IMG/VR virus record: IMGVR_UViG_3300011114_000867 | Span: 1-39,621 of that record | DNA length: 39,621 nt | Direction: 5' to 3' (one strand) | DNA from: a virus | Part shown: in pieces, positions 1-39,621 of the stretch | Numbering within the stretch: position 1 is the first letter of the stretch | How the letters are laid out: every line of letters begins with the position of its first letter | The notes under the pieces: generated by a model | Told to the model about the DNA's origin: nothing | What the model saw: only the letters and a program-made list of their open reading frames with translations | The model's database searches: none | Program-made: the position numbers and the translations under genes

Positions 1-1559
1 TCACCGGTGGTCTTGCAGCATCCCCATATCTCTACGCTGCTGGCCAGTTTTTGAACGCGGTCGGTATCGATCCCGATCAGCCAATCTCGGACAACGCGAA
101 CGACTATCTTCCTTGTGGGATGGTGCGTCCTTCTGGGTACACGGCATTCTCCGGTGGGAGCATCACCGCAGTACCGAAATGGTTCGTCACGAATCCGAAA
201 GATGCTCTGTTCTATGCCCTCCTCGATAACGGGAGATTCGTTTCGTATACCTCTTCTTTCGCAAGTGAGACGCTCATTGCCACCGCCTCTAGCTGTACTG
301 GCAACGGTTGCATTTATTACAACAATTACATTTACGTCTTCACAGGCACTACAGTTGATCGCTATGGCCCATTGAACGGCACTCCAGCGTACACAACAGG
401 TGTTTGGACTGGTGCTACTCTCGGATCGCTTACCGCGCTTACCAATACGACATATCCAACGGTTCGGGACTCCACGCTTCTCCCAAACCATGTCGCTTGC
501 GTACACGGAGACGGTTCGCTCTACTTCTTGGACTATGTGAACGGCCAGGGGCTTGTTCACCGTATCAACACCAAGAAAGTCACTTACGAAGGTGATACGA
601 ACGGCACAACCGTACCTTCCGCCTATAATGTTCTCGACCTTCCATTCGGCTACATGCCAACATCTATTGCCTCATTCGGCACAGACTTGGTTATTTCTGC
701 GATTCAGACCTCCGATAGCACGCTCAAGCAAGGTGACTCGGCACTCTTCATTTGGGATGCTGTGTCTTCATCCTTCCGTGTACAGATTCCGGTTTCCGAC
801 GCAGTTATCACGGGATTGAAGAACTCGAATGGTACTCTCTACGTTTTCTGCGGAGGATTGGTGAACAACGGCTATCGTCTTGCCTACTACGCTGGTGGAG
901 AGACCCTTAAAACGATTTATTTCAGTTCTGAGGGGCATTCACCTCTTCAAGGGGCAATTGACGCATTGGGCGATAAACTCTACTGGGGGACGATTAAAAT
1001 GGTTCAAACAACGAGTTCACCGGAGTATTACGCGGTGGTTATGTCCGCTGGGTCAAAAGATCCAAACGTTCCTTTGAAGATCCAATGTCCGGTGAAGACT
1101 GCGGCCAGTGCAACGTCTTCTGTTGGAATCGTTGGTGCGATTGCCGCCATTCAACAAGCATCCTTCTCGGCTCCTAACCTCGTCGTTGGCTATAAACACA
1201 GCACAACATACGGTATTGCCAAGAAAGGAACGACATATGGAGCCACTGTTTTCCATGCTCCAGTTGTTCAAGTCGGCCACAAATTCATCATTCGTCGCAT
1301 TCGTATCAACTTCGCGAAAGCAATTGCTGCGAGCATGACAATTACGCCTACTGTGTTTCTGGATGATTTCTCCTCCTCCTCGACGAACGGGCTGCGTGTT
1401 ATCAACAACACAAACTACTCTAAGAGTGAGCAATATGTGGAGTTTAAACCGGATATTAATGGTAAACGAAACTTTGTTCTTGAATTACGGCATTCTGGTA
1501 CTGCTCTCCTTCCAATTGCCCTGCCAATTGAGATTGATATCGAGACATTAACCGACTAG
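1..1559 (+). CDS. Tail/virion beta-propeller-like protein, 5' end outside window
   Basis: The reading frame is open from base 3 of the window, so the apparent TTG start near base 51 is not the real N-terminus. The visible part is about 519 residues. It opens with a segment ending AVGIDPDQPISD, a type of opening seen in phage structural proteins, then has repeated short beta-strand stretches with YNNYIYVF, SLYFLDY, TLYVFCGG and LYWG motifs that suggest a beta-propeller, as in podovirus nozzle or tail-hub proteins. It lies four bases from the next virion gene. Its missing start is probably the ATG at the far right end of the window (39604), since the two ends join in frame with a two-base overlap. 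Virion role is inferred from position and fold-like pattern. Confidence 0.7.
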   Translation, partial: TGGLAASPYLYAAGQFLNAVGIDPDQPISDNANDYLPCGMVRPSGYTAFSGGSITAVPKWFVTNPKDALFYALLDNGRFVSYTSSFASETLIATASSCTGNGCIYYNNYIYVFTGTTVDRYGPLNGTPAYTTGVWTGATLGSLTALTNTTYPTVRDSTLLPNHVACVHGDGSLYFLDYVNGQGLVHRINTKKVTYEGDTNGTTVPSAYNVLDLPFGYMPTSIASFGTDLVISAIQTSDSTLKQGDSALFIWDAVSSSFRVQIPVSDAVITGLKNSNGTLYVFCGGLVNNGYRLAYYAGGETLKTIYFSSEGHSPLQGAIDALGDKLYWGTIKMVQTTSSPEYYAVVMSAGSKDPNVPLKIQCPVKTAASATSSVGIVGAIAAIQQASFSAPNLVVGYKHSTTYGIAKKGTTYGATVFHAPVVQVGHKFIIRRIRINFAKAIAASMTITPTVFLDDFSSSSTNGLRVINNTNYSKSEQYVEFKPDINGKRNFVLELRHSGTALLPIALPIEIDIETLTD

Positions 1560-1561
1560 CT

Positions 1562-3952
1562 ATGTCAGACGAGATCGTGGTCTACAATCTCCAAGATGAC
1601 GGAACATCCACTGATGCGGTTGCAAGCCAGCCAGCATCTACTACTGGCGTTGTTGCTTCTGCTACTGCGTCTACAGCAGCTCCTTCTGGCTCGTCTGCAT
1701 CATCAATCACCGAGGGAGACGTTCGCAATTTCATCCATCAGGAACTCGCCCACTACTCGGGGGATATTCGTGTTGGTGCGATGCTCAGTGGACAAGTTTT
1801 CATTCTCGATCCCGAGGGCTTGCGCATGGGAGGTACGAAGTTTTCCGATGCTCCATTCTCTGTGACGTATGACGGACATCTCATTGCTACAAGCGCAACG
1901 ATAACCATCGCTACTCTTGGAGGATTTGATATTGGTTCAGACTACATCCGCGATACTGCGAATACATTTGGACTTGCCTCAACTGTTACCGGTGGGAATG
2001 ATGTGCGCTTCTGGTCTGGCGTAGCATTTGCATCTCGTACCACCGCACCATTCCGCCTCTATGAGGACGGTTCTTTTGTTGCGACCGATGGCACATTCTC
2101 TGGAACGGTTCGTACTTCGGTCTTTGAGAAGGACGTAGTGTCCGCCGTTGGGGGACAGTTGATCGTAGCGAATGCCGATGTACTCGATACTGCGATGACC
2201 GCGCTTGATTCAGCAACTCTTACCATCAAAGGTGAGACGACATTCGCAGTGAACGACATGCTCCACCTCAAAGACGGGACAGACGAGGAATACATGCGTG
2301 TGACGGCCATTGGCTCTGCGCCAACATATACGGTTACACGAGATTTAGCTGCTGCATACGCATCAAACAGTAATCCAGCATGGGCTGCTGGCACTGCGGT
2401 TGTCGTCGAAGGTTCAAGCGATGGCGCATCGACGTACAGTGGAGGATTTCTAAAACTTCTTGGTTCGGGTACAAACAGCCCGAAGTACTCTGTCTATAAG
2501 AGAACCGGGGCTGCGTACAGCGGGATTACAGAATACTGCACCCTCGGGAATCTGAACGGCCAGCTTGATTACGTTGCAGAGGATTACGGCATCGCTATCG
2601 GCACATTGACGAGCGGCTATATGTCGTATGACCAAACAAATGGTCTACGAGTGAATGGCTCGCTGAATCCAACGCTTTCGGTTGTTGCTGGTGAAAACCT
2701 CACAGTAGGCGATCCGGTGTGTATTCGTACCAACGAAATTATCAAGCAGGTTGCCTCCCACGATGCACGCGTTTTACAATCTTCTGCTGGTACAAACTAC
2801 GGTACAGATACGACAGCAGTTCTTGGCTCGACGAACGCCACGAACAACGGAGATTCTTACTTCTTCGTAAAGTTTGATCTTTCAACGATTACCATTCCCA
2901 TCGCGGATTCGGCGATGATTCGATTAAGGGCAGATAGTTCGGCTTTTAATGGTGCCGCTGGGAATCCTATGGAGGTCGGAGTCTTCCAAGTAACGGGAGC
3001 TGATTGGGACGAATCGACGATTACCTGGACAAACCAGCCAGCTATTGGAGCTGTCTTTGAAGATTGGGAGATTGCCCGTGGTGATTCTATTAGTGATGAT
3101 TTCATTGAAGAGGATTCAGCGGAACCATACATTTTTCTTGACGTGACGACGCTATACAACCAATGGAAGGCTGGGTCACAAAGCAATTACGGTGTGTGTA
3201 TTCGGTATGTCGTTCGCAGCACCAGCGTCGAAGAACCAGCGGTAATTCAGAATATGCTTGTCGCGACAAGTGAACACGCTACAGCCGCATTCCGCCCGAC
3301 TATCATTGTCTCTGGTGTCTCATCGAATATCGGGAAGGCGTACAAAGCGAACTCCACGAACTTCACTGATCTCTTTGGTGAGTTCGGTATTTGCTTGGCG
3401 ACAGTTTCTGCCGCAGCAACAGCAACGATCCAGACTAGTGGAAAAGTATCGAATCAAACCGGACTTACCCCAGGACAAACATATTATGTTACTGATTCTG
3501 AAACACTTTCAACGACACCTGGCACATTGGTGCGGGAAGTTGGTATTGCGCTTTCTGCAACGGAATTGATCATCAACGGTTCGTTTGCTCGTATTGTTTC
3601 TGATGCGATATCAATTAGTAGTAACGATTCTCTGGATGGGCACAATGAAACGAACACTATCTTTATTCCGATTGGGTTCAAACCAAAGCGTATCGACTTC
3701 TTCGGTACATATAAAGCTGCAGCAAACACACACACGGCTATAGGTGTTTTTCAGAATGGTGTGCAAAAGACGAACTCGAATGATGTGTTTGTTGATGCGT
3801 TCCTTGCATACGAAGTACCAACAGCGAACGAAACGACAACACTAACCGTCACAAGTATTACGGATTCTGGTGTTCTTTTTACCTATCAGCTTAAGGACGA
3901 TTCTACGAGCGTTGCGTCGAACCTCAATGGTATTTTAACCTTCACCCGATAA
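1562..3952 (+). CDS. Tail fibre or appendage protein with DNRLRE domain
   Basis: A 796-residue protein. The N-terminal 50 residues are a low-complexity Ser/Thr/Ala linker. Residues about 395-575 match the DNRLRE pattern (SSAGTNYGTD, YFFVKFDLSTI, DWDESTITWTNQP, LDVTTLYNQW, AAFRPTIIVSG), a beta-sandwich common in surface and phage appendage proteins. The C-terminal 100 residues (IPIGFKPKRIDFFGTY) resemble carbohydrate-binding or receptor-binding tips. The start is ATG with T at -1 and no Shine-Dalgarno. It lies between two other virion genes. A receptor-binding role is inferred. Confidence 0.7.
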   Translation: MSDEIVVYNLQDDGTSTDAVASQPASTTGVVASATASTAAPSGSSASSITEGDVRNFIHQELAHYSGDIRVGAMLSGQVFILDPEGLRMGGTKFSDAPFSVTYDGHLIATSATITIATLGGFDIGSDYIRDTANTFGLASTVTGGNDVRFWSGVAFASRTTAPFRLYEDGSFVATDGTFSGTVRTSVFEKDVVSAVGGQLIVANADVLDTAMTALDSATLTIKGETTFAVNDMLHLKDGTDEEYMRVTAIGSAPTYTVTRDLAAAYASNSNPAWAAGTAVVVEGSSDGASTYSGGFLKLLGSGTNSPKYSVYKRTGAAYSGITEYCTLGNLNGQLDYVAEDYGIAIGTLTSGYMSYDQTNGLRVNGSLNPTLSVVAGENLTVGDPVCIRTNEIIKQVASHDARVLQSSAGTNYGTDTTAVLGSTNATNNGDSYFFVKFDLSTITIPIADSAMIRLRADSSAFNGAAGNPMEVGVFQVTGADWDESTITWTNQPAIGAVFEDWEIARGDSISDDFIEEDSAEPYIFLDVTTLYNQWKAGSQSNYGVCIRYVVRSTSVEEPAVIQNMLVATSEHATAAFRPTIIVSGVSSNIGKAYKANSTNFTDLFGEFGICLATVSAAATATIQTSGKVSNQTGLTPGQTYYVTDSETLSTTPGTLVREVGIALSATELIINGSFARIVSDAISISSNDSLDGHNETNTIFIPIGFKPKRIDFFGTYKAAANTHTAIGVFQNGVQKTNSNDVFVDAFLAYEVPTANETTTLTVTSITDSGVLFTYQLKDDSTSVASNLNGILTFTR

Positions 3953-3953
3953 T

Positions 3954-4130
3954 ATGCGCCTCGACATTTACAATAGTGATGATTTTAGTCCTTTGCCTAG
4001 ACAAGACGGGGATATTTGGGTTCGTGGCGATTTACAGCAAGTACGTATGAGATTGAATGGTAATGTCATCGTTCTCTTTAATGCCGACGGCACGCCTGGA
4101 AAACTTCCAGATAATGTCGTTCGTAAATAG
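3954..4130 (+). CDS. Small virion-region protein, 58 aa
   Basis: A short ORF begins at AATATG one base after the stop of the fibre gene and ends at TAG 4128-4130. The protein starts MRLDIYNSDDFSPLPRQDGD and contains DIWVRGDLQQVRMRLNGNVIVLF, a compact all-beta pattern. The tight spacing and the TATG start support it as a real gene. No family was recognised. It could be a small adaptor or decoration protein of the tail fibre. Confidence 0.65.
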   Translation: MRLDIYNSDDFSPLPRQDGDIWVRGDLQQVRMRLNGNVIVLFNADGTPGKLPDNVVRK

Positions 4131-4132
4131 AG

Positions 4133-4147
4133 TATAATAAATTACAT
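4133..4147 (+). promoter_or_regulatory. TATAAT -10 box, nearly leaderless promoter
   Basis: TATAAT occupies 4133-4138, and the ATG of the next gene is at 4148, nine bases later. Initiation about seven bases past the box would give an mRNA with roughly three untranslated bases. No -35 element is evident. Confidence 0.45.
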
Positions 4148-6631
4148 ATGGCAGTAAAATTGAAAACAGCAGCATCGAAAGCGGCATCTGCCGCAGCAAA
4201 TAACGCGCGGATCACCGCAGCGAATACAAGAGCCGGAGCAACCGTTGCTCAACAGAACACCGCGAATGCAAGCGCTCTTGCTTCGATGAATCAAGTCCGA
4301 ACTTCGCAAGGCCTCGCACCTCAGACTGAGATTGGTGTTTCTGCCGCTGGTCGAACCAATGGTGCTCTCTCCATCGATAAAACAACGAACGAAATCAAAG
4401 ATGCTACTGGCACAGTAGTGGGAAAAGGTACAAGTTTAAACGATGCACTAGCCAAACAAACACAGCTTTCCTCCGGTGCTGCACCAACAGTCGCTGGACG
4501 GCCTGACTTGTTCGCGGTCGCTCCTGGTGCAAATCAAGAAGTGAAATCATTCTTCGATCAGTCAACACAAACCACTGTTACTCCAAAGACTGCTACGGCT
4601 GAGCAGATGGCACAAGTACAGAACGGTCAGCTAGATTCCTTTACGAAGGCGCAAGGCCTCACCTATCTCGATCAGACCACCTTTGAATCCTTACGAGATC
4701 ACTTGAACGAGGCAGACTTGATCCGTGGACCGAATGGTCAGATCTGGCTTAAGCAAGGTCTTACACCCGCACAGGTGCTCGCTAGAGGGGCTACAGCGGT
4801 CACAGGCACGTCTACCGGTGTTACGAACGATACACAGGCTTCTGACTTCACTGTGGACGTTCCAGACACGATTACGACCGACACCATCTCCACGATGATG
4901 GAGACTCCAGTTACCGAGACAGACTTCAACAACATGCTCGCTGGTATCCAGGTGAAGCAGGCTGAGCTGTTGAAACTCATGACACCGGGCGCTGATGAAC
5001 AGGCAACCAAAGCACAGATTAACGACATCAAAGCACAGGTTGAGAAATCTCTCACTGAGCTCTCAATGGGATTGAACAACGTCGAGGATCAGCCGATTGC
5101 GATGCAGTTCATCACTGGTCAACAGGCATCGATCCAACGATCTGCCGAAGCGAAGCTCCAGAACCTTGCCCGTATCGAAACGAACCTGCTCAATGAGCTC
5201 GGTCTCGAACAAGAGGCTCGCCAAGTGAAGGCTTCTGTCGCACAGACTCAGCTCGGATATCTCCAGACGAATTTGGACACGGCATTCAAAGTGAAACAAA
5301 TGATTCAGCAGGAAGAGGATAGCGTGTTCAATCGTGCAAGGGCGTTGAAGGCGGACGCGCAAGCAACGTTCGCCACCATCTTGGACACGATGAAAGGAAT
5401 CAAGGAAGAAGATATGTCGGCCGAGCAACAGAAGCAGCTCCAAGACATGTCTATCGCTGCTGGTATCCCTTATTCGCTCGTTGTCGCAGGACTTAAGAAC
5501 ATTAGGAATCAGATGGAGGCTTCGGCTGCGGAAGTCGGGAATGAGTGGTTGTCTCGTGAAGACGCTGCTGCTCTTGGGGTTCCTTACGGCACAACAAAAG
5601 GAGAGGCAGCGTCGCTGAACCTTTTCTCCGAAGATACAACAAAAAAAACACAGGGAAACGTAACAACGGATGAGGGTATCTTCCGCCAGACATACGACTC
5701 GGATGGAAATATTGTGAATAGCGTGAAGATTGGTGAATCCGAAAAGTCATCAGAGAAAATCAAGCAACAGGCATTTGCACAAACTGGTCTCGACAGCCTT
5801 GAGGAAATCAAGACTTTCCTGAAAAACACTGGACAAACCGGGACCCAGGGGACGTACCAAGCTCCATCACTGTTTAATAGTGGTAGCTTTGAGCTCGCTC
5901 GCAAATCAGTTGCAGAATCTATAGGACGATTGCACTCTGGAGGTGTCATCAGCGGTGATGAAGAAAAGAGATTTGCAGAGTTCCTCCCTGGTATGTTCGA
6001 CTCTCCAGCAACCGTAGAGGCCAAGATTAACAAAGCGGAATCGGAGTTGAAATTGTGGCTTGGACAACCAAAAACGTCCGTATCGGTCACCCTTACCCCA
6101 GAAGATCGTCAATACATAATCGATCATGACGGCGATCCTGATGCACCTGTTTTCAGTAATGTTGGCGGCGACACAAAGAAAGCCGCGGGAACGGTTACGC
6201 CGATGAGCGGATCTCCACTTGATATTGCTAAGACCTATCTCGGGATGAACGCAGGGAATCCGAAGCAAGCGCACACACTCGCTGCCTTCTTCAAGAAGGC
6301 TGGAGGCATAAATATCGATCCCGCTACTACAGCGTGGTGTGCAGCGTTCGCTAATTCGGTATTGGGTGCTGCTGGTATCAAAGGCACAGGATCGGCGATG
6401 GCTCAAAGTTTCCTTAAGTTTGGTACTGCGGTAAATACACCAACAAAAGGTGATATTGTTGTATTTGAACGCGGAGCAAAGGGGAGTGGATTGGGACATG
6501 TTGGCTTCGTTGTTGGGGTAAACAAGAATGGAACTCTTCAGGTACTTGGTGGCAATCAATCCAATAAAACTAGTGTTGAGACATTCAAGACCAGTCGCGT
6601 ACTAGGCTATCGTAGGATCAAATTAAGCTAA
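4148..6631 (+). CDS. Virion-associated peptidoglycan hydrolase (TIGR02594/NlpC-P60-like C-terminus)
   Basis: An 827-residue protein. Residues 1-100 are Ala/Thr-rich, and 240-460 are helical and Gln/Glu-rich, as in podovirus internal virion proteins. The last about 135 residues form a TIGR02594-like cysteine peptidase/amidase domain with TAWCAAFANSVL (Cys731), GLGHVGFVVG (His784) and GGNQSN (Asn803), giving the expected Cys-His-Asn triad. This family cleaves cell-wall peptides. Together with the next gene it probably forms the ejected internal proteins that open the wall at infection. The start is CATATG, close to a -10 box. Length and context fit an injected lytic virion protein, not an endolysin. 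Confidence 0.8.
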   Translation: MAVKLKTAASKAASAAANNARITAANTRAGATVAQQNTANASALASMNQVRTSQGLAPQTEIGVSAAGRTNGALSIDKTTNEIKDATGTVVGKGTSLNDALAKQTQLSSGAAPTVAGRPDLFAVAPGANQEVKSFFDQSTQTTVTPKTATAEQMAQVQNGQLDSFTKAQGLTYLDQTTFESLRDHLNEADLIRGPNGQIWLKQGLTPAQVLARGATAVTGTSTGVTNDTQASDFTVDVPDTITTDTISTMMETPVTETDFNNMLAGIQVKQAELLKLMTPGADEQATKAQINDIKAQVEKSLTELSMGLNNVEDQPIAMQFITGQQASIQRSAEAKLQNLARIETNLLNELGLEQEARQVKASVAQTQLGYLQTNLDTAFKVKQMIQQEEDSVFNRARALKADAQATFATILDTMKGIKEEDMSAEQQKQLQDMSIAAGIPYSLVVAGLKNIRNQMEASAAEVGNEWLSREDAAALGVPYGTTKGEAASLNLFSEDTTKKTQGNVTTDEGIFRQTYDSDGNIVNSVKIGESEKSSEKIKQQAFAQTGLDSLEEIKTFLKNTGQTGTQGTYQAPSLFNSGSFELARKSVAESIGRLHSGGVISGDEEKRFAEFLPGMFDSPATVEAKINKAESELKLWLGQPKTSVSVTLTPEDRQYIIDHDGDPDAPVFSNVGGDTKKAAGTVTPMSGSPLDIAKTYLGMNAGNPKQAHTLAAFFKKAGGINIDPATTAWCAAFANSVLGAAGIKGTGSAMAQSFLKFGTAVNTPTKGDIVVFERGAKGSGLGHVGFVVGVNKNGTLQVLGGNQSNKTSVETFKTSRVLGYRRIKLS

Positions 6632-6635
6632 ATAT

Positions 6636-9623
6636 ATGGCAATCACCCCAGAACGAAAGGCAGAGCTTGAAGCCTTGATCGCCGCACATAAAGCTCAAAA
6701 GACAGCGGCCATAAGCCCTAGCCCAGTTGAGCTTTCCAATGAGCGCAAGATTGAGCTTGATGCACTGATCAAACGGCAGAAGATTGAATCGTTGCCATTA
6801 GAACAGGCTCCGTCAGTTGCCACTCGTTTTGCCGCAGAAGCAGCAACGAACTTCGCAGATGCCGCTGTGAGTTCGTTTGATATGCTTCAGGACTTCATCT
6901 CGAGAAATGCAGGTCTCGTCTCGAAGTTTACTCCTTTCGGCTTGGCGCCACAGATGAAATCACCGGTTACCGATGCCCTATCAAGCGCATTCAAGTTCGG
7001 GATCGAACAGACTTCCGGAAGACTCGCCACGTTTGCAAAAGGGAAGATTGAAGAGGCGAAAGCGTCCCCACTTGTACAGCCAACCCAGCAGTACAAGGAA
7101 GCAACGCTTGAGCAAAAGTTAACAACACAACTTCCTGAGACAATCCTTCATCTTGGTGCAGGCGTCGTCGGGTCGTGGGCTCCATACATTGCAAGCGTAC
7201 CTCTCGGTGTTGGTATTTCTGGTTTATCTGTAGCAAGTGATATTAAGGGTTTCGCTCGTGAGTCGGGAATGTCGGAGGGTCAATCCGACGCTCTTGCTCT
7301 GGGTACTGGTGTTGTCGTTGGTCTTCTCGATAGAATAGTTCCGGATAGTCTCTTCAACAATTCTTCTGTAAAAGAATCCTTTATTAAAGGATTTACAAAA
7401 AGGCTTGCAGGGAACGCATTAAAAGAGTCTGGTACTGAAATGGCACAAGAGGCGGTACAGCTTGCAGCCGAGGCTACAGTTCGTGACGATCTTGGTCTTG
7501 ATGAGGCTAAAGAGCGCGTAGTTCTTAGTGGGCTTGGTGGTTTCTTCGCCGGTGGAGGAGCTCACGGGATCATGGAAACATTTAATGGCGTTCGTAAATT
7601 GAATGTTGGCCTACCAGACCGATCAGGTACAGATGACGGAGGAGATGACGGAGGAGATGACGGAGGAGATGACGGTACTACCTCTAAAGATTCGGTAAAA
7701 AAAGCAGCGACGACAGGTAGGGGCGTTATCAGCGAGACTCTCTCGAGTGCGAAGCGAACATTTGAAGCTATCCCGGGGCGTATCGAGGCCAACCGAGCCG
7801 CTCTTGAGGCATCACGAAAGATGCTTGAACCTCTCCCGGCAGCAGAACAAGAAGCTATTACAAACGGCGTTCTTCCTAGAGACGTAAGCCTTTCGAGAGA
7901 TCTGTCTCCTACAGAAAAGACTATCGCACGGAGCATGATTTCTCATGCTGAACAATTCGGCGTCAGCCGCGCTGCACAAGACCCCGCAGAAATTGTTGGC
8001 CACGAAGTCACTAGACGGTTGGATTCAATCTCTACACTCGCAGAACAGCAGGGGAAGAAACTCGGGGAGCTTGTATCCCTATTCCCTACCACAGACCTTA
8101 GTAAACCAGCCATTCCCGCAGTCATTGCACGTCTTAGAGAAGTTCCGGGGCTAAAAGGGTTGGTTGTAACACCTGATGGCCAGCTCGACTTTACGAGGAC
8201 GGTTCTTGCGTCAAAGCTTTCCTCAGGAGAGCAGCACACAGTCGCAAGTGCTTTCGCCGATATATTTGGTATGGACGCTGAGCAGCTTCACCTTTATAGG
8301 CAGCAGCTTTTTGATATCCTTGATGGGAAAGGGAAAGCTGGTCTTGTTCTAAATGGAGTAGAACCAAAAGCCTTGAACGCTATAAGACAGGGCGCTGCTG
8401 ATGTTCTCGATGCTTCCGTTCCAGGATACAAAGCGCTTAATCAGCAGAATGCTGAATTGCTTGGTCTTCTGTCGCGTTACAATAAATATTTCAAGGGACT
8501 CGATCTTGCTCCAGTAGATATCAAAGATGCACGCGGTGCAGCATTAGCACGCCGTCTCACGAGCAATGCTCCATCATCACAAGATCTTTCACTTCTGTTC
8601 AAACAAACCGAAGATGTATTAGCAAAATACGGCGTAAAGTTCGACGTGAATATTAATAACATGCAGGATGTTCTCAATGCGATTGAGCGTTACTTTGATA
8701 TCACAAAAGATACAGGCCTTGCCGGCCAGATTAAGATGGGTGTCAGCGACGTAAGCACATCTATCCAGGGCACGATAATGAACAAGGCGAAGGAATTCGC
8801 CGGAACAACAAAAGACGTGACTCGGAGTTCCTTCAAGAAACTCTTTGAGGAATCACTTGGTGGCAGCGATAATAACGCCAATAACCCAAACAATCCCGTA
8901 AATAACAATGAAGGTGGCGGCGAGGTAGATCATATTAAAGAAAGCGTACCACAGACTAAAGTCGAACAACCCACAGTAACGGAGAAGACTATCACAAAGC
9001 CTGCTAAAAAGAAAACTCCTGCCAAGAAAGTGACTAAAGAATCCCCAAAGAGTCCAGACTCCTCCCTCCTCTCCGAAGCAAAGAAGTATAAGACAGCGGA
9101 GAGTTTCGTGAAGGCGCAAGGCGAACCATTGCACCACGGAACATCCTTATCAAGATCCGAAAGTATAAATAAAGATGGTTTTACCAATGTATTTTCACCA
9201 AGAATAATGGGGGCTACAGAATCTCCGACTGTTTTTCTTGCCGAGAATAAAAAGCTCGCCGATGTGTATGCCCAGGACAAGTCGAAAGCGTTCAAAGAAC
9301 CTGCTGCAATAGTCCAAGTATTCATTGATCAAAGTAAAGCAAAAACACTTGACGTCACGAAGCGTATTCCTTCTTGGATAAAGAACCACAAGAACAAATA
9401 TGGCGATCTCGACATGCATGACGTAACTCCAGTTACAATTGGTAGATTGCTGGATTCTAGCGGTGTAAAATATCTCATTGAAGAGAACGGTTACAATGTT
9501 GTTCATTTCAATGAACGGGGCAACGACTCTGTCAAAGACACTGCTACTGCGGTATTCGACAAAACATTGCTCAAAACAAAATCCCAACTTCTCGACATCT
9601 ACAAGAAAGCTCACGGAAAATAA
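6636..9623 (+). CDS. Large internal virion protein with C-terminal ADP-ribosyltransferase-like domain
   Basis: A 995-residue protein. The N-terminus carries two copies of a short helix (ERKAELEALIAAHK and ERKIELDALIKRQK). Residues about 170-205 and 215-235 are hydrophobic and could insert in membranes. A low-complexity acidic linker (DDGG repeats) lies near residue 335. Residues about 740-820 are charged Asn- and Lys-rich linker. The last about 160 residues read EPLHHGTSLSRSESINKDGF (His833, His834, Gly835, Thr836) then SPTVFLAENKKLADVYA, the pattern of the [Y/H]HGT and F-A...YA elements of ARTs in phage polyvalent and toxin proteins. The likely role is ejection into the host with modification of a host target. 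The ART assignment rests on motifs only. Confidence 0.65.
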   Translation: MAITPERKAELEALIAAHKAQKTAAISPSPVELSNERKIELDALIKRQKIESLPLEQAPSVATRFAAEAATNFADAAVSSFDMLQDFISRNAGLVSKFTPFGLAPQMKSPVTDALSSAFKFGIEQTSGRLATFAKGKIEEAKASPLVQPTQQYKEATLEQKLTTQLPETILHLGAGVVGSWAPYIASVPLGVGISGLSVASDIKGFARESGMSEGQSDALALGTGVVVGLLDRIVPDSLFNNSSVKESFIKGFTKRLAGNALKESGTEMAQEAVQLAAEATVRDDLGLDEAKERVVLSGLGGFFAGGGAHGIMETFNGVRKLNVGLPDRSGTDDGGDDGGDDGGDDGTTSKDSVKKAATTGRGVISETLSSAKRTFEAIPGRIEANRAALEASRKMLEPLPAAEQEAITNGVLPRDVSLSRDLSPTEKTIARSMISHAEQFGVSRAAQDPAEIVGHEVTRRLDSISTLAEQQGKKLGELVSLFPTTDLSKPAIPAVIARLREVPGLKGLVVTPDGQLDFTRTVLASKLSSGEQHTVASAFADIFGMDAEQLHLYRQQLFDILDGKGKAGLVLNGVEPKALNAIRQGAADVLDASVPGYKALNQQNAELLGLLSRYNKYFKGLDLAPVDIKDARGAALARRLTSNAPSSQDLSLLFKQTEDVLAKYGVKFDVNINNMQDVLNAIERYFDITKDTGLAGQIKMGVSDVSTSIQGTIMNKAKEFAGTTKDVTRSSFKKLFEESLGGSDNNANNPNNPVNNNEGGGEVDHIKESVPQTKVEQPTVTEKTITKPAKKKTPAKKVTKESPKSPDSSLLSEAKKYKTAESFVKAQGEPLHHGTSLSRSESINKDGFTNVFSPRIMGATESPTVFLAENKKLADVYAQDKSKAFKEPAAIVQVFIDQSKAKTLDVTKRIPSWIKNHKNKYGDLDMHDVTPVTIGRLLDSSGVKYLIEENGYNVVHFNERGNDSVKDTATAVFDKTLLKTKSQLLDIYKKAHGK
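7632..7675 (+). repeat. 12-bp tandem repeat, 3.7 copies
   Basis: The unit GATGACGGAGGA occurs three times in full, followed by GATGACGG, in frame. It encodes the repeated Asp-Asp-Gly-Gly linker of the large virion protein. Confidence 0.95.
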
Positions 9624-9624
9624 T

Positions 9625-9634
9625 GTGCTATAGT
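9625..9634 (+). promoter_or_regulatory. Extended -10 promoter GTGCTATAGT
   Basis: GTG-C-TATAGT sits just after the stop of the large virion gene and 21 bases before the ATG of the basic micro-protein and lysis genes. It matches the GTGNTATAAT form repeated elsewhere in the window, with no clear -35. Confidence 0.5.
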
Positions 9635-9655
9635 TAGGTACATATTCTCATCTCT

Positions 9656-9712
9656 ATGAAATCTCAGAACGCAAAAAAGGAAGTTCGCAAGCCCAAAAAG
9701 GCAAAGCAGTAG
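9656..9712 (+). CDS. Basic 18-aa micro-protein
   Basis: This very short ORF encodes MKSQNAKKEVRKPKKAKQ, with eight Lys/Arg in eighteen residues and one Glu. It has the TATG start used throughout the phage, follows its own extended -10 promoter and ends three bases before the next gene. A nucleic-acid-binding or packaging role is conceivable but unproven. The alternative is a short leader ORF. Confidence 0.5.
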   Translation: MKSQNAKKEVRKPKKAKQ

Positions 9713-9715
9713 TAT

Positions 9716-10018
9716 ATGGACTTCACCAATGCTTTGGCGTGGTTCACCACGGGTCTCGCATTCTTCAATGCAATTCTCTTCACAAAGCTTTTTGTGGATG
9801 CCCATAGAGTTGCTGGACTTGAGAAAACGGGTAAATTCTTCATCGAAGTACTTCTCTTGTGTATCACATTCACTCAGTATTGGTTCGGAGTCATCAGGCT
9901 TCTTCTTGGCCTGAATTTTCTTGAACCAACACAGTTGCTGTCCTATAACTTTCCTGGTTTCCTCGTGGTTACCTTGTTCGGCATCTATATCTGGCGCAAA
10001 TTTCATCATACGGTATGA
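9716..10018 (+). CDS. Three-helix membrane protein, holin candidate
   Basis: A 100-residue protein with three hydrophobic stretches (about 5-25, 42-65 and 78-93) and a short basic tail WRKFHHTV. It starts GTATATG. It sits directly upstream of a coiled-coil membrane protein and an amidase, the order expected for a lysis cassette. Holin function is inferred from topology and neighbours only. Confidence 0.6.
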   Translation: MDFTNALAWFTTGLAFFNAILFTKLFVDAHRVAGLEKTGKFFIEVLLLCITFTQYWFGVIRLLLGLNFLEPTQLLSYNFPGFLVVTLFGIYIWRKFHHTV

Positions 10019-10290
10019 GGTCTGACTCGGATCGAGATATTATTGAGTTCGTGCATAAGATAACTGAGGCTATAACGGTCATCAGTAGGAGCACCGAAGC
10101 AATGAATGCAACTCTATCGGCGTTAAAGGATTCCCACATGGAACACTCAATGGAGGTAGTTGCTGGACTACAACTGGCAAAAGACAAGATGGATAATCTC
10201 AAAGTCATCTTTCTCTATGTCATTACGCCTCTCATTGCAGGAATATTGGGTCTCGTAGGTGTAAAACTTCTATTCTCTTTACCAACGTAA
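10015..10290 (+). CDS. Membrane protein with N-terminal coiled coil
   Basis: A 91-residue protein overlapping the previous gene by four bases (ATGA). Residues 5-65 are helical with heptad-like hydrophobics, and residues about 65-87 form one transmembrane segment. It could be a holin partner, antiholin or spanin-like accessory in the lysis cassette. Confidence 0.6.
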   Translation: MRSDSDRDIIEFVHKITEAITVISRSTEAMNATLSALKDSHMEHSMEVVAGLQLAKDKMDNLKVIFLYVITPLIAGILGLVGVKLLFSLPT

Positions 10291-10291
10291 T

Positions 10292-10831
10292 ATGGAAATC
10301 ACCCAAATCTCAACGAAACTTCCGTGGAAAGGGTCAATGGGTCGCCGGAAGTTATCAGATATTAAATATGTCATAGTCCACCACGACGCATCAGTAGCTG
10401 GTGATTCTTATGACGCAGTTCATCTCTATGAACAAGAAGCGAATTACCATATTAGTAAGGGTTGGGGTCATCTTGGTTACAGTTTCCGTATTGCTCGCGA
10501 TGGCAAATGTTACCAGACAGTCCCTCTTGAAGAAATTGGCGTGCATGCAGGCAACTACTCATTCTTCAAGAATAGCTTTGGGGTGTGTTTAGACGGGGAC
10601 TTCTCACGCCAGAAGCCTTCTGTAGCGCAACTGAATGCCCTCAGATCGCTTTTAGACCACTTAGCGCATCATTCACCCGAATTGCCCGGTGTTGTGCAGT
10701 CTAGCTTCTACGCCCATACAGAAGTTCGCGGTGTTGGTTTCCCTGGTACAAAGTTCTTCATACCCTCTGGAACATTCTGTCCGGGTAAAGAAGTTAAAGA
10801 CATAGTTAAATCTTATCGTTTGGGAAAATAA
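10292..10831 (+). CDS. N-acetylmuramoyl-L-alanine amidase (amidase_2/PGRP), endolysin
   Basis: A 179-residue single-domain enzyme that cleaves the amide bond between muramic acid and the stem peptide. Visible hallmarks are VIVHHDAS (zinc ligand His30), GWGHLGYSF (58-65), VHAGNYS (84-90), AHTEVRG (His142) and FCPGKE (Cys163), the zinc-ligand set of T7-lysozyme-type amidases. There is no signal peptide and no wall-binding domain. It lies between membrane proteins that probably release it. The length is normal for the family. Confidence 0.9.
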   Translation: MEITQISTKLPWKGSMGRRKLSDIKYVIVHHDASVAGDSYDAVHLYEQEANYHISKGWGHLGYSFRIARDGKCYQTVPLEEIGVHAGNYSFFKNSFGVCLDGDFSRQKPSVAQLNALRSLLDHLAHHSPELPGVVQSSFYAHTEVRGVGFPGTKFFIPSGTFCPGKEVKDIVKSYRLGK

Positions 10832-10832
10832 T

Positions 10833-11021
10833 ATGAAAAAGTGGTGGAAAAGCAAGGGCGTGTGGATCGGTATCTGCACAATCCTCATCGGAACAGTAGA
10901 GGTTGTTCGCCAATTGGTAGAATCTGGTGACTTCTCAACCCTCGCTATCCTTACCGCCTTCGCTGGCGTGATAAAGGTAGTAGAGCGATTCGTGAGTACC
11001 GGAGATTCTGTAACGATGTAA
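10833..11021 (+). CDS. Small membrane protein, holin-like
   Basis: A 62-residue protein with a basic N-terminus (MKKWWKSKG) and two hydrophobic segments (about 10-25 and 38-52), the size and shape of many small holins. It starts AATATG one base after the amidase stop and is followed by a strong terminator, so it closes the late operon. Confidence 0.6.
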   Translation: MKKWWKSKGVWIGICTILIGTVEVVRQLVESGDFSTLAILTAFAGVIKVVERFVSTGDSVTM

Positions 11022-11029
11022 AACAAAAC

Positions 11030-11051
11030 GCAGCCCGTGAGGGCTGCTTTT
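11030..11051. terminator. Bidirectional intrinsic terminator
   Basis: GCAGCCC-GTGA-GGGCTGC forms a perfect 7-bp stem with a four-base loop, flanked by TTTT on the right and AAAA on the left, so it can stop both the plus-strand lysis operon and the minus-strand 26-aa gene. Confidence 0.9.
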
Positions 11052-11055
11052 GTAT

Positions 11056-11136
11056 TTACTCACTTACCTCTTCTGCAACAACCTCTTCGACAGGTGCTGC
11101 TACTTCTACTGCCTCTACAATTTCTTCCTCGGACAT
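11056..11136 (-). CDS. Acidic 26-aa micro-protein
   Basis: The ORF runs from CAT 11134-11136 down to TTA 11056-11058. It encodes a peptide with ten Glu and no Lys or Arg, beginning MSEEEIVEAVEV. It has the TATG start of the phage, a possible extended -10 (TGTTAAAAT, complement of 11165-11173) and a terminator directly after its stop, so it looks like a complete monocistronic unit. Function unknown. Confidence 0.5.
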   Translation of the reverse strand: MSEEEIVEAVEVAAPVEEVVAEEVSE

Positions 11137-11164
11137 AGGCTCTTTTTAATGAATGAGTGTATAG

Positions 11165-11173
11165 ATTTTAACA
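11165..11173 (-). promoter_or_regulatory. Possible extended -10 promoter for the acidic micro-protein
   Basis: The minus strand reads TGTTAAAAT here, matching TGNTATAAT at most positions, 28 bases upstream of the micro-protein ATG. There is no clear -35. Confidence 0.4.
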
Positions 11174-11227
11174 TAGAACGCACGAACTCGACCACAGGGG
11201 TCGAGCGCGTCGTAGGTCACTCGTCGT

Positions 11228-11332
11228 TCACGGAAGTTGTCCGGCAATGATCATGGCAATTAGCCAGGCGATGATGAGGAGAATCGCACACGCCATGAGA
11301 CCGTCCATGTTTTCCGGCTCTTGCCTGTTCAT
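11228..11332 (-). CDS. 34-aa single-pass membrane micro-protein
   Basis: This short ORF begins MNRQEPENMDGLMACAILL and is then hydrophobic to its end (IIAWLIAMIIAGQLP). The start is set by a good Shine-Dalgarno, AAGGAGG four bases before ATG. This differs from genes outside the island. It is the most distal gene of the island's minus-strand run. Function unknown. Confidence 0.55.
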   Translation of the reverse strand: MNRQEPENMDGLMACAILLIIAWLIAMIIAGQLP

Positions 11333-11351
11333 GTTGCCTCCTTGTGGGGTT

Positions 11352-11612
11352 TTACCGGTCACAGTTCATGATGCGTCGTCGCAGCTGGTCGATGTCCTTG
11401 TACGTCCAGGACGTGTCCGCTCGCATGAGATTGTCGATGAAGGAGTGAACCTCCTCGATGGTCATGTTAACGAACAGCTTGTGCCACGTTGCGTGCCACT
11501 CCACCGGGAGCCACACGAGGTTGTTGCGCCCACCACCTCCACGGCTCGAAGGCCGGATGTGGTGTGGGTTCATTCCTTCGGCGTGATGCTTCTGCCTACG
11601 GCGTCTGCTCAT
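11352..11612 (-). CDS. HNH endonuclease, small
   Basis: An 86-residue protein beginning MSRRRRQKHHAEG. The start is chosen because GGAGG lies five bases upstream; longer in-frame extensions have no such site. The HNH core reads MNPHHIRPSSRGGGGRNNLVWLPVEWHATWHKLF split over residues 15-48, with the His-His, Asn and His-x-x-x-His positions of the beta-beta-alpha-metal fold. No zinc-knuckle cysteines are present. It could be a homing or packaging-associated nuclease of a foreign phage. Confidence 0.75.
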   Translation of the reverse strand: MSRRRRQKHHAEGMNPHHIRPSSRGGGGRNNLVWLPVEWHATWHKLFVNMTIEEVHSFIDNLMRADTSWTYKDIDQLRRRIMNCDR

Positions 11613-11781
11613 TGCTTCCTCCAAGCTGTGAGATTTTTCCTTCGAACTTGTGAACCGCGTCCGGCTTCTCGATGCTGTGCCATATCTCGGCAAGGCCAGC
11701 GTCCTTGTCTTTTGAGGGACTGGGGAGCGTTCCCTGCCAAGCACAGCGAAAGCACACTGCATGCACACGTCGCTTGCTCAC
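11596..11781 (-). CDS. 61-aa protein with CxxC motif, GTG start
   Basis: The GTG start overlaps the stop of the upstream gene (GTGA), with AGAAGG just before it, and the 3' end overlaps the HNH gene by 17 bases. The product begins VSKRRVHAVCFRCAWQG. A single CxxC pair suggests part of a zinc site. The tight coupling supports it as a real island gene. Function unknown. Confidence 0.55.
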   Translation of the reverse strand: MSKRRVHAVCFRCAWQGTLPSPSKDKDAGLAEIWHSIEKPDAVHKFEGKISQLGGSNEQTP

Positions 11782-11975
11782 GCCTTCTTCTCGGCGAAGT
11801 TCGCGGTAGCGATGCGGTTGCACTTGTGGATGAGCATGCACACCATCACATGGCTGTACACACGCATGAGGCGCTCAACGCCTTCGGGGATCATCGGCTC
11901 GTCAACGTAGAGCGTTACCGTCTCCGACGTGCTTGGGTCAACTTCTCCCCGGAGAACACAACTGATTACGAACAT
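11778..11975 (-). CDS. 65-aa hypothetical protein
   Basis: It starts at ATG 11973-11975 with GAGAGG five bases upstream, encodes a protein starting MFVISCVLRGEVDPSTSET and ends at TGA inside the next gene's GTG. It contains two Cys and a helical HVMVCMLIHKCNRI segment. No family was recognised. It belongs to the compact island operon with four-base overlaps. Confidence 0.6.
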   Translation of the reverse strand: MFVISCVLRGEVDPSTSETVTLYVDEPMIPEGVERLMRVYSHVMVCMLIHKCNRIATANFAEKKA

Positions 11976-12070
11976 GTGAACCTCTCTTTGAGTTTCATCC
12001 TGATGAAAAGGAAGATCGCTACTAGCAGGATGCACCAGCAGACGACCCTGTGGAACCAATGAACCTTCAC
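11966..12070 (-). CDS. 34-aa membrane micro-protein, GTG start
   Basis: The ORF opens at GTG overlapping the TGA of the zinc-ribbon gene, so it is probably translated by coupling, and overlaps the next gene by ten bases. The sequence is basic, then a hydrophobic helix (VVCWCILLVAIFLFI), then basic again, so it looks like a single-pass membrane peptide. No strong Shine-Dalgarno is visible. Confidence 0.4.
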   Translation of the reverse strand: MKVHWFHRVVCWCILLVAIFLFIRMKLKERFTCS

Positions 12071-12285
12071 TTGCGCTTGCCGTAGCCGACGACCGGTAGC
12101 CCCCACTTTGCCGCCTCGTTGAACGTGGTCGAGTTGATGGGGTGGTACGCCTTGATCGTGAGCTTGTCTGCACACCGCGGACATGCCGTTAGGTAGACCA
12201 GCCGCCCGTCCGTGGTGAGAAGAACGAGATTGACGATGCACGCCGTCTTGCAGTCCGGACACTCAAGTCCAATACGATTAGCCAT
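12067..12285 (-). CDS. 72-aa zinc-ribbon protein
   Basis: It begins MANRIGLECPDCKTACIV and carries a second pair ACPRCADK about 25 residues later, giving two CxxC knuckles of a zinc ribbon. It has a strong GGGGAGGT six bases before ATG, which fixes the start. The C-terminus is basic (GYGKRK). A possible nucleic-acid-binding regulator of the island; no specific family recognised. Confidence 0.65.
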   Translation of the reverse strand: MANRIGLECPDCKTACIVNLVLLTTDGRLVYLTACPRCADKLTIKAYHPINSTTFNEAAKWGLPVVGYGKRK

Positions 12286-12380
12286 TGCACACCTCCCCGG
12301 CAATATTCCTCTGATAAATACTCTCGGGGTGGTGATGGATTTACTTTGAGGCGAAATCCACCGAAAGACCTTCCTCGCGT

Positions 12381-13424
12381 TTATCGATCGTGATCCAGGA
12401 TGATCGGCGCTACGACCGTTTTCCCGAACTTCGAGTCGATGAGGAAGAACGCCTGCACTGGGGGCTCTGGAGAAGCCTTGATGGCGAGAGCGTACGCGTT
12501 GTAGCCGATGAGCGACCCGTTCACGATGAAGCTCCCTCCATCGAAGAACTGGTGAAAGTGTCCCAGCACGTCGAGATCTGCACGATGTCCACGGTTCCAC
12601 CCGTAGATTGCTTTGTTGAGGGGAACCGTGAGGCCACCCACACCGCCGCCGTACTTCACTGCATGACCGTGATGAAACCTGATCGTGGTGTTGTAGACCT
12701 GGAGGTAGCTGTGGTAGCCCTCCGAGATGATGAACGTAACGCGCTTCTCGTTGGCGAACCGCTGAGCGATGGATGAGTACATCATCCTCTCAAGGCTGTT
12801 GCCGGCCTCGGTAGAGATGTGAACCTGTCGTGTCGTTCGTCCGTGGTTCCCACTGTGACATGGGATCACGAGCTTGAGGTCGCTGTTGTCGAGGATGTAC
12901 TGGATGCCTGCGGCGAGGTACTCCTGGACTTCCATGATGGCGTAGATCGGGAGCAAGCGATTGCCCTCAACCAACTCCTCGTGGATAGAACCGGAGATGA
13001 AGTCGCCGATCATCGCGAGCACCAGCGTGTCGATGTGTACCGCGTGGCGTTCCTTCTCCACGAGCTTGAGCCCATGGCGGAAGAACCGGCGCACACGTTC
13101 CGCACAGATCGCCTTGTCGAACACGTTCATGTCGTTGACCTGCGTTGACAGCACGACTTCCTCGATGTGCCAGTCGCTCGCGACCATGACGGCGGTGGCC
13201 TGGGATTCGATCCCCTGCACAGCCTTGATCGAAAACGACTTGCGCGAGTTCTTGATGCGCGTCATCGCCAATAGCTCACCTTCGAGAGACTTCATGCGGT
13301 CGATGAGATCGCTGTTGAGTTTCTTCTCGCGGTTCAACGCTTCGATGCGCCGCTCTGAAATCACGCGGTCGCGGATGGCCTTGCTTGCCCGAAGGCTAGA
13401 AGGCTTCGTTTCTTTCTTTGCCAT
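12381..13424 (-). CDS. Calcineurin-like metallophosphoesterase
   Basis: A 347-residue protein. The first about 60 residues are a charged coiled-coil-like helix. The catalytic domain shows SDWH (Asp84, His86), IGDF (Asp141), GNHGR (192-196), HHGH (251-254) and GHFH (288-291), the two-metal ligand set of metallophosphatases, including MRE11/SbcD-type nucleases and phosphodiesterases. The start is fixed by TAGGAGG five bases before ATG; upstream in-frame codons lie in structured leader. It is the first gene of the island operon. The substrate cannot be told: DNA end, RNA or nucleotide are all possible. Confidence 0.85.
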   Translation of the reverse strand: MAKKETKPSSLRASKAIRDRVISERRIEALNREKKLNSDLIDRMKSLEGELLAMTRIKNSRKSFSIKAVQGIESQATAVMVASDWHIEEVVLSTQVNDMNVFDKAICAERVRRFFRHGLKLVEKERHAVHIDTLVLAMIGDFISGSIHEELVEGNRLLPIYAIMEVQEYLAAGIQYILDNSDLKLVIPCHSGNHGRTTRQVHISTEAGNSLERMMYSSIAQRFANEKRVTFIISEGYHSYLQVYNTTIRFHHGHAVKYGGGVGGLTVPLNKAIYGWNRGHRADLDVLGHFHQFFDGGSFIVNGSLIGYNAYALAIKASPEPPVQAFFLIDSKFGKTVVAPIILDHDR

Positions 13425-13550
13425 GAAACCTCCTACGGAGCGAGATTGCTCCTGTAGGCACTCATGGGTCGAAGCATGAGTACCAGCAGGAGCACAGCGT
13501 AGGATTAAACGCTGCCCCCATCCCACTTCTCACATCCACTATACCATTAT
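13425..13550 (-). promoter_or_regulatory. Island promoter and structured 5' leader with SD hairpin
   Basis: The minus strand carries TGGTATAGT near 13540-13549. The leader then holds three inverted repeats: CAGCGT/ACGCTG, CTCATG/CATGAG, and CCTAC-GGAGC/GCTCC-GTAGG at 13432-13458. The last hairpin includes the GTAGG part of the Shine-Dalgarno GTAGGAGG (13429-13436), so it can mask ribosome access to the metallophosphoesterase start. Confidence 0.6.
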
Positions 13551-13729
13551 TTTTCTTGCCTCAATTTCTCAATATATAACGTAGCATCCATCAACTCTTC
13601 TTGAAGATGGTTAAGCCATTCGTCTGTGGATAAATCTTTTCTATCTAGAGTGACACCGTACTTCGCAATTCCTCTATCTGAACGCTGCTGGTACTTTGCT
13701 ACTACTGATTCAACGATGGAGTCTTTCAT
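13547..13729 (-). CDS. 60-aa MazG-like/dATP-pyrophosphohydrolase-type protein
   Basis: The protein carries AKYQQRSDRGIAKYGVTLDRKDLS and then WLNHLQEELMDATLYIEKL, a pattern seen in short phage proteins of the all-alpha NTP pyrophosphohydrolase type, with the EELMD acidic helix as possible metal site. At 60 residues it is only a partial catalytic core, so enzymatic activity is uncertain. It is the last gene of the minus-strand early module before the island. Confidence 0.6.
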   Translation of the reverse strand: MKDSIVESVVAKYQQRSDRGIAKYGVTLDRKDLSTDEWLNHLQEELMDATLYIEKLRQEK

Positions 13730-13794
13730 AGATATTCTCTAGTCCACCAACCACGGTAAGAATTAAAACATGGTTGGTAGACTGGAGGGCTCAT
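13726..13794 (-). CDS. Possible 22-aa leader micro-ORF
   Basis: This ORF starts GTATG and ends with a four-base ATGA overlap onto the next gene. The product (MSPPVYQPCFNSYRGWW then TREYL) is rich in aromatic residues. It is built across one of two strong hairpins. Start context and overlap favour it; size and repeat content argue caution. Confidence 0.3.
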   Translation of the reverse strand: MSPPVYQPCFNSYRGWWTREYL

Positions 13795-13818
13795 ACAAAT
13801 GCAGGAATGTATGAGCCC
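13742..13818. repeat. Two tandem hairpins between minus-strand genes
   Basis: GGGCTCATACA and its exact complement TGTATGAGCCC form an 11-bp stem with a ten-base loop near 13787-13818. Next to it CCAACCA and TGGTTGG form a second stem. Neither has a T-tract, so they are more likely RNA processing or stability elements than terminators. Confidence 0.7.
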
Positions 13819-13829
13819 TATCCATGATA

Positions 13830-13979
13830 CTACTTTTTGAGAGCAATCTTCACCATGAGCCAAACCGATGTAACCATCCATACTACACATGCCATTGTGT
13901 ACAGCGGAGGTTGTTCCGATCCAGTTCCGAGAATGATTATAAGTGAGATTAAACCGACGATTGCAAGGTTCTTTTCCAT
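13830..13979 (-). CDS. 49-aa two-helix membrane protein
   Basis: It starts AATATG (13977-13979) and encodes MEKNLAIVGLISLIIILGT followed by a short polar turn and a second hydrophobic helix (MACVVWMVTSVWLMV), ending in KIALKK. No known family. Its start context is the same AAATACAAATAATATG seen before another small membrane gene at 17324. Confidence 0.6.
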   Translation of the reverse strand: MEKNLAIVGLISLIIILGTGSEQPPLYTMACVVWMVTSVWLMVKIALKK

Positions 13980-13990
13980 ATTATTTGTAT

Positions 13991-14677
13991 TCAGTTCTTA
14001 TTCGTTAGGTTATTTTTGTTTACAAAGCGTCCATTTTCGTCCTGTACTAACAAACTTTTTCCGTCTTCTCTATAGTTGAAAATAGCCGGTGTCTTAACGA
14101 TCTTTCCCGACTTGAATAATTCTTTTAGTCCACGCTCAGTTTCTATCTTCGAAAGCAATTCCTTATATTCACCTTTGTGGAACTTTTCGTGACACTCATA
14201 GCACAAAAAAATGAGATTCTTTGGATGGTGCAGGAACTCGTTATGCGGTTGTTGGCTTACGTAATATATGTGGTGGGTATTATATATCTTGCTATCACTT
14301 CTTTTACAGATTTCACAAAACTGGTATCCGTTCTCTTCCACAAATACTTTTCTGAACTGGCGACATGCAAAATTGTGTCTACGAAAAGATAGAGAATATT
14401 GTCTTTTCTTCTTTATCCCACCTTTCCAGTTAGGATTATTTTCTTTTCTCTTTGCGTTAGATTTAGCAATGTTTGCACATTCATCACAGAATTTTCGCTT
14501 TACAGCGTTCTTTCTTTGTACTTGAAATCTTTTCTCGCACATCTTACAGGTTTTATCTTTGTATGAGTCTAGCCATACCTTATGTAGTGCGAGTCCACAT
14601 TCATATGAACAAGTTTTATAAGTGCCGGCTTTCCCAATTCTTTGAAACTCCTTTGAACAAACTTTACATCTCTGCAT
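13991..14677 (-). CDS. HNH endonuclease with zinc-finger N-terminus
   Basis: A 228-residue protein. It begins MQRCKVCSKEFQRIG and has three zinc-knuckle pairs (CKVC..CSYEC, CKMC..CDEC, CEIC..CYEC). A WKGGI element at about 98 is common in homing endonucleases. The HNH core reads YNTHHIYYV, then HHPKNLIFLCYECHEKFH. The ATG at 14677 is chosen because a promoter with an overlapping palindrome lies directly upstream. The gene is AT-richer than its neighbours, which suggests a free-standing homing nuclease. Confidence 0.8.
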   Translation of the reverse strand: MQRCKVCSKEFQRIGKAGTYKTCSYECGLALHKVWLDSYKDKTCKMCEKRFQVQRKNAVKRKFCDECANIAKSNAKRKENNPNWKGGIKKKRQYSLSFRRHNFACRQFRKVFVEENGYQFCEICKRSDSKIYNTHHIYYVSQQPHNEFLHHPKNLIFLCYECHEKFHKGEYKELLSKIETERGLKELFKSGKIVKTPAIFNYREDGKSLLVQDENGRFVNKNNLTNKN

Positions 14678-14685
14678 ATGCTGGT

Positions 14686-14704
14686 AGTATATCACACTGT
14701 GATA
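14686..14704 (-). promoter_or_regulatory. Extended -10 promoter overlapped by a 15-bp palindromic operator
   Basis: TATCACA-C-TGTGATA (14690-14704) is a perfect 7-bp inverted repeat with a one-base centre. On the minus strand its right arm runs into TGTGATATACT, an extended -10 whose end is eight bases from the HNH gene ATG. A dimeric repressor bound here would cover the promoter. Confidence 0.5.
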
Positions 14705-14725
14705 ATCTCCGATGCTTCCCATTCA

Positions 14726-15079
14726 TCACATTTTTGATCGCCTATACCGTTCAATCATACCCTCAAGTTCATCTGGTCGAAGGTTGAACTTCATCACATC
14801 ATCGTAATCCTCACCGAAGCTTTCTATAGCCATACGCATTTGCTGGCTGCGTTTGCTCTTATCTTTTCCAAGGATCACCTGTTCGCCTTTGATAAGTTGA
14901 ACCTCGGAGCTGAATTGCGCTTTGTGCGTATGATTGTGCGTTCCATCTTGCTTGCTTGTTGTGTCGCAACCATATGTTGATATCTCACCAACGAATGCAT
15001 ACTCGCAATCTACCTCCAGTGGAACGGGAATGTTGACCTTGCCAGTGATCTTTAGGAAATGATCGTTTGTGGAATCCAT
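14726..15079 (-). CDS. 117-aa hypothetical early protein
   Basis: It begins MDSTNDHFLKITGKVNIP at the TATG start just after the upstream stop; the longer in-frame extension would overlap the HNH-type gene and is not favoured. The N-terminal half looks beta-rich (VPLEVDCEYAFVGEISTYG) and the C-terminal half helical and acidic. No family was recognised. A DNA-binding or recombination accessory is possible from context near ERF. Confidence 0.55.
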   Translation of the reverse strand: MDSTNDHFLKITGKVNIPVPLEVDCEYAFVGEISTYGCDTTSKQDGTHNHTHKAQFSSEVQLIKGEQVILGKDKSKRSQQMRMAIESFGEDYDDVMKFNLRPDELEGMIERYRRSKM

Positions 15080-15086
15080 AGATTTA

Positions 15087-15635
15087 TCAAAGTGCCTTAA
15101 TTCTGTTGGGTCTCCTTGGTCTCCTATTATTAGCCTGTTCTTTTTGTGTAGCCCATCGACAATTATCTTTCGAGTATCCTTTATTGTTATTGATGCGATC
15201 AATGGTGGTGTTTAGTGCCCCATGCTCTTCCATGTGTTCATTAAATGAAGCCCCCATATCATCTCTAAAGTTCTCAAATCTTGACCACCTCCTACAGTAT
15301 TTTATTCCCCTTCCGCCGTAATCAGTGTAATCGTTATGCAATCCATTATCGCATCTCTGTTTTATATGGCACCAAATTAGGTAGAGTCTTTTTACTTCAC
15401 TGCCCTTGTTGCTCCACTTTGTTGCGCCGTGCGTAGTGAAGAGTTTTTCTACTATCTCTTTCTGTAGACATCCGCAGCTCTTACTTAGTCCGCTAACGAG
15501 CGAATAAGATAGTATAGTTTTTCTTTTACCGCAGGAACAAATCGTATTCCAACGCCTACTGCCTCTTGATTCTGCTTGGCTCAAAACCGTTAATCTTCCA
15601 AAATTTCTCCCCGTGAGCTCTAATCCTTTTGGCAT
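15087..15635 (-). CDS. HNH-type endonuclease (DYGGRGI family)
   Basis: A 182-residue protein. The N-terminal 60 residues have LTGRNFGRLTVL and Cys pairs (CSCG, SCGCLQKE), typical of phage AP2/HNH-associated nucleases. The second half has YLIWCHIKQRCDN, DYGGRGIKYCRRW, TIDRINNNKGYSKDNCRWAT and QEQANNRR-like ending, a nuclease family often found as free-standing insertions. It sits two bases from the upstream gene (TGATATG). It is paralogous to 26023-26508 in its C-terminal half. Confidence 0.75.
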   Translation of the reverse strand: MPKGLELTGRNFGRLTVLSQAESRGSRRWNTICSCGKRKTILSYSLVSGLSKSCGCLQKEIVEKLFTTHGATKWSNKGSEVKRLYLIWCHIKQRCDNGLHNDYTDYGGRGIKYCRRWSRFENFRDDMGASFNEHMEEHGALNTTIDRINNNKGYSKDNCRWATQKEQANNRRPRRPNRIKAL

Positions 15636-15636
15636 A

Positions 15637-16260
15637 TCAACCAGCCATTATATTCTCAGAAATCCATCTCATCCCTTTCTCCACTAGCCTGTACGACCAT
15701 ATCGCCTGTGTGATCTTCCTGCTCTCAATGTCATGCCCGTCATTTTTCAAATCGTTTACACGGGCTGCCACGCGCGCTATTCCGAGATGATTCGCACCGT
15801 ACACTGCTACTTGAATGTTCGGCGTGTCGTGCCACTCGTAGTCGCTGAGGAGCGTGAGTAGTCTGGCTTTTTGGCTGTTACTCTGATTTTCCACCGAAGG
15901 ATCGGGCTTTGGACGAACGGTTCCATCGCTATCCAAGGGAAGTGGAAAGCTATCAACGAATTCCACTTGAGTTGATTGTGTGTCGCTATGAGCATCGCGT
16001 CGAGTTTGAACGTATCTTGTGTCGCTCGATACCACATTCGTATTTCCTTCACATTCCACGGCTTCGGGTGATGCTCCATGATCTGCGCCCACCGTTCCAC
16101 CTTCTTCGTTAACCGGCGGATTCTCCAGGCTGAGAGCAAACGCGATACATTCGTCATATTTTTGTGAGGTTATCTCGCCTGAAATCTTCTTCTTGAGATA
16201 ATGCGAGATACGCCCAGCCGGCGACATTGATTTGAGTTGTGCAAGCTGGGAATCGAGCAT
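15637..16260 (-). CDS. Winged-helix-like early protein, 207 aa
   Basis: Residues 1-50 are helical and basic. Residues 50-130 are an acidic Ser/Thr-rich linker. Residues 130-200 (SQKARLLTLLSDYEWHDTPNIQVAV, ARVAARVNDLKNDGHDIESRK split here) follow the pattern of a winged helix-turn-helix, ending in a strand-rich WSYRLV. It lies directly downstream of ERF. A DNA-binding replication or recombination accessory is the best inference. Confidence 0.55.
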   Translation of the reverse strand: MLDSQLAQLKSMSPAGRISHYLKKKISGEITSQKYDECIAFALSLENPPVNEEGGTVGADHGASPEAVECEGNTNVVSSDTRYVQTRRDAHSDTQSTQVEFVDSFPLPLDSDGTVRPKPDPSVENQSNSQKARLLTLLSDYEWHDTPNIQVAVYGANHLGIARVAARVNDLKNDGHDIESRKITQAIWSYRLVEKGMRWISENIMAG

Positions 16261-16264
16261 ATAT

Positions 16265-16840
16265 CTAGAATGGAATGTCGGATAATTGCACTTCTTCCTG
16301 TTGGATCACTGGCAATGCCGTACCCTGCATTATTGATACGTTCTTCCAACACAATTTACTACAGTAACTCTTCCCTTCTTTGCTCAGCTTGTTCGCTGCA
16401 CCGCATTTAGCACAAGTACCTAGTGATGCTGTCGTCGTCGATTGTGGGGCACTAGGTGAGGCCACAGCGGCCTTTGGTGCTGTACTCGCCGTGTTTGCGT
16501 CGTCGTCTTCCTCACCTTCAATAGCGAGCAGTGAGACTAGGGAATATCTGCGGAAGTACGAAATGACCGAACCCATTTTTTGGGGGTCTGTCATTTCGGG
16601 AAGATTTACCGAGCTACCGAGGTATTCGCCGCTCTCCACATCATAGATGTTTGTTGAGAGTGTGTTTTTATCAAGAGGCTGAACAAGCACTAACCCGCTT
16701 TCCGAAAGAATAGGCTTTACCGCTGCAAGCAGTGTGTTGATATCAAAGTAACGATTCTTGAAATGAGGGTTAACATCGTCCTTCGCGATAGGCTTGAGTG
16801 CCATCTGAACCTTGAGAAGTTTTGCTAAGATTGCTTTCAT
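16265..16840 (-). CDS. erf: ERF-family single-strand annealing protein
   Basis: A 191-residue recombinase. ERF features are NPHFKNRYFDINTLLAAVKP (24-43), LSESGLVLVQP (46-56) and MGSVISYFRRYSLVSLL (89-105) followed by an acidic EGEEDDDAN. After a low-complexity linker come Cys143, Cys146, Cys160 and Cys164, a zinc ribbon. The protein ends SDIPF, like the C-terminal tip of bacterial SSB that recruits repair enzymes. It anneals complementary strands during phage recombination, probably with the RusA resolvase at 20207. The start is GATATG, overlapping the upstream gene by four bases. Confidence 0.85.
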   Translation of the reverse strand: MKAILAKLLKVQMALKPIAKDDVNPHFKNRYFDINTLLAAVKPILSESGLVLVQPLDKNTLSTNIYDVESGEYLGSSVNLPEMTDPQKMGSVISYFRRYSLVSLLAIEGEEDDDANTASTAPKAAVASPSAPQSTTTASLGTCAKCGAANKLSKEGKSYCSKLCWKNVSIMQGTALPVIQQEEVQLSDIPF

Positions 16841-17010
16841 ATCGTGTAAGGTTTATGTACCGACAAACGAATATTTTCTAGCTGTAGATTGAAAAGTTTA
16901 TTTACTTGTTCCTGTTGGTATTCAATATGAATCTCTATTTCTAGTTTCCCACAATTCATACACTCCGGCGGATTACGATCTTTCCAGAATTGATGATTGC
17001 ATCGGATCAT
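16837..17010 (-). CDS. 57-aa small zinc-binding protein
   Basis: It begins MIRCNHQFWKDRNPPECMNCG with a Cys, His, Cys, Cys arrangement, then an amphipathic Gln/Glu-rich helix. It starts AATATG; an in-frame ATG three codons earlier is less likely because it overlaps the upstream gene. It overlaps ERF by four bases. Function unknown. Confidence 0.55.
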   Translation of the reverse strand: MIRCNHQFWKDRNPPECMNCGKLEIEIHIEYQQEQVNKLFNLQLENIRLSVHKPYTI

Positions 17011-17011
17011 A

Positions 17012-17164
17012 TTATCCAATAAATTCTGAATATGTTCTGGTAGCTCTATCTTCTATCACCGTCATAAGCGCATCTAACAATTCTGAATTTGTTGTATGCA
17101 CATTCCCATTTTCATCCTGCATGCTTTCTATAACCTCGTTCAAATTGTCTCGTAGGGAAGCCAT
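17012..17164 (-). CDS. 50-aa acidic helical protein
   Basis: This TATG-start ORF encodes MASLRDNLNEVIESMQ and later ELLDALMTVIEDRATRTY, two helices with an acidic face. It abuts both neighbours (one base each side), as expected in this compact operon. No family was recognised. Confidence 0.55.
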   Translation of the reverse strand: MASLRDNLNEVIESMQDENGNVHTTNSELLDALMTVIEDRATRTYSEFIG

Positions 17165-17165
17165 A

Positions 17166-17324
17166 CTAGATTGTTTGATTAAGTCCCGTCCACAGAAACA
17201 TGGCTATAAATGCGGCTGCGATCACAGAAACTTGTATGCTATACCAGATTAATTTCTCTTTTCTCCATCGTCGTACCAATTGTTTCGTTCGATAGAAGTC
17301 TGAGTAAGTCTGTTGGTATCTCAT
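17166..17324 (-). CDS. 52-aa membrane protein with basic N-terminus
   Basis: It starts AATATG and begins MRYQQTYSDFYRTKQLVRR. A single hydrophobic helix (IQVSVIAAAFIAMFLW) lies near the C-terminus. The strongly basic first half would face the cytoplasm. Function unknown; possibly a membrane anchor or superinfection factor, but nothing shows this. Confidence 0.55.
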   Translation of the reverse strand: MRYQQTYSDFYRTKQLVRRWRKEKLIWYSIQVSVIAAAFIAMFLWTGLNQTI

Positions 17325-17325
17325 A

Positions 17326-17472
17326 TTATTTGTATTTCTCGTGACAACGACACCATGAACCGAATTCTTTGCACTCTGCACATCTATCTTTCTCCTCTGG
17401 TTCAAGTCCGCCAGCTTTAGGGTCGTATCCGTACTTCTCCACGAGTGCTTTGAGTTCTTCGATGAGGGTCAT
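17326..17472 (-). CDS. 48-aa zinc-knuckle protein
   Basis: It begins MTLIEELKALVEKYGYDP and ends DRCAECKEFGSWCRCHEKYK, with two CxxC/CxC pairs that can bind one zinc. The start overlaps the upstream stop by four bases (ATGA). The longer in-frame extension would run through the upstream gene and is rejected. Confidence 0.6.
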   Translation of the reverse strand: MTLIEELKALVEKYGYDPKAGGLEPEEKDRCAECKEFGSWCRCHEKYK

Positions 17473-17720
17473 AGACTTTTGCTTATCTGTGGTTCTTCGT
17501 ACCCAAGCGCCTTCACTTGCTCTCGTCCCCAGTTCTGTATCTCCACGAATGTATCCGGCTGTTTCTTTGCCATGTCGTAAGTGAGCTTGATGATCTTTGA
17601 AATGATCGGTGACGCTTGTTGGTGCGTGAGATTCTCTAGTGCCCATTTCTTGATGTGTTCTTGGTTCGCTGTACGAACGTATAGTCTCTTGAAGATATGT
17701 GATTGAGAATCGGTAATCAT
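17469..17720 (-). CDS. 83-aa hypothetical protein
   Basis: It starts AATATG and begins MITDSQSHIFKRLYVRTANQ. The rest is helical (KKWALENLTHQQASPIISKI, YDMAKKQPDTFVEIQ split here) and resembles small phage helical proteins without a named family. It follows a 130-base structured leader with its own promoter, so it may head a transcription unit. Confidence 0.6.
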   Translation of the reverse strand: MITDSQSHIFKRLYVRTANQEHIKKWALENLTHQQASPIISKIIKLTYDMAKKQPDTFVEIQNWGREQVKALGYEEPQISKSL

Positions 17721-17850
17721 ATTGTTTGTGTGAAAGGCTCGTGTCGTAAGGGTCTAGCCGAGGCCAGGACTTCGATGCGAGCCATGTGGACTAGGAACGT
17801 CTCGTTCCATGCACACAATGTAGCATGTACACGCTTCATCTGTCAAACAG
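17721..17850 (-). promoter_or_regulatory. Sigma70-like promoter and structured leader RNA
   Basis: On the minus strand TTGACA (17841-17846) is followed after 18 bases by TGC-TACATT (17817-17822), the best full promoter in the window. The predicted leader contains GGAACG-AGA-CGTTCC (17794-17808) and then GGCTCG...CGAGCC (17736-17741 with 17778-17783), and leads to the 83-aa gene. Both hairpins are perfect. Confidence 0.55.
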
Positions 17851-18003
17851 TTATCCACTCGCATCTTCGCTCTTCCATTTATCCCGTAATTGCTTGAGAT
17901 AACACTTCTTGCAGTATCCTTTAGCATGATGTTTCGGTTCTTTGACTGTGCACTTCTTGTTCTTACACTTGATGTCTTTGTGAGTTCGGATGAGTACTTG
18001 CAT
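17851..18003 (-). CDS. 50-aa basic zinc-finger protein
   Basis: It starts CCTATG and begins MQVLIRTHKDIKCKNKKC, followed by YCKKCYLKQLRDKW. Four cysteines in two pairs and about a third basic residues suggest a zinc finger that binds nucleic acid. The overlapping 86-residue frame has no such features and is rejected. Confidence 0.6.
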   Translation of the reverse strand: MQVLIRTHKDIKCKNKKCTVKEPKHHAKGYCKKCYLKQLRDKWKSEDASG

Positions 18004-18006
18004 AGG

Positions 18007-18546
18007 TTATTCAATAAGTCCGAGCCAGTAGTTCACCGTTGAATCAAGCGCTTTCGCTTTATTGATCTGAGACTCCGCATAGTTGAAGTCATTTAATGCT
18101 CCGGAGTAATCACCGTTACCATATAATTCTATCCCGTCTGCGACATACCACATCGCTTTTCCGTAATAATCTTTTTGGTCATTGATCGTTGCTGCAACTT
18201 GGATAGCGTAATAATAGTTCGAGATTGCTCCTTCGGCTGCCGCTTTCTGTTTACTTGCCTCATTCGCTGATGCTGTTGCTGCCTTCTTTTGAGTAGATGC
18301 TTCTTGTTCCGCCTTTGTCTTATCGCTTACAGCTACACCGTATTGTGTCTGTAATGCGTTCAGCTCGTCTGATTTCGATGAAAGCTCCTTTGTGGTATCC
18401 GAGAGAGTAGATACCAATTCATCGCCTCGTTGTGTCTGTTGTGTCACCTGTGTCTGTAACCCATTGATCGTTGACTGGTCGTACGCTACGAAAATAAGAG
18501 CAAGAATAACACCTGAGATGATTCCGATAAGTTTGTTTCGATCCAT
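18007..18546 (-). CDS. Membrane-anchored coiled-coil protein, 179 aa
   Basis: Residues 6-22 are one N-terminal transmembrane or uncleaved signal helix (LIGIISGVILALIFVAY). Residues 25-110 are a long coiled coil rich in Gln, Ser, Lys and Ala. Residues 110-175 look like a TPR-type helical pair (YVADGIELYGNGDYSGALND, FNYAESQINKAKALD). It is the first gene of the minus-strand module, next to the divergent promoter region. Likely at the host membrane early in infection; role unknown. Confidence 0.65.
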   Translation of the reverse strand: MDRNKLIGIISGVILALIFVAYDQSTINGLQTQVTQQTQRGDELVSTLSDTTKELSSKSDELNALQTQYGVAVSDKTKAEQEASTQKKAATASANEASKQKAAAEGAISNYYYAIQVAATINDQKDYYGKAMWYVADGIELYGNGDYSGALNDFNYAESQINKAKALDSTVNYWLGLIE

Positions 18547-18570
18547 ACATAAGATAAGAATGATATATGA

Positions 18571-18580
18571 AGCATATCAC
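18571..18580 (-). promoter_or_regulatory. Extended -10 promoter GTGATATGCT for minus-strand module
   Basis: The complement of 18571-18580 reads GTGATATGCT, an extended -10 about 24 bases before the first ATG of the minus-strand module. The GTGATA part matches one arm of the palindrome at 14690-14704. Confidence 0.4.
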
Positions 18581-18610
18581 GCTTCGCCTGTATTTGTAAA
18601 GAGAGATAGG

Positions 18611-18619
18611 TTATGCACA
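18611..18619 (+). other. DnaA-box-like site TTATGCACA
   Basis: TTATGCACA fits the TTATNCACA consensus exactly, inside the divergent junction between the two early modules. A second perfect box (TTATCCACA on the minus strand) is at 13625-13633, inside a coding region. One isolated box is weak evidence for an origin. Confidence 0.35.
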
Positions 18620-18637
18620 GGTGCTCCGTCGTTACTC

Positions 18638-18647
18638 GTGGTATAGT
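18638..18647 (+). promoter_or_regulatory. Extended -10 promoter for structured RNA
   Basis: CGTGGTATAGT, with TATAGT at 18642-18647 preceded by TGG, fits the phage's GTGNTATAAT form. Transcription would begin near 18654, directly ahead of the 13-bp closing stem of the candidate RNA. Confidence 0.5.
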
Positions 18648-18653
18648 ATGTAG

Positions 18654-18757
18654 GCAAAACACAGGCAGAACACTAAGTGCGTTGAGTGAATGGATGGGCG
18701 TAAGCCCTGGCTCCTGTGGCCATGCAGTCCGTTCGTTCCTCGCACTTAGTGTTTTTT
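18654..18757 (+). ncRNA. Candidate structured small RNA with built-in terminator (about 104 nt)
   Basis: AACACTAAGTGCG (18669-18681) pairs perfectly with CGCACTTAGTGTT (18741-18753), and six T follow. Inside, GAATGGA (18688-18694) pairs with TCCGTTC (18728-18734), and this encloses GGGC-GTAA-GCCC (18696-18707, a GNRA tetraloop) and TGGC/GCCA (18708-18722). The layout is a closed stem, an inner stem and a three-way junction, typical of a stable functional RNA. No ORF fits the segment. A plain terminator would not need the ordered 59-base interior. No known class was recognised. Confidence 0.6.
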
Positions 18758-18762
18758 CCTTT

Positions 18763-19034
18763 GTCAGTCGCTCAGCAGAGACTTTCGGTTAAGTCAGCAG
18801 GGAGCGTAATTGCCTGCTACAGAATGACCGACGTACCCAAACCATTAGGGTGAATCGATGGTGTGAATACGGTAGACAATGGTTGACCACGATGTCATAT
18901 GCATCGCTGGCTTCTACAAATACTCACAGTGTAGGCCTCGTCTAACCAACAAGGGCTGTGTTTCATGATGTCTGTAGCTTGTGATTGAAGGGAAGAAGTC
19001 CCTCAGAGAGCAGAGCTACAGCTTCGGTGAGCCG
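18763..19034 (+). other. Gene-free region rich in inverted repeats
   Basis: No credible ORF lies here. Stems read directly include GTCAGTC (18763-18769) with GACCGAC (18826-18832, one mismatch) enclosing GACTT/AAGTC (18780-18795) and AGCAGG/CCTGCT (18796-18818); AACCATT/AATGGTT (18840-18884); CGATG/CATCG (18890-18906); GGC-CTACA/TGTAG-GCC (18909-18937); and CTGTAGCT/AGCTACAG (18972-19021) enclosing GGGA/TCCC. It may be a long structured RNA or leader of the plus-strand early genes, or a replication origin. Confidence 0.5.
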
Positions 19035-19075
19035 GTAGCAGACCTAAGAACCTAAGAGAAAAAAACACTGAGACT

Positions 19076-19426
19076 TTGATTACAGACTTAGACTTCATGG
19101 ATGGTTACCCTCACCTTTCACTCCAAGCTGAGAACGCACAGGATAGAGCTTGGCTGACGACGTTCATGAATACTATCGCGGCACATGACGAACTCACTGC
19201 TTTCTATTGGGCGATCTTGATGGCTGATCTAAGTGGTTGTGAACACAAGGAGATGACACTTGGGATGTACAGAGACTATTTTATCGACGGCGAGCACAAC
19301 ATGGCGAACGTTACTGGGATTAGTTTCAATACAATCTGCGCTCAGTTTGACGAACACATCACTCCAGAGATTCGGGATTCTATGGCGAAGCTGATGCAAA
19401 AAACTGCTACAATGTTATTAGAGTAA
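19076..19426 (+). CDS. 116-aa hypothetical early protein, TTG start likely
   Basis: The ORF begins at TTG 19076 with T at -1. The first in-frame ATG (19097) has C at -1, unlike other genes here, so TTG is slightly favoured, though uncertain. The product (HLSLQAENAQDRAWLTTFM, then AFYWAILMADLSGCEHK, FDEHITPEIRDSMAKLM) is helical. No family was recognised. It is the first gene of the plus-strand early module. Confidence 0.55.
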   Translation: MITDLDFMDGYPHLSLQAENAQDRAWLTTFMNTIAAHDELTAFYWAILMADLSGCEHKEMTLGMYRDYFIDGEHNMANVTGISFNTICAQFDEHITPEIRDSMAKLMQKTATMLLE

Positions 19427-19427
19427 T

Positions 19428-20021
19428 ATGAAAATAATCCTAGACTTGTGTGGAGGGACAGGTTCCTGGAGCAAACCGTACAAAGACGCAGGATACGACG
19501 TGAGAGTGATTACGAAGCCAGGCGACGACGTAGCAATGTATCACCCACCAGAAGGCGTATACGGAGTGCTCGTCGCGCCTCCATGTACAATGTTCTCAAT
19601 GGCACGCACGAATGCGAAACTTCCACGAGACTTGAAAGGAGCAATGGATACGGTTCAACACTGTCTAAGAATCATATGGGAGTGCCAGTACAACGGGAAT
19701 AGATTGGCGTTTTGGGCGATGGAGAATCCCAAGGCGCGATTACGATGGTTCATGGGCTTGCCAGCGATGACGTTTGACCCAACGGAGTACGGGGATGCAC
19801 ATCGAAAACCGACCGATCTGTGGGGGAATTTTAATAGGCAACTCAAAAAGAATCCTGTCGAATTGACGCCGTTGCAGAAGAAACAAAGCCATTTGAACAG
19901 CCAAGAACTGCCGGCGTTACCAGACGGTTACGTTCTTCCAAAGGATTTCGATAAACGCGCGGCGCAACGCTCCATTACCCCTCAAGGATTCGCAAAAGCA
20001 TTCTTTGATGCTAATCGCTAA
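19428..20021 (+). CDS. DNA cytosine-5 methyltransferase-like protein
   Basis: A 197-residue protein beginning MKIILDLCGGTGSWSKPYKD, the SAM-binding motif I, then VLVAPPCTMFSMAR with Cys53 in a PPC motif as in C5 methyltransferases, then WAMENPKARLRW (an ENP in the ENV position). It is far shorter than full C5 enzymes, as is usual for a phage subfamily of about 200 residues that lacks a target-recognition domain. It may methylate phage DNA to avoid restriction. The start is AATATG, one base from the previous stop. Confidence 0.75.
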   Translation: MKIILDLCGGTGSWSKPYKDAGYDVRVITKPGDDVAMYHPPEGVYGVLVAPPCTMFSMARTNAKLPRDLKGAMDTVQHCLRIIWECQYNGNRLAFWAMENPKARLRWFMGLPAMTFDPTEYGDAHRKPTDLWGNFNRQLKKNPVELTPLQKKQSHLNSQELPALPDGYVLPKDFDKRAAQRSITPQGFAKAFFDANR

Positions 20022-20028
20022 CCCTTAG

Positions 20029-20045
20029 CTCCCTTCCCAGGGAGA
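20029..20045 (+). other. Hairpin after methyltransferase gene
   Basis: CTCCC-TTCCCA-GGGAG is a perfect five-base stem just after the methyltransferase stop. No T-tract follows, so it is not an intrinsic terminator by itself. Confidence 0.45.
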
Positions 20046-20062
20046 TAACCACGAAAAGAGAT

Positions 20063-20197
20063 ATGGCTTTCTACGATCAACGCTCCAGCTTAGCTAAACG
20101 TGTAGCTTCCTGCATCCGAGCACTCATCCGAAAGAATCGTACCCCTCAAGAGATTAAGGAGTATGTGAAGAGGTGCTTTGGGATTGTGGTAAAATAG
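20063..20197 (+). CDS. 44-aa basic helical protein
   Basis: It starts GATATG, encodes MAFYDQRSSLAKRVASCIR then RKNRTPQEIKEYVKRCFG, is strongly basic and ends at TAG 20195-20197. The resolvase follows almost at once. Two helices with a basic face would suit nucleic-acid binding. No family was recognised. Confidence 0.55.
   Translation: MAFYDQRSSLAKRVASCIRALIRKNRTPQEIKEYVKRCFGIVVK
20186..20195 (+). promoter_or_regulatory. Extended -10 promoter GTGGTAAAAT, nearly leaderless
   Basis: GTG-G-TAAAAT lies at the end of the upstream gene. Initiation about seven bases on would fall near 20202, only about five bases before the preferred resolvase ATG at 20207. Confidence 0.4.
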
Positions 20198-20206
20198 ATG
20201 AAAGAT

Positions 20207-20563
20207 ATGTATACGATCACGATTCCAGCATTGCCACCAAGCCTCAATGCGTACTACGCCGGTGTTCATTGGAGCAAGCGAAAGAAAGACGCTGACCAAT
20301 GGCACATGGCATTTGGAATGGCGTATAAGGCCGCTCAATTGCCTACGCTGCTTCAATACCCGATTACGTTGTCATGTACCCTTTTCAGCAAAGGGAACGC
20401 TAGGGACGCAGACAACTGCGTTATAGGTTCTAAGTTCGCCGGGGATGCACTTGTGAAATATGGATACCTTCCAGACGATAGCCCAAAATATATTTCAACG
20501 GTTATTCTTAACTCTAAGAAGTCTGAGGACGGAGAAGATAAAACAGTAATACAGATTTTATGA
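20207..20563 (+). CDS. rusA: RusA-like Holliday-junction resolvase
   Basis: An about 118-residue endonuclease beginning MYTITIPALPPSLNAYYAG. RusA hallmarks are LPPSLNAYY and SKRKKDAD near the N-terminus, and ARDADNCVIGSKFAGDALVKYGYLPDDSPKYI (split: NARDADNC, KFAGDALVKYGYLPDD) with the catalytic acidic residues of the RxxDNxxK...D..DD signature. It cuts four-way junctions, resolving ERF-made recombination intermediates before packaging. An ATG three codons upstream (20198) is an alternative; GATATG favours 20207. Confidence 0.85.
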   Translation: MYTITIPALPPSLNAYYAGVHWSKRKKDADQWHMAFGMAYKAAQLPTLLQYPITLSCTLFSKGNARDADNCVIGSKFAGDALVKYGYLPDDSPKYISTVILNSKKSEDGEDKTVIQIL

Positions 20564-20691
20564 AGTGCGAATATTGTGGTGCTCCAAAGACTCGTATTGT
20601 CTTTGTTTGCCTCTGTGATTCCAAAGAGTGCGAGAAGAAAGCACGAAAGGAACACAACTCACCAGAAGTATCGCGAACAACATTCGGATAG
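20560..20691 (+). CDS. 43-aa zinc-finger protein
   Basis: It starts in a four-base overlap with the resolvase stop, TTTATGA. It begins MKCEYCGAPKTR and continues CLCDSKECEKKARKEH; two CxxC-type pairs suggest one zinc. The overlap supports translation coupled to the resolvase gene. Confidence 0.6.
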   Translation: MKCEYCGAPKTRIVFVCLCDSKECEKKARKEHNSPEVSRTTFG

Positions 20692-20714
20692 CTGTGGGTA
20701 AATAATTTTTTGAT

Positions 20715-21155
20715 ATGATAGGAATTATCGATGGTAGATTGTTATATTGTACGATATGTCTTTCGACCGAAAACATAGTTTTTACGTATTTTGGCAAAAA
20801 GGGTCAAATGTATTATAAATGTAAGATTTGTTCAAAAAAAGAAAGTACAGAACTTTCAAGAGAAAAGTCGAGAGTTAAGCAAAAGAATTTTTATAACACG
20901 CCACATGGGAAACAAATGATTAAAGATGCAAATAAAAGAGCTAATAAGAAGTTTCCAGAGAAGGCGAGTGCAAGAGCAAAATTAAATGATGCAGTAAAAA
21001 AAGGTAAATTAGTGAAGCCTAAAACTTGTTCCGTTTGTTTCGCGTCGGGGAGGATAGAAGGCCATCATGAGGATTACGGGAAACCGCTCGATGTCATTTG
21101 GTTATGCACACCATGCCATAGAAAGGCAGATAGGGTTTTGAAGGGAGTGTTATAA
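20715..21155 (+). CDS. HNH endonuclease with zinc knuckles, 146 aa
   Basis: It has an N-terminal zinc pair (CTICLST, CKICSKKES) and a C-terminal HNH-type core CSVCFASGRIEGHHEDYGKPL with WLCTPCHRKAD, a pattern common in phage-encoded HNH proteins. The start is GATATG. It is clearly AT-richer than adjacent genes, which fits recent acquisition as a free-standing homing nuclease. Confidence 0.75.
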   Translation: MIGIIDGRLLYCTICLSTENIVFTYFGKKGQMYYKCKICSKKESTELSREKSRVKQKNFYNTPHGKQMIKDANKRANKKFPEKASARAKLNDAVKKGKLVKPKTCSVCFASGRIEGHHEDYGKPLDVIWLCTPCHRKADRVLKGVL

Positions 21156-21156
21156 T
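21148..21156 (+). promoter_or_regulatory. Extended -10 promoter TGTTATAAT
   Basis: TGTTATAAT overlaps the stop codon of the HNH gene. A transcript would start near 21163 with a roughly 100-base leader that includes the hairpin at 21211-21241. Confidence 0.45.
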
Positions 21157-21210
21157 GGCCATAAGCATTGCTTCGTCTTCTCTACGAACGATATCCGTGG
21201 GGCATCACCA

Positions 21211-21241
21211 GGGGCGGTATGGTTTCGACTGTTCCGCTCCC
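21211..21241 (+). other. Hairpin carrying a tmRNA-5'-end-like motif
   Basis: GGGGCGGTATGGTTTCGAC (21211-21229) resembles the conserved 5' end of bacterial tmRNA. Here GGG-GCGG pairs instead with nearby CCGC-T-CCC (21234-21241). No tmRNA 3' half was found nearby. See findings. Confidence 0.4.
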
Positions 21242-21266
21242 AATCAGATGTTCAGGTTTACTTAAA

Positions 21267-21440
21267 ATGTATAGTTTTATGCAGACTGTTGCTGAACTGA
21301 TTGAAGACTTGAAGAAGTTACCCCCGGATCACATTGTTGATGTACAGGTTGGCCACACGTTCCAGTTTCGTCATTTTGCTAAGTCATCGAAGCCGATTAA
21401 TGGCGCTGATGAAACTATAATTGCCGAACAAGGCGACTAA
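21267..21440 (+). CDS. 57-aa hypothetical protein
   Basis: The frame is open further left, but the conserved-looking part begins MYSFMQTVAELIEDLKKLP and continues DHIVDVQVGHTFQFRHF. Starts at 21267 and 21279 are both possible; only the latter has T at -1. It ends one base before the next gene. A helix followed by beta strands; no family recognised. Confidence 0.5.
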   Translation: MYSFMQTVAELIEDLKKLPPDHIVDVQVGHTFQFRHFAKSSKPINGADETIIAEQGD

Positions 21441-21441
21441 T

Positions 21442-21645
21442 ATGCGCGACTGGCTTATCCGTTTACTTGGAGGATATACATTTCAAGACTTGTGCGACGA
21501 TGTCGATGGCGAAGTGGATTTCATGACACGTCAGATTGAGAGCTACGAGAACACCATCGAAGAACTCCAGGCATTGATCCCAACACCAAAGAAAACACGA
21601 GGACGACCACGCAAAGTGAATATCGATCCAGTGAAGGTTGTTTAA
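21442..21645 (+). CDS. 67-aa protein with C-terminal AT-hook
   Basis: It begins MRDWLIRLLGGYTFQDLCDD (AATATG start), then has an acidic coiled-coil helix (ESYENTIEELQALIP), and ends with KKTRGRPRKVNID. RGRPRK is a classic AT-hook that binds AT-rich minor grooves. It may be a small DNA-binding regulator. Confidence 0.65.
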   Translation: MRDWLIRLLGGYTFQDLCDDVDGEVDFMTRQIESYENTIEELQALIPTPKKTRGRPRKVNIDPVKVV

Positions 21646-21646
21646 T

Positions 21647-21793
21647 ATGGTTACGCAGTGGTTTTCTTGCGCGAAATGCGATGAGAAAACCTTTTGGGAG
21701 GATCGTTGCTACATAGGCACAGACAGACATAAACCACTTTGTGGGCAGTGTTATGGCATATTGCAAAAAGTGCGAAACGACCAAGAAGGCTAG
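21647..21793 (+). CDS. 48-aa zinc-binding protein
   Basis: It starts AATATG, one base after the preceding stop. It begins MVTQWFSCAKCDEKTFWEDR and has a second pair LCGQCYG, giving a CxxC...CxxC zinc ribbon. Its last 41 bases overlap the next gene in another frame. Confidence 0.55.
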   Translation: MVTQWFSCAKCDEKTFWEDRCYIGTDRHKPLCGQCYGILQKVRNDQEG

Positions 21794-22211
21794 TTTCTAT
21801 AAACACGTCACGACGTATTGTAGAGACTGCTTTAATTCTTACAATTCCATAAGGCGAAAATTAAAAAGGGTGGAGACTCGTGCCTTGATGGAGAAAGCAG
21901 AAAGAGAACACCCTATGATTACAAGAGCATTCATTGAGCACCGGTTGTACTCGTATAAAAAAGATAGAGGTTCTGTTTGTGAAGGGTGTCGTTCGTGGCA
22001 ACCTATCGCATTCGATACTCCAGATAAGTGTCGCAGTCCTAAATGTGCTAAATATGGAGAGAAGATGTCCCTAATTTTTCCGAAGTTTCATAAGGAACAG
22101 GAAGATCGCTTATATGACTTGAGCGTGTGTAGGAAGTGCAAGTGCGTTGTATTGGATTGTCGTTGTGAATGGAAGCGGCAGAAAATGGAACTAAGACTCA
22201 TGATGATCTAA
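21753..22211 (+). CDS. 152-aa cysteine-rich protein
   Basis: It begins MAYCKKCETTKKASFYKH (TATG start) and has four Cys-pair regions: CKKC/CRDC near the N-terminus, CEGC, CRSPKC, and CRKCKCVVLDCRC at the C-terminus. At least two zinc sites are likely. The first resembles the HNH-associated zinc knuckle, but no HNH His-Asn-His is seen. Probably a nucleic-acid-binding protein; function unknown. Confidence 0.6.
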   Translation: MAYCKKCETTKKASFYKHVTTYCRDCFNSYNSIRRKLKRVETRALMEKAEREHPMITRAFIEHRLYSYKKDRGSVCEGCRSWQPIAFDTPDKCRSPKCAKYGEKMSLIFPKFHKEQEDRLYDLSVCRKCKCVVLDCRCEWKRQKMELRLMMI

Positions 22212-22212
22212 T

Positions 22213-22455
22213 ATGCGTAAAGCCGAAGAACGAAAGATTATAGAGACATATGTAATGGTGTATTGTGATATTTGCGCTAAACCAATCGGTGAGGAGGCGA
22301 GCATGATTGCACAGCGAAATAGTGTACCAGAACTATCCATTTTGAACGTGAATAGAAATGAATGGAGAATGACCGGGAATAAGCACTTTCATGCTTCTTG
22401 TCTCGATCAGGTTTGTACTCTCAAGGAAGATGAGATACAGCCACGGATTGTATGA
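22213..22455 (+). CDS. 80-aa zinc-binding protein
   Basis: It begins MRKAEERKIIETYVMVYCDI and contains CDICAKPIGEEA and, later, HFHASCLDQVC. The Cys/His spacing suggests a treble-clef zinc finger. It starts AATATG and overlaps the glycosyltransferase by four bases. Confidence 0.6.
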   Translation: MRKAEERKIIETYVMVYCDICAKPIGEEASMIAQRNSVPELSILNVNRNEWRMTGNKHFHASCLDQVCTLKEDEIQPRIV

Positions 22456-23414
22456 GAATCTTTTTCTGCCACGACTGGTATCCGGACGTGATGCAAGAAC
22501 TGACTCAGAAAGATGGGATCGCTAAGGCGGTTCATCTTTTGTCTAAGAGGCATGAAGTCTTTTTTGCTACTTGTACGAATGAAAAGCAGTTCACCCTTCC
22601 TCATGAATATTTCCCCATTCATTTCATTACTCCAGGGGAGGCAATGGCTGCGGCAGTCCTAGACTTCAATCCCGATGTTATTCTCCATTGGGCTGACTGC
22701 ACACGAGAGCACGGCAAGAGCTTAGCCAAGCTCGGCATACCGATGGCATTGTGTTTCGCTGGTGGAGCGACGGACGCTGAGAACTGGTATAAATTTCAAC
22801 ATATCTTCGTCGAGAATGAGGAATATCGGTTGAAGTTTGAAAAGCAGGGCGTCGATTGTTCCATTGCCTTCGGAACCAACACGGAGCTGTTTACTCCCGT
22901 CGATAATGCAGTGCGCAGCATCGATGCGTACTTCCCCGCCACGTTCTGTGATTGGAAACGGCAGGACTTGTTCTATAAGGCCACCAGAGGGCTTAAAACG
23001 CTCTGTGCTGGATTTATGTATCCTGTAAGCGAAAGATACTGCTGGGAAGAACCGATGAAAGCTGGCGTGGTTGTAGTGCCGCATATCTCCGCTGAGGCAA
23101 ATCGTATGCTCATGGCGCAATCCAAGTGTGTGCTCGTTACCTCCAAGAATGTGGGCGGATCGCAACGCACTGTTCTTGAGGCGTTGGCGATGAATACCCC
23201 GGTGATTGTTATGTCAGATAATTTCAAATGCTGCGAATACCTTAGAGACGTTGGCTGTGAGGATTGGATTGTTGATCCCGAACCGGAAAAGATACGGGAG
23301 CTCGTTCTTTCCATTACTCCAAGAGACACACGCTCGAAGATCATTGGGAAATGGGACGCCGAAACATACGCTAACAACATTGAAAGTGGTATAATGAAGA
23401 TAATCAATCAATAA
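22452..23414 (+). CDS. GT-B glycosyltransferase (GT4-like)
   Basis: A 320-residue protein beginning MRIFFCHDWYPDVMQ. The N-terminal half has the Rossmann pattern HDWYPD...DGIAKAVHLLSKRHEVFFAT, and the C-terminal half has NVGGSQRTVLEALAMNTPVI, with a Glu in the GSQRTVLEA loop equivalent to the GT4 nucleotide-sugar site. It transfers a sugar from an activated donor. It lies just upstream of a structural protein and a methyltransferase, which suggests virion glycosylation. Confidence 0.75.
   Translation: MRIFFCHDWYPDVMQELTQKDGIAKAVHLLSKRHEVFFATCTNEKQFTLPHEYFPIHFITPGEAMAAAVLDFNPDVILHWADCTREHGKSLAKLGIPMALCFAGGATDAENWYKFQHIFVENEEYRLKFEKQGVDCSIAFGTNTELFTPVDNAVRSIDAYFPATFCDWKRQDLFYKATRGLKTLCAGFMYPVSERYCWEEPMKAGVVVVPHISAEANRMLMAQSKCVLVTSKNVGGSQRTVLEALAMNTPVIVMSDNFKCCEYLRDVGCEDWIVDPEPEKIRELVLSITPRDTRSKIIGKWDAETYANNIESGIMKIINQ
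23386..23395 (+). promoter_or_regulatory. Extended -10 promoter GTGGTATAAT
   Basis: GTG-G-TATAAT lies near the end of the glycosyltransferase gene, 29 bases before the ATG of the first structural gene of this module. It is the closest match to the consensus form in the window. Confidence 0.6.
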
Positions 23415-23424
23415 ACAATACGAT

Positions 23425-24111
23425 ATGGGAAAGTTTGATAGCGTTTTCACAGATACACGGATCGTATGCCCTAGTGCATCGAGAACAGCGTCGCAGGTTT
23501 TTCCTCAATTCAACGATAACTCGAAGGGGTGCTTCGCTGTGCTTGATGTTTCCTCTGTAACAAATGGAGTAAACGAGGTGCAGACCCTTTCAGTAGACGC
23601 AACCGGCGGAACGTATACTCTTACGTTTGGCCCAAATACTACAAGCGCTCTTGCATTCAACGCTGATGCAGCAACGGTAGAATCTGCACTCCGCGGCCTG
23701 CCATCTATTGGTGGCACAAACGTAGCAGTCGTACCATCGGGACCGGATAAGACTATCACCTTCCAGGGCACTCTTGCCGGGCAAGACGTTGCTCAAATCA
23801 CTACTAACTCCGCTTCGCTTACAGGAAACAGTCAAACTGCTTCTGTAGTAACAACAACCCCGGGGGTAGCTGGTTCCTCTATCACTCTTTCAATCGGAGG
23901 ATATGATGATGCTGCTGGAAAAAGCTATAACATTCTTGCAGGCTCGAAGATTTCTACGACGGGCATTCGTGTGTATCGTGTGTATCCTGGATTGACTGCT
24001 ATAGCAAACGCAACAGTTTCTGATTGTTTACCTCAAAAGATCCAAGTTATCGTTACAGCAGATAACGCGGCTCCGACAACATACTCGGTAGGTTTGCACA
24101 TGATGGCCTAA
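23425..24111 (+). CDS. Capsid decoration-type structural protein with inserted beta domain
   Basis: A 228-residue protein. Residues 1-45 and 150-228 (SITLSIGGYDDAAGKSYNIL, GIRVYRVYPGLTA, ATVSDCLPQKIQVIV, APTTYSVGLHMMA) follow the pattern of a phage structural protein. Residues about 50-150 are a separate domain (EVQTLSVDATGGTYTLTF, TVESALRGLPSIGGTNVAVV, TITFQGTLAGQDV) of a type repeated in many phage and bacterial surface proteins. The gene begins CGATATG after its own promoter. A decoration or spike-base role is inferred. Confidence 0.6.
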   Translation: MGKFDSVFTDTRIVCPSASRTASQVFPQFNDNSKGCFAVLDVSSVTNGVNEVQTLSVDATGGTYTLTFGPNTTSALAFNADAATVESALRGLPSIGGTNVAVVPSGPDKTITFQGTLAGQDVAQITTNSASLTGNSQTASVVTTTPGVAGSSITLSIGGYDDAAGKSYNILAGSKISTTGIRVYRVYPGLTAIANATVSDCLPQKIQVIVTADNAAPTTYSVGLHMMA

Positions 24112-24114
24112 CCT

Positions 24115-24723
24115 ATGATGGATCAAGAACTCGAAGAGAAGATTAAATCAGAAGTTCCTCAAGATGATTCGGCATCTATCGAAGAGAAGATGATTCTCCA
24201 CAATGCCATTCTTGAACTGAAGCCTAAGGTAGTGCTAGAGACAGGAACGCATAAGGGATTAGCTACGCTCTACATGCTCGAAGCTATCCGACAGAACGGC
24301 GAAGGTCACATGTGGACGGCAGATCCCTTTGAATGGGGTGCAGTTGGAAACTTCCGAAAGTTCCCAGAGCTTGAGAAGCTCGTGACTTACGAACAAGTGC
24401 CAGGGGTAAACACGAGCGCAGAAGGAATCGACTTCATGTTTGTTGATGGATACCACGAGAAGGTTGAAGTACTGGCAGAGATTGATGCTCTATTCCCTAA
24501 GTTGAACCCAGGTGCGCACGTCTACTTCCATGACACCAACGGATCAAACATCTCTTGCGACGTGCCTGGAGCTTTAGAAGAAAGAGGACTGAAGGTCGAG
24601 TATCTCAAGACTCTTAATGGAATGGCGCACTATGTCCATCAAGCTGTCAGTGATAAGCCCGTCAATAAGACCAAGCGGACTCGAAGCAACGTTCAAGACA
24701 CTCCAGGCGCAGACGCTTCCTAG
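24115..24723 (+). CDS. Class I SAM-dependent methyltransferase (Methyltransf_24-like)
   Basis: A 202-residue protein. Motif I is KVVLETGTHKGLATLYML, and a later GIDFMFVDGYHEKVEVLAEI matches the acidic motif IV of the Methyltransf_24 class. These enzymes act on small molecules or sugars, for example O-methylation of glycans. It sits between a structural protein and a GT2 glycosyltransferase, so methylation of a virion glycan is plausible. Its last 30 residues are unusually basic and are encoded over the start of the next gene. Confidence 0.75.
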   Translation: MMDQELEEKIKSEVPQDDSASIEEKMILHNAILELKPKVVLETGTHKGLATLYMLEAIRQNGEGHMWTADPFEWGAVGNFRKFPELEKLVTYEQVPGVNTSAEGIDFMFVDGYHEKVEVLAEIDALFPKLNPGAHVYFHDTNGSNISCDVPGALEERGLKVEYLKTLNGMAHYVHQAVSDKPVNKTKRTRSNVQDTPGADAS

Positions 24724-25294
24724 AGATCAGTGGGAATGGCTACCACGCCTATCACTACCCGGTGAGAAGCCAGACCTATGCTACCAGGTGAACCAAGCAC
24801 TAAAGGAAGCGAAGGGCGAGCTTATTGTTTTTCTCCAAGATCACATCGAGATAGAACCAGATGCCTTAGATAAATGCTGGAAGAAATATCAGGAACACCC
24901 AGATACATGTTATACTATGCCTGTAGGCAAGAGACATGGAGATATTATCAATTGGGATTGGAGGAGTTTCCGAAGAGAAGGGAATATTCGTTTTGAAGAA
25001 TGGGAGATCGACTTCGGCATGTGCCCAGCGAAGATAATCAAAGAAGTTGGATTCGATGAACGCTATGACAGCGGCTTTGGCTTCGAGAATGTAGACACGG
25101 CATACATCATGGAGAAGCAGGGATGGAAGTTCGCTGTTGATCCAGAGAACACGTCAGTCGCATTCGATCACGATGCGAGTGAGCCACACCCCTACAAGAA
25201 GAACTCAAACTCTAGCCTATGGCTTAGAAGGAAAGGAGTGATCGATTTAATGTATGATGACCAAACTGATGTGCATGTGGCTGAAGAGCTATGA
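24632..25294 (+). CDS. GT-A glycosyltransferase (GT2 family)
   Basis: A 220-residue protein beginning MSIKLSVISPSIRPSGLEAT, the typical GT2 N-terminal strand and helix, then ELIVFLQDHIEIEPDALDK (QDH in the DxD position) and GFGFENVDTAYIMEKQG (the ED-like catalytic region). The start at TATG 24632 overlaps the methyltransferase by 92 bases but is needed for the first beta strand. It probably transfers a sugar within the virion-decoration set. Confidence 0.75.
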   Translation: MSIKLSVISPSIRPSGLEATFKTLQAQTLPRDQWEWLPRLSLPGEKPDLCYQVNQALKEAKGELIVFLQDHIEIEPDALDKCWKKYQEHPDTCYTMPVGKRHGDIINWDWRSFRREGNIRFEEWEIDFGMCPAKIIKEVGFDERYDSGFGFENVDTAYIMEKQGWKFAVDPENTSVAFDHDASEPHPYKKNSNSSLWLRRKGVIDLMYDDQTDVHVAEEL

Positions 25295-25412
25295 AGAGCA
25301 CAAGGTCGCATATGACCGAGTAGTATTCCCACTCGTGTGGCTACTCAGCATCTACACAGCGTTCTTCATCTACGCATACATCATTCAATGGATTACTGAG
25401 ACATTTACCTAA
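25254..25412 (+). CDS. 52-aa membrane protein
   Basis: It begins MMTKLMCMWLKSYEEHK and then has one long hydrophobic helix (VVFPLVWLLSIYTAFFIYAY). It overlaps the GT2 gene by 41 bases in another frame and begins GTATG. The position between a GT2 and packaging genes suggests a membrane anchor for a glycosylation step, but this is inference. Confidence 0.5.
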   Translation: MMTKLMCMWLKSYEEHKVAYDRVVFPLVWLLSIYTAFFIYAYIIQWITETFT

Positions 25413-25415
25413 GAT

Positions 25416-25601
25416 ATGAAAAGAATCGAAAATCTCTTCAGAGAATCCTTCGGCGTTACACGGGTAGGTGTTGAGTATCCAGAATGGGACGGTAAGGAAG
25501 ACGAAACATTCTTCAGCCTTCCAGTACGACGGATTGAATCAGCCTACCAAGTCTGGAACGGGGAAGAATGGCTGCCATTAAAGGCAACAGAGACTAAATA
25601 A
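25416..25601 (+). CDS. 61-aa hypothetical protein before terminase
   Basis: It begins MKRIENLFRESFGVTRVGVE at GATATG and ends three bases before the small terminase gene. Trp- and Glu-rich (YPEWDGKEDETFF, YQVWNGEEWLPL). No known family; position fits a small packaging or virion accessory. Confidence 0.6.
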   Translation: MKRIENLFRESFGVTRVGVEYPEWDGKEDETFFSLPVRRIESAYQVWNGEEWLPLKATETK

Positions 25602-25604
25602 GAT

Positions 25605-26072
25605 ATGGCAGAGACAAACCCAAACGGAGCGAACCAACATACACCAGACCCCAGACAAGAAAAGTGCTGGGAATTTTATGTTGAAAGCGTACGAAAGGGA
25701 GTGCCAAATGCAATGCAATCCGCGATTGCTGCAGGGTACGAAGAGACAAGCGCAAAGGATATTACGGCTACAGGATGGTTTCTGGAGCGACTCGATAAGC
25801 TTAGACTCAAAGGAATGCGCTCCAAAGCAGAGAGGAACTTAGAGAGAATGTTGGATACAGATTGGGAGATAACGGGAGAGGCAAAGGCAGACATCATGAG
25901 GATAGTTGCTGATGTATCCAAGACGGTTGCGAAGAGCTTAGGTAAAGAGGATTGGTCAGAAAGGACAGAGGTAACACAGGCAGATGGTAAAGCATTTCCT
26001 ACACCAATATTAGGCATTCTCTATGGCAATAACAAAGAGGGACAGTCTAGGGAAGATAGCCAAGGGGAGTAA
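25605..26072 (+). CDS. Terminase small subunit-like protein
   Basis: A 155-residue protein. It has AMQSAIAAGYEETSAKDITAT, the helix-turn-helix of TerS proteins, then a helical region, and SERTEVTQADGKAFPTPIL, a C-terminal tag shared by many TerS proteins. TerS recognises the packaging site and feeds DNA to TerL. Its last 50 bases are overlapped by a nuclease gene, and the final residues (GNNKEGQSREDSQGE) probably differ from the ancestral tail. Confidence 0.75.
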   Translation: MAETNPNGANQHTPDPRQEKCWEFYVESVRKGVPNAMQSAIAAGYEETSAKDITATGWFLERLDKLRLKGMRSKAERNLERMLDTDWEITGEAKADIMRIVADVSKTVAKSLGKEDWSERTEVTQADGKAFPTPILGILYGNNKEGQSREDSQGE

Positions 26073-26508
26073 CACGAAGCATGGTCTAAGCGATGCGCCA
26101 ATTTACGACGCATGGGTAGCAATGAAGGCACGCTGTTTCAATAAGCAAAATCCTGTTTATCCTTACTACGGAGGAAGAGGAATCATGGTAAGTGAAGACT
26201 GGCTAACCTTCGATAACTTTTTGAAGGACATGGGGGAGAAGCCAAATAGGAAAGCAACACTGGATAGGATTGATAACGACGGCAACTACTGTAAAGAAAA
26301 CTGTCGGTGGATTTCCATTCAAGAACAGCAAAAGAACAAAAGAGGCAATAATGAGTTCGTCGGTATACGTTTTGAAGGAGATAGAAATAGATGGCGAGCC
26401 GATATAATGAATAACGGCAAACGCTTCTTTCTAGGACGTTTTAAGGAAAAGGCGGATGCGGAAGCCGTTAGAGTACGGGCAGAGAAATCTTTCGGTTATG
26501 CTATATAA
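26023..26508 (+). CDS. HNH-type endonuclease with AP2-like C-terminus, between terminase genes
   Basis: A 161-residue protein. It contains YDAWVAMKARCFNKQ, YYGGRGIMVSEDWLTF, KATLDRIDNDGNYCKENCRW and EQQKNKRG, the same nuclease family as 15087-15635, then FVGIRFEGDRNRWRADI and FFLGRFKEKADAEAVRVRA, an AP2-like DNA-binding three-strand unit. It overlaps TerS by 50 bases and TerL by 11. Position and family indicate a free-standing homing endonuclease between the two terminase genes. Confidence 0.8.
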   Translation: MAITKRDSLGKIAKGSNTKHGLSDAPIYDAWVAMKARCFNKQNPVYPYYGGRGIMVSEDWLTFDNFLKDMGEKPNRKATLDRIDNDGNYCKENCRWISIQEQQKNKRGNNEFVGIRFEGDRNRWRADIMNNGKRFFLGRFKEKADAEAVRVRAEKSFGYAI

Positions 26509-27667
26509 AGAAACGACCGCACTCAAGAAGATAGCGGCGATGAAAAGGCGCCTAAAGATTATCCAGGGCGGCTCTTCGGCGGGTAAGACGATTGCCCTAT
26601 TGCTTTTGCTTATCAACAGGGCACAAAGCGAGCGCAACAAGACTATCTCAATCGTGAGCGAGACAATGCCTCACCTTCGCCGTGGGGCTATTAGGGACTT
26701 CCTTGCAATAATGGAGGGGCACGGATACTACAAGGAGGATAGATGGAACAGAACCGAGCTCATTTATTTATTTGAGACAGGAAGCAAGATAGAGTTTTTC
26801 AGCGCAGACTCGTCAGACAAGGTTCGTGGTCCTCGTCGTGATGTTCTCTTTCTGAATGAGGGAAATAACATCCCGTATGAGACATATACTCAGCTTGCGA
26901 TTCGTACGAACGAGGACGTGTATATCGACTACAACCCTGTGTCAGAGTTCTGGGTGCATACAGAGATTATACCGAAGCTGGAACACGATTTTATCATTGT
27001 AACTTACAAGGATAACGAGGCGCTCCCGGATACAATTATCAAGGAAATAGAGTCGCGAAGAGAGAATAAAGGATTCTGGCAGGTATATGGGCTCGGCCAA
27101 CTCGGCGAGGTAGAAGGCAAGATTTATAAGGACTGGCAGATCATTGATGAGATACCACATGAGGCACGCCTAGAACGCCGTGGCCTCGACTTTGGGTATA
27201 CGAATGATCCAAGCGCACTCGTGGATATTTACTACTACAACGGCGGCTATATCCTCGATGAGCAGATGTATCGCAAAGGGATGACGAACAAACAGATTGC
27301 TGATGTGATTCTCAATCAACAGCAGCAGTGCTTGGTTATTGCGGATAGCGCAGAGCCAAAGAGCATTGACGAGATTCGGTCATATGGTGTGAGCATTCAG
27401 CCAGCAAAGAAAGGCGGTGGGAGCGTTGCTCATGGTATTCAGTTTGTACAAGGGAAACGTATCAGCGTAACGAAGCGTAGTGCCGAAGTAATCCGAGAGT
27501 ATCGGAATTATTTATGGAAGGTGGATAAGAATGGTATAGTACTCAATGAACCAGATCATTTGTTCTCGCATTCAATGGATGCTATCCGCTATGGATTCAA
27601 TGATTTCTACGATGTAGATAATGATAACGAACAAAACTTTAATCTCTATGGACAAAGCTACACTTAG
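26498..27667 (+). CDS. terL: Terminase large subunit
   Basis: A 389-residue packaging motor. Walker A is GGSSAGKT (24-31) and Walker B DVLFLNEGN (115-121). The nuclease domain has DFGYTNDPSAL (Asp231), IADSAEPKSI (Asp283) and HSMDAIRYG (Asp361), the three acidic residues of the RNase-H-like terminase nuclease. It is shorter than many TerL but complete in both domains. TATG at 26498 is preferred; a longer in-frame extension would lie inside the nuclease gene. Confidence 0.9.
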   Translation: MLYKETTALKKIAAMKRRLKIIQGGSSAGKTIALLLLLINRAQSERNKTISIVSETMPHLRRGAIRDFLAIMEGHGYYKEDRWNRTELIYLFETGSKIEFFSADSSDKVRGPRRDVLFLNEGNNIPYETYTQLAIRTNEDVYIDYNPVSEFWVHTEIIPKLEHDFIIVTYKDNEALPDTIIKEIESRRENKGFWQVYGLGQLGEVEGKIYKDWQIIDEIPHEARLERRGLDFGYTNDPSALVDIYYYNGGYILDEQMYRKGMTNKQIADVILNQQQQCLVIADSAEPKSIDEIRSYGVSIQPAKKGGGSVAHGIQFVQGKRISVTKRSAEVIREYRNYLWKVDKNGIVLNEPDHLFSHSMDAIRYGFNDFYDVDNDNEQNFNLYGQSYT

Positions 27668-29522
27668 TAAGTCAGAGGCAGATGCGATTACACTCGTCAG
27701 CACAGAGTTCCAACAGTGGCGCAATGCTACAGCATTCGTTACATCAAAGATCGCATTCAACGTGCGTGTACTCCTTGAGACACTTCGTAAGAACTACTAC
27801 GGAATCTTCGATGAACCAAACGATCCATCCACCGGACAGAAGAAGATTTGGATTCCATTAACCGAATCTGTCGTTGACTCGATCGTGAAGAACATTGACC
27901 TTGATTCTAAAGACATTAACATTCGTGCTAAGCGTCCAGGAGCAGTAGGACTCGCATCATTCGTACGCTCATTGGTCAAAGATGAACTCGAAGAGATTGG
28001 CTTCGGTGAGATGCTCGATGAAATGGAGCGTTTCCTTTGTGTTGACGGAACTGTGGTGTGGAAGACATACATCGTAAACAACGGCAAAGAGAAGGAGATT
28101 AAGGTGAAGCGTGTTGACCTGCTGAACTTCTTCCTCGATCCTACTGCACCAAACGTACAGGACACTACTGTGATTGAGCGTGCTGTAATGACTGTGGAAG
28201 AGATCAAGAGCATGGATGGATGGGAGAACACGGACAACATCATGGGTGCCAATGTATCTCGCAACGATTCACAGCTTGCCGGGTCATCAACTCTCCAGGT
28301 TGCTGGTGATTTGGTGGAAGTGTTTGAACGATGGGGACTCATGGCTAAGAGCATGATCACTGGGAACGCTGATGATAAAGAGCTCATTCATGGACATATC
28401 GTTGTATCTGGTACGAATGGGACACCTAGCCGCGTTCATCTTATCGAAGAGAACACTGAAGAAGATGGTGAAGGCAACGTCATCAAGCCTTACGAAGAGT
28501 GCTGGTACATGAAGGGATTGAACCGTTGGCATGGTCGTGGACCTGCTGAGAAGATCATGATGCTCCAGATATACATGAACACCATCATGAATATCCGCAT
28601 CACTCGCTCAAAGGTTGCACAGCTTGGTATCTTCAAGATCCGAAAGAACAGCGGCATTACTCCACAGATGCTATCGAAGCTCGCTGCTAACGGTGTTATC
28701 TCAGTGAATGATCCAAGCGACATTGAGCAGATGGTGATGAGCGAGGCATCGCAAGCTAGTTACCAAGATGAGCAGAACATCAGCTCATGGGCAGCAAAGG
28801 TTACTTCAGCATTTGAATCTATCACTGGTGAAGGATTGCCAAGTTCTACCCCTGCAACGAACGCAGTTATTGAGAACCGAATGGCACAGAGCCAGTTCGT
28901 TATGGTGCGTAAGGGCGTCGGTATGTTCTTGCAGCGCTGGTTGACTCGTCACTACCTTCCAAAGCTCGCTAAGACAATCACAAAGGGTGATATCACACGA
29001 ATGACTGGTGAACTGGATGAGATCAAGAACTTCGATAACACAATGGCTAATGGCCTTGTGAAAGCGAAGGTTGATGAAATGGTGGCTGCCGGTCAGATTC
29101 CAACCGTCGATCAGATTAAGAACGAGAAGGAACGGGTAAAGGCTCGTCTCGCTGCCAATGGCCCGGAGAGATACATTGAGATCATGGGATCACCAGACAT
29201 GACCGAGTACGACGTAGCAATTGATATCACTAACGAAGAGATAGACAAGGGTGTGTTGGTACAGAATCTCATGCAGGCCATGACCATCGCCGGAACAATT
29301 CCAGACAGCGGTGTGGACATTTCTGCGGTGCTTAGCCAAGTATTTGATATAATGGGCTTAGATCCATCGAACTTGAAGAAGAAAGACGCAACGATGCCCC
29401 AGCAACCAGCACCACAACAGGCTGGACAAATGCCACCACAACAACCACAAGGCCAGCCGGGTCAGACACCAATGGAAGGCAACACACTCCAAAAGATTAC
29501 GACTAGCGCGAATACCCTATGA
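27648..29522 (+). CDS. Portal protein
   Basis: A 624-residue protein directly after TerL. Its sequence (IWIPLTESVVDSIVKNIDLD, RVDLLNFFLDPTAPNVQDTT, GRGPAEKIMMLQIYMNTIM, a long amphipathic region and a Gln/Pro-rich C-terminal tail) is that of podovirus-type portals. The last about 40 residues (PQQPAPQQAGQMPPQQ) are a disordered tail. The start at CTCTATG overlaps TerL by 20 bases. It forms the dodecameric ring through which DNA passes. Confidence 0.85.
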   Translation: MDKATLSKSEADAITLVSTEFQQWRNATAFVTSKIAFNVRVLLETLRKNYYGIFDEPNDPSTGQKKIWIPLTESVVDSIVKNIDLDSKDINIRAKRPGAVGLASFVRSLVKDELEEIGFGEMLDEMERFLCVDGTVVWKTYIVNNGKEKEIKVKRVDLLNFFLDPTAPNVQDTTVIERAVMTVEEIKSMDGWENTDNIMGANVSRNDSQLAGSSTLQVAGDLVEVFERWGLMAKSMITGNADDKELIHGHIVVSGTNGTPSRVHLIEENTEEDGEGNVIKPYEECWYMKGLNRWHGRGPAEKIMMLQIYMNTIMNIRITRSKVAQLGIFKIRKNSGITPQMLSKLAANGVISVNDPSDIEQMVMSEASQASYQDEQNISSWAAKVTSAFESITGEGLPSSTPATNAVIENRMAQSQFVMVRKGVGMFLQRWLTRHYLPKLAKTITKGDITRMTGELDEIKNFDNTMANGLVKAKVDEMVAAGQIPTVDQIKNEKERVKARLAANGPERYIEIMGSPDMTEYDVAIDITNEEIDKGVLVQNLMQAMTIAGTIPDSGVDISAVLSQVFDIMGLDPSNLKKKDATMPQQPAPQQAGQMPPQQPQGQPGQTPMEGNTLQKITTSANTL

Positions 29523-29701
29523 GCCTCATAGACCGCCTAAAGGAAGCTCAGCCTTCATTGATCCGACGACTAAAATATGAAATTGGACAAAGAGACGGGA
29601 GTAATCCTCAACAAGGGAATGAAGCTTCGGGAGTTCACCAAGTCGGAAGCGTGGGGGGATATCAAGGGCCAACTAACAGAGAAGCTAGTAGCCCTCGCTG
29701 A
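29519..29701 (+). CDS. 60-aa overlapping ORF after portal, uncertain
   Basis: It begins ATGAGCC in a four-base overlap with the portal stop and has T at -1. The first 20 residues (MSLIDRLKEAQPSLIRRLKY) look like a real amphipathic helix. The rest, GQRDGSNPQQGNEASGV, overlaps the next gene by 125 bases and looks like frame-shadow. It could be a short gene or a partly spurious ORF. Confidence 0.35.
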   Translation: MSLIDRLKEAQPSLIRRLKYEIGQRDGSNPQQGNEASGVHQVGSVGGYQGPTNREASSPR

Positions 29702-29882
29702 TATCACTACACTCTCTGAGGCAGACCCGATGGTCATGCTTCAAGAGATCAAGGTGAGAAAGCTTGCTATCAACCTCGTCATGGGATGGGTGCGAGAGAT
29801 AGAAGGACAGGTAAGCCAGCACGAGGCTAACGAAACAGCCTTCCAAGCAATCAAAGAAGAATCAGTTATCATACAGTTCTAG
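29577..29882 (+). CDS. 101-aa helical protein between portal and scaffold
   Basis: It begins MKLDKETGVILNKGMKLREF at AAATATG. It is mostly helical, with DPMVMLQEIKVRKLAINLVMG and REIEGQVSQHEANETAF. Small helical proteins often occupy this place in podoviral gene order. No family assigned. Confidence 0.65.
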   Translation: MKLDKETGVILNKGMKLREFTKSEAWGDIKGQLTEKLVALADITTLSEADPMVMLQEIKVRKLAINLVMGWVREIEGQVSQHEANETAFQAIKEESVIIQF

Positions 29883-29886
29883 GTAT

Positions 29887-29940
29887 CCGTGAAGCGTGGC
29901 TTATACCACGCCACACGGGACACTTAGTCCCCACACTAAG
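29887..29940 (+). other. Two tandem hairpins before scaffold gene
   Basis: CCGTG-GCGTGG/CCACGC-CACGG (29887-29918) is a strong 11-bp stem with a small internal loop, followed by CTTAGT-CCCCAC-ACTAAG (29923-29940). There is no T-tract. They lie where expression of scaffold and capsid would need to rise, so RNA processing or stability is likely. Confidence 0.7.
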
Positions 29941-29953
29941 ACAGACAAATCAT

Positions 29954-30562
29954 ATGCCAGATGACATTACTCTCGATGGCTTACCTGAAAGTGGGAATCT
30001 TTCAGACGCCGGAGGAGCTGTTTCTGTGAGTGGTTCTGAGTCGTTAAACTTGTCCGAGATTAATACTCTCTTAGGCAAGAACTTCCCGACTACAGCAGCC
30101 GCTCTAAAGTCCATCAAGGATACTTACTCCTACACTGGCCAAGTTGGTGCGTTACGTGCTCAGCTAGAGGCAGCCTCGGCTCCGCAAGTACAGCCAGCAC
30201 CAGCCAATACGGCGTTAGAGTCCACTGTGAAAGCATTACAGGCACAACTTGATGAGCAGACGTTCTTAGCAGAACGACCTGATTACAAGGACTACCTGCC
30301 GACACTTCGAGAACTGCGCAATAGCACAGGCAAATCCCTTGCCGAGCTAACGAACAGTGAGGCTTTTAAACCTCTATTCGAGAAGTCGCTTGCACAGGAT
30401 GCAGCGCAGAAGAAACGAGCTGTCCTAGATCCAACCTCACGACTAGGACAAGTACGAGACAAGGCGCAGGAAGCAAAAGCCTTCCTCAAAGAAGGTGATG
30501 TGAACAAGGCACGAGAGACCGCGGTTTCCAACGTCCTCGATGCTTATAACCTGCACAGCTAG
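29954..30562 (+). CDS. Scaffold/capsid assembly protein
   Basis: A 202-residue protein just before the major capsid gene. It is acidic at the N-terminus, helical and Ala/Gln-rich in the middle (VGALRAQLEAASAPQVQPAP, STVKALQAQLDEQTFLAERP), and basic-helical near the end (QDAAQKKRAVLDPTSRLGQV). Position and composition match scaffolding proteins, which hold the procapsid and leave before DNA packaging. Confidence 0.75.
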   Translation: MPDDITLDGLPESGNLSDAGGAVSVSGSESLNLSEINTLLGKNFPTTAAALKSIKDTYSYTGQVGALRAQLEAASAPQVQPAPANTALESTVKALQAQLDEQTFLAERPDYKDYLPTLRELRNSTGKSLAELTNSEAFKPLFEKSLAQDAAQKKRAVLDPTSRLGQVRDKAQEAKAFLKEGDVNKARETAVSNVLDAYNLHS

Positions 30563-30579
30563 TATTTATCCGATGCCGT

Positions 30580-30591
30580 GGGTCTAAACCC
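30580..30591 (+). other. Small hairpin before capsid gene
   Basis: GGGT-CTAA-ACCC is a perfect four-base stem, five bases upstream of the capsid ATG. It could influence ribosome access or RNA stability; no T-tract. Confidence 0.35.
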
Positions 30592-30596
30592 TAAAT

Positions 30597-31523
30597 ATGG
30601 CATCAGAAACATCCAATGCGTTGCTCTCCTATGGAGATGTATCGCGCCGCGAGGACGTCGTCCTCAACGCAATTGAAATCTTGACCGCACGGGAGACTCA
30701 AATCTTCAACATGCTCGGCAAGACAACTGCAATCGACACTGTTCACCACTACTTGACCGACACCCTCGCGGGAGCAGCTTCTTCTGCAGTAGCAGAATCT
30801 GGAGACTACTCAGCAGGGGCAATCACCACACCAACTCGCTTGTCGAACGTTGTGGAAATCGTTGCACGTCCATTCAAGGTTTCACGCACACAGCAGTCTA
30901 TTCAGCATTACCACGGTCAGAACGAGCTTTCTCGTCAGACCGAAAAGGCAATGATGGAATGGGCAAACTCTGCAGAATTTGACCTCGTTCGCTCGACACT
31001 CGTGTCTGGTGTATCAGGTACAATTCCAAAGTTGTCTGGTATCATCGAAGCAACGTCAGTAGCTGCTAACCACACGTCCCACACATCTGGAACAGTATGG
31101 AGCGCTTCTATTCTCGACGGTTTGATGAAGGGTAACTGGGATGGATCGAACGGAGATGTCGCTACTGACATTTTCATGGGATCAAAGCTTCGCGTAGACA
31201 CCGATGGCTTCGTACAGAAGACCAACTCTGTTGTTAACAACGCTCAGATGACTGCAATCGTGAAGACTGTGTCTACTTATGAGACTGCCTTCGGTACTCT
31301 CATGATCCACACACATCGCTATGTGCAGGATGCTGCGGACGCTACAGCTCGTGTCCTCGCTATTCGCCCAGAGAAGTTGAAGGTCGCGTTCCTCGCTAAG
31401 CCATACATCGATACCGATTTGGCTCGCTCTGGTCCATACGACTTCCGTGCTGTTGCTGGTTCCTTCACTCTCGAAGTGCAGAACCGCCAGTCGAACTTCT
31501 ACGCAGACGGATTCTTGAAATAA
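30597..31523 (+). CDS. Major capsid protein (DUF5309/SU10-type)
   Basis: A 308-residue protein with FNMLGKTTAIDTVHHYLTDT, RLSNVVEIVARPFKVSRTQQ, RQTEKAMMEWANSAEFDLVR, the typical order of the HK97-fold family used by SU10-like podoviruses. Ala, Thr, Ser and Val are abundant, as in coat proteins. It lies between scaffold and neck genes and starts AAATATG. It forms the icosahedral shell. Confidence 0.85.
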   Translation: MASETSNALLSYGDVSRREDVVLNAIEILTARETQIFNMLGKTTAIDTVHHYLTDTLAGAASSAVAESGDYSAGAITTPTRLSNVVEIVARPFKVSRTQQSIQHYHGQNELSRQTEKAMMEWANSAEFDLVRSTLVSGVSGTIPKLSGIIEATSVAANHTSHTSGTVWSASILDGLMKGNWDGSNGDVATDIFMGSKLRVDTDGFVQKTNSVVNNAQMTAIVKTVSTYETAFGTLMIHTHRYVQDAADATARVLAIRPEKLKVAFLAKPYIDTDLARSGPYDFRAVAGSFTLEVQNRQSNFYADGFLK

Positions 31524-31524
31524 G

Positions 31525-31577
31525 GCTAACGTTAGCGAAGAAAGTAGTCACAGAACTCTGCGCCTTTATGGGCGCAG
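31525..31577 (+). other. Palindrome and hairpin after capsid gene
   Basis: GCTAACGTTAGC (31525-31536) is a perfect 12-base palindrome directly after the capsid stop. CTGCGCC/GGCGCAG (31558-31577) follows, eight bases before the next gene start. Without a T-tract this may stabilise the capsid mRNA more than end it. Confidence 0.6.
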
Positions 31578-31584
31578 GGACTCT

Positions 31585-31887
31585 ATGAGTACAACAGCCA
31601 AACTACTGATACGAACATATGTTCGTGAGTACACGCTTACGTTTCCTCAAGAATGGGCGAGGTTTCAAGAAGCAATGAAAGTAAAGCTCGGGCAATCCAA
31701 ATCTGCATTCGGTGAGGTTGAGGAATCTGAGCTTATCGAGCGTAAACTGTTCGAGATGCCAGAAACGCTATTCACCATTCTCACGATGAAACTATCCGAA
31801 GAGGATATGAAATGGTTCAGAACGAAAGAAGGCGCCCGATGGTTCGCGAAGGAGTATCCACAATTTAGAACATCATCAAGAACATAA
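31585..31887 (+). CDS. 100-aa hypothetical protein
   Basis: It begins MSTTAKLLIRTYVREYTLTF at CTCTATG, is charged and helical (QEWARFQEAMKVKLGQSK, SEEDMKWFRTKEGARWFAKE), and follows the capsid hairpin. It could be a neck or minor head protein. No family recognised. Confidence 0.55.
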   Translation: MSTTAKLLIRTYVREYTLTFPQEWARFQEAMKVKLGQSKSAFGEVEESELIERKLFEMPETLFTILTMKLSEEDMKWFRTKEGARWFAKEYPQFRTSSRT

Positions 31888-31888
31888 T

Positions 31889-34207
31889 ATGAAGCTCGCT
31901 GCCGCGTTAATCTGTAAAGCCAGTGATGATGAGGCAGTAGTGCTTGATCGATGTCTGAAGTCATTGGATGGTGCAGTAGACAAGATTTTCCTCACTATTA
32001 CAGGCGAAAACAAAGCGTGTGAGAAGGTAGGCAAAAAGCATGGTGCAATAATTGCACACACTCCCTGGGAGAATGATTTCGCTAAGGCGCGTAACTTCGC
32101 TCTCTCTCAGGTGACAAGCGATTACACGCACTGGATGTGGGCTGATGCGGATGATGTTATTCGTGGTGTTGAGAAGCTTAGAGAGACAATCGAAGCGAAT
32201 CCAGAAGTGGATGCATTTATTTTCAATTATCTCTATGCCTTCGATAAGTGGAACAATCCGGTGGTTGTTCACATGAAGACTCGCGTGCTCAAGAATGATG
32301 ATTGTGTTGAATGGCGCGGCATCCTGCATGAAGACTTTCATAACACCCGTGAACTCAATGCAAAGTTTGTTGAAGGTATTGAATGGCTACATCTTTCCGA
32401 TGAGAAGCGTGCCAAAGACTCAAAGGATCGCAATGTTGTTGTTGCTGAGGCCGGAGCAGCAGCAGACCCTAACGATCCACGGACATATTGGAACCTCGCT
32501 AACGCACTCAAGGCGGCAGGGAAGAACGATGAATCAATGGATGCGTTTACTAAATTCCTCAGCATGACTCAGTCTGAGGAAGAGAAATACATCGCACTTG
32601 CACGTTTAGCGGAGATTCATGTTTGTCTCGGTAATCAGGCTAAAGCGCTTGAGACTATCCGCATTGCTATTGGAATCCGTCCGATGTACCCAGATGCTCA
32701 CATTGCGTCTGCTCGTATTCTCATGGGGATGAACAGGCTTGCTGAGGCAAAGGATGCGGTGATGATGGGGCTGCAACTCGAACCACCATATAAGAAGGTT
32801 ATTGTCTTTAACCCAAGAGATTACGATTTGGAACCCCTTCGTTTATTGGCAGAAATCTATTTCCGCATGTCTACGCCACAGCTTTCCCTTGTTGCATTGA
32901 AAGCATGTCTTCAAATCACACCAAAGGATGAGGATCTACAGAAATTGATCCTAAAAATTGAGGTTGAAGCTAAGCGTTCGGATGACGTGCTTAAACTCGT
33001 TGATCGCTTGAAAGACCTGGACGATCTTGGCCTTATGGCTGGGCTTGAGGCTGTAGAACCAGAATTGCGCTCACATCCAGCGCTTACACACCTACGGAAT
33101 ACACGTTTAATTAAGAAAACATCAACAGGTAAGGACATTGTGTTCTATTGCGGATTCACCGAAGAGGAATGGACACCAGAAACTGCACGAACCAAGGGTA
33201 TCGGCGGCAGCGAAGAGGCAGTAATCCACCTCTCCAAGAGGTTCGCTGATCGTGGATACAACGTAACGGTTTACAACAACTGTGGATACAAGCGCCAGAA
33301 GTTCGAAAAGGTAGAGTTTAGGCCATTTTGGGAGTGGAATTACCGCGACAAGCAAGATGTCGTGATCGTTTGGCGTTCCCCACGAGCAATGGATTACGAA
33401 ATCAACGCTTCAAAGGTTATTCTCGACATGCACGACGTTGTTGGCGTAGGAGAATTCACAGAACCACGTATCGCACGTATATCACAGGTCATGTTCAAGT
33501 CGAAAGCACATAGAATCCTCTATCCGCAGATTCCAGACGAGAAGTGCTCGATTGTTGCCAACGGTATCGACTGGGATGTATTCCAGCAGGACGTCGTGAG
33601 AGACCCTAATTTGATCATCAACACATCTTCCCCCGATAGAAGCCTTAAAACCCTTCTCAAGGCATTTAAACGCGTGCAGGAGGCCGTCCCTACAGCGAAG
33701 TTACAGTGGGCATACGGTTGGGGAGTATGGGATTCGGTGTTCTCTGGTGAAGAGAGCCACATCAACTGGAAGAACGAGGTCATTGCACTCGCAGAATCTA
33801 TTCCTGGCGTAGAAGTATTGGGTCGTCTTGGCCACGAGGAAGTGGCGAAGATGTACCAACGTGCTGCGATATTTGCGTATCCAACCGCATTCTATGAGAT
33901 CGACTGTATCTCTGCCCGAAAAGCACAGGCTGGTGGTGCATGGCCTATCGTTACTGATTTCGCTGCACTCGATGAGACCGTTCAACATGGATTCAAGGTG
34001 AAGACCGATGCGAGTAAAGAAAACTGGGGTAAGCCTTATGAATTTGACTTCGGCCTCCAAGAAGAAAAGGCAGTCGATGAATGGGTGAATGAGTGCATCA
34101 ACGCGCTAAAGAATCCACCAAGCGAAGAGCGTGTAAAACGTATGCGTGATTGGACGAAACAGTACTCATGGGAAAATATTACTGATGCTTGGATAAAAGT
34201 GCTATAA
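31889..34207 (+). CDS. Fused GT2-TPR-GT4 glycosyltransferase, 772 aa
   Basis: Residues 1-190 are a GT2-type GT-A domain beginning MKLAAALICKASDDEAVVLD, with DYTHWMWADADDVI holding the DxD motif. Residues about 195-330 are TPR repeats (NLANALKAAGKNDESMDAF, LGNQAKALETIRIAIGI). Residues about 415-770 are a GT-B GT4-like domain (GIGGSEEAVIHLSKRFADRG, VANGIDWDVF, ISARKAQAGGAWPIVTDF). Both catalytic domains look intact. It probably builds or extends a virion glycan; its place next to the capsid gene supports this. Confidence 0.75.
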   Translation: MKLAAALICKASDDEAVVLDRCLKSLDGAVDKIFLTITGENKACEKVGKKHGAIIAHTPWENDFAKARNFALSQVTSDYTHWMWADADDVIRGVEKLRETIEANPEVDAFIFNYLYAFDKWNNPVVVHMKTRVLKNDDCVEWRGILHEDFHNTRELNAKFVEGIEWLHLSDEKRAKDSKDRNVVVAEAGAAADPNDPRTYWNLANALKAAGKNDESMDAFTKFLSMTQSEEEKYIALARLAEIHVCLGNQAKALETIRIAIGIRPMYPDAHIASARILMGMNRLAEAKDAVMMGLQLEPPYKKVIVFNPRDYDLEPLRLLAEIYFRMSTPQLSLVALKACLQITPKDEDLQKLILKIEVEAKRSDDVLKLVDRLKDLDDLGLMAGLEAVEPELRSHPALTHLRNTRLIKKTSTGKDIVFYCGFTEEEWTPETARTKGIGGSEEAVIHLSKRFADRGYNVTVYNNCGYKRQKFEKVEFRPFWEWNYRDKQDVVIVWRSPRAMDYEINASKVILDMHDVVGVGEFTEPRIARISQVMFKSKAHRILYPQIPDEKCSIVANGIDWDVFQQDVVRDPNLIINTSSPDRSLKTLLKAFKRVQEAVPTAKLQWAYGWGVWDSVFSGEESHINWKNEVIALAESIPGVEVLGRLGHEEVAKMYQRAAIFAYPTAFYEIDCISARKAQAGGAWPIVTDFAALDETVQHGFKVKTDASKENWGKPYEFDFGLQEEKAVDEWVNECINALKNPPSEERVKRMRDWTKQYSWENITDAWIKVL

Positions 34208-34208
34208 T
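34199..34208 (+). promoter_or_regulatory. Extended -10 promoter GTGCTATAAT giving a leaderless mRNA
   Basis: GTG-C-TATAAT overlaps the stop of the glycosyltransferase, and the ATG of the next gene is at 34215, exactly seven bases past the -10 box. Initiation would be at or one base from the A of the ATG. Confidence 0.6.
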
Positions 34209-34214
34209 CAAAAT

Positions 34215-34526
34215 ATGAACGACTTCTCTTCTGTCATGACCGGATCATCAGACTCCCCCGAAATTGGCGCAGGAGTTTATAAGGTTCTTCGTGTTGGCGC
34301 GAATGACTTAGCGTTCCCTCAGCAAAAGGACAAGCTCGCTGAAATCATTGACTTCGCGTCTGGATTCGAGGACGGTTTGTATATGATGAAGATGGCAATG
34401 ACGAAGAAGCCTTCTGACATGTCACCTATCGACTTCATCCATGAGTATATTTCTATTCAAAAAGACCACGTCAGTACTACAAAGCGGTTAGCGCAACTCA
34501 AAAAAGAACTCGCACGATATGAATAA
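34215..34526 (+). CDS. 103-aa helical neck-region protein
   Basis: It begins MNDFSSVMTGSSDSPEIGAG and has DKLAEIIDFASGFEDGLYMM and KDHVSTTKRLAQLKKELARY. A leaderless promoter lies directly upstream. The coiled-coil C-terminus and the position among virion genes fit a minor head or neck part; not recognised as a family. Confidence 0.6.
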   Translation: MNDFSSVMTGSSDSPEIGAGVYKVLRVGANDLAFPQQKDKLAEIIDFASGFEDGLYMMKMAMTKKPSDMSPIDFIHEYISIQKDHVSTTKRLAQLKKELARYE

Positions 34527-34872
34527 CGAAACAATGGTGTCTGGTCGTGGGCCAAAGACAGGTGGAACGGTAAGTATTATCTCAGCAATCAGTGATATTA
34601 CCGATGGACGCAAGGTTGTGACTACCGCAGGTACACGCGTGCAGATTACTACAGCGCCTATCATGGTCAAACGGTGTACAATCACAGCCGAAACAGACAA
34701 CACCGGGGCGGTAGTTGTCGGAGGAGCAACGGTTGTCGCATCTCTCTCAACACGAACCGGTGTCCCTCTCAATGCTGGAGATTCATACGAGCTAGAAATC
34801 GGCGACCTTTCTAAGGTGTATCTTGATTCTGAGACAAGTGGCGACGGAGTAACATTCAACTACTTCACATAA
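34519..34872 (+). CDS. 117-aa beta-rich structural protein
   Basis: It overlaps the previous gene by eight bases and starts CGATATG. TTAGTRVQITTAPIMVKRCT, NTGAVVVGGATVVAS, LNAGDSYELEIGDLSKVYLD and SGDGVTFNYFT follow the pattern of small beta-sandwich proteins in phage virions, typically head-decoration or tail-attached units. Confidence 0.65.
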   Translation: MNNETMVSGRGPKTGGTVSIISAISDITDGRKVVTTAGTRVQITTAPIMVKRCTITAETDNTGAVVVGGATVVASLSTRTGVPLNAGDSYELEIGDLSKVYLDSETSGDGVTFNYFT

Positions 34873-34878
34873 GAATAT

Positions 34879-36006
34879 ATGGGAACAGGCGTAACAAAAC
34901 AAAGTATTAGTTCAGCCCGCAAGAATTCTACGGGTAGTATTTTCCGCCGTTCCCGTTTGAACCTTATCGAGGGTACGAATGTAACGCTCACCGTAGCAGA
35001 CGACCCAACAAACGGAGAGATTGATGTAACAATCAATTCTTCTGGTGCGGGATCGGGTACATTTCTTGGTCTTACAGACGTGCCGGCCTCATATGCTGGC
35101 GCTGCTTTGAAATTTGCTCGTGTAAATGCGGGAGAAACAGCGTTAGAATTCGCTACCGTATCTGGTGCGGGCGATGTTGTTGGTCCTGCAAGTGCAACTG
35201 ATTCTGTACCGGCTCTCTTTGATGGTACAACCGGGAAGCTTCTGAAGAACTCGACACCAACTGGAACAGGCAATCCTGTTTTGCAAACGTCGCCTTCGCT
35301 TACTACTCCATCGCTCAACGTAGCTACAGCAACTTCAATCAACAAAGTCGCCATTACTGCTCCAGCCACTAGTGCAACCTTAACGATCGCTGACGGTGTT
35401 ACCCTTTCCGTTCCCTCGGCTGCAACGGTGTCCGGTACAAACACTGGAGACGTAGCTAATACTGCACTTACTACGGGTACACTGGCTCAGTTCGCGGCCA
35501 CAACTTCGGCACAACTTGCCGGTGTAATTTCTGACGAAACGGGAAGTGGCGCGCTTGTATTCGCAACATCTCCCACATTGGTCACCCCAACTCTTGGCGT
35601 AGCCACAGCAACATCAGTAAATGGTGTTACGGTAAATGCCGATCTTGGTACAGCGTCGGTGACATATGTTATTGATGGAGGAGGAAGCGTGATTACTACG
35701 GGTATTAAAGGAGATATTCAGATTCCATTCGCTGGGAATATCAGCTCTGTGACAATGCTCGCCGATCAATCTGGATCTGCAGTAGTAGATTTGTGGAAAG
35801 ATACTTATACAAACTTCGCGCCGACTGTGGCCGATACAATCACAGCAGCAGCTAAACCAACAATATCTGCTGCAACCAAATCTACCGACTCAACACTTAC
35901 TGGATGGACGAAGACAATTACTTCTGGTGATATCATTCGATATAACATAGATTCCTGTTCTTCTATCACAAGGCTTACTATTACACTCAAAGTTGTTAAG
36001 TCATAG
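34879..36006 (+). CDS. Tail fibre/spike protein, 375 aa
   Basis: It begins MGTGVTKQSISSARKNSTG at ATATATG. It has LRF-type anchoring residues, FLGLTDVPASYAGAAL (typical of phage fibre N-terminal modules), then internal repeats PSLTTPSLNVATATSINKV and PTLVTPTLGVATATSVNGV, a trimeric shaft pattern, and a C-terminal IPFAGNISSVTMLADQSGSA that resembles a receptor-binding tip. Trimer-forming tail fibre inferred. Confidence 0.7.
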   Translation: MGTGVTKQSISSARKNSTGSIFRRSRLNLIEGTNVTLTVADDPTNGEIDVTINSSGAGSGTFLGLTDVPASYAGAALKFARVNAGETALEFATVSGAGDVVGPASATDSVPALFDGTTGKLLKNSTPTGTGNPVLQTSPSLTTPSLNVATATSINKVAITAPATSATLTIADGVTLSVPSAATVSGTNTGDVANTALTTGTLAQFAATTSAQLAGVISDETGSGALVFATSPTLVTPTLGVATATSVNGVTVNADLGTASVTYVIDGGGSVITTGIKGDIQIPFAGNISSVTMLADQSGSAVVDLWKDTYTNFAPTVADTITAAAKPTISAATKSTDSTLTGWTKTITSGDIIRYNIDSCSSITRLTITLKVVKS

Positions 36007-36009
36007 CCT

Positions 36010-38304
36010 ATGTCTACCTTCTATTTAGACCTTGAGAGCGGGAATGATGCTTCAGACGGTCTCTCCTTTGCAAATCGTTGGAAAACCTTTACTTCGGGTG
36101 CGACAGCAGCGAGAATCGCGCCTGGGGATACTATTCGTGTTATGGGGAGTCCAGCCCCTACATCGCTGGGAGTTAACGGGACTTGGACTGATGGACCGCT
36201 AAAAGCGACACAAAATATTACGAGCAGCACAAATGCTACTCCTATTGTCGTTACCCTTACATCTCATGGTCTTACTACGGGAGATACTGTAGTCGTGACC
36301 GGTCACACAACAAATACAAATGCAAACGGAACGTGGGAGGTTAACGTTCTAACATCGAGCACATTTGAACTTACCGGATCTGTAGGCAATGGTGTCGGTG
36401 GAGCATCCGGTACATTCAGGGTAAGAAACAACAGCCGTGTCATGTTAGCTTCAGCGGTAACAAAGTCTATCCAAGATTGTGGGTTCCAATCTGGTGCATG
36501 GACGGCAAGCGCGAACGTCACTGCTACGATAACCACATCAGATTTCAAAGAGGGTTATGGAGCATCTTCTATTGCTATTGCCGCTGGCTTCACAACAGGA
36601 CTAGCCGCGTATAAGGCACTAGGCGCGATTACGGATTTTTCGGCTTACAAGCAAATATCATTTTGGATAAAACAGACATCCGGTACTATCGGTGCTTCCG
36701 GGGCAACAACTCTTTCATTGTGTTCTGACGCAATCGGAGCAGTAGCTGTAAATACAGTGAATGTTCCTAATCTTGCTGCACTTAATCAATGGGTTCCTGT
36801 TACTGTTGATACTGGTGGTGCATTAAGCGCAGTTATTCAGTCCGTCGCTTTCAACGTGGTAACTGATAATGGAGCGCAGACCTTTCTCATTGATAACATC
36901 ACTGCCTGCAAGGATTCGACCTCGGCAGATTCGCTCTCTCTCACAAGTTTGATAGGTAAAAACACTGGTACAGAGACTTGGTGTGGTATTCAATCAATAA
37001 ACGGGACTCGCGTAATGCTGGATCAAACTACCAATACACTGCCAACAACAACGACATATCGTGGGTATTCCGGAACAACGGGAACTGTTACAGCGTACAA
37101 GAGAGAAACAATTAAAACAGCCATCGCAGCAGGCGCCACAGACACGATATCTTCTTTAACCGACAGCGGTACATCCGGGAGCCTTATTGCTTTCGAGGGA
37201 GGATGGGATAGGACGGCTATGACAACACAAAATCTTGAAACGTGGATGGATGGATCGAATGGTAATGGGGTTGGCATTGTAGCAGCTAATAGGTCTTACG
37301 TGTCCATCAATAAACTTAGTGGCGTTCGCTATAATCGCGTGTTTGCGCCTACAGGCTCAAGTCAATTTTCATTCGACAACATGCATGCAAATAACTGTAC
37401 AGCGCCTGGGATGCAAATTTCGGGAGCTTATGGGTTGACAATTGGGACTATTTATTCCGCCAGCTACAATGGTAATACCGGAGTCTCTCTTATTGGTTCA
37501 GACGCATTTGTTACGGCTGCCCACATTTATGCAGCAAACGGAAATGGGGTCACTGGACTCGGCTTCGGACAATCAACCTGTGATAATATTTCTTTTTCTG
37601 ACGTTACGGCGCGAAATAATGTCACAACAAACTTCACATTAACTGGAGTCACAAATAGTGTTTTCAGCAGTGTAGTCTCAAAAGAATGCGCCGCTACCGG
37701 CATTAACTTCGCTAATAGTCAAAATGTCAGATTCTACAATCTGACTTCTTCGGGAAATGCGTCCGGCTGTACAGCAAACGGTGGAACGAATTATCTCATT
37801 AACGCTTCTATTGCAGAAAGTACGGAAGTCTCTTTGACGACTGGTGTAAACTCAATAATTTCTTCACAAGATCACGACGTGACCGTGGGTAATCACCAAA
37901 TATTTAATGATGGTGGATTAATTTCTTCCGACACAACTACGCGCCATACCGCTTCCGGTATCTGTTGGAAAATGGCTCCGACGAGTGCAACACGCACTTC
38001 CATATATCCTCTCGTTCTTCCTATCGCAAAGGTCGCCTGTACTGCATCAACTCTCGTCACTGTGAAGGCATGGATGCGACGAAGCAACACGGGGCTGACG
38101 ATGCGTCTTGTATGTAAAGGTGGGCAAATTGGAGGAGTTGCATCCGATGTTGTAGCAAGTATGACCGCCGCAGCCAATACATACGAAGAGCTAACAATCA
38201 CATTCACCCCTTCTGCGGATGGTGTGGTGGAGATAACCGCCGAAGCCTACGGTGGAACGACGTATAATGGATTCGTCGATGATATGACAATAAGCCAAGC
38301 ATAA
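36010..38304 (+). CDS. Tailspike with right-handed beta-helix, 764 aa
   Basis: It begins MSTFYLDLESGNDASDGLSF, the start of many tailspike N-terminal units. Residues 75-140 (NATPIVVTLTSHGLTTGDTV, NANGTWEVNVLTSSTFELTG) form a small domain seen in other phage spikes. Residues about 405-620 have the repeating N, G, I and V pattern of a parallel beta-helix (MQISGAYGLTIGTIYSASYN, VSLIGSDAFVTAAHIYAANG). The C-terminus is a beta-sandwich. It probably binds and may degrade a host surface polysaccharide; no catalytic residues can be assigned. Confidence 0.75.
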   Translation: MSTFYLDLESGNDASDGLSFANRWKTFTSGATAARIAPGDTIRVMGSPAPTSLGVNGTWTDGPLKATQNITSSTNATPIVVTLTSHGLTTGDTVVVTGHTTNTNANGTWEVNVLTSSTFELTGSVGNGVGGASGTFRVRNNSRVMLASAVTKSIQDCGFQSGAWTASANVTATITTSDFKEGYGASSIAIAAGFTTGLAAYKALGAITDFSAYKQISFWIKQTSGTIGASGATTLSLCSDAIGAVAVNTVNVPNLAALNQWVPVTVDTGGALSAVIQSVAFNVVTDNGAQTFLIDNITACKDSTSADSLSLTSLIGKNTGTETWCGIQSINGTRVMLDQTTNTLPTTTTYRGYSGTTGTVTAYKRETIKTAIAAGATDTISSLTDSGTSGSLIAFEGGWDRTAMTTQNLETWMDGSNGNGVGIVAANRSYVSINKLSGVRYNRVFAPTGSSQFSFDNMHANNCTAPGMQISGAYGLTIGTIYSASYNGNTGVSLIGSDAFVTAAHIYAANGNGVTGLGFGQSTCDNISFSDVTARNNVTTNFTLTGVTNSVFSSVVSKECAATGINFANSQNVRFYNLTSSGNASGCTANGGTNYLINASIAESTEVSLTTGVNSIISSQDHDVTVGNHQIFNDGGLISSDTTTRHTASGICWKMAPTSATRTSIYPLVLPIAKVACTASTLVTVKAWMRRSNTGLTMRLVCKGGQIGGVASDVVASMTAAANTYEELTITFTPSADGVVEITAEAYGGTTYNGFVDDMTISQA

Positions 38305-38305
38305 T

Positions 38306-38587
38306 ATGAGTAAATACGAAGTGGTTGAGAGCACATTTAACGAGACAACCGGTAATTACATCAAGAGAATATCAGTGTCACCAGAAGAGGCGATCTTCTT
38401 GAAGTTCACCTACGAACCTATCCCTGAGCGTATTGACGCAGAAGTAGATATCTTCTTGAAATCAAGAGATATGGAGAGACTACAGCAAGAGATTGCCGAA
38501 CTTCGACGTATGACTATCGACATGGATCAAGAAACAAACGTTGTCATTACTCCAAAAGAAGCAGCGGCAGAAATCCTAGCAGAATAG
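38306..38587 (+). CDS. 93-aa acidic coiled-coil protein
   Basis: It begins MSKYEVVESTFNETTGNYIK at AATATG, with SRDMERLQQEIAELRRMTID as a coiled coil. An acidic C-terminus ends AAAEILAE. A small spike-associated or chaperone protein is possible from its position directly after the tailspike. Confidence 0.6.
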   Translation: MSKYEVVESTFNETTGNYIKRISVSPEEAIFLKFTYEPIPERIDAEVDIFLKSRDMERLQQEIAELRRMTIDMDQETNVVITPKEAAAEILAE

Positions 38588-38588
38588 T

Positions 38589-38786
38589 ATGGCACTCCCG
38601 ACCCCAATAGAACTGGCCACAATGGACTACGTTTATCTTGGTGGTCCATTCGTGAGTGTTACAACAAAGACAACAACACTCACAGCCTCGATGGACTATG
38701 TGTATCTTGGCCTACCTTTTGTTGTGAATGATTATGTGGCTGCTGCCGGTGGTACAGCAAGATCGTGGGGATTCATCTTCGGATAA
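38589..38786 (+). CDS. 65-aa protein with tandem duplicated motif
   Basis: Two copies of MDYVYLGGPFV / MDYVYLGLPFV occur about 22 residues apart, separated by a Thr-rich stretch (TTKTTTLTAS). The rest is short and hydrophobic. It starts GTATG. It is probably a small structural component of the virion. No wider family recognised. Confidence 0.6.
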   Translation: MALPTPIELATMDYVYLGGPFVSVTTKTTTLTASMDYVYLGLPFVVNDYVAAAGGTARSWGFIFG

Positions 38787-38788
38787 AT

Positions 38789-38854
38789 GTGCTATCATAT
38801 AAATAAATAACGAGCGGATTTGATCCTTACTCGGCGAAAGCTGTGTGAGGATCA
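38789..38854 (+). promoter_or_regulatory. Extended -10 promoter and hairpin leader
   Basis: GTG-C-TATCAT (38789-38798) resembles the phage promoter form. TGATCCT (38821-38827) pairs exactly with AGGATCA (38848-38854) around a 20-base loop and is followed by TTTAAT, sixteen bases before the neck gene ATG. Confidence 0.5.
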
Positions 38855-38870
38855 TTTAATAACAACGTAT

Positions 38871-39602
38871 ATGGTCTTTTCGGACGTTAGCGGCCTCGAC
38901 GGCCTCATCCAATCATGTGAGTTCTGGACAGGCAAAGGCAACGCACAGATTAGCGGAGACGCAACGGCTCTCGCTGAGTTCACGCGCCTTATCAACGTGA
39001 ACTACAACAAAGTAGTCACGATGATTCTTGCATCAATGGATGAATGGGATTTTGATGATATTAACAATGCTGACGCTGGCTTCATCAAGACGTACAACAC
39101 AACTTCCGGTACACAGACGATCACACTCCCTGCTTCTGACAAGATTCTAAAGATTAAGCGTGCTGAAATCACCTACGATGGGACGAACTGGGTTCGTCTT
39201 AATCCCATTGACATCAACGAATACAGTGGCACTTCGGATACCGCGACCATTGCCGCCAACTTTTCACAATCCAAGCCATATTACGACGTACACGGTAACT
39301 ATGTGTATCTCTACCCGATTCCAACGGCTTCTGTAACTGGAGGATTGAAGCTTTGGATCACACGAGAAGTGGACGCATTCGTTGTGGGAGATACAACACA
39401 AGCTCCAGGTATCGACAAACCTTTCCACGACATGATTGCCGTTGGTGCATCTCTCGACTACGCATTCGCTCATGGCCTTGCTTCTACCAATGGCCTTGCT
39501 GCCAAGTTCGTTGACTATGAGAACCGTATCAAGCAGTACTACGGATCACGCCAAGAAGACCGCGCGATTGTTATGAAGCCTTCTGATGTTTTCTACGAAT
39601 AA
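38871..39602 (+). CDS. Neck/adaptor protein, 243 aa
   Basis: It begins MVFSDVSGLDGLIQSCEFWT at GTATATG; upstream in-frame codons lie in the hairpin leader. ALAEFTRLINVNYNKVVTMI, FIKTYNTTSGTQTITLPAS and KPYYDVHGNYVYLYPIPTAS match a family of head-to-tail connector or adaptor proteins of podoviruses, and TQAPGIDKPFHDMIAVGASL is a common helical segment there. It would sit below the portal ring. Confidence 0.75.
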   Translation: MVFSDVSGLDGLIQSCEFWTGKGNAQISGDATALAEFTRLINVNYNKVVTMILASMDEWDFDDINNADAGFIKTYNTTSGTQTITLPASDKILKIKRAEITYDGTNWVRLNPIDINEYSGTSDTATIAANFSQSKPYYDVHGNYVYLYPIPTASVTGGLKLWITREVDAFVVGDTTQAPGIDKPFHDMIAVGASLDYAFAHGLASTNGLAAKFVDYENRIKQYYGSRQEDRAIVMKPSDVFYE

Positions 39603-39603
39603 T

Positions 39604-39621
39604 ATGGCTCTAAAGACTATC
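39604..39621 (+). CDS. Start of next gene, truncated by window end
   Basis: ATG at 39604 (AATATG, one base after the neck gene stop) reads MALKTI to the end of the window. If the last two bases are the same as the first two (TC), it continues in frame as ITGGLAASPYLYAAGQFLNA into the gene at the left end of the window. Confidence 0.65.

Follow-up and report, generated by a model that had tools for sequence, protein, structure and literature searches.

The window, by which we mean the whole stretch of DNA analysed (an entire 39,621-base record of a virus in IMG/VR), carries a short run of minus-strand genes whose translation starts and base composition differ from those of the surrounding genome. 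Does this island belong to the phage in which it is found, was it brought in from elsewhere, or was it created during assembly? The first-pass annotation had proposed either a cassette taken from a phage of a host that uses Shine-Dalgarno (SD) starts or a chimeric assembly join, and these two explanations, taken together, proved largely wrong. We instead favor, with moderate confidence, a reading in which the island is an accessory cassette resident in a broad range of tailed phages, with a metallophosphoesterase (MPE) gene as its marker, and acts as an autonomous, SD-led, host-like expression unit. A literature search limited to open-licence papers found none on SD islands in phages among about 70 titles.

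Start signals and base composition of the island

Seven open reading frames on the minus strand are packed into positions 11228-13424. The base at -1 is C or A at all seven starts, two of which are GTG (11966-12070 and 11596-11781), in agreement with the first-pass annotation, which had described seven minus-strand genes with two GTG starts and with ATG starts preceded by C or A but never by T. It had also reported several clear SD sites, and computed anti-SD pairing is indeed strong at five of the seven starts (-9.6, -12.3, -8.4, -9.3 and -10.8 kcal/mol); pairing is weak at both GTG starts (-1.7 and -3.0 kcal/mol) and averages -2.3 kcal/mol over random island positions. The start positions of the small island genes are predicted ones. 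Strict SD-plus-start motifs occur four times on the minus strand of the island against 1.06 expected from shuffles (p = 0.02), a modest excess within the island alone; the stronger evidence is the comparison of the island with the backbone and with relatives. None of 35 backbone genes has an SD when genes are called by a codon model blind to SD, and T stands at -1 in 73-79% of backbone genes (77% with the codon-model caller). This T-ATG rule is also present in several other phages, both related and unrelated, and 7 of 41 genes in the window start one base past a stop codon, as stop-T-ATG.

The island is equally distinct in composition. Its GC content is 0.563, compared with 0.478 and 0.458 in the flanks, and a three-segment change-point fit places sharp borders at 11180 and 13540, which we take as the limits of the whole island. 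No 60-base line outside it holds 38 or more G or C, and the two sampled lines cited earlier were counted correctly (38 of 60 at 13021-13080 and 20 of 60 at 14341-14400). GC at third codon positions (GC3) ranges from 0.63 to 0.78, offset for all seven genes from a backbone mean of 0.47 (sd 0.06, 25 backbone genes). The different start grammar and composition noted earlier are real.

Border sequences and non-coding features

At the upstream border lies a candidate extended -10 promoter, TGGTATAGT (13538-13546, minus strand), proposed from its resemblance to the consensus; a two-hexamer promoter scan did not recover it. Between this site and the first SD, the minus strand carries a leader hairpin (13447-13494), an inverted repeat with 20-nt arms at 85%, and the leader as a whole is strongly folded (-51 kcal/mol, z -4.2). 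Strongly folded leaders also precede some other islands, by values obtained without a control. The downstream border holds a short inverted repeat read from the sequence, CTCGACC...GGTCGAG (11187-11205), which has no T run; no U-tailed terminator is seen there.

A second copy of TGGTATAGT lies near position 18639. Downstream of it, in a 530-nt divergent gap, about 110 nt of non-coding plus strand (18653-18762) folds into a long, T-tailed hairpin (-51 kcal/mol, z -6.0) that is likely a small RNA or a terminator. An Rfam search returned no match, for this feature or otherwise.

The MPE and its neighboring genes

The longest gene in the island (12381-13424, minus strand, SD TAGGAGG) encodes a calcineurin-like MPE that matches the phrog_284 exonuclease profile with an E value of 7.6e-38; in Pfam it had no match. 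All of the metal-binding motifs of the family (DxH, GD, GNH, H and GHxH) are present, and D84, H86, G140-D141, G192-N193-H194, H252, G288-H289 and H291 are invariant in 23 MPE homologues. The predicted model has a pLDDT of 85, and its fold neighbors are PolD DP1, LpxH and Mre11. Profile, motifs and predicted fold together identify a calcineurin-like phosphoesterase whose active site is intact, and the protein may be a nuclease.

The six remaining genes, all on the minus strand, are short. Following the MPE are a 72-aa, zinc-ribbon-like protein with two CxxC pairs (12067-12285, SD GGGGAGGT), whose family matches all fall below cut-off; a 34-aa peptide with a single membrane span (11966-12070), whose GTG start overlaps the previous stop and lacks an SD; a 65-aa protein of no family (11778-11975, SD GAGAGGT); and a 61-aa protein with one CxxC (11596-11781), whose GTG start again overlaps the previous stop and has a weak SD. 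The last two encode an 86-aa HNH-nuclease-like protein with the motif HHIRPSSRGG (11352-11612, SD GGAGG), which matches phrog_655 weakly (E 0.00095) and nothing in Pfam or NCBIfam, and a second 34-aa single-span membrane peptide (11228-11332, SD AAGGAGG). Searches of the island proteins against Pfam, PADLOC, NCBIfam and PDB sequences gave no match over the cut-offs.

Recurrence of the block in other phages

Relatives of the MPE, at about 50% protein identity and with the SD still kept, are found in many other IMG/VR phages. We assembled a panel of 17 phages that carry an MPE and mostly lack SD at their other genes, together with two SD-using phages as controls; the panel was partly picked by MPE similarity, and many of its records are fragments. 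Across the 17 low-SD phages, SD starts cluster within 2 kb of the MPE compared with elsewhere in the same genomes (Mantel-Haenszel odds ratio 6.5, z 7.4). This clustering persists when the window and G047, a near-duplicate, are left out (odds ratio 5.5, p ~4e-11) and in the seven phages that were not picked for SD at the MPE (odds ratio 4.1, p 1e-4), and the two SD-using controls show no excess of SD near the MPE. A circular-shift test gave p 0.016, rising to 0.055 once the window and G047 are left out; this test is too blunt because chance SD-like open reading frames within genes add noise, and we therefore wrote an objective gene caller for the SD comparison. Four phages (G046, G069, G070 and G071) show little or no SD clustering at the MPE, and in G066, one of the 17, SD is fairly common elsewhere (9 of 29).

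The compositional offset recurs as well. MPE GC3 exceeds the backbone mean in all 17 low-SD phages and is the highest of any gene in 11 of them; over all 19 genomes it follows backbone GC3 (r 0.93) with a mean offset of +0.135, and the small island genes are shifted in the same direction. In G053, a phage with a GC content of 0.31, five consecutive island genes have an SD (-7.3 to -9.9), while the genes immediately flanking the island on the same strand have none. Because that island is AT-rich and its co-directional neighbors are SD-less, its SDs are not a by-product of GC content.

The block is usually found next to the lysis cassette: it adjoins endolysin or holin genes in the window and in G001, G028, G046, G052, G053, G057, G061, G065, G068 and G070. 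The adjoining lysis enzymes vary (amidase, M23, M15/VanY), and other neighboring lysis genes are papain-like or holin-like, as assigned by eye. The cargo is less constant. A small HNH-like protein is shared by 4 of the 17 low-SD MPE phages, relatives of the window's own copy sit in the islands of G047, G052 and G053, and none was found in named phages. Small proteins rich in Cys and small membrane proteins reappear as types, not as homologues, and cargo other than the MPE and sometimes the HNH-like protein is poorly conserved across islands. In three phages, small proteins with HExxH-like motifs (HECLH, HEFLH) adjoin the MPE (L290:10307-10615, L274:12793-13098 and L312:9488-9745), and from this motif we consider them a possible metallopeptidase partner.

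The recurrence bears directly on assembly. The sharp GC borders would fit a chimeric join of two phages, but SD-led MPE blocks on SD-poor backbones are repeated in independent contigs, and one of these, G028 (IMGVR 3300049924), carries relatives of the window's terminase (60%), portal (25%) and MPE (50%) on a single contig. There the MPE block comes after an M15/VanY-type peptidase and a holin-like gene, the genes around the MPE are SD-led on both strands, and GC is 0.45-0.50 at the block compared with 0.35-0.40 in most of its surroundings. Because independent contigs would not reproduce one and the same join, we exclude a chimera as an extremely improbable origin. Relatives of the block with the same odd rules adjoin lysis genes in many viruses that are unrelated, and the island is therefore a real, long-lived module. 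Just past the SD island of G028 (L087 14340-15800), about 1.4 kb is sparse in likely genes and holds several hairpins that have T runs.

Host and origin of the island

The window encodes a terminase, a portal, an SU10-type capsid protein, tail genes, an Amidase_2 endolysin, an Erf-type annealing protein and HNH proteins. By eye, its first open reading frame seems cut at base 1 and its last ATG lies about 17 bases before the end; the record may therefore be a circular or permuted genome opened within one gene. The first 20 kb has no close DNA relative among named phages, and the portal, used as a query in viral contigs, returned no relatives. The nearest terminases are those of Flavobacterium phages among named phages (46%) and, among genomes, that of a contig assigned by binning to Bacteroidales (57%); terminase relatives occur in 15 of 395 Bacteroidota genomes, only one of them above 40% identity.

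These terminase affinities bring to mind a regulatory switch, in which host ribosomes keep their anti-SD hidden, like those of Bacteroidia, and translation of the island occurs only when this block is relieved, for example on ribosomes lacking bS21. A bS21-type switch is known from Flavobacterium, and rpsU is a documented case of an SD-led gene in SD-less Bacteroidia, with reported anti-SD pairing below -13 kcal/mol (PMC9976891). Attractive as it is, this alternative is weakly supported and, in our judgment, unlikely. The MPE was found in none of the 395 Bacteroidota genomes; the MPEs of Bacteroides and Phocaeicola phages are distant in the tree and lack SD; the Bacteroidota promoter motif is enriched in a Phocaeicola phage but not in the window; and a bS21 gene is present in none of the 17 phages. 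Pairing in the island (-8 to -12) is also weaker than that of rpsU, the strongest start in the window reaching -12.3 kcal/mol.

A cassette imported repeatedly and recently from phages or plasmids that share its host and use SD, with its SDs and GC as leftovers of the donor, would account for the foreign-looking composition, the sharp borders and the variable cargo, and the MPE is indeed also found in many SD-using, GC-rich phages. In the MPE tree, however, these GC-rich phages group apart within a supported clade of 34, in which the window joins, weakly (82/74), seven other MPEs from SD-poor phages, and most of the closest relatives of its MPE belong to low-SD phages. A long stay in SD-poor phages accounts for this tree better than one recent import does. 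GC3 follows each genome, although donors of host-like composition, if import were repeated, would yield this correlation too; SD is retained even in the AT-rich G053 island; and a repeat search of the window found no convincing mobile-element border repeats, nor was an integrase found there. Repeated import is thus conceivable but doubtful. Of the earlier proposal of a cassette from a phage of an SD-using host, the foreign look stands, but the block is no one-off, since it recurs in phages that mostly lack SD and its GC3 tracks each genome.

Expression of the cassette and comparison with known systems

The computed recurrence of the block, the clustering of SD starts at the MPE, the GC3 offset and the position beside lysis genes are the observations on which we favor a resident accessory cassette. 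Such a cassette would form its own expression unit, with the promoter-like site at its upstream border and the strongly folded leader followed by short overlapping genes, mostly SD-led and with GC3 above that of the rest of the genome. It could be read by the ordinary anti-SD-dependent initiation of the host, helped by host-like codon usage, while the backbone would instead depend on SD-less T-ATG starts; both the host and the timing of the cassette we infer. Its nucleases and small zinc and membrane proteins might in this way be made independently of the main programme of the phage. The role of the cassette is probably nucleic-acid processing, and its proteins could serve host takeover, DNA processing or counter-defence. 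A broader and tentative idea, which we would not call probable, is that many phages run two start grammars, an SD-less main one and a lysis-proximal module kept on SD by selection as a separate translational channel, for early, dormant or stress-phase expression or for specialised ribosomes.

Both kinds of start occur in one small genome, and the contrast between them repeats in unrelated phages, which makes the island a natural test of ribosomal start choice in SD-poor systems. It also points to a widespread accessory locus close to lysis genes and marked by a nuclease, in which takeover or counter-defence genes may be sought. Finally, it cautions against treating every island of deviant starts and GC in a phage contig as an assembly error.

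Several known systems resemble parts of the island. Its MPE shares the calcineurin-like phosphoesterase fold with the archaeal PolD DP1 exonuclease, Mre11/SbcD and LpxH, but identity to these is only 10-14% with a TM-score of about 0.5 or lower, and, unlike in the PolD DP1 and Mre11 systems, no DP2 or Rad50 partner is seen. Phage MPE exonucleases of phrog_284, including those of cyanophage KBS-S-2A and Bacteroides phages, belong to the same family and keep the catalytic motifs; in the Bacteroides phages examined, however, the MPE lies among replication genes and has no SD, unlike in the window. As with rpsU and further SD-led genes of SD-less Bacteroidia (PMC9976891), strong SDs stand on chosen genes of a genome in which they are otherwise absent, but the island is a multigene phage block with weaker pairing and no ribosomal protein. 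It also resembles phage morons and accessory cassettes in being a block between modules, distinct in composition from the backbone, with a promoter-like site and a variable cargo of small genes; unlike morons, it recurs at one place, beside lysis genes, in unrelated phages, with a shared marker gene and a different start grammar.
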